NCBI GenBank assembly: GCA_017541265.1
Contig: JAFXZK010000125.1
Span: forward strand, 1 to 37,212
Source of the DNA: Bacteroidaceae bacterium
GTDB lineage: Bacteria > Bacteroidota > Bacteroidia > Bacteroidales > Bacteroidaceae
DNA length: 37,212 nt
Direction of reading: 5' to 3'
The notes under the pieces: model-generated
Told to the model about the DNA's origin: nothing
Seen by the model: only the letters and a program-made list of their open reading frames with translations
Database searches by the model: none
Position numbers and translations under genes: made by a program
In this document: positions 1-37,212 of the stretch, piece by piece
How positions within the stretch are numbered: position 1 is the stretch's first letter
Layout of the letters: every line of letters starts with the position of its first letter

Positions 1-208
1 AATGTGTGCGATACGTCACTAATATTGGGTAATAGGACGTAGCCTAATACGCACTTTTATGGCAGGTGCCACAAAAGATGCCGCAGTATATGAAATGAGC
101 GATGAGCAAGCTCAGAAGAAAAAGATGTGAATAGATTTGGCTCTTTCAGAAAGAATGATTACCTTTGAGACGATGTCTCGAAGTTACTCACGAAAATACT
201 CAAATAAA

Positions 209-240
209 TTTGGTATTTTGCTCACTTATTCGTACCTTTG
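209..240 (+). promoter_or_regulatory. Bacteroidetes-type promoter, orphan
   Basis: TTTG at 209-212 and TACCTTTG at 233-240 are 20 bases apart and match the Bacteroidetes sigma-ABfr consensus (TTTG, about 19-20 bases, TAnnTTTG). No gene starts soon after. Only a 14-codon ORF (ATGATGGGC...) follows at about 247. The transcript would run into the structured stretch 241-400, so it could be a leader or a small RNA. Confidence 0.5.
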
Positions 241-398
241 CACTCGATGATGGGCTATAGTACGGCTGGTGGCTCAGCATCAGGTGTTCTTTGATGCAGT
301 TTATAGCAGAATGTGGAATTGAGTACGGTCTCCAATTCGTAACCCAGTTTTTCCTCAATTCCCCAGACTGCCTTTATACAAAGAAAAGCTGAGAATTC

Positions 399-427
399 TT
401 GCAAAGTTACGAAAAAGTGTAACTTTG
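399..427 (+). promoter_or_regulatory. Promoter of the DUF6055 gene
   Basis: TTG at 399-401 and TAACTTTG at 420-427 fit the Bacteroidetes -33/-7 consensus with an 18-base spacer. The start codon at 484 leaves a leader of about 50 bases. On the opposite strand CAAAGTTA at 402-409 also reads as a -7 element, so the site may fire both ways. Confidence 0.55.
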
Positions 428-483
428 TACCCTGAAAGACGAATTATCTGCAAAAAGATACTTAAGACAAGCCTGCTGAAGCG

Positions 484-2634
484 ATGAAAAGAGTCATTAC
501 CATCCTAATGCTGTTGAGCCTTACGGTTACTTGCATGTATGCACAGAAGACGGTCTATATTCCTAACGAGTGGAAGAATCCGTGGCCCAGCGATTCGCTG
601 CTCTATAAAGAGAGCGACCCAGAGAACCAGTACACCTGGTCGAAGAGCAGAAGCGTGGAGAGCGACAATGTCATCGTGTTCTGGGACAAGGGCTATGGCA
701 CGAAAAAGCCGTCGGAGTCACCTGCGGCCTATAAGGTTGATGAGCAGGACCTCTTGCAGAAGTGCGAAGCTTTCTACGACTTGGAGATTAACCAGTTGGG
801 CTTTGCTGACCCTGTGACCTCGAACCTGTCGAAATACAAGATTATGGTGATGCTGAGCCACACCACCGACTGGGTGTGCTATGGTGGCGGCTACGACTAT
901 CAGATCAGCGCTCTGTGGCTTGGACCTTCGGCCTGCAAGCCCGTAGGCCATTCGGTGGCTCATGAGGTGGGACACTCCTTCCAGTATATGTGCTTCTCGG
1001 AACATGGCGGACATCGAGACTCGGAAACCGACAATACGGGCTTCCATCTGCAATGTGGCAGCGGTCAAGCCATTTGGGAACAGACGGCTCAGTGGCAGGC
1101 TGCCCAGTCCTATCCGGGCGAGATGTTCAGCCAGAGCATCAACGTCTTCCGCAAGAGTCACAACCTGGCTTTCTCTCACGAGTGGCATCGCTATCAGAGC
1201 TACTGGCTGCACTACTTTCTGTGCGAGTTTTACGACGACATCACCACGGTGGCTCAGGTTTGGAACCAGCCCATGACAGACCAGACGCAAGGCAACGGCA
1301 CGGACTTCAATCAGGCGCTGATGAAACTCAAACACCTCAATGCCAAGGCGCTCTTCCGTCTCTATTACGACTATGCTGCACATTGTGTCACATGGGACCT
1401 TGATGCTTGTCGAGACTATGGCGCTCCCTATGTGGGCGACTTCGACTATTGCTGCGTGGCTTTGGGCGATACGGCCTATCAGGTCGCCCTGGCATCGGCT
1501 CCAGAGGCTTCGGGCTTCAACGTCATTCCCTTGGAGGTGCCAGCTGAAGGTACCCTTGTCACCACTCGCTTCACCGCTCTTCCGGCTGGGGCGAAGTTGG
1601 CACAAGACGACCCTGCGGAGATGATGAACGGCGATGCACAGTTGGTCAAGACCACACGCACCACTTATATCCGTCCCTCCAACGCTGCCAAACGTGGCTT
1701 CCGTCTGGGCTATGTGGCTCTGTTGAACGATGGTTTGCGCCAGTACGTCCAGCAAGATTCGCTCTATTGCACAGGTAATACAGAGACCACCTGCGAGGTC
1801 AGCATCACCGTTCCTGCCGACACCAAGCAGCTGTGGCTCGTTGTGTTGCCAGCTCCCACTGCCTATGTGGCACATAAGTGGGACGACAACGCCAACAACG
1901 ATGATCAGTGGCCCTATCGCTTCCGTCTTGAGGGCACCACGCTTGGCTCTCGTGCTCAGGTCTATATGTCGCCAGTGATTGATGGGCGCGAGGTGGCCGA
2001 CATCACGCTGACCTATGATGTGTGGCTTCCCAAGCGTAGCAGCTACGACCCTGTGGCAGTGAATGTGTCGGGGCAGGCACAGGCCATGATAGGCACAGCT
2101 TTCCAGATGCAGTCCAGCGATATTGCCAGCCTTCTGCAGACGTGGGCCTCAAGCGGTCCGAGTGCAGGCAGGATAATGTTCTATCCCATGAATCCCAGGA
2201 CGCAAGCCCTTGCCAATCGTGGCAGTACGGCTAACGGCTATGGTCATTGGTTCAATGCTACGGGCTTCGTTACCGAGTATGCCAGCGGCTACCTATACAG
2301 CGAGTTCGCCCCAGAAAGCCTGACGTTCACCATCGGCCAGTATCCTGGCAAGCTCTCTGTAGGCAAAGACTACACCATCGGTCAGATTCTGCGCTATAAA
2401 CAGGCTGACGGCAAGGAGGCCTTGGCGCGCTTTGTCTTCCATGTACACATCACGAATGCCGACTCCGGCTTCTCGCTCACTTCCATCGATTATGATGCGC
2501 CCACTGCCATCAGTGGAGTAGCTCGCGAACAAAACTATGAACCCAATGGAATCTACGACTTTCTGGGCCGTCGGTTGAACAAGAACGTTCGTGGCTTGAT
2601 TATCATGAATGGCAGAAAAGTCCTTAAGAAATAG
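484..2634 (+). CDS. Secreted DUF6055 / DUF4859 protein, putative zinc metallopeptidase
   Basis: This is a 716-residue secreted protein. Residues 1-20 form a signal peptide (MKRVITILMLLSLTVTCMYA, then Q). The N-terminal half resembles DUF6055, a family with a gluzincin-like fold. HEVGH at residues 160-164 is the zinc-binding and catalytic HExxH motif, and it follows a region rich in W, Y and H. Residues about 490-680 resemble DUF4859 (YGHWFNATG, SEFAPESLTFTIGQYPG), a beta domain often attached to Bacteroidetes glycan-active proteins. The last 30 residues (YDFLGRRLN..GLIIMNGRKVLKK) look like the C-terminal tail used by the type IX secretion system or a relative of it. It lies 64 bases upstream of the GH30 gene on the same strand, so the two are probably co-expressed in glycan or glycoprotein breakdown. 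Proteolytic activity and substrate are inferred from the motif only. Confidence 0.75.
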   Translation: MKRVITILMLLSLTVTCMYAQKTVYIPNEWKNPWPSDSLLYKESDPENQYTWSKSRSVESDNVIVFWDKGYGTKKPSESPAAYKVDEQDLLQKCEAFYDLEINQLGFADPVTSNLSKYKIMVMLSHTTDWVCYGGGYDYQISALWLGPSACKPVGHSVAHEVGHSFQYMCFSEHGGHRDSETDNTGFHLQCGSGQAIWEQTAQWQAAQSYPGEMFSQSINVFRKSHNLAFSHEWHRYQSYWLHYFLCEFYDDITTVAQVWNQPMTDQTQGNGTDFNQALMKLKHLNAKALFRLYYDYAAHCVTWDLDACRDYGAPYVGDFDYCCVALGDTAYQVALASAPEASGFNVIPLEVPAEGTLVTTRFTALPAGAKLAQDDPAEMMNGDAQLVKTTRTTYIRPSNAAKRGFRLGYVALLNDGLRQYVQQDSLYCTGNTETTCEVSITVPADTKQLWLVVLPAPTAYVAHKWDDNANNDDQWPYRFRLEGTTLGSRAQVYMSPVIDGREVADITLTYDVWLPKRSSYDPVAVNVSGQAQAMIGTAFQMQSSDIASLLQTWASSGPSAGRIMFYPMNPRTQALANRGSTANGYGHWFNATGFVTEYASGYLYSEFAPESLTFTIGQYPGKLSVGKDYTIGQILRYKQADGKEALARFVFHVHITNADSGFSLTSIDYDAPTAISGVAREQNYEPNGIYDFLGRRLNKNVRGLIIMNGRKVLKK

Positions 2635-2698
2635 GGCAAACCGCTAATATTGAAAGTGCCAAACAGCTATTCTATATAATAGTACAAATTATTTCCGT

Positions 2699-5002
2699 AT
2701 GAAAGCTCGTGCAATCCTCCTCTCTATTCTCTATTCCCTAATCTCTATTCCTTCAATCGCCGAGCAGGTGCGCATCTTCACGACGACTGCCGACGGCAAG
2801 AAGCAGCTGGAATACACGACGGCTCAAAGCTCGCGAAGCAAGCTATCGCGACACATCACGCTCCAGCCCGCCACCGTCTATCAGGACATGGACGGCTTCG
2901 GCTATGCCATCACCTACAGCGCCTGCTACAATCTCCTGAAGATGGCACCCGACGACCGTCGCGCCTTCCTCACCCGGACATACTCCCGCACAGACGGCTA
3001 TGGCGTGAGCTATGCCCGCATCAGCATCGGCTGTTCGGACTTCTCCAGCACCGAATACTCCCTTTGCGACACGCCGGGGCTAGAGCATTTCCGCCTCCAT
3101 ACGGACGAGACGCAGTACGTCATCCCCATCCTCAAAGAGATACTTGCCATCAATCCCGACCTGAAGATAATGGCGGCGCCCTGGACTTGTCCCAAATGGA
3201 TGAAGGTGAAGAGCCTCACGAATCGTGTGGGCTACGACTCCTGGACGAGCGGTTCGCTCAATTCAGACTACTATGAGGACTATGCCCAATACTTCGTTCG
3301 CTTCGTCCAAGCCTTTGCTGCAGAAGGCATCCCCATCTATGCCGTCACGCCGCAGAACGAGCCACTCAACCGAGGCAACTGCGCCAGCCTCTATATGCCT
3401 TGGGCAGAGGAAGCCGCCTTCGTGAACAAGCTTGCTCCGGCCTTTGCCCATGCAGGCATCACGACGAAGATTTATTGCTTCGACCACAACTACAACTACG
3501 ACAACATCGCCGACCAGGAGGACTATCCCATCAACTTCTACAATGCCCTCGATCCCAATATGGACGGCAAGGAACTCGTCGTTGGCTCCGCTTGGCACGA
3601 CTACGGCGGCAGCGTCACCGAGCTTGACGACATCAATCAGAAGGCTCCCGACAAGGAGGTCATCTTCACCGAGACGAGCATCGGCACTTGGAACGACGGT
3701 CGCAATCTCTCGGCGCGTCTGCTCACGGACATGAAGAACCTTGTCTATAACACCGTTACACGCAAGAGCAAAGCCGTGATGGTGTGGAACTTCATGCTCG
3801 ACCTCAATCGCGGTCCTAACCTCGACGGCGGCTGCCAGACATGCTACGGGGCGGTTGATATTGACCAGAACGACTATCACACACTTTCCTACAATTCGCA
3901 CTACTTCGTGATGGCACATGCCAGCCTTGCCGCCCAGCCGGGAGCAAAGCGCATTGCAGCCAGCATCGCCAATGGCACATCGGACATCAGCTATGTGGCC
4001 TTCCAGAATCCCGACGGCAGCTATGGCGCAGTCATCTTCAACCAAGGCAGCTCCAGCTTTCAGATGTCAATGGCTGTCACTACAGCAGCCGTTGCCCGCT
4101 TCACTTTGCCTGCCAAGGGCATCGTTACGGTTGTGCTTGGCGGAGAGGAAGAGAAGGACGTGCGGCTTGGCGGCACGACCATCGGCTCCACCAAGCAGCT
4201 CGGCTGCTACAAGGGTACGATAGAGGCGGAGCAATTAGGGGACCTCGAACAGAACTTCATCGACAATCCGGAGGAATGGCTCATTGCTCCGGATTTCTTT
4301 TGGTACGACGCATCGAACGAGAAGCTTGTCTTTCTGCCCGTCAGCGGCACTTACGAAGTAGAGATAGACAAAGTGGCCCGTACCTTATTGGCACTCCCTC
4401 AAAAGGGGAGCGGGGAAGGGACTGGCATTTACATTTGCGGTCCAGCGAACAGCATCGGGCGCACCTTCTATTATCCAGGCACAGAGACGCTTCCCGAGAA
4501 TGCCATCCCAATGGCGGAGGTGGAGGATGGCTTGTATGAGTCCAGCTTTGTTGTTGGCAGGCAGCTGAACGATGATGCCGTTGATTTCGCCTTCTACTTG
4601 AAGTCCGACCTCTCGGAAATGTTCTCCGGCAAGACGACCGCTGACCGTTATCTCGTCTATGACCAGACCAAGGGCAGCAGCTATTTCGCCTTGGGCAAAG
4701 GCACTTCCGGCCATGCCGACGGCCACATCTATAAGCGCACGTCGAACCGCCACCTCAAGGAAGGCAGCATGTGGACGGTCGTCGTGGACATCCGCGAAGG
4801 CATCAAGGGCGGAGCCGTCTATATTAGGGAGTACTCAACCCCAACCTCCGTAGAGGAACCGCAAAGCACGTCACACACCATTCAAGGCGAAAGAATTGTT
4901 TACAACGTCGCAGGCCAGCGGATTGCAAACAGCAAGAGGGCGAATGCCAAATCCATCTATATCATCAAAGAAGGGGATAAAACATCCAAGATAATGAAGT
5001 AA
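2699..5002 (+). CDS. Secreted GH30 family glycoside hydrolase
   Basis: This 767-residue secreted enzyme has a GH30 (glucosylceramidase / beta-1,6-glucanase / xylanase-type) catalytic barrel after a signal peptide ending near SIAEQ. The family signature MDGFGYAITYSACYNLLKM opens the barrel. The likely acid/base is E221 in TPQNEPLN and the likely nucleophile is E325 in IFTETSIGTW. A C-terminal beta region (about 500-720) resembles the outer-membrane SusE/F-like binding domains and may bind glycan. The last residues (YNVAGQRIANSKRANAKSIYIIKEGDKTSKIMK) again look like a secretion tail. A short in-frame repeat at 4389-4424 inserts LALPQKGSGEGTG into the C-terminal region. The bond cleaved cannot be set from sequence, because GH30 includes beta-glucosidase, glucanase, xylanase and fucosidase members. 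Confidence 0.85.
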   Translation: MKARAILLSILYSLISIPSIAEQVRIFTTTADGKKQLEYTTAQSSRSKLSRHITLQPATVYQDMDGFGYAITYSACYNLLKMAPDDRRAFLTRTYSRTDGYGVSYARISIGCSDFSSTEYSLCDTPGLEHFRLHTDETQYVIPILKEILAINPDLKIMAAPWTCPKWMKVKSLTNRVGYDSWTSGSLNSDYYEDYAQYFVRFVQAFAAEGIPIYAVTPQNEPLNRGNCASLYMPWAEEAAFVNKLAPAFAHAGITTKIYCFDHNYNYDNIADQEDYPINFYNALDPNMDGKELVVGSAWHDYGGSVTELDDINQKAPDKEVIFTETSIGTWNDGRNLSARLLTDMKNLVYNTVTRKSKAVMVWNFMLDLNRGPNLDGGCQTCYGAVDIDQNDYHTLSYNSHYFVMAHASLAAQPGAKRIAASIANGTSDISYVAFQNPDGSYGAVIFNQGSSSFQMSMAVTTAAVARFTLPAKGIVTVVLGGEEEKDVRLGGTTIGSTKQLGCYKGTIEAEQLGDLEQNFIDNPEEWLIAPDFFWYDASNEKLVFLPVSGTYEVEIDKVARTLLALPQKGSGEGTGIYICGPANSIGRTFYYPGTETLPENAIPMAEVEDGLYESSFVVGRQLNDDAVDFAFYLKSDLSEMFSGKTTADRYLVYDQTKGSSYFALGKGTSGHADGHIYKRTSNRHLKEGSMWTVVVDIREGIKGGAVYIREYSTPTSVEEPQSTSHTIQGERIVYNVAGQRIANSKRANAKSIYIIKEGDKTSKIMK
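4389..4424 (+). repeat. In-frame palindromic repeat arm (class A) in the GH30 gene
   Basis: The word GGCACTCCCTCAAAAGGGGA followed by GCGGGGAAGGG is nearly the same as the arms of the inverted repeat at 15688-15836. Here it is a single arm inside the coding region, translated as ALPQKGSGEG without breaking the frame. Confidence 0.7.
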
Positions 5003-5056
5003 CCCCTTAAACACGGAAAAGGCTCCTGATTTCCAGACAGATGTCAGGTGTTCAAA

Positions 5057-5136
5057 AAGTCCCTGTACTTATCGCCATAAGTACAGGGACTTTTGACGAC
5101 AAGTACAGGGACTTATGGCAATAAGTACGGGGACTT
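5057..5136. repeat. Four-unit palindromic repeat at a convergent gene end
   Basis: A 14-base word, AAGTACAGGGACTT, occurs at 5079-5092, 5101-5114 and (one change) 5123-5136. Its reverse complement lies at 5057-5070. All four units are separated by 8-base spacers, and the spacers atcgccat and atggcaat are themselves nearly complementary. The cluster sits between two converging genes and could fold into alternative hairpins, so it may end transcription from both sides. No run of T follows. Confidence 0.8.
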
Positions 5137-5154
5137 AAGATGACCTTTCCTCTC

Positions 5155-7038
5155 TTACTTAACCAAGACCTTCTTTACTGTGCCATCGCTCATGCGGACG
5201 ATGTTCAGACCGCGGGTCTTGCCCTGCCGTCCGTCTATCGAGTAGTATCTATCGGTGGTCAGCAGGCTGCCGGCAATCGTGTTGATGCCGTCTGGGTCGT
5301 CGCGTTTGATGGTGTTGCCTTCCACGAAGTAGTCGATGTTGCTGATGTTGCGATTGCCTGCGGACAGCGTCACCTGGGTAGCCTCTTCCATGATGCAGCC
5401 GTCGATGTTGACCAGTACCTGGTAGCTGCCGTCGGGCACATTCTGGAAGGTGTAGCTGCCTGTTGCGTCGGTCTCGGCAAAGGCAACCACGTTGCCGCCC
5501 ATCTGCTTCAGATAGATCATTTGTCCGTAAGCGGAGGCAGCACGACGGGCAGCAGCCGATGGCAGACTCATGGCGACTGCGCCCGAAATGGTGCCGGAGC
5601 CAGTGAGCGGAGCGGGCTTTGCAATGGCTTCGATAGTAAAGGAGTTGGGAATCATGTTCCAAGCCTCATCATATTCGGAACCAGGTTCCACCACTTCGGC
5701 GTCGCTCCACAGCAATGCGTTGGGGTAGTATGTGGGCAGAGTGGTTGCCGTGCCCGGAGCTTTCAGAATTAGCTTGCTCCAAAGAATCGTGAAGTAGGGA
5801 TTCTCCTCTGTCAGTTGTGACGCATCAAGGGTTTCCTTGACACCCCATTCGCCATCGATGTTCTGTCCCCATGCCTCAACAGGTTCATTGGTGGAGGACT
5901 TGGCAACAATCGGCTGTTCGTACATCATATAATATATCTGTACGGGGCGCAGCCAAGGATTGTCCTCTGAGCCGCGATTGAATTGCAGCGCATAGTCGCC
6001 TGTATCCCAGATGTCATCGGTCTGATAGGTTACTCCGTAATTAGAGTTCTCTGCATCATCTACAGGCGTATAGACAGTATATTGACCAGGCTTGCACTCA
6101 CGGATGTTTTCGCGTGCCACTTCTCCATTGTTGCCGAACACTCTCAAGTCCTTGCCGCCTTCGGGCAGGATGTAGTCGGTGTTCAGGATGAAGCCGTCGT
6201 TGCCGATGTAGTCTACCGAGGCCAGTATATAGGTGCTCACAATGCCGTGACCGATTAAGCAGGAGTAGCTGCAGTGAATGTCATCGCCCTCAATCACTTC
6301 CATCAGTTCATAGCCTAAGTCTTCTGTGGTCGGCGTGTAGCTCTGCTCCGTAGCACCCTCGATGGGGAACATCTCACTGGTGTTGGGATTCAAGAGATAC
6401 CACTGGCGGCGGTAGTAGTTGGTGTTGTATGTGTAGCACTTCTCCACCAGCTCGTAGTCATAGCGTCGCCTGTCGGAGTTCCAGACAGCTCTCCTCCGCT
6501 CGGCTTCCACCCATGAGCCGGTCACAACGGTACCCACATAGGGAACGCCGCCGCCCCCCATCAAGTATCTTTGGATGAACGTGTAATTTACAGTTGGCAT
6601 CTTGGCTGAGACCACATTGGAGGTAAAGCCGTCCTTCGTGCCGTTATGCAGCACGATGCGGAAGTCGGTGTCCTCTGTAATCATAGGAGATACGGCTGCC
6701 GCGCTGCTATAGCGATAGGCTGAGCCATCGGAATTTACAACGGTTTCCCATGCAGCGGTGCTCTTGAGGCGCTTCTGCAAGGTGCAGTACTCGGCCTCTT
6801 CCGCAGAGAACGATGGGAAATAGAGGTCGGCCTCGTAGGCATCATACAGGCTCCACTGGTGGAAGCATATCTTTGTCAGAGTCAATCCAGCGATATGGTT
6901 TCCCTCCAAAGGAGGCAGGACGGGCAATTCGGGCAATGGACCCTTCGAGCCGGGAACCACGCTCATTTCCCGTGGTTGCTGCGCATTCATCGCCATTGCA
7001 CACAGCAAAAGCGTCAGTGAGGTAAACAGTTTTCTCAT
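5155..7038 (-). CDS. Secreted protein of unknown function with carboxypeptidase-regulatory-like domain
   Basis: The protein is about 627 residues from the ATG at 7038. That start gives a clean signal peptide (MRKLFTSLTLLLCAMAMNA, then Q), and an in-frame ATG four codons upstream is also possible. Most of the protein has no family I recognise. It is rich in Y, W, T and acidic residues, as in extracellular beta proteins. Near the C-terminus, GTISGAVAM ... GSYTFQNVPDGSYQVLVNIDGC is typical of CarboxypepD_reg-like beta-sandwich domains, here probably structural. The last residues (YYSIDGRQGKTRGLNIVRMSDGTVKKVLVK) match the tail of the two upstream secreted proteins and suggest the same export or anchoring route. 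A -7 element lies upstream at 7077-7084. It converges with the GH30 gene across the palindromic cluster at 5057-5136. Confidence 0.7.
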   Translation of the reverse strand: MRKLFTSLTLLLCAMAMNAQQPREMSVVPGSKGPLPELPVLPPLEGNHIAGLTLTKICFHQWSLYDAYEADLYFPSFSAEEAEYCTLQKRLKSTAAWETVVNSDGSAYRYSSAAAVSPMITEDTDFRIVLHNGTKDGFTSNVVSAKMPTVNYTFIQRYLMGGGGVPYVGTVVTGSWVEAERRRAVWNSDRRRYDYELVEKCYTYNTNYYRRQWYLLNPNTSEMFPIEGATEQSYTPTTEDLGYELMEVIEGDDIHCSYSCLIGHGIVSTYILASVDYIGNDGFILNTDYILPEGGKDLRVFGNNGEVARENIRECKPGQYTVYTPVDDAENSNYGVTYQTDDIWDTGDYALQFNRGSEDNPWLRPVQIYYMMYEQPIVAKSSTNEPVEAWGQNIDGEWGVKETLDASQLTEENPYFTILWSKLILKAPGTATTLPTYYPNALLWSDAEVVEPGSEYDEAWNMIPNSFTIEAIAKPAPLTGSGTISGAVAMSLPSAAARRAASAYGQMIYLKQMGGNVVAFAETDATGSYTFQNVPDGSYQVLVNIDGCIMEEATQVTLSAGNRNISNIDYFVEGNTIKRDDPDGINTIAGSLLTTDRYYSIDGRQGKTRGLNIVRMSDGTVKKVLVK

Positions 7039-7076
7039 AAGCGTTATCATTTATGGGTTATACATATATCTGGGGA

Positions 7077-7084
7077 CAAAGGTA
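7077..7084 (-). promoter_or_regulatory. -7 element of the secreted-protein gene
   Basis: The minus strand reads TACCTTTG, a perfect TAnnTTTG, about 40 bases before the start at 7038. I see no clear -33 TTG at the usual distance. Confidence 0.55.
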
Positions 7085-7150
7085 TAAAAAAGAATTGGAT
7101 AAGGTATAAGTTAACGTAAAAAAGTTACTTTTGTTTGAAAAAGCATGGCT

Positions 7151-7789
7151 TCAGAGGCAGTAGTTGTGCTGCTTTTCATATCCGATGGTCGTGGCGGGGC
7201 CGTGACCGGGCAGGACGACGGTGTCGTCGGGCAAGCGGAAGAGCTTGTTTTTGATGCTGTCCAGTTCTGCCTCCATGTCGCCGCCGGGCAGGTCGGTGCG
7301 TCCGATGCTTTGCCAGAACAATGTGTCGCCGCTCAACAGAAGCTGGGCATCGGGAATGTAGTACGAAGCAGAGCCGGGCGTGTGTCCTGGCGTGTGGATG
7401 AGGCGGATGGCTGTTGCTCCGAGAGAAAGCCCGGCACCGTCGTTGAGGAGCCGTTCTATGGGAGGCATTGCGCCCACGATGGTCAGTCCGAACTGCGCCG
7501 CCATCTGGGGCATCTGGCGGTAGGTATCTTCTTCGTCGACATGAAAGATGGGCTTGATGCCGTAGGTGCGATAGATGAAGGGCAGTCCGAAGGTGTGGTC
7601 GAAGTGCCCATGCGTCTGCAGGGCGTACTTTAGTTTCAGGCCGTGTGCCTTGATGTTGCCCTCGAGCAGCTGCTCTTCCTGCCGGTTCCAAGTGCCGACA
7701 TCAATAATGGCAGCCTCAAGTGTTGTCTCGTCCCATAGCAGGTAGGTGTTCTCCTGAACGGGATTGAAGGTGAAGGTTTGGTATTTCAT
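7151..7789 (-). CDS. MBL-fold metallo-hydrolase (glyoxalase II-like)
   Basis: This is a 212-residue cytoplasmic metallo-beta-lactamase fold protein. HGHFDH is the metal-binding HxHxDH motif. HTPGHTPGS, LLSGDTLF with GRTDLPGGD, and the late VLPGHGP supply the other ligands. The size and the motifs GRTDLPGG and PGHGPATT match the YcbL/GloB-like hydroxyacylglutathione hydrolase group rather than lactamases. The substrate is unknown and a thioesterase role is inferred. I chose the ATG at 7789 (MKYQTFTFNPVQENTYLLWD), because the five codons before it lie in a repeat of the word TAAATGG. rsmG ends 50 bases upstream on the same strand. Confidence 0.85.
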   Translation of the reverse strand: MKYQTFTFNPVQENTYLLWDETTLEAAIIDVGTWNRQEEQLLEGNIKAHGLKLKYALQTHGHFDHTFGLPFIYRTYGIKPIFHVDEEDTYRQMPQMAAQFGLTIVGAMPPIERLLNDGAGLSLGATAIRLIHTPGHTPGSASYYIPDAQLLLSGDTLFWQSIGRTDLPGGDMEAELDSIKNKLFRLPDDTVVLPGHGPATTIGYEKQHNYCL

Positions 7790-7832
7790 CTTGTCATTTA
7801 CCATTTAATCATTTACCATTTACCATTTGTCT
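7789..7832. repeat. Short-word repeat (taccattta) between two genes
   Basis: The plus strand reads catttaccatttaatcattt and then accatttaccatttg, a degenerate array of CATTTAC units. It fills the gap between rsmG and the MBL gene and would add five codons to the MBL protein if an upstream ATG were used. Confidence 0.6.
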
Positions 7833-7840
7833 GTTGTCCT

Positions 7841-8467
7841 TTAGATGGGCAGATAGACAAGTTTCTTTGTCTGGAAGAACTCTTCCTTGAAGTATTCGCT
7901 GAGGGATGTTATCTGTGCGGTTTTGCCGAAGGGCTTGGCTTCCTGTTCCAGCTCTCCGCCCTTGAGGCAGATGAGGCCGCCTGGCAGTGCGTTGATTTGT
8001 TCCTTGCTGATGTTCTTGCGGACTATCTTCACGAGGTCGGGCAGAGGCATCACGGCTCTCGACACCACGAAGTGGAACTTCTGTTTCACCTCCTCGGCTC
8101 GGCACCACTGCGTTGTGACGTTCTCCAGCCCAAGCGCTTTGCTGACCTCCTCGCAGACGAGAATCTTCTTCTTCGTGGAGTCAACGAGATGGAACTTTGC
8201 TTCGGGGAACATGATGGCAAGCGGGATGCCGGGGAAGCCGCCGCCTGTGCCGAGGTCCATGATGCTGGTGCCGGGCTTGAAGCGGAAGAGTTCGGCAATG
8301 GCGAGCGAGTGCAGGACATGGTGCTCGTAGAGGTTGTCGATGTCCTTGCGCGAGATGACGTTTATCTTGCTGTTCCAGTCGTGATAGAGTGCATCAAGTG
8401 CTGCAAACTGCTCCTTCTGCCTGTCGGTCAGGGAGGGGAAGTAGTTAATTATGAGTTCGTAGTTCAT
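7841..8467 (-). CDS. rsmG: 16S rRNA (guanine527-N7)-methyltransferase
   Basis: RsmG (GidB) uses S-adenosylmethionine to methylate N7 of G527 in 16S rRNA. The 208-residue form fits the family length. DLGTGGGFPGIPLAIMFPEAKFHLVDS is recognisable in parts: DLGTGGGFPGIPLA is motif I, and FHLVDS is the acidic residue that holds SAM. NSKINVISRKDIDNLYEHHVLHS is the typical N-terminal block. I chose the ATG at 8467 (MNYELIINYFPSL). Two in-frame ATGs further up encode MNYELITMNYELWT, which is only the translated repeat. It lies just downstream of the antiporter gene on the same strand. Confidence 0.92.
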   Translation of the reverse strand: MNYELIINYFPSLTDRQKEQFAALDALYHDWNSKINVISRKDIDNLYEHHVLHSLAIAELFRFKPGTSIMDLGTGGGFPGIPLAIMFPEAKFHLVDSTKKKILVCEEVSKALGLENVTTQWCRAEEVKQKFHFVVSRAVMPLPDLVKIVRKNISKEQINALPGGLICLKGGELEQEAKPFGKTAQITSLSEYFKEEFFQTKKLVYLPI

Positions 8468-8581
8468 AGTCCATAGTTCATAGTTCATAGTTATGAGTTC
8501 ATAGTTCATGGCCCATAGTTGTTTTCGCTTGGTTTTCTTGGGCGTAGCCAGAACTATGAACTATGGACTTTGAACTATGAA
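8458..8581. repeat. Inverted array of the word TAGTTCA between nhaC-like gene and rsmG
   Basis: The left arm (about 8458-8506) is made of repeated agttcatagt words. The right arm (about 8551-8581) is the same array inverted (gaactatgaactatggac...). They are separated by about 44 bases. The array encodes both the tail of the antiporter (HSSKSIVHSSGYAQ...MGHEL) and the upstream MNYEL codons of rsmG, so it sits on both gene borders. Confidence 0.75.
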
Positions 8582-9848
8582 CTGTTATATACATCAGTGC
8601 TACCGCTCCAAGTATGTATGGATAGTAGAGGTAGGGAATGATGTCGAGGGGGCTGACTGCGGCCAGGCCGCTGGTGATGAGCATCTGTGCGCCGTAGGGG
8701 ATGATGCCTTGTGCCATGCAGCTGAAGGTGTCGAGGATGCTTGCGGCACGCTTGGGTTTAATGCCATATCGCTTTGCCAACTGTTTTGCCAGAGGGCCAA
8801 CGCTCAGGATGGCGATGGTGTTGTTGGCTGTGCAGAAGTCGGTCAGCACCACCAATGCCGCCATGCTCAGCTCGGCACTGCGACGGCCACCCTTGCGTCG
8901 GCTGAACAGTTGCATGAGCCAGTCGATGCCGCCTGCTTCGCGGATGACCTGCATGAGTCCTGCCGCCAGTAGCGTCACAATGATGAGTTCGCTCATGCCC
9001 ATGATGCCGTCGTTCATGGCTTTCAGCCAGTCGAGTGGGGGCAGCGTGCCGAGAGCCATACCGATACCGCCTGCAAGAACCGTTGCGGAGGCAAGAACAA
9101 GCATCACGTTCATGCCGCAAAGCGCTGTCACTATAATATATATATAAGGTATAATGGCAGGGTAGGAAACCTCTCCGAGGTGCTTCGGTTCGATGCTGAC
9201 GCTTGGCAGGCAGGAATAGAGCGCCAGACAGATGAGGGCTGCGGGCAGTGCGATGCGGATGTTGGCGCGGAACTTGTCCTTCATCTCGCACCCTTGTGTC
9301 TGCGTCGCCACAATCGTCGTGTCGGAGATGAAGCTCAGGTTGTCGCCGAAATATGCGCCGCCTACGACAATGGCAACCATCATGGCTGTGTTCGCTCCCG
9401 TCTGGCTTGCCATGTTTCCGGCAATGGGAGCAAGGGCGGCAATGGTGCCGACGCTGGTGCCTGTGGCAAGCGAGATGAAGCAGGATGCAAGGAAGAGGCT
9501 GCTCAGGACAAAGCCGGGCGGAACGGCAGACAGTGCCAGCTGTATTGTGGCATCGATGGCACCCATCTGTTTTGCCGTCGCTGCAAAGGCGCCTGCCAGA
9601 ATGAATATCCAGAGCATCTGCATCACGCCGGGGGCCGATGCTCCTTCTGCCAGTCTTTGGAAGCGTTGGCTTATCGTCAGTCCCCGCATGATGAGCAAGC
9701 TATAGAGAGAAGCAGCCAGGAAAGCAACCGTGAGGGGAACGGCGTAGAAGTCGTTGGCTGCAATGCTCAACAGCAAGTAAAGCAGCAGGAAAACAATGAG
9801 CGGACTCATTGCGACAAGTCCCTTTCGGGTGGAAACAGCTCCTTTCAT
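8499..9848 (-). CDS. NhaC-family Na+/H+ antiporter
   Basis: This 449-residue inner-membrane protein has about 11-12 hydrophobic segments starting at SPLIVFLLLYLLLSIAAN. It resembles NhaC-type antiporters (ArsB/NhaD ion-transporter superfamily). Characteristic stretches are LATGTSVGTIAALAPIAG, VVGGAYFGDNLSFISDTTIVATQTQGCE and DFCTANNTIAILSVGPLAKQLA. The family exchanges sodium for protons. Substrate could also be a carboxylate or amino acid, as for some NhaC relatives. The last 25 or so residues (HSSKSIVHSS...MGHEL) are encoded by the TAGTTCA repeat and look like an added tail rather than family sequence. The gene is divergent from the KDG kinase. Confidence 0.85.
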   Translation of the reverse strand: MKGAVSTRKGLVAMSPLIVFLLLYLLLSIAANDFYAVPLTVAFLAASLYSLLIMRGLTISQRFQRLAEGASAPGVMQMLWIFILAGAFAATAKQMGAIDATIQLALSAVPPGFVLSSLFLASCFISLATGTSVGTIAALAPIAGNMASQTGANTAMMVAIVVGGAYFGDNLSFISDTTIVATQTQGCEMKDKFRANIRIALPAALICLALYSCLPSVSIEPKHLGEVSYPAIIPYIYIIVTALCGMNVMLVLASATVLAGGIGMALGTLPPLDWLKAMNDGIMGMSELIIVTLLAAGLMQVIREAGGIDWLMQLFSRRKGGRRSAELSMAALVVLTDFCTANNTIAILSVGPLAKQLAKRYGIKPKRAASILDTFSCMAQGIIPYGAQMLITSGLAAVSPLDIIPYLYYPYILGAVALMYITVHSSKSIVHSSGYAQENQAKTTMGHEL

Positions 9849-9957
9849 GCTGCGAATTTACAACATTTTCCCCAATCTGCTTCCTCTTTTTGAATAAAAA
9901 TGCGCTTGTTCCCCAAAATAATCTTAAGCTATGAATTACGAATTGTGAATTATTTTG

Positions 9958-9965
9958 TACCTTTG
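9958..9965 (+). promoter_or_regulatory. -7 element of the KDG kinase operon
   Basis: TACCTTTG lies 39 bases before the start codon at 10004 and fits TAnnTTTG. No convincing -33 element is present at the expected distance. Confidence 0.6.
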
Positions 9966-10003
9966 CGCGAATTTAAACAATAAAAGATAACGAATACAAT
10001 AAG

Positions 10004-11026
10004 ATGGCAAAAATAGTAACAATGGGAGAGATTATGTTGCGTCTCTCTACACCAGGCAACAGCAGGTTTATTCAGTCAGACTGTTTTGATGTCAACTATG
10101 GTGGCGGCGAGGCAAACGTAGCCGTCAGCTTGCAGAACTACGGCAACGAGGCATATTTCGTCAGCAAAGTGCCTGAGAATGAGATAGGGCAGGCGGCTAT
10201 CAATAGCCTACGGCGTTTTGGCGTACATACAGAGTACATGGTGCGTGGAGGTAGCCGCCTGGGTATCTATTATCTGGAAACGGGAAGCAGCCTGCGTCCC
10301 AGCAAGGTTATCTATGACCGCGCTCACAGTAGCATCAGTGAGGCAAAGCTGGAGGACTTTGACTTTGAGGCGATATTCCGTGATGCCGACTGGTTCCACT
10401 GGAGTGGCATAACGCCGGCCTTGAGCGACAATGCTGCTGAGTGCGTCCGTCGAGCTTGCATCGCTGCGAAGAAGGCAGGTGTCGTCATTAGTTGCGACCT
10501 CAATTACCGCAAGAAGCTATGGACGCCCGAGAAGGCACAGAGCGTCATGCGCCCCTTGATGCAGTACGTTGATGTCTGCATTGGTAATGAGGAAGATGCA
10601 GAGATGTGTCTGGGCTACCATCCCGATGCAGACATCAATGCTGGTCAGACAGATGCAGAAGGCTATAAGCAGGTTTTCATAAATGGAGTTAAAGAATGGG
10701 GCTTCAAGTATATCGTCAGTACGCTTCGCGAGAGCTACAACGCCTCTATCAACGGCTGGAAGGCTCTGATATATGACGGCAAGGAGTTCTACGTCAGCCG
10801 TCATTACGATTTGAAACCCATCGTGGACCGTGTGGGTGGCGGCGACAGCTTCAGCGCAGGCCTCATTCATGGTATGGCAAATGGAAAGCCGATGGAGTGG
10901 TCTTTGGAGTTTGCGGTAGCTGCGAGTGCCTTGAAGCACACTATTCCTGGTGATTTCAACATGGTCTCGGTCTCTGAGGTGGAAAGCCTGATGAATGGCA
11001 GCGGCAACGGGAGAGTGGAGCGTTAG
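10004..11026 (+). CDS. kdgK: 2-dehydro-3-deoxygluconokinase (KDG kinase), PfkB family
   Basis: This 340-residue cytoplasmic sugar kinase phosphorylates 2-keto-3-deoxygluconate to KDPG with ATP. It has the PfkB/ribokinase fold. YGGGEANVAVSLQNYG is the N-terminal substrate-binding signature, CDLNYRKKLW is a KdgK-type block, and GGGDSFSAGLIHG near residues 278-290 holds the catalytic aspartate and anion hole. The length is normal. The aldolase for its product follows 23 bases later on the same strand, which makes the KDG role strong. Together they form the lower pathway for pectin, alginate or uronate breakdown. The end of the gene runs into a TAGTTCA repeat. Confidence 0.92.
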   Translation: MAKIVTMGEIMLRLSTPGNSRFIQSDCFDVNYGGGEANVAVSLQNYGNEAYFVSKVPENEIGQAAINSLRRFGVHTEYMVRGGSRLGIYYLETGSSLRPSKVIYDRAHSSISEAKLEDFDFEAIFRDADWFHWSGITPALSDNAAECVRRACIAAKKAGVVISCDLNYRKKLWTPEKAQSVMRPLMQYVDVCIGNEEDAEMCLGYHPDADINAGQTDAEGYKQVFINGVKEWGFKYIVSTLRESYNASINGWKALIYDGKEFYVSRHYDLKPIVDRVGGGDSFSAGLIHGMANGKPMEWSLEFAVAASALKHTIPGDFNMVSVSEVESLMNGSGNGRVER

Positions 11027-11049
11027 TTCATAGTCCATAGTTCATAGTT
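11027..11049. repeat. TAGTTCA short-word repeat between kdgK and kdgA
   Basis: The whole spacer between the two genes consists of agttcatagtccatagttca followed by tagtt. It is one arm of the same word family seen at 8458-8581 and 14741-14770. It leaves no recognisable Shine-Dalgarno site for the aldolase gene. Confidence 0.7.
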
Positions 11050-11718
11050 ATGGCAAGGTACGACAAGATACAAGTTCTGCATAAGATGCAGCAGACGGGC
11101 ATGGTGCCTGTCTTCTACCATAGCGACGTTGAGGTAGCCAAGCAAGTGATAAAGGCGTGCTACGACGGTGGCGTGCGTGCCTTTGAGTTTACCAATCGCG
11201 GCGACTTCGCCCACGAGGTCTTTACCGAGTGCGTCAAGTATGCTGCGGTAGCGTGTCCGGAGATGGCAATGGGCGTCGGCTCTGTGGTCGATGCGCCTAC
11301 GGCAGCCCTTTACATTCAGCTTGGAGCCTGCTTCGTGGTGGGTCCCTTGCTCAATCCTGACATTGCCCGCGTCTGCAACCGCCGCCTCGTTCCCTATTGC
11401 CCCGGATGTGGCTCTGTGAGCGAGATAGGCACGGCACAGGAGTTGGGTTGTGACCTGACGAAAGTCTTCCCTGGCGATGTCTATGGCCCAGCCTTTGTGA
11501 AGGGCATGATGGCTCCCTGCCCTTGGAGCAAGATAATGGTCACGGGTGGCGTTTCGCCCGACGAAGCAAACCTCACGGCTTGGTTCAAGGCCGGTGCATT
11601 CTGCGTCGGCATGGGCAGCAAGCTTTTCCCGAAAGAAAGGGTACAAAACAAAGATTGGCAGTACATCACAGACCAGTGCCGCCAATCGCTCGAATACATC
11701 GCTAAGGCAAAAGCTTAA
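11050..11718 (+). CDS. kdgA: KDPG / KHG aldolase
   Basis: This 222-residue class I aldolase splits 2-keto-3-deoxy-6-phosphogluconate into pyruvate and glyceraldehyde 3-phosphate. It has the Eda family barrel. [17 protein letters not shown] is the N-terminal strand, and [11 protein letters not shown] holds the catalytic glutamate. K138 in DLTKVFPGD is the likely Schiff-base lysine, and [21 protein letters not shown] is the phosphate-binding block. The length fits the family. It is second in an operon with kdgK, which supplies its substrate. Confidence in the reaction is high; 4-hydroxy-2-oxoglutarate use (KHG) is possible. Confidence 0.92.
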
Positions 11719-11789
11719 AATCGCCTTGTCTTATTGGGGTTTTGCTTCACTTGGTTTCAAGTAAGTCAAAACACTCCACGTCTCGTTCA

Positions 11790-11855
11790 TTGCTTCATCA
11801 TGACAAAGCAATTGCTTGGTCATGATGAAGCAATTGCTTTGTCATGATGAAGCAA
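11790..11855. repeat. Three-unit palindromic repeat at a convergent gene end
   Basis: Three contiguous 22-base units occupy 11790-11811, 11812-11833 and 11834-11855. Unit 3 is the exact reverse complement of unit 1, and unit 2 differs from unit 3 by one base. Each unit begins TTGCTT and ends AAGCAA. The outer 26 bases therefore form a perfect inverted repeat with a 14-base loop. The cluster lies between converging kdgA and symporter genes and may act as a two-way terminator, but no T-run follows. Confidence 0.85.
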
Positions 11856-11896
11856 CGAACCAAACAGCGGTTGTTGAGACAGGGCATGTTTTTTGA

Positions 11897-13423
11897 TTAC
11901 ACACGGTAGCAGTCGAACATCTTTTCGACGTAGGTTTTGGGCAGTTTCGGGCTGACGAGGCTGGCAAGCCAGACAACGGGGAAACCGCCAAGCATGGCAA
12001 GTGCGCCGCAGTTGATAGGGTTGATGGGGTTGCCTGCCAGCATGTTGATGACGGTCAAGCCAACGCCCCAGATAAAGCAAGCCCAGACTGCTGCCTTCGT
12101 CACGCCGCGCCAGTAAAGGCCCAGCATGAAGGGAGCAAGGAATGCTCCTGCCAGTGCGCCCCACGAGATGCCCATGAGCTGGGCGATAAAGGTGGGTGGA
12201 TTCAGGGCTATCATCAGCGAAATGACGATGAAGAAGACGATGAGGACGCGCATCACAACCACCTTGCGCAGTTCTATCTTCTCTGCCACGATGTCGTCAA
12301 TGCTGCCCTCCTCAACCTCGCCCGGCAAGGATTTCTTGTCGCGATAGATGAGGTCGAGCGTCATGGTTGAGGATGATGTGAGCACCAAGGAAGCAAGGGT
12401 TGACATCGAAGCCGACAGGACGAGCAGCACGACGAGCGCAATGAGTGCGTCGGGCAGGGTGACGAGCATGGCAGGCACGATGCTGTCGAAGGCTATCTTG
12501 CCCGTCGCCTCGTTGATGACGGGATCGTAGAGCCGTCCGAAGCCACCAAGGAAATAGCAGCCGCCGGCGATAATGAAGGCGAAGATGGTCGAGATGATGG
12601 TGCCGCGACGGATGGCGCTCTCGTCGGTGATGCTGTAGAACTTGCCCACCATCTGTGGCAAGCCCATCGTGCCGAGGGAGGTCAGGACGATAACGCCGAG
12701 CAGTCCCCACGGGTCGGGGCCAAACCAAGATGCGAAGCCGCCGTTGACAGCTGGATTTGCGTCGGAAGGAAGCTGGGCGAGCTTCTCTACGGCATTGGCG
12801 AGTCCGCCTTGTGAAGAGAGCACGGCGGCGATGACGGTAACGATGCCGAAGAGCATGATGATGCCCTGGATGAAGTCGTTCATTGCCGTTGCCTTGTAGC
12901 CTCCGAAGATGACATAGATGGCGGTGAAGGCAGCCATGCCGATGACGCAGTACTCGTAGGGGATGCCGAAGCCCATCTCGAAGAGCCTCGATATGCCGCT
13001 ATAGACGCCGGCCGTGTAAGGAATGAGGAAGACAAAGGCAATGATAGAGGCCACAACGCGCAGGTTCTGACTCTCGTAGCGTGTGCCAAAGAAGTCGGGC
13101 ATGGTGCGGCTCTCGATGTGCTGCGTCATCAGTTTGGTGCGACGACCAAGCAGCAGCCACGCCAGCAGAGAGCCGATGACGGCATTGCCTATGCCAATCC
13201 ATGCAGAGGAGAGGCCGTACTTCCAGCCGAACTGTCCGGCATAGCCGACGAAGACAACAGCAGAGAAATAACTGGTGCCATAGGCAAAGGCGGTGAGCCA
13301 GGGGCCTACGTTGCGACCGCCGAGGACAAAGCCGTCGACAGACTTGGCCTGTTTGTGGGAATAGATGCCCACGCCGACCATCACGGCCAAGAAGATGATG
13401 GTGAGGAAAACTTTTATAAACAC
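11897..13423 (-). CDS. Sodium:solute symporter (SSS / SLC5-like)
   Basis: This 508-residue inner-membrane transporter has about 13 hydrophobic segments. It resembles the sodium:solute symporter family: GRNVGPWLTAFAYGTSYFSAVVFVGYAG near the N-terminus, YTAGVYSGISRLFEMGFGIPY, and GTMGLPQMVGKFYSITDESAIRRG, the typical GLPQ block. ASMSTLASLVLTSSSTMTLDL holds the usual sodium-site serines. It imports a solute with sodium. The solute is unknown. The neighbouring kdgK/kdgA pair makes a sugar acid or uronate plausible, and proline or sialic acid are other family substrates. The start appears to be GTG at 13423. A porin gene lies 94 codon-poor bases upstream, so outer- and inner-membrane uptake may be linked. 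Confidence 0.88.
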   Translation of the reverse strand: MFIKVFLTIIFLAVMVGVGIYSHKQAKSVDGFVLGGRNVGPWLTAFAYGTSYFSAVVFVGYAGQFGWKYGLSSAWIGIGNAVIGSLLAWLLLGRRTKLMTQHIESRTMPDFFGTRYESQNLRVVASIIAFVFLIPYTAGVYSGISRLFEMGFGIPYEYCVIGMAAFTAIYVIFGGYKATAMNDFIQGIIMLFGIVTVIAAVLSSQGGLANAVEKLAQLPSDANPAVNGGFASWFGPDPWGLLGVIVLTSLGTMGLPQMVGKFYSITDESAIRRGTIISTIFAFIIAGGCYFLGGFGRLYDPVINEATGKIAFDSIVPAMLVTLPDALIALVVLLVLSASMSTLASLVLTSSSTMTLDLIYRDKKSLPGEVEEGSIDDIVAEKIELRKVVVMRVLIVFFIVISLMIALNPPTFIAQLMGISWGALAGAFLAPFMLGLYWRGVTKAAVWACFIWGVGLTVINMLAGNPINPINCGALAMLGGFPVVWLASLVSPKLPKTYVEKMFDCYRV

Positions 13424-13432
13424 AACTATTTA

Positions 13433-13500
13433 ATTTACGATTTGACGATTTCGATTTCTCGTTATGACGTTATAACGAAATAACGGTATAACGATTTAAT
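13433..13500. repeat. Degenerate CGTTATAACG repeat between porin and symporter
   Basis: The stretch contains cgttatgacgttataacg and ttataacgaaataacg and gtataacgattt, which are overlapping inverted copies of a word near CGTTATAACG. It is A+T-rich, non-coding, and could fold. It is the only content of the gap between porin and symporter. Confidence 0.5.
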
Positions 13501-13517
13501 ATTTGACAGGGGGTCTT

Positions 13518-14684
13518 TTAATTGAACCTCACTTGCAGCTGGCACTGGATGCCGTGGTCGGCACCGTGGATGAACTGCGTTGGCAGATCGCTTGCCTTGC
13601 CTGTGAGGTAGGCACTCTTATAGACGTACTGCACCTGCAGGCGGCACTTCTTGTAGAACCAATACTGCAGGCCGCCGATGGCCTTGTGCTGGTCCATGCC
13701 GAGGGAGGTGTTGAAGTTGAAGAAGTCGTAGGAGCCTACCAGCTCCAGCTTCTTCCCTAATTCAGGCGAACCAAAGTGGGCCAAAGGCACAGCCCCTGTC
13801 AGATATGCGCCCCAGCTGTGCGCGGCTCCGTCCCAACCCTCCAGATATTCGCCATGCATATTCAGGGCCTTGCTCTTGTAGTCGAAGCCAGCTGTCCAGC
13901 GGTTGCGCTTGTAGTCGGCGCCGACCTTTGTCGTCGGGTTATAGTAGATGCCGGGGTTGTAGATTGAGGAGCTTACAGCGTGTCCGCGTCCTACCTGTCC
14001 TGTAGCCACGAGGTTCAAACCTTCTATGGGGCGGAACTCAAGGCGGGCGATGATGTCCTTGAAGTTGTTCTGGTCCTTCTTGTTGATGCCCTGGCCGTTC
14101 ATCACGTCCAGCTCGTAGCGGAACTTGCCGTCGTTAGTCTCGCCGAAGAGCGAGAGACCGAGGTCACGGCCGTACTGCACGCCCAGCAGGGGGTCGCTGC
14201 CGCAACCTGTCAGGAAGGTCACAGCCTCGCTATAGACGTCGATAGCCTCCATAGCAGTAGGGGAGAGGGGATTCTCCAGCGACAGGCCGTTCTTGAACTG
14301 TCCGAAGCGGACGGTCAGTGCCTTGTTCTTCGTGATGCGGTAGTCGGTATAGTATTCCTGCACGACACTCGAGAAGTCGTGCATGAAGAGGAACGACCAG
14401 CGGTCGGTTATCTTGGCTTCCGCCCAGAAGAGAACACGCTTCAGGTCGAAGGTGTTCTTGTCCTGGCCGCCTTGGCGCGAGTAGGTGTAGCCTGCTTGGG
14501 CATAGCCGTGCAGCTTGATGCGGCTCGAAATGTCCTTGAGCCAGTTGTTCTTCTCTGTATCTTCCTTGAACTCAATGCGACCGTTCTTTGTGATGGTGAC
14601 AGGAATTTGCCCCATTACTGCGGTGCTGCCAAGTAGTGCAAGTATCACCAATGTTGTCTTGATGAATGTGTTTCTTCGTCTCAT
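13518..14684 (-). CDS. OprO/OprP-type outer-membrane porin
   Basis: This is a beta-barrel porin of about 388 residues from the ATG at 14684 (MRRRNTFIKTTLVILALLGS signal peptide, cleaved near VMGQ). An ATG four codons upstream is possible. The mature part has alternating hydrophobic and polar stretches, many aromatic residues, and ends in QVRFN, whose late phenylalanine suits barrel assembly. IKLHGYAQAGYTYSRQGG, KITDRWSFLFMHDF and VRFGQFKNGLSLENP are typical of the phosphate-selective porin O/P family. In Bacteroidetes these porins carry varied anions or small solutes. A -7 element lies at 14725-14732, and the symporter follows on the same strand, suggesting one transcript. Confidence 0.85.
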   Translation of the reverse strand: MRRRNTFIKTTLVILALLGSTAVMGQIPVTITKNGRIEFKEDTEKNNWLKDISSRIKLHGYAQAGYTYSRQGGQDKNTFDLKRVLFWAEAKITDRWSFLFMHDFSSVVQEYYTDYRITKNKALTVRFGQFKNGLSLENPLSPTAMEAIDVYSEAVTFLTGCGSDPLLGVQYGRDLGLSLFGETNDGKFRYELDVMNGQGINKKDQNNFKDIIARLEFRPIEGLNLVATGQVGRGHAVSSSIYNPGIYYNPTTKVGADYKRNRWTAGFDYKSKALNMHGEYLEGWDGAAHSWGAYLTGAVPLAHFGSPELGKKLELVGSYDFFNFNTSLGMDQHKAIGGLQYWFYKKCRLQVQYVYKSAYLTGKASDLPTQFIHGADHGIQCQLQVRFN

Positions 14685-14724
14685 CCTGAAAAGCATTTAA
14701 TGGTTAATTTTGGATATGCGGCTG

Positions 14725-14732
14725 CAAAGGTA
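14725..14732 (-). promoter_or_regulatory. -7 element of the porin gene
   Basis: The minus strand reads TACCTTTG, about 40 bases before the porin start. It lies back to back with the map promoter at 14777-14784, with the TAGTTCA repeat between them. Confidence 0.6.
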
Positions 14733-14740
14733 CAAAATAA

Positions 14741-14770
14741 TTCATAGTTCATAGTTCATAGTTCATAGTT
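14741..14770. repeat. TAGTTCA tandem repeat between two divergent promoters
   Basis: Four tandem copies of attcatag / gttcatag run from 14741 to 14770. They lie exactly where the -33 region of the map promoter, and upstream DNA of the porin promoter, should be. Confidence 0.75.
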
Positions 14771-14776
14771 TTTTTG

Positions 14777-14784
14777 TACTTTTG
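14777..14784 (+). promoter_or_regulatory. -7 element of map
   Basis: TACTTTTG fits TAnnTTTG. It lies 24 bases before the ATG at 14808, so the leader would be short. This supports the ATG over the TTG at 14793. Confidence 0.6.
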
Positions 14785-14807
14785 CAGTCGAATTGCAAAA
14801 ACAGTCG

Positions 14808-15689
14808 ATGGCAAGCAAGAAAAAGAAGAAGAACAAGGGTCCGCGATGGTTCGTCCCTGCGGGGATGGAGCCGACGGAGATGGACCTCAAAATCATGGAA
14901 TGGGAGGCAAAGGGCAGACTCGTGCCGACTCCCGACCTCATCAAGACCAAGGAACAGATAGCAGGCATCCGCAAGGCTGGCGTGTTGAACACGGCAGTGC
15001 TCGACACAGTGGCCGAAAAGATACGCGAGGGTATGACAACGGCGGAGATTGACCGCATCGTCTATGACTACACGACGAAACACGGCGGCATTCCCGCGCC
15101 CTTGAACTATGAGGGCTACCCCAACAGCTGCTGCACAAGCATCAACGACGTGGTCTGTCACGGCATCCCCAGCGAAGACGACATCCTCGAGGAAGGCGAC
15201 ATCATCAATGTGGACGTCACGACTATTCTCGATGGCTACTACGCCGACGCGAGCCGAATGTTCATCATCGGCAAGACGTGGCCGGAGCGTCAGCGGCTCG
15301 TCGATGTGGCTTGGGAATGTCTGAAGATAGGCGAACAGGTTTGCTCCGAGCCGTACGTCTTCGTGGGCGACCTCGGCAACGCCATTGCCAAACATGCACA
15401 TGAGAACGGCTGTACCGTCGTGCGCGACCTCTGCGGACACGGCGTAGGGCTTGCTTTCCACGAAGACCCCGATGTGGAGCACTACGGCAAGAAGGGTTCG
15501 GGAATGCTGCTTGTGCCGGGCATGACGTTCACCATCGAGCCGATGATTAACGCGGGCGACTGGCAAGTCTGTGGCGACGAGGAGGACGAGACCGAGTGGA
15601 TTGTCCTGACCGAAGACGGCGAGGACAGCGCCCAATGGGAACATACCTTCCTGATGACAGAGAACGGGGTGGAGGTAATCAGCAAATAA
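14808..15689 (+). CDS. map: Methionine aminopeptidase, type I
   Basis: This enzyme removes the initiator methionine from new proteins. The 293-residue form starts at ATG 14808 (MASKKKKKNKGPRWFVPAG). It has a lysine-rich N-terminal extension of about 45 residues ahead of the pita-bread catalytic domain. The five metal ligands are recognisable: two aspartates in INVDVTTILDGYYADAS, the histidine in CGHGVGLAFHEDP, and the glutamates in FTIEPMIN and WEHTFLMTENG. The lysine-rich start may contact the ribosome, which is inference. Its stop codon touches the left arm of the palindromic element at 15688-15836, and tsaD follows. Confidence 0.93.
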   Translation: MASKKKKKNKGPRWFVPAGMEPTEMDLKIMEWEAKGRLVPTPDLIKTKEQIAGIRKAGVLNTAVLDTVAEKIREGMTTAEIDRIVYDYTTKHGGIPAPLNYEGYPNSCCTSINDVVCHGIPSEDDILEEGDIINVDVTTILDGYYADASRMFIIGKTWPERQRLVDVAWECLKIGEQVCSEPYVFVGDLGNAIAKHAHENGCTVVRDLCGHGVGLAFHEDPDVEHYGKKGSGMLLVPGMTFTIEPMINAGDWQVCGDEEDETEWIVLTEDGEDSAQWEHTFLMTENGVEVISK

Positions 15690-15836
15690 GCCCCCTCCCC
15701 GCTCCCCCTTTGGGGGAGTGCCACTAACTAAAGACATTAACAATGAATATAGAAAATCAAAACACCTCTACCAAAGTTCATTCTGACATCAGCGGCAATG
15801 AGGCACTCCCCAAAAGGGGGAGCGGGGAGGGGGCTT
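15688..15836. repeat. Class A inverted-repeat element spanning the map/tsaD border
   Basis: The left arm at 15688-15722 and right arm at 15802-15836 are 35 bases each and complementary at 34 of 35 positions (outer ends aagccccctcc / ggagggggctt). The 79-base spacer contains the tsaD start codon. The right arm is translated as ALPKRGSGEGA in TsaD. Two inverted REP-like arms with a short spacer resemble a REPIN or small MITE. Confidence 0.85.
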
Positions 15837-16927
15837 TTATCTTAGGCATCGAGAGCAGCTGTGACGATACTTCGGCTGCTGTGTTGAGGGATGGATTCCT
15901 GTTGAGTAACGTGACGGCAAGTCAGGCGGTGCATGAAGCCTACGGCGGCGTGGTGCCGGAACTGGCGAGCCGTGCCCACCAGCAGAATATTGTGCCTGTC
16001 GTGGATGCCGCCTTGAAGCAGGCAGGCATCGAGCGTGAACAGCTGACGGCCATTGCCTTTACCAGAGGCCCGGGCTTGCTGGGTTCCCTGCTTGTCGGCG
16101 TGTCCTTCGCCAAGGGACTGGCGGCTTCGCTGGGCATACCCATGATTGACGTCAACCATTTGCAAGGACATGTGCTGGCACACTTCATCCGACCCACCCC
16201 CAACCCCTCCCTTGTAGGGAGGGGAGAAGTTTCCATTTCAGCGGAGAAACTATCTGCTCCCCTCCCTACAAGGGAGGGGCTGGGGGTGGGTCCCTCCTTC
16301 CCCTTCCTCTGTTTGCTTGTCAGCGGCGGCAACAGCCAGATTATCCTCGTCAAGAGCTATAAGGACATGGAGATAATCGGTCAGACCATCGACGACGCTG
16401 CCGGCGAGGCTATCGACAAGTGCTCGAAGGTCATGGGGCTGGGCTATCCTGGCGGACCGATTATCGATAAGCTGGCGCGTCAGGGCAATCCCGAAGCTTT
16501 TACATTCTCGAAACCTAACATCGCAGGCTACGACTACAGCTTCAGCGGACTGAAGACCAGCTTCCTCTATAGCTTGCGTGATTGGCTGAAGGACGACCCC
16601 GACTTCATTGAGCACCACAAGTGCGACCTTGCCGCCTCGCTCGAAAAGACGATTGTCGATATACTGATGAAGAAGCTGCGTCTTGCTGCCAAGGACTTGA
16701 AGATAAGGCAAGTGGCTGTGGCTGGCGGTGTCTCTGCCAACACGGGCTTGCGCAATGCCTTCCACGACTATGCCAAGCGCTACGGCTGGAAGATATTCAT
16801 TCCCCCCTTCAGCTACACCACCGACAATGCCGCCATGATAGCCATCGCCGGTTACTTCAAGTACCTTGACAAGGACTTCTGTCCCATGTCGGCCCCTGCC
16901 TACAGCCGTGTGGCAGAGAATATTTAA
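15743..16927 (+). CDS. tsaD: tRNA N6-adenosine threonylcarbamoyltransferase
   Basis: TsaD transfers the threonylcarbamoyl group to A37 of ANN-decoding tRNAs, working with TsaB, TsaC and TsaE. This copy has 394 residues against a usual length of about 340. FILGIESSCDDTSAAV opens the ASKHA-fold core, SRAHQQNIVP and VNHLQGHVLAH give the metal-binding histidines, and LLVSGGNSQI is the nucleotide-binding block. The extra length comes from two palindromic repeats: one supplies the first 33 or so residues (MNIENQNTSTKV...ALPKRGSGEGA), and the other inserts about 33 residues (PTPNPSLVGRGE...PTREGLGVG) between HFI and FPFLCL. Both keep the frame, so the protein is probably functional with added surface loops. 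Confidence 0.93.
   Translation: MNIENQNTSTKVHSDISGNEALPKRGSGEGAFILGIESSCDDTSAAVLRDGFLLSNVTASQAVHEAYGGVVPELASRAHQQNIVPVVDAALKQAGIEREQLTAIAFTRGPGLLGSLLVGVSFAKGLAASLGIPMIDVNHLQGHVLAHFIRPTPNPSLVGRGEVSISAEKLSAPLPTREGLGVGPSFPFLCLLVSGGNSQIILVKSYKDMEIIGQTIDDAAGEAIDKCSKVMGLGYPGGPIIDKLARQGNPEAFTFSKPNIAGYDYSFSGLKTSFLYSLRDWLKDDPDFIEHHKCDLAASLEKTIVDILMKKLRLAAKDLKIRQVAVAGGVSANTGLRNAFHDYAKRYGWKIFIPPFSYTTDNAAMIAIAGYFKYLDKDFCPMSAPAYSRVAENI
16192..16291. repeat. Class B palindromic element inserted in frame in tsaD
   Basis: The arms at 16192-16226 and 16257-16291 are 35 bases each and complementary at 34 positions, separated by 30 bases. Each arm also contains a smaller inverted repeat (cctcccttgtagggagg). 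The element is fully translated, reading PTPNPSLVGRG on one arm and PLPTREGLGVG on the other. Confidence 0.85.
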
Positions 16928-16961
16928 GGCACATTAGCAACAATTATTATATAATAAAGTT

Positions 16962-17717
16962 ATGAAGAAAACTATTTTGTCTATTCTGTTTCTGCTTGTG
17001 GTAGGTTTGCAAACGGCGTGGGCACAGAAGGTGATACTAAAGCTGGCGGGCAGCGAACCTGTCAAGTACGATGTCTCGCAGGTGGAGTACATCGCGTTCG
17101 AAGAAGACGAACCTGTTATTGACGGGCATGAATGGGTTGACCTCGGCTTGCCGAGCGGCACGCTTTGGGCGACGTGCAACGTGGGTGCAAGTAGTCCCGA
17201 GGAGTATGGCGACTTCTTTGCCTGGGGCGAGACGCAGCCGAAGGATATGTACAAATGGAGCACGTACAAGTACTGCAATGGCTCGGACAACACAATGACA
17301 AAGTATTGTAATAATAGCAGCTTTGGTTACAATGGCTTCACAGACACACTGACAGAGCTGCTGCCTGAAGACGATGCTGCTACAGCGAACTGGGGCACAG
17401 GCTGGCAGATGCCGACGATTGAACAGATGAAGGAACTCTACAACAACTGCTCCCACCAGTGGACGACGCAGAACAGCGTTAATGGCGTCCTTGTGACGGG
17501 ACCGAACGGCAACACAATCTTCCTGCCTGCTGCAGGCAACCGCTTTTACGATGACCATTACAGCGTTGGCAACGACGGCGGATACTGGTCCCGTTCGCTC
17601 AGTCCGAGCGGCGATTATAGTGCGTACCTCCTGCACTTCAGTTCCCGCTACTGGTTCTTGGACAGCAACTACCGCTACGTCGGTGAAAGCGTCCGCCCCG
17701 TCCGCGTTCAGAATTAA
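16962..17717 (+). CDS. Secreted FISUMP-like protein
   Basis: This is a 251-residue secreted protein with a signal peptide (MKKTILSILFLLVVGLQTAWA, then Q). Residues about 55-251 match the FISUMP (Fibrobacter succinogenes major paralogous) type of domain, whose hallmarks are EWVDLGLPSGTLWATCNVGA, GDFFAWGET, GWQMPTIEQMKEL and the end YVGESVRPVR. It is related to C-type-lectin-like and formylglycine-enzyme-like folds. The domain is common and often multi-copy in Prevotella and Bacteroides. Its role is unknown, possibly surface binding. The short leader QKVILKLAGSEPVKYDVSQVEYIAF before it is also seen in Prevotella surface proteins. It lies 34 bases after tsaD. Confidence 0.8.
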   Translation: MKKTILSILFLLVVGLQTAWAQKVILKLAGSEPVKYDVSQVEYIAFEEDEPVIDGHEWVDLGLPSGTLWATCNVGASSPEEYGDFFAWGETQPKDMYKWSTYKYCNGSDNTMTKYCNNSSFGYNGFTDTLTELLPEDDAATANWGTGWQMPTIEQMKELYNNCSHQWTTQNSVNGVLVTGPNGNTIFLPAAGNRFYDDHYSVGNDGGYWSRSLSPSGDYSAYLLHFSSRYWFLDSNYRYVGESVRPVRVQN

Positions 17718-17751
17718 GTCCCTCAGCCGAACATTAATTGTAGTAGTTGCC

Positions 17752-17846
17752 GCAAGACCGCCCCAAAGGGGCAGTAAGAACCAAGCCCAGGGCAGCGCCC
17801 TGGGTAACAATGACCCACAACAAATTGCGCCCTGACGGGGCAAAAG
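17752..17846. repeat. Left inverted-repeat arm of the RAYT unit
   Basis: The arm of about 95 bases holds three hairpins: GCCCCaaaGGGGC, CCCAGGGcagcGCCCTGGG, and GCCCtgacGGGGC. Its reverse complement closely matches 18314-18411, so the transposase gene sits between two long imperfect inverted REP clusters. Confidence 0.8.
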
Positions 17847-17856
17847 AACCACAATC

Positions 17857-18312
17857 ATGGCACAATCGCTCTGCAAAATATACCTTCACATTATCTTCCA
17901 TACCAAAACGACAAGCCCGTTGATTCCAGAGGAACATCTGCCGCGCTTACACCAATACATCGCCAAGATAGTAGAGACTACCGGTTGCAATGTCATTACT
18001 TTGGGCGGCACGGGGAATCATGTACATGCTCTTGTGACTTTGAACAGCACGGAGAATGTGGCGCATTTGGTGGAAGAGATGAAACGCAACAGCAGTCGTT
18101 GGATAAAAACCCTGTCGCCGTCGTACGGAGGCTTTGCATGGCAGGGAGGGTATGCGGCGCTTTCCGTCAGCCAGTCGCAGGTTGATGTTGTGGTCAGGTA
18201 TATCGGGAATCAGGAAGAGCATCATAGGAAGCAGACGTATCGGGAGGAGTATTTGCAGTTTTTGCGGTTATACAACATTGATTATGACGAGCGGTATGTG
18301 TTGGCGGATTAG
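17857..18312 (+). CDS. REP-associated Y1 transposase (RAYT / IS200-IS605 TnpA-like)
   Basis: This 151-residue single-strand DNA transposase belongs to the Y1 HUH group. H55-V56-H57 in GGTGNHVHALV is the HUH metal site, and Y115 in VVVRYIGNQEEHH is the likely nucleophile tyrosine. FHTKTTSPLIPEE and WQGGYAALSVS are typical family blocks. It stands alone without a TnpB. It lies within a few bases of long inverted arms full of GC-rich hairpins at 17752-17846 and 18314-18411, which is how REP-associated transposases are arranged. All key residues are present, so it may be active. Whether it moves itself or the scattered palindromes elsewhere in the window is not shown; those have different sequences. 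Confidence 0.9.
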   Translation: MAQSLCKIYLHIIFHTKTTSPLIPEEHLPRLHQYIAKIVETTGCNVITLGGTGNHVHALVTLNSTENVAHLVEEMKRNSSRWIKTLSPSYGGFAWQGGYAALSVSQSQVDVVVRYIGNQEEHHRKQTYREEYLQFLRLYNIDYDERYVLAD

Positions 18313-18313
18313 T

Positions 18314-18411
18314 CTTTTGCCCTTGCAGGGCGGCGGTTTGTTTTGGACGTTGCATACCCAGGGCCATGCCCTGGGCTGAGTTCTCATTGCCCCTTCGGGG
18401 CGCAAGATTGC
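18314..18411. repeat. Right inverted-repeat arm of the RAYT unit
   Basis: It starts two bases after the transposase stop codon and contains CCCAGGGccatGCCCTGGG and GCCCCttcGGGGC. It is inverted relative to the arm at 17752-17846, with the conserved block order TTTTGCCC, CAGGGCG, ACCCAGGGC, GCCCTGGGCT, TTGCCCCTT or TGCCCCTTT. Confidence 0.8.
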
Positions 18412-18471
18412 CCCATAGGGCGTTTCCACCAATACATAGGATGCTACCTATTGCCATCCCCTCGCGTGGCT

Positions 18472-18511
18472 ACCCCCCCCCAACTAGGCGTGCCTAATTT
18501 GGCAATTAGGC
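18472..18511. terminator. Hairpin and C-tract downstream of tamB
   Basis: GCCTAATT at 18492-18499 pairs perfectly with AATTAGGC at 18504-18511 around a four-base loop. A run of nine C lies at 18473-18481. It sits 21 bases past the tamB stop, so it may end tamB transcription, but there is no U-run. Confidence 0.4.
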
Positions 18512-18531
18512 GTGGATAGTTTCCCAGCTAC

Positions 18532-21500
18532 TTATTTCTTCTTGGATTTTTTCTTTGCCCGGTGGAAGAGTTCCTGCCAGCGGGTGAAGTCGCGCTGGAA
18601 CTTGATGCCGACGCCTTGGGTGGTGAGGGATGACTGCGTGAAGTAGCGGTCGTTGGTCTGATTGTAGGCTTTCAGTGAGAAGGGGCTGCGCGGCGAGAGG
18701 CGGTACTGGATGTCGAAGTCGCCGATGAAGTTGTTGTTGCCCATCTTGTACTTGTTCTCACGATAGCCGAAGTTCCCGTTGAACTGGAGCCTGCCGGACA
18801 GCATCTTGCCGCTCACCAATGCCTCTGCATCCAATTCCTGCCAGCCGTCCTCGCCCGTCCGAAGGTTCGTGCCGAACGTCCAGCCCGTGCCTCCGAGCGC
18901 CTGCGACATGATTTGGTTGAAACGTGAGCTGAGTGCGCTGCTCAGAACGGAGTTCATCGCCATTCCGCCCTGCGTCTGCTTTTTGTCGATGAAGCTGCCG
19001 TAGCTGTAGAACCTGCCCACTCCAAGCAGATAGATGGCCTGCATGTCACGTTCCTCCTCGGTGCTCAACATCGACCGCACCATCTGCTTCTCGTCCTCGT
19101 TTGCATTGGGAATGTCGAAGTCGAAGTTGATGATGGGTTCCCTTGCAATGCCTCCGATGTTCATGATGCAGTCGACGCGTGTGTTTGACAGGCCGAGTCT
19201 TGTGGTGGAAAGGTCATCGAGCGAGACGTTGGGCACGGTGTGTTTTGCCGTCAGGTTAAGTGCGGCCTGCATGGCGTCGCCGCCGAAGACGATGGTGCCG
19301 TCGGGCTGGAAGGTGAAGTCCTTGCGGATGAGGTCGCGGATGGACATGCGGTAGTTGCCCTCGCTGACGCGGTAAGTGCCGAAGAGCTGGAAGCGTCCCT
19401 TGTTATAATAGTTGGCGCGGAGGCGTCCGTTGCCGTAGAGCGAGATGTTGTCGCCCGAGCGCGGGTCCATGAGGATGCGTATTTGTGCGTTCGGGTTGGC
19501 GTCGATGTCGAAGTTGATGTGGAGGTCAGAAGACCCCTCTAAATCTCCCCGTAAAGGGGAGACTTCCTGCCCAGTGTCCTCCTCCTTTAAGGGGGAGTTA
19601 GAGAGGGTCTTTTGGCTTGTATACGTCACAAACCCGCTTTCATCGACCGTTCCCGTTGTCGCCGTATTGTATTGAAGCACCGTTCCGGGCATGGGCGTGG
19701 CTTTTATGTCGATGTTCACGCTGCCAGGCTCACCGCTCAGATGCACCTGCGCGTCGGCATACGCTGTGCCGAAGAAACTCGTGCCGCCTTGATGCGGGAA
19801 GTTGTAGCCAAGCAGGTTGTGGGCGTCGATGCTGAAGTCGAAGCTCAGGCGCTTGAATGCGTGGTGCATCAGGTGTACCTCGACGGCTGCAGTATGCTCG
19901 TCTGTGCCAGGCATCCCCATGTCGTCGTAGATGCGTGCGCCGTGGAGCCAGATGTTGTCGGGGCGCATGATGACGCTGTCGCCTGCAAGGTGATAGTCCG
20001 TGCCGAGTGCCAGGACGTGCATCTTCATTTCGTTGACAATCATGTCACCCTCGAGGTTGACGAACTTGAAGGGGCCGAAGATGCGTGCCCTGCCAGAGGT
20101 GCGTCCCTCCAGACCGCTGAAGATGTTTTTCGTGAACTTGCTCAGGAAGGAGAGGTCCATGTAGCTTGTCTGGACGTTCAGGTTGAGTCCGTCGTCCATT
20201 CCCTTGCCCGGGATGATGGTGCCGGTTATGAGTGTGCGGTGCTTGGGCAAGGGTCCTTTCGTGTCTGCCTCAAGCGTGATGGCGCGTTCCTGCTTGCCCC
20301 AGTTGGCATAGAGGTCCATGTTCCCGAGGTTGGCGGCATTGAAGGTGAAGTCCTTGACTTGCAGGAAGGCGTCGGCATAGGGCTTCTTCATGAGCGATGT
20401 AGCATAGATGCTGCCCGTCGTCCTGCCGTCGAAGTCGACCTTGTGGAAGTTGACGAGGTCCATTATGTACGCTATGCTGATGTCTGCAAGCTCTGCTTTT
20501 AGGGTGTCAGACTCGAGGCCGGAGATGCGACCGCCAATGTTGATGTGCTTCCCCCCTTGACTGATGGAGAGGTTCTCTACGTCTATGACTTTGTCGTGAT
20601 ATTTTATGGTGGCAGGTTTGATTTGCCAAAGCGTGTCTCCGATGACGATGCGCGAGTCGTTCATTCTGGCATCAATGACGGTATTGCCTGTGAGGTCACG
20701 GCGGACGGTGCCTGTCATCCTGACGTCACCGGTGTATGCAACGTCGCGTTTGTTGTCCCATTGCAGCCGGGATGTCACTTTGTTGTCGGTTGCGTATGCG
20801 TCGAGGCTGATTTCCACAGGCAAGCCCTTCATGATGCGTTCGCACTGGAGGCTTGTCTGCAGGGATGCCTTGCTGGCTTCCGTGCGGCAGGAGATGTTCT
20901 GGAACTGCTGGTCGCCCATTTGCAGCTGGGGCACATTCAACAGCAAGGCAATCTGCCCGACGGCATCGCTGACGGTGCCCTCTATGATGCTTTTCTCTGG
21001 CAGACGAAGCTCGGAATCCAGCAGGCGTCCGGCAAGGATGGTGTCCTGTACTTGAACAAAGAAGCGGAAGTCGTTGCCGGAGGGTTGCGGATGCTTGTCG
21101 CCAAGCTGGAAGAGACTCGCCAGGTTCTGTCTCACGGGCAGGAGGAACGAGGCGGGAAGGCTTGCCCAATTCATGTTGCCGTCGGCCATTACTTCAAGGA
21201 AGTCGCTCTTCACGCGCAGGTGCGTCGTGTTGTCTGATGTGTTGCCGGTCAGCACAAGGTCGCCTGCCTCGACTGTCCCCTTCTCCTCCGATGCCAGTTT
21301 CAGGCCGGTCAGCCGCAGTTCGCCTTCCAGCCTGTTGGGGTTGATATTGCTGAAATCGGCGTCGAGGTTGCCGGAGAAGCGTTCGCCTTCGTAGCCTTCT
21401 GTCAAAAGCATGTTGTGGGGTGCGAAGTCCTTCACTTGCATTTGGCATTGCAGAGCGCGTTTTCCATTGACCATCGAACATTGGCCATTGACAATTGCCA

Positions 21501-22926
21501 GCCCGTTTGGTTCGTCCACCTTCACTTTTCCGGCAATTGCATCGCCGTCGATGTTTGCGGAGAACGGGATGCCGCGATGCTCGTAGCCCTTGTAGGTCAG
21601 ACTGTTGAGCAAACCCATCAGGGAGAGTTTTGCCTGCCTGTCCTTGTTCGGCAGGGTGCCTTCTACGGTTGCATCAAACGAAGCCGTTGTGCTTTTTGCC
21701 TTGTCTGAAAGACCAAGCAGGTGCCCCAGTCTGATGTTCGTGGCTGCAATGTCGGCCTTGACCTCCTGCATGTTTCGGAGGGTGGCATCTATCGAAACGG
21801 TTCCCTGCCCGCTTTCAGTCAGGAGGCTTGTGCGGAGGTTATGGCTCTGGTAGCCGATTGTTCCCGATGACTTTGTGCTCCCAAGTTGGGTGAGAATCGG
21901 GCTGATTTCTCTGGCCTGGCCTTGCAGGTTCTCTGTCAGGAAGTGCTGCAGAGCCGGGCCTGTGTGCAGTTCCTTGATGTTGACAAAGAGGTCGGGCGAG
22001 TTCTTCAGGTCGGATGCCGTTGTGCTGCAAAGGAGGGAGATGTTGCCGCCATTGTCCGAAACGGAGAGGTTAGGCAGCCGCAGCGTGCCGTCCTCCAAGC
22101 GGATATTGGAGGAGAGGTTGATGATGTCGGCAAAGTTTGCCAGTCGAGGCACGAAACACGACAGGTCGCGAGGACACAAGACCCCCTCCAGCTCCCCCGT
22201 TAATGGGGAGAGCGTTTTGAAGTCCGATGAGGTTTGTATTTCTCCTTTTAGTGTGGTCTTTGGTAATTCGACTTGAAAAGTAAGGTGTTTTTCCCCTCTT
22301 CCCTTTAGGTGAGAGGTCGGGAGAGAGGCTGTGAGTCGCTTGACTTGTAAGCCGCTTTGCTCAGTGAAGGCGAGATGCCTGATGTCGAGCGAGAGCGAAT
22401 CCGGCTTGATGAAATGCATTTTGGCTGTCAGGCTTATGTTGCTCAGGTGCAGATGCCTGGGGTTGAAGGCAAGGGGTGTGGTTCTCTTCCCCTCGGGGGA
22501 GTCGGAAGGGGGCCACATGTCAAATTGGACTTCCCCGCGCCTGATGACTAAGGCGCCGATGCTGAGGTCGAGTGGGGAAGAGGTCGTGTCCTTTTTCGAG
22601 AAAGCGTCCACGAGGAACTGGAAGTTGAAAGGCTCGTCGCCGTCCTTGTAGATTTTGGCCTTCGTGCCGATAAGCTGTGATCCGCTTATCCTTATCTGGG
22701 TTCTCACAAGCGGCATTAAATCGACTTTCGCGGCGATTCTGGAGGCTTGGAGCATCAGAGTGTCGCGTCGGTCGTAGAGCTTCACGTTGTCCAGAATGAT
22801 GTGCCCGGGCAGATTCAGCCGCAGGTTCCCGATGCTGACGCGGCTCTCGATTTTGTCCTCCAACATGCGCGATGCAGTCCCTGCACTCCAGCGTTGGAAA
22901 GCAGGGATGCACGTCAGCAGCAGCAA
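18532..22926 (-). CDS. tamB: TamB-like translocation and assembly module protein
   Basis: This is a very large envelope protein (1464 residues from TTG at 22926). TamB is anchored in the inner membrane, spans the periplasm as a beta-taco groove and serves outer-membrane protein assembly or lipid transfer. The C-terminal 300 or so residues match the TamB (DUF490) domain: GRLRANYYNKGRFQLFGTYRV, FTFQPDGTIVFGGDAMQAALNLTA and GGTGWTFGTNLRTGE. The N-terminal half repeats AsmA-like stretches (GNLRLNLPGHIILDNVKLYD). The true start is unclear: the membrane anchor (LKYIFRFLVGLLAIIYLSLLLL) begins before the TTG, and no ATG or GTG precedes it in frame up to a stop. Several palindromic repeats add SPL..G.LEG-type peptides. 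The gene ends opposite the RAYT unit. Confidence 0.88.
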   Translation of the reverse strand: MLLLTCIPAFQRWSAGTASRMLEDKIESRVSIGNLRLNLPGHIILDNVKLYDRRDTLMLQASRIAAKVDLMPLVRTQIRISGSQLIGTKAKIYKDGDEPFNFQFLVDAFSKKDTTSSPLDLSIGALVIRRGEVQFDMWPPSDSPEGKRTTPLAFNPRHLHLSNISLTAKMHFIKPDSLSLDIRHLAFTEQSGLQVKRLTASLPTSHLKGRGEKHLTFQVELPKTTLKGEIQTSSDFKTLSPLTGELEGVLCPRDLSCFVPRLANFADIINLSSNIRLEDGTLRLPNLSVSDNGGNISLLCSTTASDLKNSPDLFVNIKELHTGPALQHFLTENLQGQAREISPILTQLGSTKSSGTIGYQSHNLRTSLLTESGQGTVSIDATLRNMQEVKADIAATNIRLGHLLGLSDKAKSTTASFDATVEGTLPNKDRQAKLSLMGLLNSLTYKGYEHRGIPFSANIDGDAIAGKVKVDEPNGLAIVNGQCSMVNGKRALQCQMQVKDFAPHNMLLTEGYEGERFSGNLDADFSNINPNRLEGELRLTGLKLASEEKGTVEAGDLVLTGNTSDNTTHLRVKSDFLEVMADGNMNWASLPASFLLPVRQNLASLFQLGDKHPQPSGNDFRFFVQVQDTILAGRLLDSELRLPEKSIIEGTVSDAVGQIALLLNVPQLQMGDQQFQNISCRTEASKASLQTSLQCERIMKGLPVEISLDAYATDNKVTSRLQWDNKRDVAYTGDVRMTGTVRRDLTGNTVIDARMNDSRIVIGDTLWQIKPATIKYHDKVIDVENLSISQGGKHINIGGRISGLESDTLKAELADISIAYIMDLVNFHKVDFDGRTTGSIYATSLMKKPYADAFLQVKDFTFNAANLGNMDLYANWGKQERAITLEADTKGPLPKHRTLITGTIIPGKGMDDGLNLNVQTSYMDLSFLSKFTKNIFSGLEGRTSGRARIFGPFKFVNLEGDMIVNEMKMHVLALGTDYHLAGDSVIMRPDNIWLHGARIYDDMGMPGTDEHTAAVEVHLMHHAFKRLSFDFSIDAHNLLGYNFPHQGGTSFFGTAYADAQVHLSGEPGSVNIDIKATPMPGTVLQYNTATTGTVDESGFVTYTSQKTLSNSPLKEEDTGQEVSPLRGDLEGSSDLHINFDIDANPNAQIRILMDPRSGDNISLYGNGRLRANYYNKGRFQLFGTYRVSEGNYRMSIRDLIRKDFTFQPDGTIVFGGDAMQAALNLTAKHTVPNVSLDDLSTTRLGLSNTRVDCIMNIGGIAREPIINFDFDIPNANEDEKQMVRSMLSTEEERDMQAIYLLGVGRFYSYGSFIDKKQTQGGMAMNSVLSSALSSRFNQIMSQALGGTGWTFGTNLRTGEDGWQELDAEALVSGKMLSGRLQFNGNFGYRENKYKMGNNNFIGDFDIQYRLSPRSPFSLKAYNQTNDRYFTQSSLTTQGVGIKFQRDFTRWQELFHRAKKKSKKK
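19529..19613. repeat. Class C palindromic element in frame in tamB
   Basis: Outer arms (aagacccctctaa at 19529 onwards and ttagagagggtctt ending at 19613) are inverted, and the left arm holds the small hairpin tctccccgtaaaggggaga. On the minus strand the element reads KTLSNSPLKEEDTGQEVSPLRGDLEGSSD in TamB. Confidence 0.75.
22178..22214. repeat. Single class C arm in frame in tamB
   Basis: The plus strand reads aagaccccctccagctcccc then cgttaatggggagagcg. On the minus strand it is translated as KTLSPLTGELEGV, close to the peptide of the full element at 19529-19613. Confidence 0.65.
22285..22330. repeat. Palindromic repeat arm in frame in tamB
   Basis: A C+T-rich arm with cccctcttccctttaggtga then gaggtcgggagag is translated on the minus strand as LPTSHLKGRGEKH. 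A further weaker candidate (SPEGK) lies at 22488-22515. Confidence 0.5.
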
Positions 22927-23018
22927 GCTTAGATAGATGATTGCCAGCAGACCGACGAGGAATCGGAATATGTATTTAAGTGCCCGGATAAGCGGCCAAT
23001 GTTATGCGTTTCAATTTG

Positions 23019-23026
23019 CAAAGGTA
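23019..23026 (-). promoter_or_regulatory. -7 element of tamB
   Basis: The minus strand reads TACCTTTG about 93 bases before the TTG at 22926. A transcript from here would cover the in-frame anchor codons upstream of the TTG, which supports an upstream start. Confidence 0.6.
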
Positions 23027-23721
23027 CAAAGAAGTGAAGACAATACAAAATAAATCAACATTTTTGATTTATTTTTATTGTTGAGCGCACTTGTAGCTCG
23101 GCAAAGCCAAGGTGCGAATAATAAGTGAAAAGTGAAGAGTGAAAAGTGAAAAATTAGGAGTTGATAGGTGAAAAACCGTTTATTATATGCCAAAACACGT
23201 CTTTGTTCTGGCGGATTTGTAATCCGCCAGCATTGGATATGAGCATTTGTGTTGCGAAAAACATTTTACAAAACACGCTTTCTTGTGCTTCGCAAATCGA
23301 CGCAAAATGTTGTAAAGATTTTTTCCATACGACAAGTTTTCCGTAAAAAAACGGGGAATTTTCAAACTTGGCAGGGAGTTTTTGAAAACACTACAGGGAG
23401 TGTTTGTCAACGAAACGTGCTGTTTTTGCCGATTTAACGTGCCTCGTTTCTGCATAAAACGTGCTGTTTTGCCCCGTTTATGCAGTCATATTTATGTAAC
23501 AAACACACCAAGCCGCTGATTATCAAATGAGGCTTATGCGCTCCGAGAATCGATTGTATTCGCCCACAACGCCTTCAACATCCAAACACGCCATTCTCGG
23601 AGACCAAGTCGTCGCAAATATCTTGACAAAACTGACCGTCTGCCATAATTCTTTTGAAACGAATCGGCTCATTATGCACAACAAACCGGCTCGTTTTCTT
23701 GCATATTTGAGCCGATTTGCT
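23027..23721. other. Long non-coding region between tamB and the GH43 cassette
   Basis: No gene is supported here. About 23108-23152 is a GTGAAAAGT short-word repeat. 23201-23300 and 23548 onwards are the two parts of a direct repeat shared with 27406-27770. Between them (23301-23547) the words AACGTGCTGTTTT and CAGGGAGTGTTT recur. TGGCGGATT TGT AATCCGCCA at about 23209-23230 is a perfect small inverted repeat. Confidence 0.6.
23108..23152. repeat. GTGAAAAGT short-word repeat
   Basis: Tandem degenerate copies of agtgaaaagtgaagagtgaa then aagtgaaaaatt. The same word makes up the inverted ends of the four-helix-bundle cassette at 35332-35753. Confidence 0.6.
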
Positions 23722-23810
23722 TACCTTTGTGAGCTGATGCCTGACTTCGAACGGTATCATGTTATTGGAGATACTCACCATGATAAGCAAAACCTACATC
23801 AAGTACATCT
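23201..23810 (+). repeat. Direct repeat, copy 1 (two blocks)
   Basis: Blocks 23201-23300 and 23548-23810 match 27406-27770 with few changes, including the promoter and the first codons (ATGATAAGCAAAA) of the GH43 gene. Copy 1 carries about 250 extra bases between the blocks. Both ends of that stretch bear AATCGA (23295-23300 and 23548-23553), as expected for a deletion by microhomology in copy 2. Confidence 0.85.
23699..23729 (+). promoter_or_regulatory. Promoter of the GH43 cassette
   Basis: TTG at 23699-23701 and TACCTTTG at 23722-23729 are 20 bases apart. The GH43 start is 50 bases on. The same promoter is present in repeat copy 2 (TACCTTTG at 27674-27681). Confidence 0.65.
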
Positions 23811-25762
23811 CTGCATTCCTGCTATTCGCAGGGACGCTGTGGGCGCAGAACCCCATCATTCACGACCAGTTTACAGCCGACCCTACCGCGCGCGTTTTTA
23901 ATAATAAGGTGTATCTCTTCCCTTCGCACGACATTCCTGCACTCGCCTCGCAACGCCAAGACTGGTTCTGCATGGAGGACTATCACGTCTTTTCCTCTGA
24001 GAACCTGACCGACTGGACAGACCACGGCGTCATCCTTTCGCAGGAGAACGTGCCGTGGGGCAAGCCTGATGGCTACAGTATGTGGGCGCCCGACTGCGTC
24101 TTTAAGAACGGCAAATACTACTTCTACTACCCCAACGCGCCGAAGGAAGGACGAGGCTTTGCCATTGGTGTTGCCATTGCCAACCGACCTGAAGGGCCAT
24201 ATACGCCAGAGAAGGAGTCGATAAAGGGCGTCGGAGGCATCGATCCTTGCGTCCTTATCGATGACGACGGCACGGCCTATCTTTATTGGAGCGGTATGGG
24301 CATTCGGGGTGGACAGTTGAAAGAGAACATGACCGAACTGAGGGACAGCAGCCGCATCATGGAAGGTTTGCCCGATGGCTTCAAGGAAGGGCCTTTCGCC
24401 TTCAAGCGTGATGGTCGCTACTATATTACCTTCCCGTGGGTTCGCAAAGAGAAAGGCACAGAGACGCTGGCATACGCCATGAGTGACTCGCCGCTCGGAC
24501 CGTGGCAATTCAAAGGCATCTTCATGGCCGAACACGACAACAAATGTTGGACAAACCACCACAGCTTCTTGGAATACAAAGGCCAGTGGTACCTCTTCTA
24601 TCATCGCAACCACTATTCGCCCGGCATGGACAAGCGACGCTCTGCCTGTATCGAAAAAGTGTCGTTCAATGCCGACGGCACCATTCCGGAAGTGAAGCAG
24701 ACGCTGCGAGGCGTGGGCGTGACAAAGGCAACGGAAAGGATTGAAGTCGACAGGTACAGCGACATTAGCGACGGCGTGACCATAGACTTCAACGACAGCA
24801 CACGGGCATTCAACGGCTGGCACGCCAATTTGCCACGGAAAGGCAGCTACATCAGGTATGACGACGTGGACTTCTCGGACCTCTCCGACGGCTATCTTGT
24901 CTGCAAGGTCAAGGCAAATGCCAACACCAGCTTCACTATTCGCGAAGGCACAGCAAAGGGCAAGGTATTGGCAAAACAGGCGATTACCGTTGAAGGCGAG
25001 ACAGGGCCATTCCGACGCGACCAGAGAGGTCAATGGCTAACGCTCACCGCTCCAATTCAAAATGAAATAGTAAATAGTAAATCGTCAAATAGTAAATGTC
25101 TTGACCTGTTCATCGTCTGCGAGGACAAGGAAATGAGCATCGACTGGGTGCAGTTCAAGAACCGCACGACATATATGAAGCCAGCTTCAGGAACAAGCCA
25201 GCCCGATGAAGAGGGTTTCATCCGGAGATGGCTGCTGCTCGAACCCATCAAGCAGGACATCCCGTCGAACACCGTCTTCACAAACACATGGCTCCGCGAA
25301 GCATTTGGCAAAGAATATTTCAGCGGACAGATGACCTCTCTTCCCAAGAGCGGGCAGAAGGAGAAAGTCGGCAATCAGAAGCTAACTTGGCGACTCTTGG
25401 ACAGCGAGACCTACAACGTCAGGCTTTTCCGCTTTGCCGAGAAATGGGGACAGCAGACATACGGTTCGTTGTTCTGGGCAGTTACGGTCATCGACTGTCC
25501 CGAAGAAATCCGCAATGTACGCCTTGCGGCAGGCAGCAACGGCGCCTCAATGTGGTGGCTGAACAGCGAAGAAGTCCTGCTTTTGGAAGGCGACCGACGT
25601 ATGGTTGAAGACGACGGAATGTCGAAAAGGCTGACGTTGAGGAAAGGTCGTAACATCCTGAGAGGTGCGGTCATCAACGGCCCCGGTCTTGCCGACATGT
25701 GTGTCCGCTTCCTCGACGAGAAAGGCAAAGCAATTACTAACTATTCCATCAATGACAAATAA
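23780..25762 (+). CDS. Secreted GH43 glycosidase with CBM6-like domain
   Basis: This is a secreted enzyme of 660 residues from ATG 23780, which gives the signal peptide MISKTYIKYISAFLLFAGTLWA. An ATG seven codons upstream is less likely. The five-bladed GH43 propeller has D34 (ADPTARVFNNKVYLF) as base, D155 (GGIDPCVLIDDDG) as pKa modulator and E203 (GFKEGPFAF) as acid. Residues about 335-465 look like a CBM6-type xylan-binding sandwich (TIDFNDSTRAFNGWHANL ... SIDWVQFK). The last 190 residues form another beta domain I cannot name. Likely an arabinofuranosidase or xylosidase on arabinan or arabinoxylan. A short AAATAGTAAAT repeat at 25066-25099 adds NEIVNSKSSNSK inside the CBM. The next GH43 gene begins one base after its stop. 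Confidence 0.88.
   Translation: MISKTYIKYISAFLLFAGTLWAQNPIIHDQFTADPTARVFNNKVYLFPSHDIPALASQRQDWFCMEDYHVFSSENLTDWTDHGVILSQENVPWGKPDGYSMWAPDCVFKNGKYYFYYPNAPKEGRGFAIGVAIANRPEGPYTPEKESIKGVGGIDPCVLIDDDGTAYLYWSGMGIRGGQLKENMTELRDSSRIMEGLPDGFKEGPFAFKRDGRYYITFPWVRKEKGTETLAYAMSDSPLGPWQFKGIFMAEHDNKCWTNHHSFLEYKGQWYLFYHRNHYSPGMDKRRSACIEKVSFNADGTIPEVKQTLRGVGVTKATERIEVDRYSDISDGVTIDFNDSTRAFNGWHANLPRKGSYIRYDDVDFSDLSDGYLVCKVKANANTSFTIREGTAKGKVLAKQAITVEGETGPFRRDQRGQWLTLTAPIQNEIVNSKSSNSKCLDLFIVCEDKEMSIDWVQFKNRTTYMKPASGTSQPDEEGFIRRWLLLEPIKQDIPSNTVFTNTWLREAFGKEYFSGQMTSLPKSGQKEKVGNQKLTWRLLDSETYNVRLFRFAEKWGQQTYGSLFWAVTVIDCPEEIRNVRLAAGSNGASMWWLNSEEVLLLEGDRRMVEDDGMSKRLTLRKGRNILRGAVINGPGLADMCVRFLDEKGKAITNYSINDK
25066..25099. 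repeat. AAATAGTAAAT short-word repeat in frame in the GH43 gene
   Basis: The words aaatagtaaatagtaaat and caaatagtaaatg encode EIVNSKSSNSK between two strands of the CBM6-like domain without breaking the frame. Confidence 0.55.
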
Positions 25763-25763
25763 C

Positions 25764-27218
25764 ATGAAGAAGATATTATTGCTGTCAATTCTCAATTTTC
25801 AATTGTCAATCTGCCTCGCGCAAGTCGGCGCTCCCTACATTCACGACCCTTCGACCATTGCAGAATGCGACGGCAAATACTATACCTTCGGAACAGGAGG
25901 GGGCGGACTCATCAGCGAAGACGGCTGGTCGTGGCATTCAGGAGCCGAACGTCCCGGTGGCGGCGCCGCACCTGACGTCTTGAAGATTGGCGACCGCTAC
26001 CTCGTCATCTACGGTGCAACAGGCGGAGGTCTTGGAGGTGGTCACAACGGACGCATCCTGACGATGTGGAACAAGACACTCGATCCTCGTTCGTCTGACT
26101 TCCATTACTCTACGCCTATCGAAGTGGCTTCGAGCGACGGCATGGAGGACTGCGATGCCATCGACCCTTGCCTGCTGCTCGACCCTACCACTGGCCGCCT
26201 TTGGTGTTCCTACGGCACATACTTCGGAAGCATCCGTCTCATCGAGCTTGACCCAAAGACAGGCGAACGTGTGGAGGGCAACAAGGAGATGGACATTGCT
26301 ATAGACTGCGAGGCAACGAACCTCATTTGGCGCGATGGCTGGTACTATCTGCTTGGCACCCACGGCACTTGCTGCGACGGCGTAAACTCAACGTACAACA
26401 TTGTCGTCGGGCGTTCGCGAAAGGTGGAAGGCCCTTACATGGATAACGTGGGGCGCGACATGCTGCACGGAGGAGGACGAATGGTGATTGCCGCTGGCGA
26501 CCGGCTTTGTGGTCCGGGTCACTTTGGCCGTACCATCATCGACGAGGGCGTGGAGGTCATGTCGTGTCACTTTGAAGCCGACCTTGAGCGAAGCGGAAGG
26601 AGTGTGCTTGGCATCAGGCCGCTTTTGTGGAGAAACGGTTGGCCAGAAGCTGGCAAGCAATTCAAGGAAGGCAGCTATGCCATTGTGTCGGAACGACGTG
26701 GCTACAGCCTTGAGCTGGCAGTCGACTTCATCCGCATGAAGCAAGAACGGCAGGCTTTTTGGCGCATCAATCCCGACGAACCAGTGAAGCCTTTGCCAAA
26801 CCAGACACTTGCCGAGGTGATTGGCACTTGGCCAAAAGGCAACATTCCCGTACGTCTGAGCGACTACATGTTCCGTCCGCATCAACACTGGACGGTTATC
26901 CCCGTTGCAGAGGGCGGCGGCTTTCTTGGCGGTCAATACTGCAAGATTGTGATTGAAGGCACAGACCGTGCCCTTGCTGCCACAGAAGACTTGGAACTGA
27001 CCGCCACAGAGCAGTTCAATGGAGCCGACGAACAGCTTTGGCGCATCGAGCAGCTTACCGACGGCACCTATCGCATCATGCCCAAGCGCATACCAGGTCA
27101 GGAGGGACTGAACACCACCTATTGCCTTTATTCATCGGGCGACAGCACCCCCACCCTTGCCTGCTATGACTTCGGGAGCGACAACGCAAAGTGGAGGTTC
27201 GTCCAAGTAGTCAACTAA
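25764..27218 (+). CDS. Secreted GH43 family arabinanase-like protein
   Basis: This 484-residue secreted enzyme has its ATG at 25764, one base after the previous stop, so the genes are translationally linked. The signal peptide is MKKILLLSILNFQLSICLA. The GH43 residues are D28 (YIHDPSTI), D134 (DAIDPCLLL) and E183 (DCEATNLIWRDGWYY). The propeller ends near residue 340, and the C-terminal 140 residues (YMFRPHQHWTVIPVAEGGG ... NAKWRFVQV) resemble a ricin-type trefoil, probably glycan binding. Endo-1,5-alpha-arabinanase or arabinofuranosidase activity is likely but not certain. The signal peptide core is encoded by a repeat of CAATT words (tcaattctcaattttcaatt). Confidence 0.87.
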   Translation: MKKILLLSILNFQLSICLAQVGAPYIHDPSTIAECDGKYYTFGTGGGGLISEDGWSWHSGAERPGGGAAPDVLKIGDRYLVIYGATGGGLGGGHNGRILTMWNKTLDPRSSDFHYSTPIEVASSDGMEDCDAIDPCLLLDPTTGRLWCSYGTYFGSIRLIELDPKTGERVEGNKEMDIAIDCEATNLIWRDGWYYLLGTHGTCCDGVNSTYNIVVGRSRKVEGPYMDNVGRDMLHGGGRMVIAAGDRLCGPGHFGRTIIDEGVEVMSCHFEADLERSGRSVLGIRPLLWRNGWPEAGKQFKEGSYAIVSERRGYSLELAVDFIRMKQERQAFWRINPDEPVKPLPNQTLAEVIGTWPKGNIPVRLSDYMFRPHQHWTVIPVAEGGGFLGGQYCKIVIEGTDRALAATEDLELTATEQFNGADEQLWRIEQLTDGTYRIMPKRIPGQEGLNTTYCLYSSGDSTPTLACYDFGSDNAKWRFVQVVN

Positions 27219-27405
27219 AATCGTTAGTCGTCCCTCAAAAAGCCACTTTTTATTATATTGAAGGGTTAGGATTGTGGGGCGAGCAGGTGTCCCAAAGATG
27301 CCTCTGATGCCCTCGCTCAACAAATCCAAAACCATTTTGCTCTCTTGCGGAAGAGCGCATGTTTTATACAACCTTTTCAAGGGGCAAATATATACCAACA
27401 CAGGC

Positions 27406-27770
27406 CTTTGTTCTGGCGGATTTATAATCCGCCAGCATTGAACATGAGCATTTGTAATGCGAAAAACATTTTACAAAACACGCTTTTTCGTGCTTTGCGA
27501 ATCGACACTATTCGCCCTCCACACCTTCCGTACCCAAACACGCCATTCTCGGAGACCAAGTCGTCGCAAATATCTTGACAAAACTGACCGTCTGCCGTAA
27601 TACTTTTGAAACGAATCGGTTCATTATGCACAACAAACCGACTCATTTTCTTGCATATTTGAGCCGATTTGCCTACCTTTGTAAGTTGATAGCTTGACTT
27701 CGAACAGAATTATGTTATTGAGACACAAACCATGATAAGCAAAAACCATATCAAGTCCATCAAGCTATTG
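27406..27770 (+). repeat. Direct repeat, copy 2, downstream of the GH43 cassette
   Basis: It matches 23201-23300 plus 23548-23810, with the intervening 250 bases missing. It carries the same promoter (TACCTTTG at 27674-27681) and the same start context (ATGATAAGCAAAA at 27732), but no GH43 gene follows. Recombination between the copies would remove both GH43 genes. Confidence 0.85.
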
Positions 27771-27874
27771 ACGGCAGCGTTTTGATGCTCTTCGCGCATA
27801 TCCTCGTCTATGCAGGCAGCATTTTTGGCGTGAAGATTTACATCAAAGACCTAATTAAGCGAGCAAACAAATAA
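27732..27874 (+). pseudogene. Broken small secreted-protein ORF behind the duplicated promoter
   Basis: From ATG 27732 the frame reads MISKNHIKSIKLLTAAF and stops at 27783. An overlapping ATG (TGATG) then opens MLFAHILVYAGSIFG...KRANK up to 27874. One extra T at the junction would join them into a 48-residue peptide with a signal-like core (LLTAAFLMLFAHILVYAG), as in the GH43 leader MISKTYIKYISAFLLFAG. This looks like a decayed duplicate leader. It could instead be a small coupled ORF of 29 residues at 27785-27874. Confidence 0.5.
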
Positions 27875-27889
27875 AAAAGGATTCCTTTT

Positions 27890-27920
27890 TTTGCGGTTTG
27901 CCCGCTTTTTTGTATCTTTG
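27890..27920 (+). promoter_or_regulatory. Promoter of the ORF6N / restriction cassette
   Basis: TTTG at 27890-27893 and TATCTTTG at 27913-27920 are 19 bases apart, a near-perfect Bacteroidetes promoter. The first start codon is at 27941. Confidence 0.7.
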
Positions 27921-27940
27921 CGGAAGAAAAGGAAAAGTGT

Positions 27941-28897
27941 ATGGCAGACAGCAAGAGCAAAAAGAAAAATACAGAACTTGTCACCAATTGTGACAACCTC
28001 CCTCAGACAGGAAACGTCTTTAGTCAGCATGACATAGAAAGACTTATCCTTACTATTAGAGGCGAGCAAGTAATCTTAGACCGCGACCTTGCATTCCTTT
28101 ATCAAGTAGAGGTAAAACAGATGAACAGGCAGGTGAAACGCAATATTGAGCGTTTCCCAGAGGATTTTATGTTTCAACTCACAAAGGAAGAATATAATAG
28201 TTTGAAGTGCCAAATTGGCACTTCAAACAAAAGAGGCGGTGATCGCCGTGCACTGCCTTATGCTTTCACACAACAGGGAATAGGGATGCTTAGCGGCCTT
28301 CTCAGGAGTCAAGTCGCCATAGACACCAATATTCGGATTATGCGTGCATTTGTCAATATGCGTCGTTTCTTGCTTTCAAATGCTCAGATATTCCACCGCC
28401 TTGACAATGTTGAACAGAAGCAGTTGGAGAATAAGGTGTGGATGGAGCAGACAGACAATAAAATCAACACCATACTTGCAAAGATGGAGGACAATTCTCC
28501 CAAGCTCCTTCCTGAACAGATTTTCGGTACAGGTTGTGTTTGGGATGCATGGTCATATGTCTCAGACCTGATTAGGAGTGCCAAACAGAAGATTATACTT
28601 ATTGACAACTTTGTTGATGACCGTGTCCTGTCACTCCTTGACAAACGAGCCGATGGCATCGAAGCCACTATTCATACCCGCTATTATGAGTCGTTCCTGA
28701 CCGACTTAAAGAAGCACAATGACCAATATCGCGAAATCAAGTTCGTACAGTTTCCACACCGCAACCACGACCGCTTCCTCATAATCGACAATGACGTGTA
28801 TTTCCTTGGAGCTAGTGTGAAGGATATGGGCGTTGGTTTGTGTGCAATTACGAAATTGCAAGCATCCCCAGAAACGATATTACAATTTCTGAAATGA
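27941..28897 (+). CDS. ORF6N domain protein with PLD-like C-terminal domain
   Basis: This is a 318-residue cytoplasmic protein. The ORF6N (KilA-N-like) DNA-binding domain spans residues about 30-125 (RGEQVILDRDLAFLYQVEVKQMNRQVKRNIERFP, ending RIMRAFVNMR). A helical linker follows. The C-terminal half (WDAWSYVSDLIRSAKQKIILIDNF) resembles phospholipase-D-like nuclease domains. Its motif is HDRFLIID with R in place of the usual K, and GASVKD, so it may bind rather than cut DNA. This form is common in Bacteroidetes. It is first in a tight three-gene unit (8-base gap to the next gene), which suggests a regulatory or DNA-sensing part in the restriction cassette. That role is inferred. Confidence 0.85.
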   Translation: MADSKSKKKNTELVTNCDNLPQTGNVFSQHDIERLILTIRGEQVILDRDLAFLYQVEVKQMNRQVKRNIERFPEDFMFQLTKEEYNSLKCQIGTSNKRGGDRRALPYAFTQQGIGMLSGLLRSQVAIDTNIRIMRAFVNMRRFLLSNAQIFHRLDNVEQKQLENKVWMEQTDNKINTILAKMEDNSPKLLPEQIFGTGCVWDAWSYVSDLIRSAKQKIILIDNFVDDRVLSLLDKRADGIEATIHTRYYESFLTDLKKHNDQYREIKFVQFPHRNHDRFLIIDNDVYFLGASVKDMGVGLCAITKLQASPETILQFLK

Positions 28898-28905
28898 TAT
28901 AAAAC

Positions 28906-29835
28906 ATGCCGACTCGTCCATTAACATCGTCCGAAGAACTGGTTATAAGGTTTTTAGAGAAAGCCAAGTCCTATCAGTCTGATTTTGAATTAATAAAAAT
29001 ATTAAGGTCGAGGACATATCGCATTGTCAGGGCTAATGTTCTTATTCGTGCCTCATCCGAAGGCAATAGAAGATATTTCTTTGGCCTAAACTATTTATGC
29101 GCCGAAGAAATGGCGAATGTTGACAATCCATACATCGCATTCATTTGTGGTGATGTTGACAGAACTGTTATTATTCCTGCTAAAGTATTCTTCAGATATT
29201 TACCTCAAATTAGTCATGACAGGAATGGGGAATACAAAATAAACATAGATAAAGATCTTAACATCGTCCTTCAAGGAAGAGGTAATCGTTTAGATTGCTC
29301 TTCATACATCAACAATTGGGAACAACTGATAAATCCGACGCCCCAACCAATCTCTGACTTTTCATCTGTTGAACAAAGTTTACACTCCATTATTCAAGGG
29401 CGCCTTTTGGAGATTGGCAACGCTAGAGGGTTTGAAACATTCTGCCCAGACAAATCTAAACTCTTCAACGAAAGGCAACTGAAAGAGATAGCGACAATTG
29501 ATAAATGCCCAGAATTGCAATTCTCTCAATATGATTTGCTCAGACAAATAGATGTTTTGTGGTTTAAGAAAAAAGGGAACCATTACATTCCACAATATGC
29601 TTTTGAGGTAGAATTATCTACTGGTGTCTGGTCTGGAGTCGGTAGAATGTCAACCTTACTAGATTATGAAAACGTTCCACTTTATATTATATCAAATGAC
29701 CACAGACTTTATCAAAAAGTCATTTCCACAAATGATAATAGTTCCAGGTATCATTTCATTGATAATAATGATTTAGGTGATTTATATGCCGCAGAGAAAT
29801 CTTTGAAAGAACTGAGATATAAAATAGGATTGTAG
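28906..29835 (+). CDS. Unrecognised nuclease-like protein of the restriction cassette
   Basis: This 309-residue protein has no family I can name. The N-terminal half (about 1-140; SSEELVIRFLEKAKSYQSDFELIKILRS) may be a DNA-recognition part. The C-terminal half looks like a PD-(D/E)xK core: D216 in LRQIDVLWF, then E234-V-E236 in YAFEVELSTGVWSGVGRMSTLL, with E in place of the usual K. It could be an inactive or altered endonuclease, or a control or specificity partner. It lies 8 bases after the ORF6N gene and 4 bases before the TdeIII-like gene, so the three are almost certainly co-translated. Base use is clearly A+T-richer than the flanking genes, pointing to transfer from elsewhere. Confidence 0.55.
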   Translation: MPTRPLTSSEELVIRFLEKAKSYQSDFELIKILRSRTYRIVRANVLIRASSEGNRRYFFGLNYLCAEEMANVDNPYIAFICGDVDRTVIIPAKVFFRYLPQISHDRNGEYKINIDKDLNIVLQGRGNRLDCSSYINNWEQLINPTPQPISDFSSVEQSLHSIIQGRLLEIGNARGFETFCPDKSKLFNERQLKEIATIDKCPELQFSQYDLLRQIDVLWFKKKGNHYIPQYAFEVELSTGVWSGVGRMSTLLDYENVPLYIISNDHRLYQKVISTNDNSSRYHFIDNNDLGDLYAAEKSLKELRYKIGL

Positions 29836-29839
29836 AAAC

Positions 29840-30832
29840 ATGGCTATATCAACAGAGAAGAAAGAAAGAATAGCTCGCGATGTTATTCAAGAAATATATA
29901 GGCATTATCAAATTAGTGCAAACGTCATGGTGAATAATCCATTTGCGAGAGCATTTGCATCTATCAATGAAAGGGCTATTAATCAACAAGACAATGCAAG
30001 ACAAAACTGTGCATATAACCTTATGCATGGCCTTAACACTTCATTGGGACAGTCTTTCTTCGAAGGCGTTGCTCATATACTTTGCGATGGTGAGAAGAGG
30101 GATTTCAAGTCAAATGAGATTTACATCAATCAAATGTCGGCAATCTCCGACATTATGATAGACTTGAAAAATGGTACGGAAACTCCATCTGTAAATCGTG
30201 AAGATGAAATTATCGCCAATCAAGCGACAGGAGATAAGCAGACGGCTTCTAACTTCACAGCAGATTGCTTTTATGAAACAGAAAACGAAGTGGTAGCTCT
30301 CGAATTGAAATCTGTACGTCCTAATTCTGGTGAAATGAGAGGTGAAAAGCAGAAAGTTCTGATAGGTAAGGCCGTTTTGCGTGAATTGTATCCTAACAAG
30401 AATGTGAGATACATCTTCGGTTTTCCATTCGACCCAACTTCGGATAGTGATGTTGGCTATGACAAGCAACGTTTCCTTCACTACCTTGTAGAGGCTGAGA
30501 AATTCATAGCACACGAAGATTTCCTCATTGCCGATGAGCTGTGGTCGTTCTTGGCTTCGTCGAATAATGCAATGCAAGAAATCCTGGAGATAATAAACCG
30601 TATTGCCACTCCAAGGTTTATGGATAAATTTGATGCCCTGCAGGATAACAGGACACCAAGAGAAGAGAAACGAAGGATATTGGAAGAATGGTATCTTTGT
30701 TCTGAAGTGCGTATCTTAGACAATGTACGCCCGAATGCTTCAAACTTGCGAATCTATAATCAGTCGATTTTCAAGAATGATGGTTCATATAATACTAACA
30801 GGTTAACGCTTCTAAATCTTCAACCGCAATAA
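29840..30832 (+). CDS. TdeIII-family type II restriction endonuclease
   Basis: This 330-residue protein resembles the TdeIII restriction family. Shared features are the LNTSLGQSFFEGVAHIL block, the segment ISDIMIDLKNGTETPS, and a PD-(D/E)xK core with D142 (FTADCFYE) and E155-L-K157 (VALELKSVRP). FGFPFDPTSDSDVGYDKQRFLHYL follows. The family name-giver, TdeIII, cuts at GGNCC; whether this protein shares that site is unknown. No DNA methyltransferase is encoded in the window, although GGNCC occurs in it (for example GGACC near 931). Either the partner enzyme is elsewhere, or the cassette works differently. A terminator hairpin follows at 30851-30874. Base use is A+T-rich like its upstream neighbour. 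Confidence 0.8.
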   Translation: MAISTEKKERIARDVIQEIYRHYQISANVMVNNPFARAFASINERAINQQDNARQNCAYNLMHGLNTSLGQSFFEGVAHILCDGEKRDFKSNEIYINQMSAISDIMIDLKNGTETPSVNREDEIIANQATGDKQTASNFTADCFYETENEVVALELKSVRPNSGEMRGEKQKVLIGKAVLRELYPNKNVRYIFGFPFDPTSDSDVGYDKQRFLHYLVEAEKFIAHEDFLIADELWSFLASSNNAMQEILEIINRIATPRFMDKFDALQDNRTPREEKRRILEEWYLCSEVRILDNVRPNASNLRIYNQSIFKNDGSYNTNRLTLLNLQPQ

Positions 30833-30850
30833 CCGAGTTTGATACCAATA

Positions 30851-30874
30851 AGGGCGACAGGAAACTGCCGCCTT
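30851..30874 (+). terminator. Terminator of the restriction cassette
   Basis: AGGGCGACAG and CTGCCGCCTT pair around a GAAA tetraloop with one A-C mismatch and one G-T pair, and TTATTTA follows. It lies 19 bases after the endonuclease stop. Confidence 0.65.
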
Positions 30875-30879
30875 TATTT

Positions 30880-31038
30880 ATGCAACAAAAGCAACAAAAG
30901 CAACATTGCGATTTGAGAGAGAGCAATATCAAACTTGTTTGGATATTGCCGAACGTTAGCAATGTCAACGAAGTTAACAAGCAATTTCAAGAGGAAATCA
31001 TCGGAAAACATTCCTTTTCAAGGAAAAACTTGTGTTAA
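30880..31038 (+). CDS. Possible small ORF, 52 residues
   Basis: ATG at 30880 opens a frame MQQKQQKQHCDLRESNIKLV... ending in SRKNLC. The first codons are a GCAACAAAA tandem repeat. There is no clear ribosome site, it starts right after the terminator, and I recognise no family. It may be chance. Otherwise 30875-31060 shows nothing nameable. Confidence 0.2.
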   Translation: MQQKQQKQHCDLRESNIKLVWILPNVSNVNEVNKQFQEEIIGKHSFSRKNLC

Positions 31039-31063
31039 GTTATGTTTTCTCCTCTTTTTTTTA

Positions 31064-31071
31064 TAATTTTG
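31064..31071 (+). promoter_or_regulatory. -7 element of the nqr operon
   Basis: TAATTTTG fits TAnnTTTG and lies 37 bases before the nqrA start. No convincing -33 element is seen. Confidence 0.55.
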
Positions 31072-31108
31072 CACCCGCGAAAACAAACATTTTTTATTAA
31101 TCCCAGAT

Positions 31109-32437
31109 ATGGCAAAAGTAATTAAGTTACGCAAAGGCCTCGACGTCAATCTCAAGGGCAAAGCCACGAAGGAGACTGCCAGCGTGAAGTGTCCGGGCGA
31201 GTACGCACTCGTGCCAGACGACTTCTATGGCGTGAAACCTAAGGTGGTGGTCAAGGAGGGAGATGCCGTGAAGGCTGGGGATGCCTTGTTTGTTGACAAG
31301 CTGCATCCCGAAGTGAAGTTCGTTAGCCCTGTCAGCGGAACAGTCAGCATGGTGGAGCGCGGCGACCGTCGCAAACTGCTGAGCATCCGTGTGAAGGCTG
31401 ACGAGAAGCAGGAAGCACGCCAGTTCGACAGCCAGGGTGACCTGAAGGCGCTCATGTTGGAGAGCGGTCTGTTCGCTTTCCTGCGCCAACGTCCCTACGA
31501 TGTGGTGGCAAATCCTGAGGACGCTCCGAAGGCTATCTTTGTGAGCGCGTTCAACAGCATGCCGCTGAGTCAGGACTTCGAGTACGTCCTCCAAGGTCAG
31601 GAGGCTGAGTTCCAGGCAGGTCTTTCCGCTTTGGCTAAGATTGCAAAGGTTTATCTCGGCGTGAGCGCAAAGCAGACCGCTAAGGCTCTGACCGAGGCTA
31701 AGGATTGCGAGGTGAACATCTTCGATGGTCCCGCTCCAGCAGGTAATGTGGGTGTTCAAATCAATCACGTCAGCCCCATCAACAAGGGTGAGGTGGTTTG
31801 GACACTCGGAGCCGAGGAGGTTATCTTCCTGGGTCGCCTCTTGAAGACTGGCAAGGTGGACTTCACTCGCACCATCGCGCTTGCCGGTAGCGAAGTGAAG
31901 GCGCCCAAGTACTACAAGGTGAAGGTCGGCCAGAAGTTGACAACGCTCCTCGACGGCACTATCAATGCTGAGGGTGCTCGCATCATCAGCGGCAACGTGA
32001 TGACTGGTCTCAAGACCTCTGCCGAAGGTTTCCTCGGTGCTCATGCTACCGAAGTGAACGTCATTCCCGAAGGCGACCACGCTGACGAGATGTTGGGCTG
32101 GATCATGCCACGCTTCAACACCTTCAGCACCCATCGCAGCTACTTCAGCTGGCTCTTGGGCAAGAAGAAGGAGTACGTCATCGATGCACGCGTCAAAGGC
32201 GGCGAACGTCACATGATCATGAGCGGAGAGTACGACAAAGTCTTCCCGATGGACATCTATGCAGGCTATCTCGTGAAGGCCATCATCGCTGGAGACATCG
32301 ACCGTCAGGAAGCTCTGGGCATCTACGAGGTTGCCCCAGAAGACTTCGCCATCGCTGAGTTCGTGGACTCTTCGAAGCTCGAGTTGCAGCGTATCGTACG
32401 TGAAGGCTTGGACATCCTCAGAAAGGAAAATGCTTAA
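31109..32437 (+). CDS. nqrA: Na+-translocating NADH:quinone reductase subunit A
   Basis: NqrA is the peripheral, cofactor-free subunit of the sodium-pumping NADH dehydrogenase, associated with the quinone-reducing side. The 442-residue protein starts MAKVIKLRKGLDVNLKGKA, the usual N-terminus. Other family blocks are SPVSGTVSMVERGDRRKLLSI (a biotinyl/lipoyl-like fold), GPAPAGNVGVQINHVSPINKGE, and FNTFSTHRSYFSWLL. The length is normal. It heads nqrABCDEF, and a 109-base inverted-repeat element separates it from nqrB. Confidence 0.95.
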   Translation: MAKVIKLRKGLDVNLKGKATKETASVKCPGEYALVPDDFYGVKPKVVVKEGDAVKAGDALFVDKLHPEVKFVSPVSGTVSMVERGDRRKLLSIRVKADEKQEARQFDSQGDLKALMLESGLFAFLRQRPYDVVANPEDAPKAIFVSAFNSMPLSQDFEYVLQGQEAEFQAGLSALAKIAKVYLGVSAKQTAKALTEAKDCEVNIFDGPAPAGNVGVQINHVSPINKGEVVWTLGAEEVIFLGRLLKTGKVDFTRTIALAGSEVKAPKYYKVKVGQKLTTLLDGTINAEGARIISGNVMTGLKTSAEGFLGAHATEVNVIPEGDHADEMLGWIMPRFNTFSTHRSYFSWLLGKKKEYVIDARVKGGERHMIMSGEYDKVFPMDIYAGYLVKAIIAGDIDRQEALGIYEVAPEDFAIAEFVDSSKLELQRIVREGLDILRKENA

Positions 32438-32452
32438 TAAATGAAGAATGAT

Positions 32453-32561
32453 GAATGAAGAACGAAGAATTTGCTACCGCACTGCCAAGGCAGCATCGGA
32501 GCATTCTCTCAGTTTCAATCTGTTTTTCTTCGTGCGGTAGCAAATTCTTCATTCTTCATTC
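32453..32561. repeat. MITE-like inverted repeat between nqrA and nqrB
   Basis: Two 30-base arms at 32453-32482 and 32532-32561 match at 29 of 30 positions (inner sequence AATTTGCTACCGCAC / GTGCGGTAGCAAATT). The 49-base spacer holds a small TGCCaaGGCA hairpin. The arms end in the repeated word gaatgaagaa. It fills most of the 150-base gap and has no coding capacity. Confidence 0.85.
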
Positions 32562-32587
32562 TTAACTCTTAATTAATAATGTATATT

Positions 32588-33763
32588 ATGAATCCAATAA
32601 AGAAACTATTCGATAACATACATCCCTACGTTGAGGAAGGTGGCAAGTTCCACGCTTTCCGTTCGTTGGTGGACGGTTTCGAGACGTTTGCTTTCGTTCC
32701 GAACACAACCAGCCGCGTAGGTAGCGTGAATATCCACGATGCTATCGACAGCAAGCGCATCATGAGCCTCGTCGTGATTGCCCTGGTTCCTGCCTTGCTC
32801 TTCGGTATGTATAACGTGGGTTATCAGAACGCTTTGGCAACAGGCCACTTGGCCGATGCTACGTTCTGGGGAATGTTCTGGTACGGCTTCTTGGCCGTCC
32901 TGCCTAAGATTATTGTCAGCTACGTTGTCGGTCTCGGTATCGAGTTCGTGGTTGCACAGTGGAAGAATGAAGAGATTCAGGAGGGCTTCCTCGTATCGGG
33001 TATCTTGATTCCCATGATTGTGCCCGTCACTTGTCCGCTCTGGATGCTTGCCATCGCCGTTGCTTTCAGCGTTATCCTTGCTAAGGAAATCTTCGGCGGC
33101 ACAGGCATGAACATCTTCAACCCTGCTCTTATCACCCGTGCTTTCCTGTTCTTCAGCTATCCCTCAGCAATGACAGGCGACGCAACCGTTTGGGTGGCTC
33201 AGGACACCATCTTCGGTCTTGGCTACAAGGCTACTGATGCCTACACCGCAGCCACACCTCTTGGCGAGGCAGCTCAGGCAGGCTTCCAAGGCTTTACACC
33301 CGACCAGATTCAGAATGCCATCACAGGTCTTATTCCTGGTTGCATTGGTGAGACCAGCGTGATTGCCATCGCTCTTGGCGGTTTGCTGCTGCTTTGGACA
33401 GGCGTTGCCAGCTGGAAGATTATGCTGAGCGTCTTCGTTGGCGGTGCAGCAACAGGTTATCTGATGCAAGCTCTCGACCTGACACAGATTCAGTGGTACG
33501 AGCACCTCGTTCTTGGCGGCTTTGCTTTCGGTGCTGTCTTCATGGCAACCGACCCCGTTACAAGCTGTCGTACAGAATGCGGCAAGTACGTCTATGGCCT
33601 GCTCATCGGCTTCATTGCAGTCTTGGTGCGCGTCCTCAACCCAGGTTATCCCGAGGGTATGATGCTTGCCATCCTGCTGATGAATCTCTTTGCAAGTCTC
33701 ATCGACTATTGCTTCGTACAGAGCAACATTAACATGCGTGCTAAGCGCGTATCTAAAAAGTAA
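32588..33763 (+). CDS. nqrB: Na+-translocating NADH:quinone reductase subunit B
   Basis: NqrB is a membrane subunit that carries a covalent FMN and takes part in the sodium pathway and quinone site. From ATG 32588 (MNPIKKLFDNIHPYVEEGGKFHAF) it has 391 residues; an ATG three codons earlier is also possible. It has about ten hydrophobic segments. The FMN site is the threonine of YTAATPL (residue 223), matching the S/T-x-A-T motif. PALITRAFLFFSYPSAMTGDATVWV and FATDP-like MATDPVTSC are typical family blocks. Order and spacing fit a standard nqr operon. Confidence 0.94.
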   Translation: MNPIKKLFDNIHPYVEEGGKFHAFRSLVDGFETFAFVPNTTSRVGSVNIHDAIDSKRIMSLVVIALVPALLFGMYNVGYQNALATGHLADATFWGMFWYGFLAVLPKIIVSYVVGLGIEFVVAQWKNEEIQEGFLVSGILIPMIVPVTCPLWMLAIAVAFSVILAKEIFGGTGMNIFNPALITRAFLFFSYPSAMTGDATVWVAQDTIFGLGYKATDAYTAATPLGEAAQAGFQGFTPDQIQNAITGLIPGCIGETSVIAIALGGLLLLWTGVASWKIMLSVFVGGAATGYLMQALDLTQIQWYEHLVLGGFAFGAVFMATDPVTSCRTECGKYVYGLLIGFIAVLVRVLNPGYPEGMMLAILLMNLFASLIDYCFVQSNINMRAKRVSKK

Positions 33764-33769
33764 ACAGAT

Positions 33770-34690
33770 ATGGCAAAGAAATTTATATGCGAACAATGCG
33801 GCCAGACATTCGAGGCTGCATCAATGCCCGATAAGTGCCCTATCTGCGGCGCCAACGCTTCCAAGATAAAGGAAGTTAAGTCGAAGGGTGTTAACACGAA
33901 CAGTAATGTATATACTGTCCTCTATGCATCAGTAATGGTTATCATCGTTGCCTTCCTCTTGGCATTCGTGGCTTCTGCTTTGAAGCAGACACAGGAAGCC
34001 AATGTGGCAAACGATACGAAGGGACAGATTCTGAGCGCTCTCGGCTACGACAAGGCTACCATCGACGTGGCTGCCGTTTATGCAGAGAAGGTGCAGGACA
34101 ATGTTTTCGAAGCAGGCGAACTGAAGCCTTACGATGGCAACTTCAACACCACATACGGTGGTCTCATCAAGAATGGCGAGCTTCACGTCTTCACAGCTAC
34201 GACAGCTGAAGGCGAGCTGGCTTACGTCCTGCCTGTTGTGGGTCGTGGCCTTTGGGGTGGCCTCTGGGGTTATATCGCAGTTAACGAGACGAAGGACAAG
34301 GTGCTCGGCACTTACTTCTACCACGAAAGCGAGACAGCCGGCCTCGGTGCCCGTATCGGTGAGAAGTGGTTCCAGGACCAGTTCATAGGCAAGCCCATCT
34401 TCGGTGCTGAAGGTGAAGTTGCTCTTACAGTCACAAAGGCTGGTGCTGCCCAAAGCGAGTTCGAGGTTGACGGCGTGACCGGTGCAACCCTCACAAGTAA
34501 TGGTGTGGCTGCAATGGTCAAGGACGGCCTGACTGCTTACAAGGACTTCCTTGGCGGAGCTGCTGCCGAATGCCCAAGCAAGGCCGGATGCCCGAACAAG
34601 GGAATGTGCCCCAATGAGGGAGGTTGCCCGGATGAAGGCGGATGCCAAGGTTGCCCGAAAGCGTGTGAACAAACCGATGTTGAACAATAA
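33770..34690 (+). CDS. nqrC: NqrC with rubredoxin-like N-terminus and cysteine-rich tail
   Basis: NqrC carries a covalent FMN on the outer face of the membrane. The family core is residues about 41-262: NTNSNVYTVLYASVMVIIVAF is the start and single membrane helix, and VTGATLTSNGV holds the flavin threonine (T240). Unusually, residues 1-40 form a rubredoxin-like zinc-ribbon segment with C7-C10 and C23-C26 (CEQCGQTFE ... CPICGA), which would lie inside the cell. The last 39 residues hold seven cysteines from C268 to C299 in CPSKAGCPNKGMCPNEGGCP-type repeats, a possible metal or Fe-S site or a disulfide-rich tail outside. The protein is 306 residues against about 230-260 for usual NqrC. It begins 6 bases after nqrB. 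Confidence 0.93.
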   Translation: MAKKFICEQCGQTFEAASMPDKCPICGANASKIKEVKSKGVNTNSNVYTVLYASVMVIIVAFLLAFVASALKQTQEANVANDTKGQILSALGYDKATIDVAAVYAEKVQDNVFEAGELKPYDGNFNTTYGGLIKNGELHVFTATTAEGELAYVLPVVGRGLWGGLWGYIAVNETKDKVLGTYFYHESETAGLGARIGEKWFQDQFIGKPIFGAEGEVALTVTKAGAAQSEFEVDGVTGATLTSNGVAAMVKDGLTAYKDFLGGAAAECPSKAGCPNKGMCPNEGGCPDEGGCQGCPKACEQTDVEQ

Positions 34691-34693
34691 AAG

Positions 34694-34702
34694 AAAAGGA
34701 GG
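34694..34702 (+). promoter_or_regulatory. Strong Shine-Dalgarno site of nqrD
   Basis: AAAAGGAGG lies 8 bases before the nqrD ATG. Such a full site is unusual in Bacteroidetes, and nqrF has the same kind at 36405-36413. Confidence 0.6.
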
Positions 34703-34710
34703 AAAAGAAT

Positions 34711-35334
34711 ATGAGTAAATTGTTTTCTGACGAGAATAAAGCCGCATTCACCAACCCCCTTAACCTGAACAATCCTATCACCGTACAGGTGCTTGGTATT
34801 TGTTCGGCATTGGCTGTCACCAGTCAGCTGAAGCCCGCCATCGTGATGGGTCTCTCTGTGACGGTTATCACGGCATTCTCGAATGTGATTATATCTTTGT
34901 TGCGCAAGACCATTCCCAACCGCATCCGTATCATCGTACAGTTGGTTGTTGTGGCTGCGCTGGTAACTATCGTGAGCCAGTTGCTCAAGGCATACGTCTA
35001 TGACGTGAGCGTTCAGCTGAGCGTTTATGTCGGCTTGATCATCACGAACTGTATCTTGATGGGTCGCCTTGAAGCTTTCGCCATGCAGAACGCTCCCTGG
35101 CCTTCGTTCCTCGATGGCATCGGCAACGGTCTCGGCTATGCCGCCATCCTGGTCATCGTGGGCTTCTTCCGCGAGCTCTTCGGCTTTGGCACATTGTTTG
35201 GCTATCAGGTCATTCCTCAAGCCTTGTATGATGCAGGTTATCAGAACAACGGCATGATGGTGATGCCAGCCATGAGTTTGATTATCGTAGGTTTAGTAAT
35301 CTGGGCACATCGTGCCTATAATAAGGAAAGTTGA
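34711..35334 (+). CDS. nqrD: Na+-translocating NADH:quinone reductase subunit D
   Basis: NqrD is a six-helix membrane subunit that, with NqrE, forms the inverted pair holding an iron-sulfur or iron centre at the membrane core. The 207-residue protein fits the family. LGICSALAVTSQLKPAIVMG carries the conserved cysteine of the first half, and IITNCILMGRLEAFAMQN the second. Hydrophobic helices fill the rest. The stop codon (35332-35334) is also the first three bases of the left inverted repeat of the four-helix-bundle cassette. Confidence 0.94.
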   Translation: MSKLFSDENKAAFTNPLNLNNPITVQVLGICSALAVTSQLKPAIVMGLSVTVITAFSNVIISLLRKTIPNRIRIIVQLVVVAALVTIVSQLLKAYVYDVSVQLSVYVGLIITNCILMGRLEAFAMQNAPWPSFLDGIGNGLGYAAILVIVGFFRELFGFGTLFGYQVIPQALYDAGYQNNGMMVMPAMSLIIVGLVIWAHRAYNKES

Positions 35335-35753
35335 AAAATTGAAAAAGTGAAAAGTTGAAAAAGAAATTCGCATGGAAAGACAGAGCGTTATAGAAAAATT
35401 GAGTATCGACTTTGCATTACGCATCGTTAAGCTTCACAGGTATCTTCGTGTGGAGAAACGCGAGTTCGTGATTGCAAAGCAGATGTATCGCTCTGGAACA
35501 AGCATTGGTGCCAATATCGCAGAAAGCAAGGCTGCGCAGAGTGATGCCGACTTCATTAGCAAGATGAGCATAGCTCTGAAAGAAGCCTTTGAAACGAGGT
35601 ATTGGTTAACATTGCTTCATGAGTCTGGAACTATAGACGATGCAGAATATGATTCCATTGAGAATGATGCAAATACTATCATTGGAACTCTTACCAACAT
35701 TATCAAGAAGCGTAAAGGACTCGCCTAAAGTTTTTCACCTTTTCAATTTTTCA
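35332..35753. mobile_element. Four-helix-bundle cassette with 22-base inverted ends
   Basis: TGAAAAATTGAAAAAGTGAA-type ends lie at 35332-35353 and, inverted, at 35732-35753, matching 21 of 22 positions. They enclose one gene (35372-35728) and little else. The left end supplies the nqrD stop codon. The unit separates nqrD from nqrE, which are adjacent in most nqr operons, so it looks inserted. No transposase is inside. Confidence 0.7.
35372..35728 (+). CDS. Four-helix bundle protein (S23 / IVP-type)
   Basis: This 118-residue protein of the 23S rRNA intervening-sequence (S23) or TIGR02436 type is a compact four-helix bundle that forms oligomers. Family blocks are [43 protein letters not shown] and [19 protein letters not shown]. 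Its relatives include genes inside 23S rRNA intervening sequences and the accessory Avd proteins of diversity-generating retroelements. The function of the free-standing form is unknown. It is embedded in nqrD-nqrE between inverted repeats and would be carried on the nqr transcript. It has no evident part in the respiratory complex. Confidence 0.9.
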
Positions 35754-35775
35754 CCCTTTAAACTTTTATATAAGT

Positions 35776-36402
35776 ATGGATCACATGATTTCACTCTTTG
35801 TCCGCAGCATCTTTGTGGACAACATGATATTCGCCTTCTTCCTGGGTATGTGCTCTTACCTGGCCGTATCCAAGAACGTGAAGACAGCCCTTGGCCTGGG
35901 CGTGGCAGTCACCTTCGTGCTGCTCGTCACGGTGCCCGTGGATTATGCTTTGCAGACCTACGTCCTTGGTCCTGATGCGATTGTAGCAGGCGTTGACCTG
36001 ACGTTCCTGGCCTTCATCCTGTTCATTGCCGTCATTGCCGGCATCGTGCAGCTGGTGGAGATGGTTGTGGAGCGCTTTAGCCCTTCGCTCTATGCAGCCC
36101 TGGGCATCTTCCTGCCCCTCATTGCAGTGAACTGCGCCATCATGGGCGCCAGCCTGTTCATGCAGCAGCGCGTCACGATGGAGCCTACCAATGCTCAGTT
36201 CATCGGTGGCTTCGGCGATGCAATCGCCTATGCACTCGGCTCCGGTATCGGTTGGCTGCTGGCTATCGTAGGCCTGGCCGCCATTCGCGAGAAGATGGCT
36301 TACACCGACGTGCCCAAGCCTCTGCAGGGCCTCGGCATCACATTCATCACAGTCGGCCTGATGGCACTTGCCTTCATGTGCTTCTCGGGCTTAAATATCT
36401 AA
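35776..36402 (+). CDS. nqrE: Na+-translocating NADH:quinone reductase subunit E
   Basis: NqrE is the partner of NqrD, with six membrane helices in the inverted topology. The 208-residue protein starts [40 protein letters not shown], whose cysteine is conserved, and [16 protein letters not shown] holds the second. Length is normal. It lies 22 bases after the inverted repeat of the four-helix cassette and 20 bases before nqrF. Confidence 0.95.
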
Positions 36403-36404
36403 TG

Positions 36405-36413
36405 AAAGGAGGA
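36405..36413 (+). promoter_or_regulatory. Strong Shine-Dalgarno site of nqrF
   Basis: AAAGGAGGA lies 8 bases before the nqrF ATG at 36422 and helps fix that start. Confidence 0.6.
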
Positions 36414-36421
36414 AACAGAAT

Positions 36422-37212
36422 ATGGATTTGAATTTGATTTTAACCAGTATTGCTGTCTTCCTGGGCATCATACTGATATTGGTGGCAATACTGCTCGTAG
36501 CGAAGGCTTACCTTTCGCCGAGCGGCAACGTGAACGTAACAATCAACGGCAAGGACACACTCTCCGTGCCTCAGGGAGCTTCTCTGCTGAGCACACTGAG
36601 TCAAGAGGGCATCTTCCTGCCTTCGGCTTGCGGCGGCAAGGGCTCTTGCGGACAGTGCAAGCTGCAGGTCGTCTCGGGCGGCGGCGACATTCTCGACTCC
36701 GAGAAGGGCCACTTCACCCGCAAGCAAATCAAGGAACACTGGCGTCTGGGGTGCCAATGCAAAGTAAAGGGCGACCTCGAGGTCAAGGTGGACGACTCCG
36801 TAATGGGCGTAAAGGAATGGGAATGCACCGTGATTGGCAACAAGAACGTGGCAACCTTCATCAAGGAGTACAAGGTGGCTCTTCCCAAGGGCGAGCACAT
36901 GGACTTCGAGCCCGGCTCGTACGCACAGATTCGCATCCCCAAGTTCGACTGCATCGACTACGATAAGGACTTCGACAAGAGCCTGATTGGCGACGAGTAT
37001 CTGCCCGCATGGGAGAAGTTCGGTTTGTTCCCACTCAAGTGTAAGAACCCTGAGGACACCATCCGTGCCTACTCGATGGCCAACTATCCTGCCGAGGGTG
37101 ATGTGTTCATGCTGACCGTTCGTATCGCCACACCTCCATTCAAGCCCGATCGCAGCGGCTTCATGGATGTGAACCCTGGTATCGCTTCATCGTATATCTT
37201 CTCGCTGAAACC
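36422..37212 (+). CDS. nqrF: Na+-translocating NADH:quinone reductase subunit F, partial
   Basis: NqrF is the NADH-oxidising subunit with a [2Fe-2S] centre and FAD. The first 263 codons are present and the frame is open at the window edge, where about 160 more residues would be expected. Residues 1-28 form a membrane anchor (NLILTSIAVFLGIILILVAI). The ferredoxin domain follows with C70, C76 and C79 in SACGGKGSCGQC and C111 in LGCQCK. The start of the ferredoxin-reductase FAD domain is visible, with RAYSMANYP as the flavin-binding RxYS motif. It is last in the operon. Confidence 0.95.
   Translation, partial: MDLNLILTSIAVFLGIILILVAILLVAKAYLSPSGNVNVTINGKDTLSVPQGASLLSTLSQEGIFLPSACGGKGSCGQCKLQVVSGGGDILDSEKGHFTRKQIKEHWRLGCQCKVKGDLEVKVDDSVMGVKEWECTVIGNKNVATFIKEYKVALPKGEHMDFEPGSYAQIRIPKFDCIDYDKDFDKSLIGDEYLPAWEKFGLFPLKCKNPEDTIRAYSMANYPAEGDVFMLTVRIATPPFKPDRSGFMDVNPGIASSYIFSLK

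Follow-up and report, generated by a model that had tools for sequence, protein, structure and literature searches.

A putative nuclease gene in place of the methylase at TdeIII-type restriction-modification loci

Introduction

A cell that loses the methylase of a restriction-modification (R-M) system is killed by the endonuclease that remains, which should make such systems difficult to shed. A stretch of 37,212 nucleotides from a Bacteroidaceae bacterium (assembly GCA_017541265.1, contig JAFXZK010000125.1; hereafter the window) carries a TdeIII-family endonuclease gene (P3) behind an ORF6N gene (P1) and a gene for a putative nuclease (P2). TdeIII/MjaII-type II R-M systems are specific for GGNCC, and the usual partner of TdeIII is an HTH-N6/N4 methylase (HTH-M). 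What stands in the methylase's place here, and does the arrangement recur?

Results

The initial annotation described three closely packed genes, A+T-richer than their surroundings, between a promoter and a terminator, and this description was borne out (Table 1). The three reading frames were placed correctly, with gaps of 8 bases between P1 and P2 (28898-28905) and 4 bases between P2 and P3 (29836-29839). In 1-kb windows the GC content is 0.36-0.43 across the cassette (28001-30500) but 0.52-0.56 to its left (24001-27500) and 0.53-0.54 to its right (31001-32500). A promoter-like site of the Bacteroidetes type and a 3' hairpin are present, but a clear T run after the hairpin is missing.

Table 1 Features of the cassette in the window
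Feature	Position	Strand	Basis
Promoter-like site, Bacteroidetes-type	27890..27920	+	TTTG at 27890, 19 bases, TATCTTTG at 27913; read from sequence
P1: ORF6N N-terminal domain, PLD-like C-terminus	27941..28897	+	Pfam PF10543, PADLOC PDC-S05, relatives in type I R-M operons
P2: putative nuclease, PD-(D/E)xK-like C-terminus (E169, D216, E234xE236)	28906..29835	+	20 loci, homology to solo proteins, residues, fold
P3: TdeIII-family restriction endonuclease, clade iv, intact ORF	29840..30832	+	Pfam PF09520, near-invariant residues, trees
Hairpin after P3, terminator-like	30847..30878	+	RNA fold -16.7 kcal/mol; no clear T run

P3 matches RE_TdeIII (PF09520) with 136.9 bits (E 1.2e-39). The cassette thus resembles a TdeIII/MjaII-type II R-M system in having a TdeIII-family endonuclease with a conserved core, and other P2 loci keep remains of a TdeIII operon; it differs in having no linked cognate methylase, with P2 in its place. 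The absence of a methyltransferase, noted at the outset, was borne out: no tblastn match to any of 12 intact methylase proteins lies within 5 kb of the window's P2 gene, reading 27220-27945 in six frames revealed no methylase remnant upstream, and PF00145 and PF01555, searched against the whole genome, have no match on the cassette's contig (C49). Nor was the HTH-M partner of TdeIII found in the 87%-complete assembly of the source genome; further methylase matches, whose specificity may or may not be GGNCC, lie on contigs C11, C58, C119, C124, C118, C99, C100 and C65. Searched with methylase proteins, the genomes of the P2 loci contained no full-length HTH-M (0/20; 8/20 are listed at 93-99% completeness). 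Drafts and metagenome assemblies make up most of these genomes, so a methylase may have been missed in some of them. That P2 and the methylase exclude each other genome-wide was, taken alone, dropped as evidence, both being rare.

GGNCC sites do occur near the cassette, as first described. The site is depleted in the source genome (O/E 0.52), and since other genomes of the family show a similar depletion (0.60 in 92 kb), this says nothing about P3; GGNCC avoidance as a sign of an active enzyme was accordingly ruled out.

A Pfam search with P2 at a threshold of E 1 returned no family, N-terminal half included. The C-terminal half of P2 shares homology (hhalign 99.3%, E 3e-20) with ~250-aa solo proteins that carry an identical D and ExE signature, in agreement with the PD-(D/E)xK-like core proposed initially. 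With the AlphaFold model (pLDDT 72.7), Foldseek placed the Holliday-junction resolvase Hjc first, weakly (prob 0.95, E 0.02), and gave nothing at 0.001 or better; the N-terminal ~150 residues have no confident solved fold, and no modified-DNA reader domain was recognised there by Pfam or solved folds. The candidate catalytic residues E169, E234 and E236 are present at 20/20 P2 loci and D216 at 19/20, L008 having N instead. P2 therefore has a predicted nuclease-like domain with conserved candidate catalytic residues, as would a type IV enzyme. It is held under purifying selection and stays intact, with dN/dS of 0.065-0.087 in 5/6 pairs (the sixth is saturated).

We collected 20 distinct P2 loci from several phyla, partly with an exact short-peptide scan, which favours close relatives of P2. 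Duplicates were dropped, namely L091 (of L011, the contigs being equally long), G1040/L237 (of L008) and G995, taken as the L010 contig from its position and identity. No locus has a full-length methylase (0/20), so that P2, like a type IV enzyme, stands without a cognate one throughout. P2 adjoins a TdeIII gene or its remains in 14/20 loci. In nine of these it lies between a broken methylase gene and a broken TdeIII gene (tblastn showed seven of them, and L002 and L005 were read partly by eye), two have a TdeIII remnant only, and three (the window, L008 and L093) have a full-length TdeIII gene downstream of P2 and no methylase; the remaining six of the 20 have neither. The downstream TdeIII gene is N-truncated in L002 and L006. 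In 18/20 loci a small R-M accessory gene, either A or B, leads P2. In L007 and L269 the methylase remnants reach residues 512 and 502 of 525, lacking the last 13 and 23 residues and keeping both catalytic motifs; judged from these sequences, such nearly complete enzymes might be active, which would count against the explanation that we favour below.

The initial annotation had named recurrent linkage of all three genes as a test of its proposal. The pairing of P2 with TdeIII in the absence of a full-length methylase does recur, but the ORF6N gene adjoins P2 only in the window (1/20), which ruled out P1-P2-P3 as a conserved unit.

The association of P2 with TdeIII remnants arose more than once. 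Between L002 and L006, P2 is 74-76% identical and the TdeIII remnants 56%; each of these remnants is nearer to an intact R-M system (75% to L139 and 79% to L135, respectively). The five P2-linked TdeIII remnants that were testable do not form one clade (AU p 2e-5, 5 changes), and displacement thus happened repeatedly. These are 5 of 11 canonical-clade remnants; L001, L003, L005, L096 and L097 were not long enough, and L007, which sits on a long branch of the tree, was left out. The clade-iv TdeIII test gave p 0.0016, but with six rows and one long branch, and the branching of methylase remnants is mostly unresolved.

For comparison, TdeIII was sampled irrespective of P2 and found in 15/247 genomes of a phylum sample. 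An intact methylase is present at 12/13 TdeIII loci without P2, against 0/2 with it, and p is 0.029 with the window as one of the two P2 loci and ~0.14 without it (2/14, by hand). We conclude that P2 probably displaced TdeIII-type R-M operons on repeated occasions, a confidence that was lowered because this sample is not significant without the window.

Discussion

The explanation that we favour, tentatively as a whole, is that P2 is the conserved core of these loci and displaces GGNCC R-M operons through genetic conflict, the window cassette being a horizontally acquired, methylase-less derivative of such an operon. P2 genes would have landed repeatedly at the junction of the methylase (M) and endonuclease (R) genes, which would have cost M its 3' part and R its 5' part. 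As to mechanism, P2 is possibly a methylase-independent PD-(D/E)xK nuclease, perhaps a modification-dependent, type IV-like one. It would recognise the DNA mark made by GGNCC methylases; P2 and an active methylase could then not share a cell, and P2 would persist only where the methylase has been destroyed. P2 would need no methylase of its own and may then serve in defence, guarding against DNA and R-M systems that bear the mark. The earlier proposal that the first two proteins control or replace the methylase fits the genetics as far as P2 in the methylase's place is concerned; a part for P1 in the unit is not supported.

Several observations sit poorly with this explanation. Besides the nearly complete methylases of L007 and L269, there is the failure to recognise a modified-DNA reader domain in P2, and the change of D216 to N in L008. 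A type IV P2 alone fails to explain how cells survive where full-length TdeIII persists without methylase (the window, L008 and L093). Moreover, if conflict were the only force, P2 would be expected mostly in genomes that never had a TdeIII R-M system, and instead it is concentrated at TdeIII loci. An extended version is improbable. It would make P2 the founder of a new kind of anti-R-M nuclease encoded by one gene, which recognises GGNCC methylation (probably m4C) and destroys GGNCC R-M operons from inside, taking their place; in the window it would be joined to a methylase-less TdeIII, so that one nuclease cuts DNA with the mark and the other, kept under control, cuts DNA without it.

Several known systems offer parallels. 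In the sections of Ershova et al. 2012 (PMC3488263) drawn on here, solitary restriction endonucleases are full-length type II enzymes with a corrupted or missing methylase nearby. The cassette also has such an enzyme without an intact methylase, but here one particular nuclease-like gene marks the methylase loss, repeatedly and in lineages independent of one another. Winged-helix fusion type IV endonucleases, as far as Helbrecht et al. 2024 (PMC11037411) is used here, are methylase-independent nucleases, some beside frame-shifted methylases, and share the conflict logic; no winged helix was recognised in P2. McrBC blocks an incoming m4C methylase gene (presumably Fukuda et al., 2008, PMC2614495, cited in part). 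By analogy, P2 may likewise be a methyl-dependent nuclease incompatible with a methylase gene; P2 differs from McrBC in that it is one small protein, has no NTPase match and is encoded inside an R-M locus.

P2 could instead be an ordinary anti-phage nuclease whose place in R-M wreckage reflects turnover in defence hot spots, the methylase being lost by normal decay. Solitary endonucleases with corrupted methylases provide a precedent, as does the queC-queF site of one family, where 63 loci were read from 70 genomes with a queC match (three of them, L210, L211 and L223, uninformative). This site holds TdeIII R-M in nine loci plus one cut, P2 in three, another R-M type in four and other content in two, and such variety marks it as a hot spot. 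Swaps by flanking recombination, however, would not leave remains of M and R on either side of P2, as is seen in 9/20 loci, and we regard this account as rather unlikely.

P2 might also silence TdeIII or act as its antidote, blocking the endonuclease or its sites so that methylase loss is not lethal and R either survives harmlessly or erodes; this is unlikely. It would account for the concentration of P2 at TdeIII loci and for the three full-length TdeIII proteins without a methylase, which keep the near-invariant residues of the family (18/18 in the window, 17/18 in L008 and 17/18 in L093) and have longer end branches than three methylase-linked kin (0.77-1.54 vs 0.33-0.38), as if constraint had changed. 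It sits badly with the conserved nuclease-like residue set of P2, with purifying selection on P2 at loci that have lost R or keep mere fragments of it (L092, L011, L097) and with the absence of detectable homology to TdeIII (hhalign probability 0.3%).

More doubtful still is the idea that P2 is a selfish gene akin to a homing endonuclease, cutting the M-R junction and copying itself there. In L006, the P2 stop is immediately followed by TdeIII homology, which begins at codon 23. L002 is much the same, with codon 27 the first to match and 12 bases between it and the stop; in L007 the homology begins at codon 24, 272 bases beyond the stop. The synonymous divergence of P2 is also lower than that of the flanking methylase remnant in 13/15 pairs of six loci, and than that of the TdeIII remnant in 2/3 pairs (sites near saturation). 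However, apart from R codon 23-24 recurring in three loci, there is no fixed insertion site in an otherwise intact target gene: the left boundary lies anywhere between M residues ~14 and 512, the right one anywhere between R residues 23 and 233. Synonymous divergence is moreover almost saturated, the pairs depend on one another, and identity at the amino-acid level shows no such trend, the methylase remnant exceeding P2 in 4/15 pairs. That the cassette is merely a decayed R-M system with its methylase in the 13% that the assembly of 143 contigs (87.37% complete) lacks is hardly credible, given that the methylase adjoins R or lies one gene away in 12/13 other TdeIII loci read without P2, and given its absence at full length from all 20 P2 genomes.

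If P2 displaces GGNCC R-M operons as we favour, its repeated presence in the methylase's place, in several phyla, is a natural experiment on breaking R-M addiction, and P2 is a candidate, open to test, for a modification-dependent nuclease of a new kind. The loci also bear on the persistence of a full-length type II endonuclease without methylase, a question raised with the solitary endonuclease catalogue in the sections cited above.

No P2 was found in phages, nor in viral contigs, where 92 stretches matched a pattern with no relative among them. Among plasmids, 79 records match P2, none over 80% of its length, and the 20 matches listed all fall within residues 136-292.

P1 matches ORF6N (PF10543, E 5e-32), and the PLD-like character of its C-terminus was read by eye from the motif HDRFLIID. 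It resembles the phage-defence candidate PDC-S05 (ORF6N) of PADLOC, whose PDC families are predictions, in matching the family profile (PDLC04869, 360 bits, E 2e-108); it differs in lacking linkage to P2 at other loci, where the nearest approach, in L007, is a sequence that matches the ORF6N half at 42% and lies ~6 kb from P2. Relatives elsewhere lie within type I R-M operons or next to varied other genes, and P1 is probably a passenger gene of a kind often found in R-M operons.

P2 recurs at the sites of broken TdeIII-type operons

Twenty distinct loci of the nuclease-like gene P2 remained after removal of duplicates (the window, L001-L012, L092-L097 and L269). At none of them (0/20) was a full-length copy found of M, the HTH-N6/N4 methylase that usually accompanies the TdeIII-family endonuclease R, and searches with M proteins (13 genomes in one search and 10 in another, three of the latter taken as repeats) likewise turned up no full-length M across the 20 P2 genomes, most of which are draft assemblies. 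Intact M and R proteins served as tblastn queries to map the remains of both genes. The pattern observed was an N-terminal piece of M to the left of P2 and a piece of R, truncated at its N-terminus, to the right. P2 was flanked by both remains in nine loci, counting L005 and L002. At L007 and L269, M lacked its final 13 and 23 residues, respectively, a C-terminal stretch shared by the 19 intact M proteins examined. Just the tail of R was left at L096 and L097. In the window, L008 and L093, R was full-length and M had left no trace, and neither gene was found at L010 (which starts near a contig end), L011, L012, L092, L094 and L095.

Remains of M and R beside P2 (residue ranges of the matched part)
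Locus	M	R	Mapped by
L001	1-158	233-256	tblastn
L003	2-146	200-260	tblastn
L004	1-144	133-259	tblastn
L006	6-164	23-260	tblastn
L007	5-512	24-134	tblastn
L009	5-106	138-258	tblastn
L269	1-502	51-258	
L005	short start	tail, by eye	
L002	motif, by eye	from residue 27 to contig end	

TdeIII was present in 15 of the 247 genomes of a phylum sample, where the R-M systems without P2 comprise an M of 525-567 aa adjoining R or separated from it by one gene (L133, L138, L143). Among the 13 TdeIII genomes other than those of the window and G514, 12 carry intact M and R and no P2; the remaining one (G407) has a TdeIII remnant, also without P2.

A scan of GTDB contigs yielded 12 P2 relatives of 53-66% identity, each aligned along at least most of its length, in records titled as Bacteroidota, Acidobacteria, Syntrophaceae, Thermodesulfovibrionia, Planctomycetota, Melioribacter, an unclassified bacterium and an archaeon. 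Genome searches found P2 in 6/395 genomes of the phylum sample, the window's own included (19 further genomes matched through relatives of the C-terminal half), in 7/341 genomes of one class and in 2/198 of one order.

In 18 of the 20 loci, P2 is preceded by a small gene, either type A or type B; L269 has a B gene downstream, and the window has neither. A and B are two families of ~70-aa proteins, which also adjoin some R-M genes. Towards the end of the L009 copy of P2 the frame is apparently shifted (by eye), which may mean decay or misassembly of this copy.

Coordinates of features in the window and at other loci
Feature	Locus	Position	Arrangement or match
P1	window	27941-28897	head to tail with P2 and P3; ORF6N protein, PADLOC PDC-S05 match
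P2	window	28906-29835	head to tail with P1 and P3; ORF
P3	window	29840-30832	head to tail with P1 and P2; TdeIII-family endonuclease
Downstream operon	window	31109-33763	directly downstream of the cassette
Type A gene	L001	9777-9977	
Type B gene	L004	9799-10008	
P2 copy	L009	1805-2716	
P1-like segment	L007	884-1309	matches the ORF6N half of P1 at 42%, ~6 kb from P2
Solo P2 relative and adjoining methylase remnant	L054 (contig C99)	5736-7251	relative of 270 aa, nuclease half of P2

The window is the entire contig C49 of a 3.24-Mb assembly in 143 contigs (87.37% complete). In 1-kb windows, GC falls to 0.36-0.43 across 28001-30500; the left flank (24001-27500) has 0.52-0.56 and the right flank 0.53-0.54. 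By eye, the downstream operon resembles a Na+-translocating NADH:quinone reductase (nqr) operon.

Probable repeated events and selection on P2

On the canonical TdeIII tree, the L002 remnant grouped with L139, an intact system (100/98), the L004 and L006 remnants with the likewise intact L135 (99/98), L004 being the closer of the two (91/89), and that of L269 with L132, L134 and L136 (92/98); L009 had no resolved placement. Forcing these five remnants together was 155 log-likelihood units worse (AU p 2e-5), and at least five changes are required on this tree. In clade iv, which holds P3, the window, L008 and L093 did not form one clade (p 0.0016; six rows, with a long window branch). Between L002 and L006, P2 is 74-76% identical whereas the TdeIII remnants are just 56% identical, each being 75-79% identical to an intact system.

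P2 is kept by selection, as its dN/dS is 0.065-0.087 in five pairs, the sixth being saturated. Synonymous divergence was lower in P2 than in the flanking M remnant in 13 of 15 pairs, which overlap and are near saturation; amino-acid identity in the same pairs gave a mixed picture. The remnants have a similarly low dN/dS (0.053 for M in L001/L006), as expected after recent breakage, though a retained function would fit as well.

The queC-queF site

In family f17, queC was detected in 70 of 79 genomes and the stretch following it was examined in 63. This stretch was empty in 41, held M and R in nine (with one more cut after the M start) and A or B plus P2 in three. A different methylase, with a TSPPY motif, was found in four, three times behind A or B; two had other content and three were uninformative. 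The partner endonuclease of this methylase at L179 is of the EcoO109I type (PF14511, 295 bits); L185 and L217 resemble L179 by eye, and L187 was assigned on pattern alone. As EcoO109I recognizes RGGNCCY and TdeIII GGNCC, both R-M types at this site would aim at GGNCC. A remnant of a second, TSPPY-type methylase is also present at L002 (by eye). Judged from the P2 tree, P2 at queC-queF is more than one vertical line, since the L011 copy groups with L097, from another family and another site, and not with L092 (95/91). The site is a small R-M hot spot (L179-L236, L091, L092, L095, L134 and L136 in f17); at L199 it holds ParB-like and helicase-like genes (by eye).

Nature and possible role of P2

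A Pfam profile search matched P2 to no family. Its AlphaFold model resembles PD-(D/E)xK proteins, with Hjc at the top, followed by 1rzn (RecU), and with MUS81-EME1 and MspJI lower; these matches were mixed with unrelated folds and none reached E 0.001. E169, E234 and E236 are present in 20/20 sequences and D216 in 19/20. Model confidence is fair to good for the N-terminal domain, which was assigned to no family.

The C-terminal half is homologous to proteins of ~250 aa (99.3%, E 3e-20) with a winged-helix-like N-terminal region (by eye). These are common in the window's family, where 36 of 399 genomes match P2, 35 of them, all beyond the window's own, through the C-terminal half alone. No methylase was evident in the short flanks of 11 such relatives, and none was annotated near two plasmid relatives in their incomplete gene tables. 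The solo relative at L054, in the window's own genome, adjoins a C-terminal N6/N4 methylase remnant containing stops, a second pair of intact nuclease and broken methylase in this genome.

P2 outlasts M, a full-length M never adjoins it and its kin stand alone. On these grounds, the simplest mechanism would be that P2 is a type IV-like reader of the GGNCC mark, whose nuclease would work without any methylase and would be incompatible with M because it reads that mark. Type IV nucleases have been described beside frame-shifted methylases (PMC11037411), and transformation with an m4C methylase gene fell by four orders of magnitude through McrBC (PMC2614495). Among the titles and abstract openings listed in searches of openly licensed papers, none gave an account of P2 or of such displacement of R-M genes.

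A type IV-like P2 does not account for the full-length TdeIII genes at three loci that lack M. Those of the window, L008 and L093 keep 18, 17 and 17 of 18 family-invariant residues, respectively, and sit on longer branches than their M-linked kin. At these loci, P2 or P1 may restrain R, or R may be inactive or changed in specificity.

P1 relatives and other R-M loci

Relatives of P1 occur in 29 of 151 family genomes (E 1e-30; many cover one half only). Among 12 longer matches examined, two (L271 and L280) have, by eye, an hsdM-like gene on one side and an hsdS-like gene on the other. Of four plasmid copies, one is part of a type I R-M operon. P2 was found in none of these loci.

Among the 16 five-base palindromes whose middle base is free, GGNCC shows the strongest depletion in 120 kb of the window and other stretches of its genome (O/E 0.52), and likewise in other family genomes (0.60) and in f17 (0.64). 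Further R-M-like loci lie on contigs C118, C124 and C11 (L057, L056 and L060). By eye, these are a type III Mod/Res pair, a pair resembling EcoRI, and an m5C methylase accompanied by a possible endonuclease; family matches were obtained for the methylases only.
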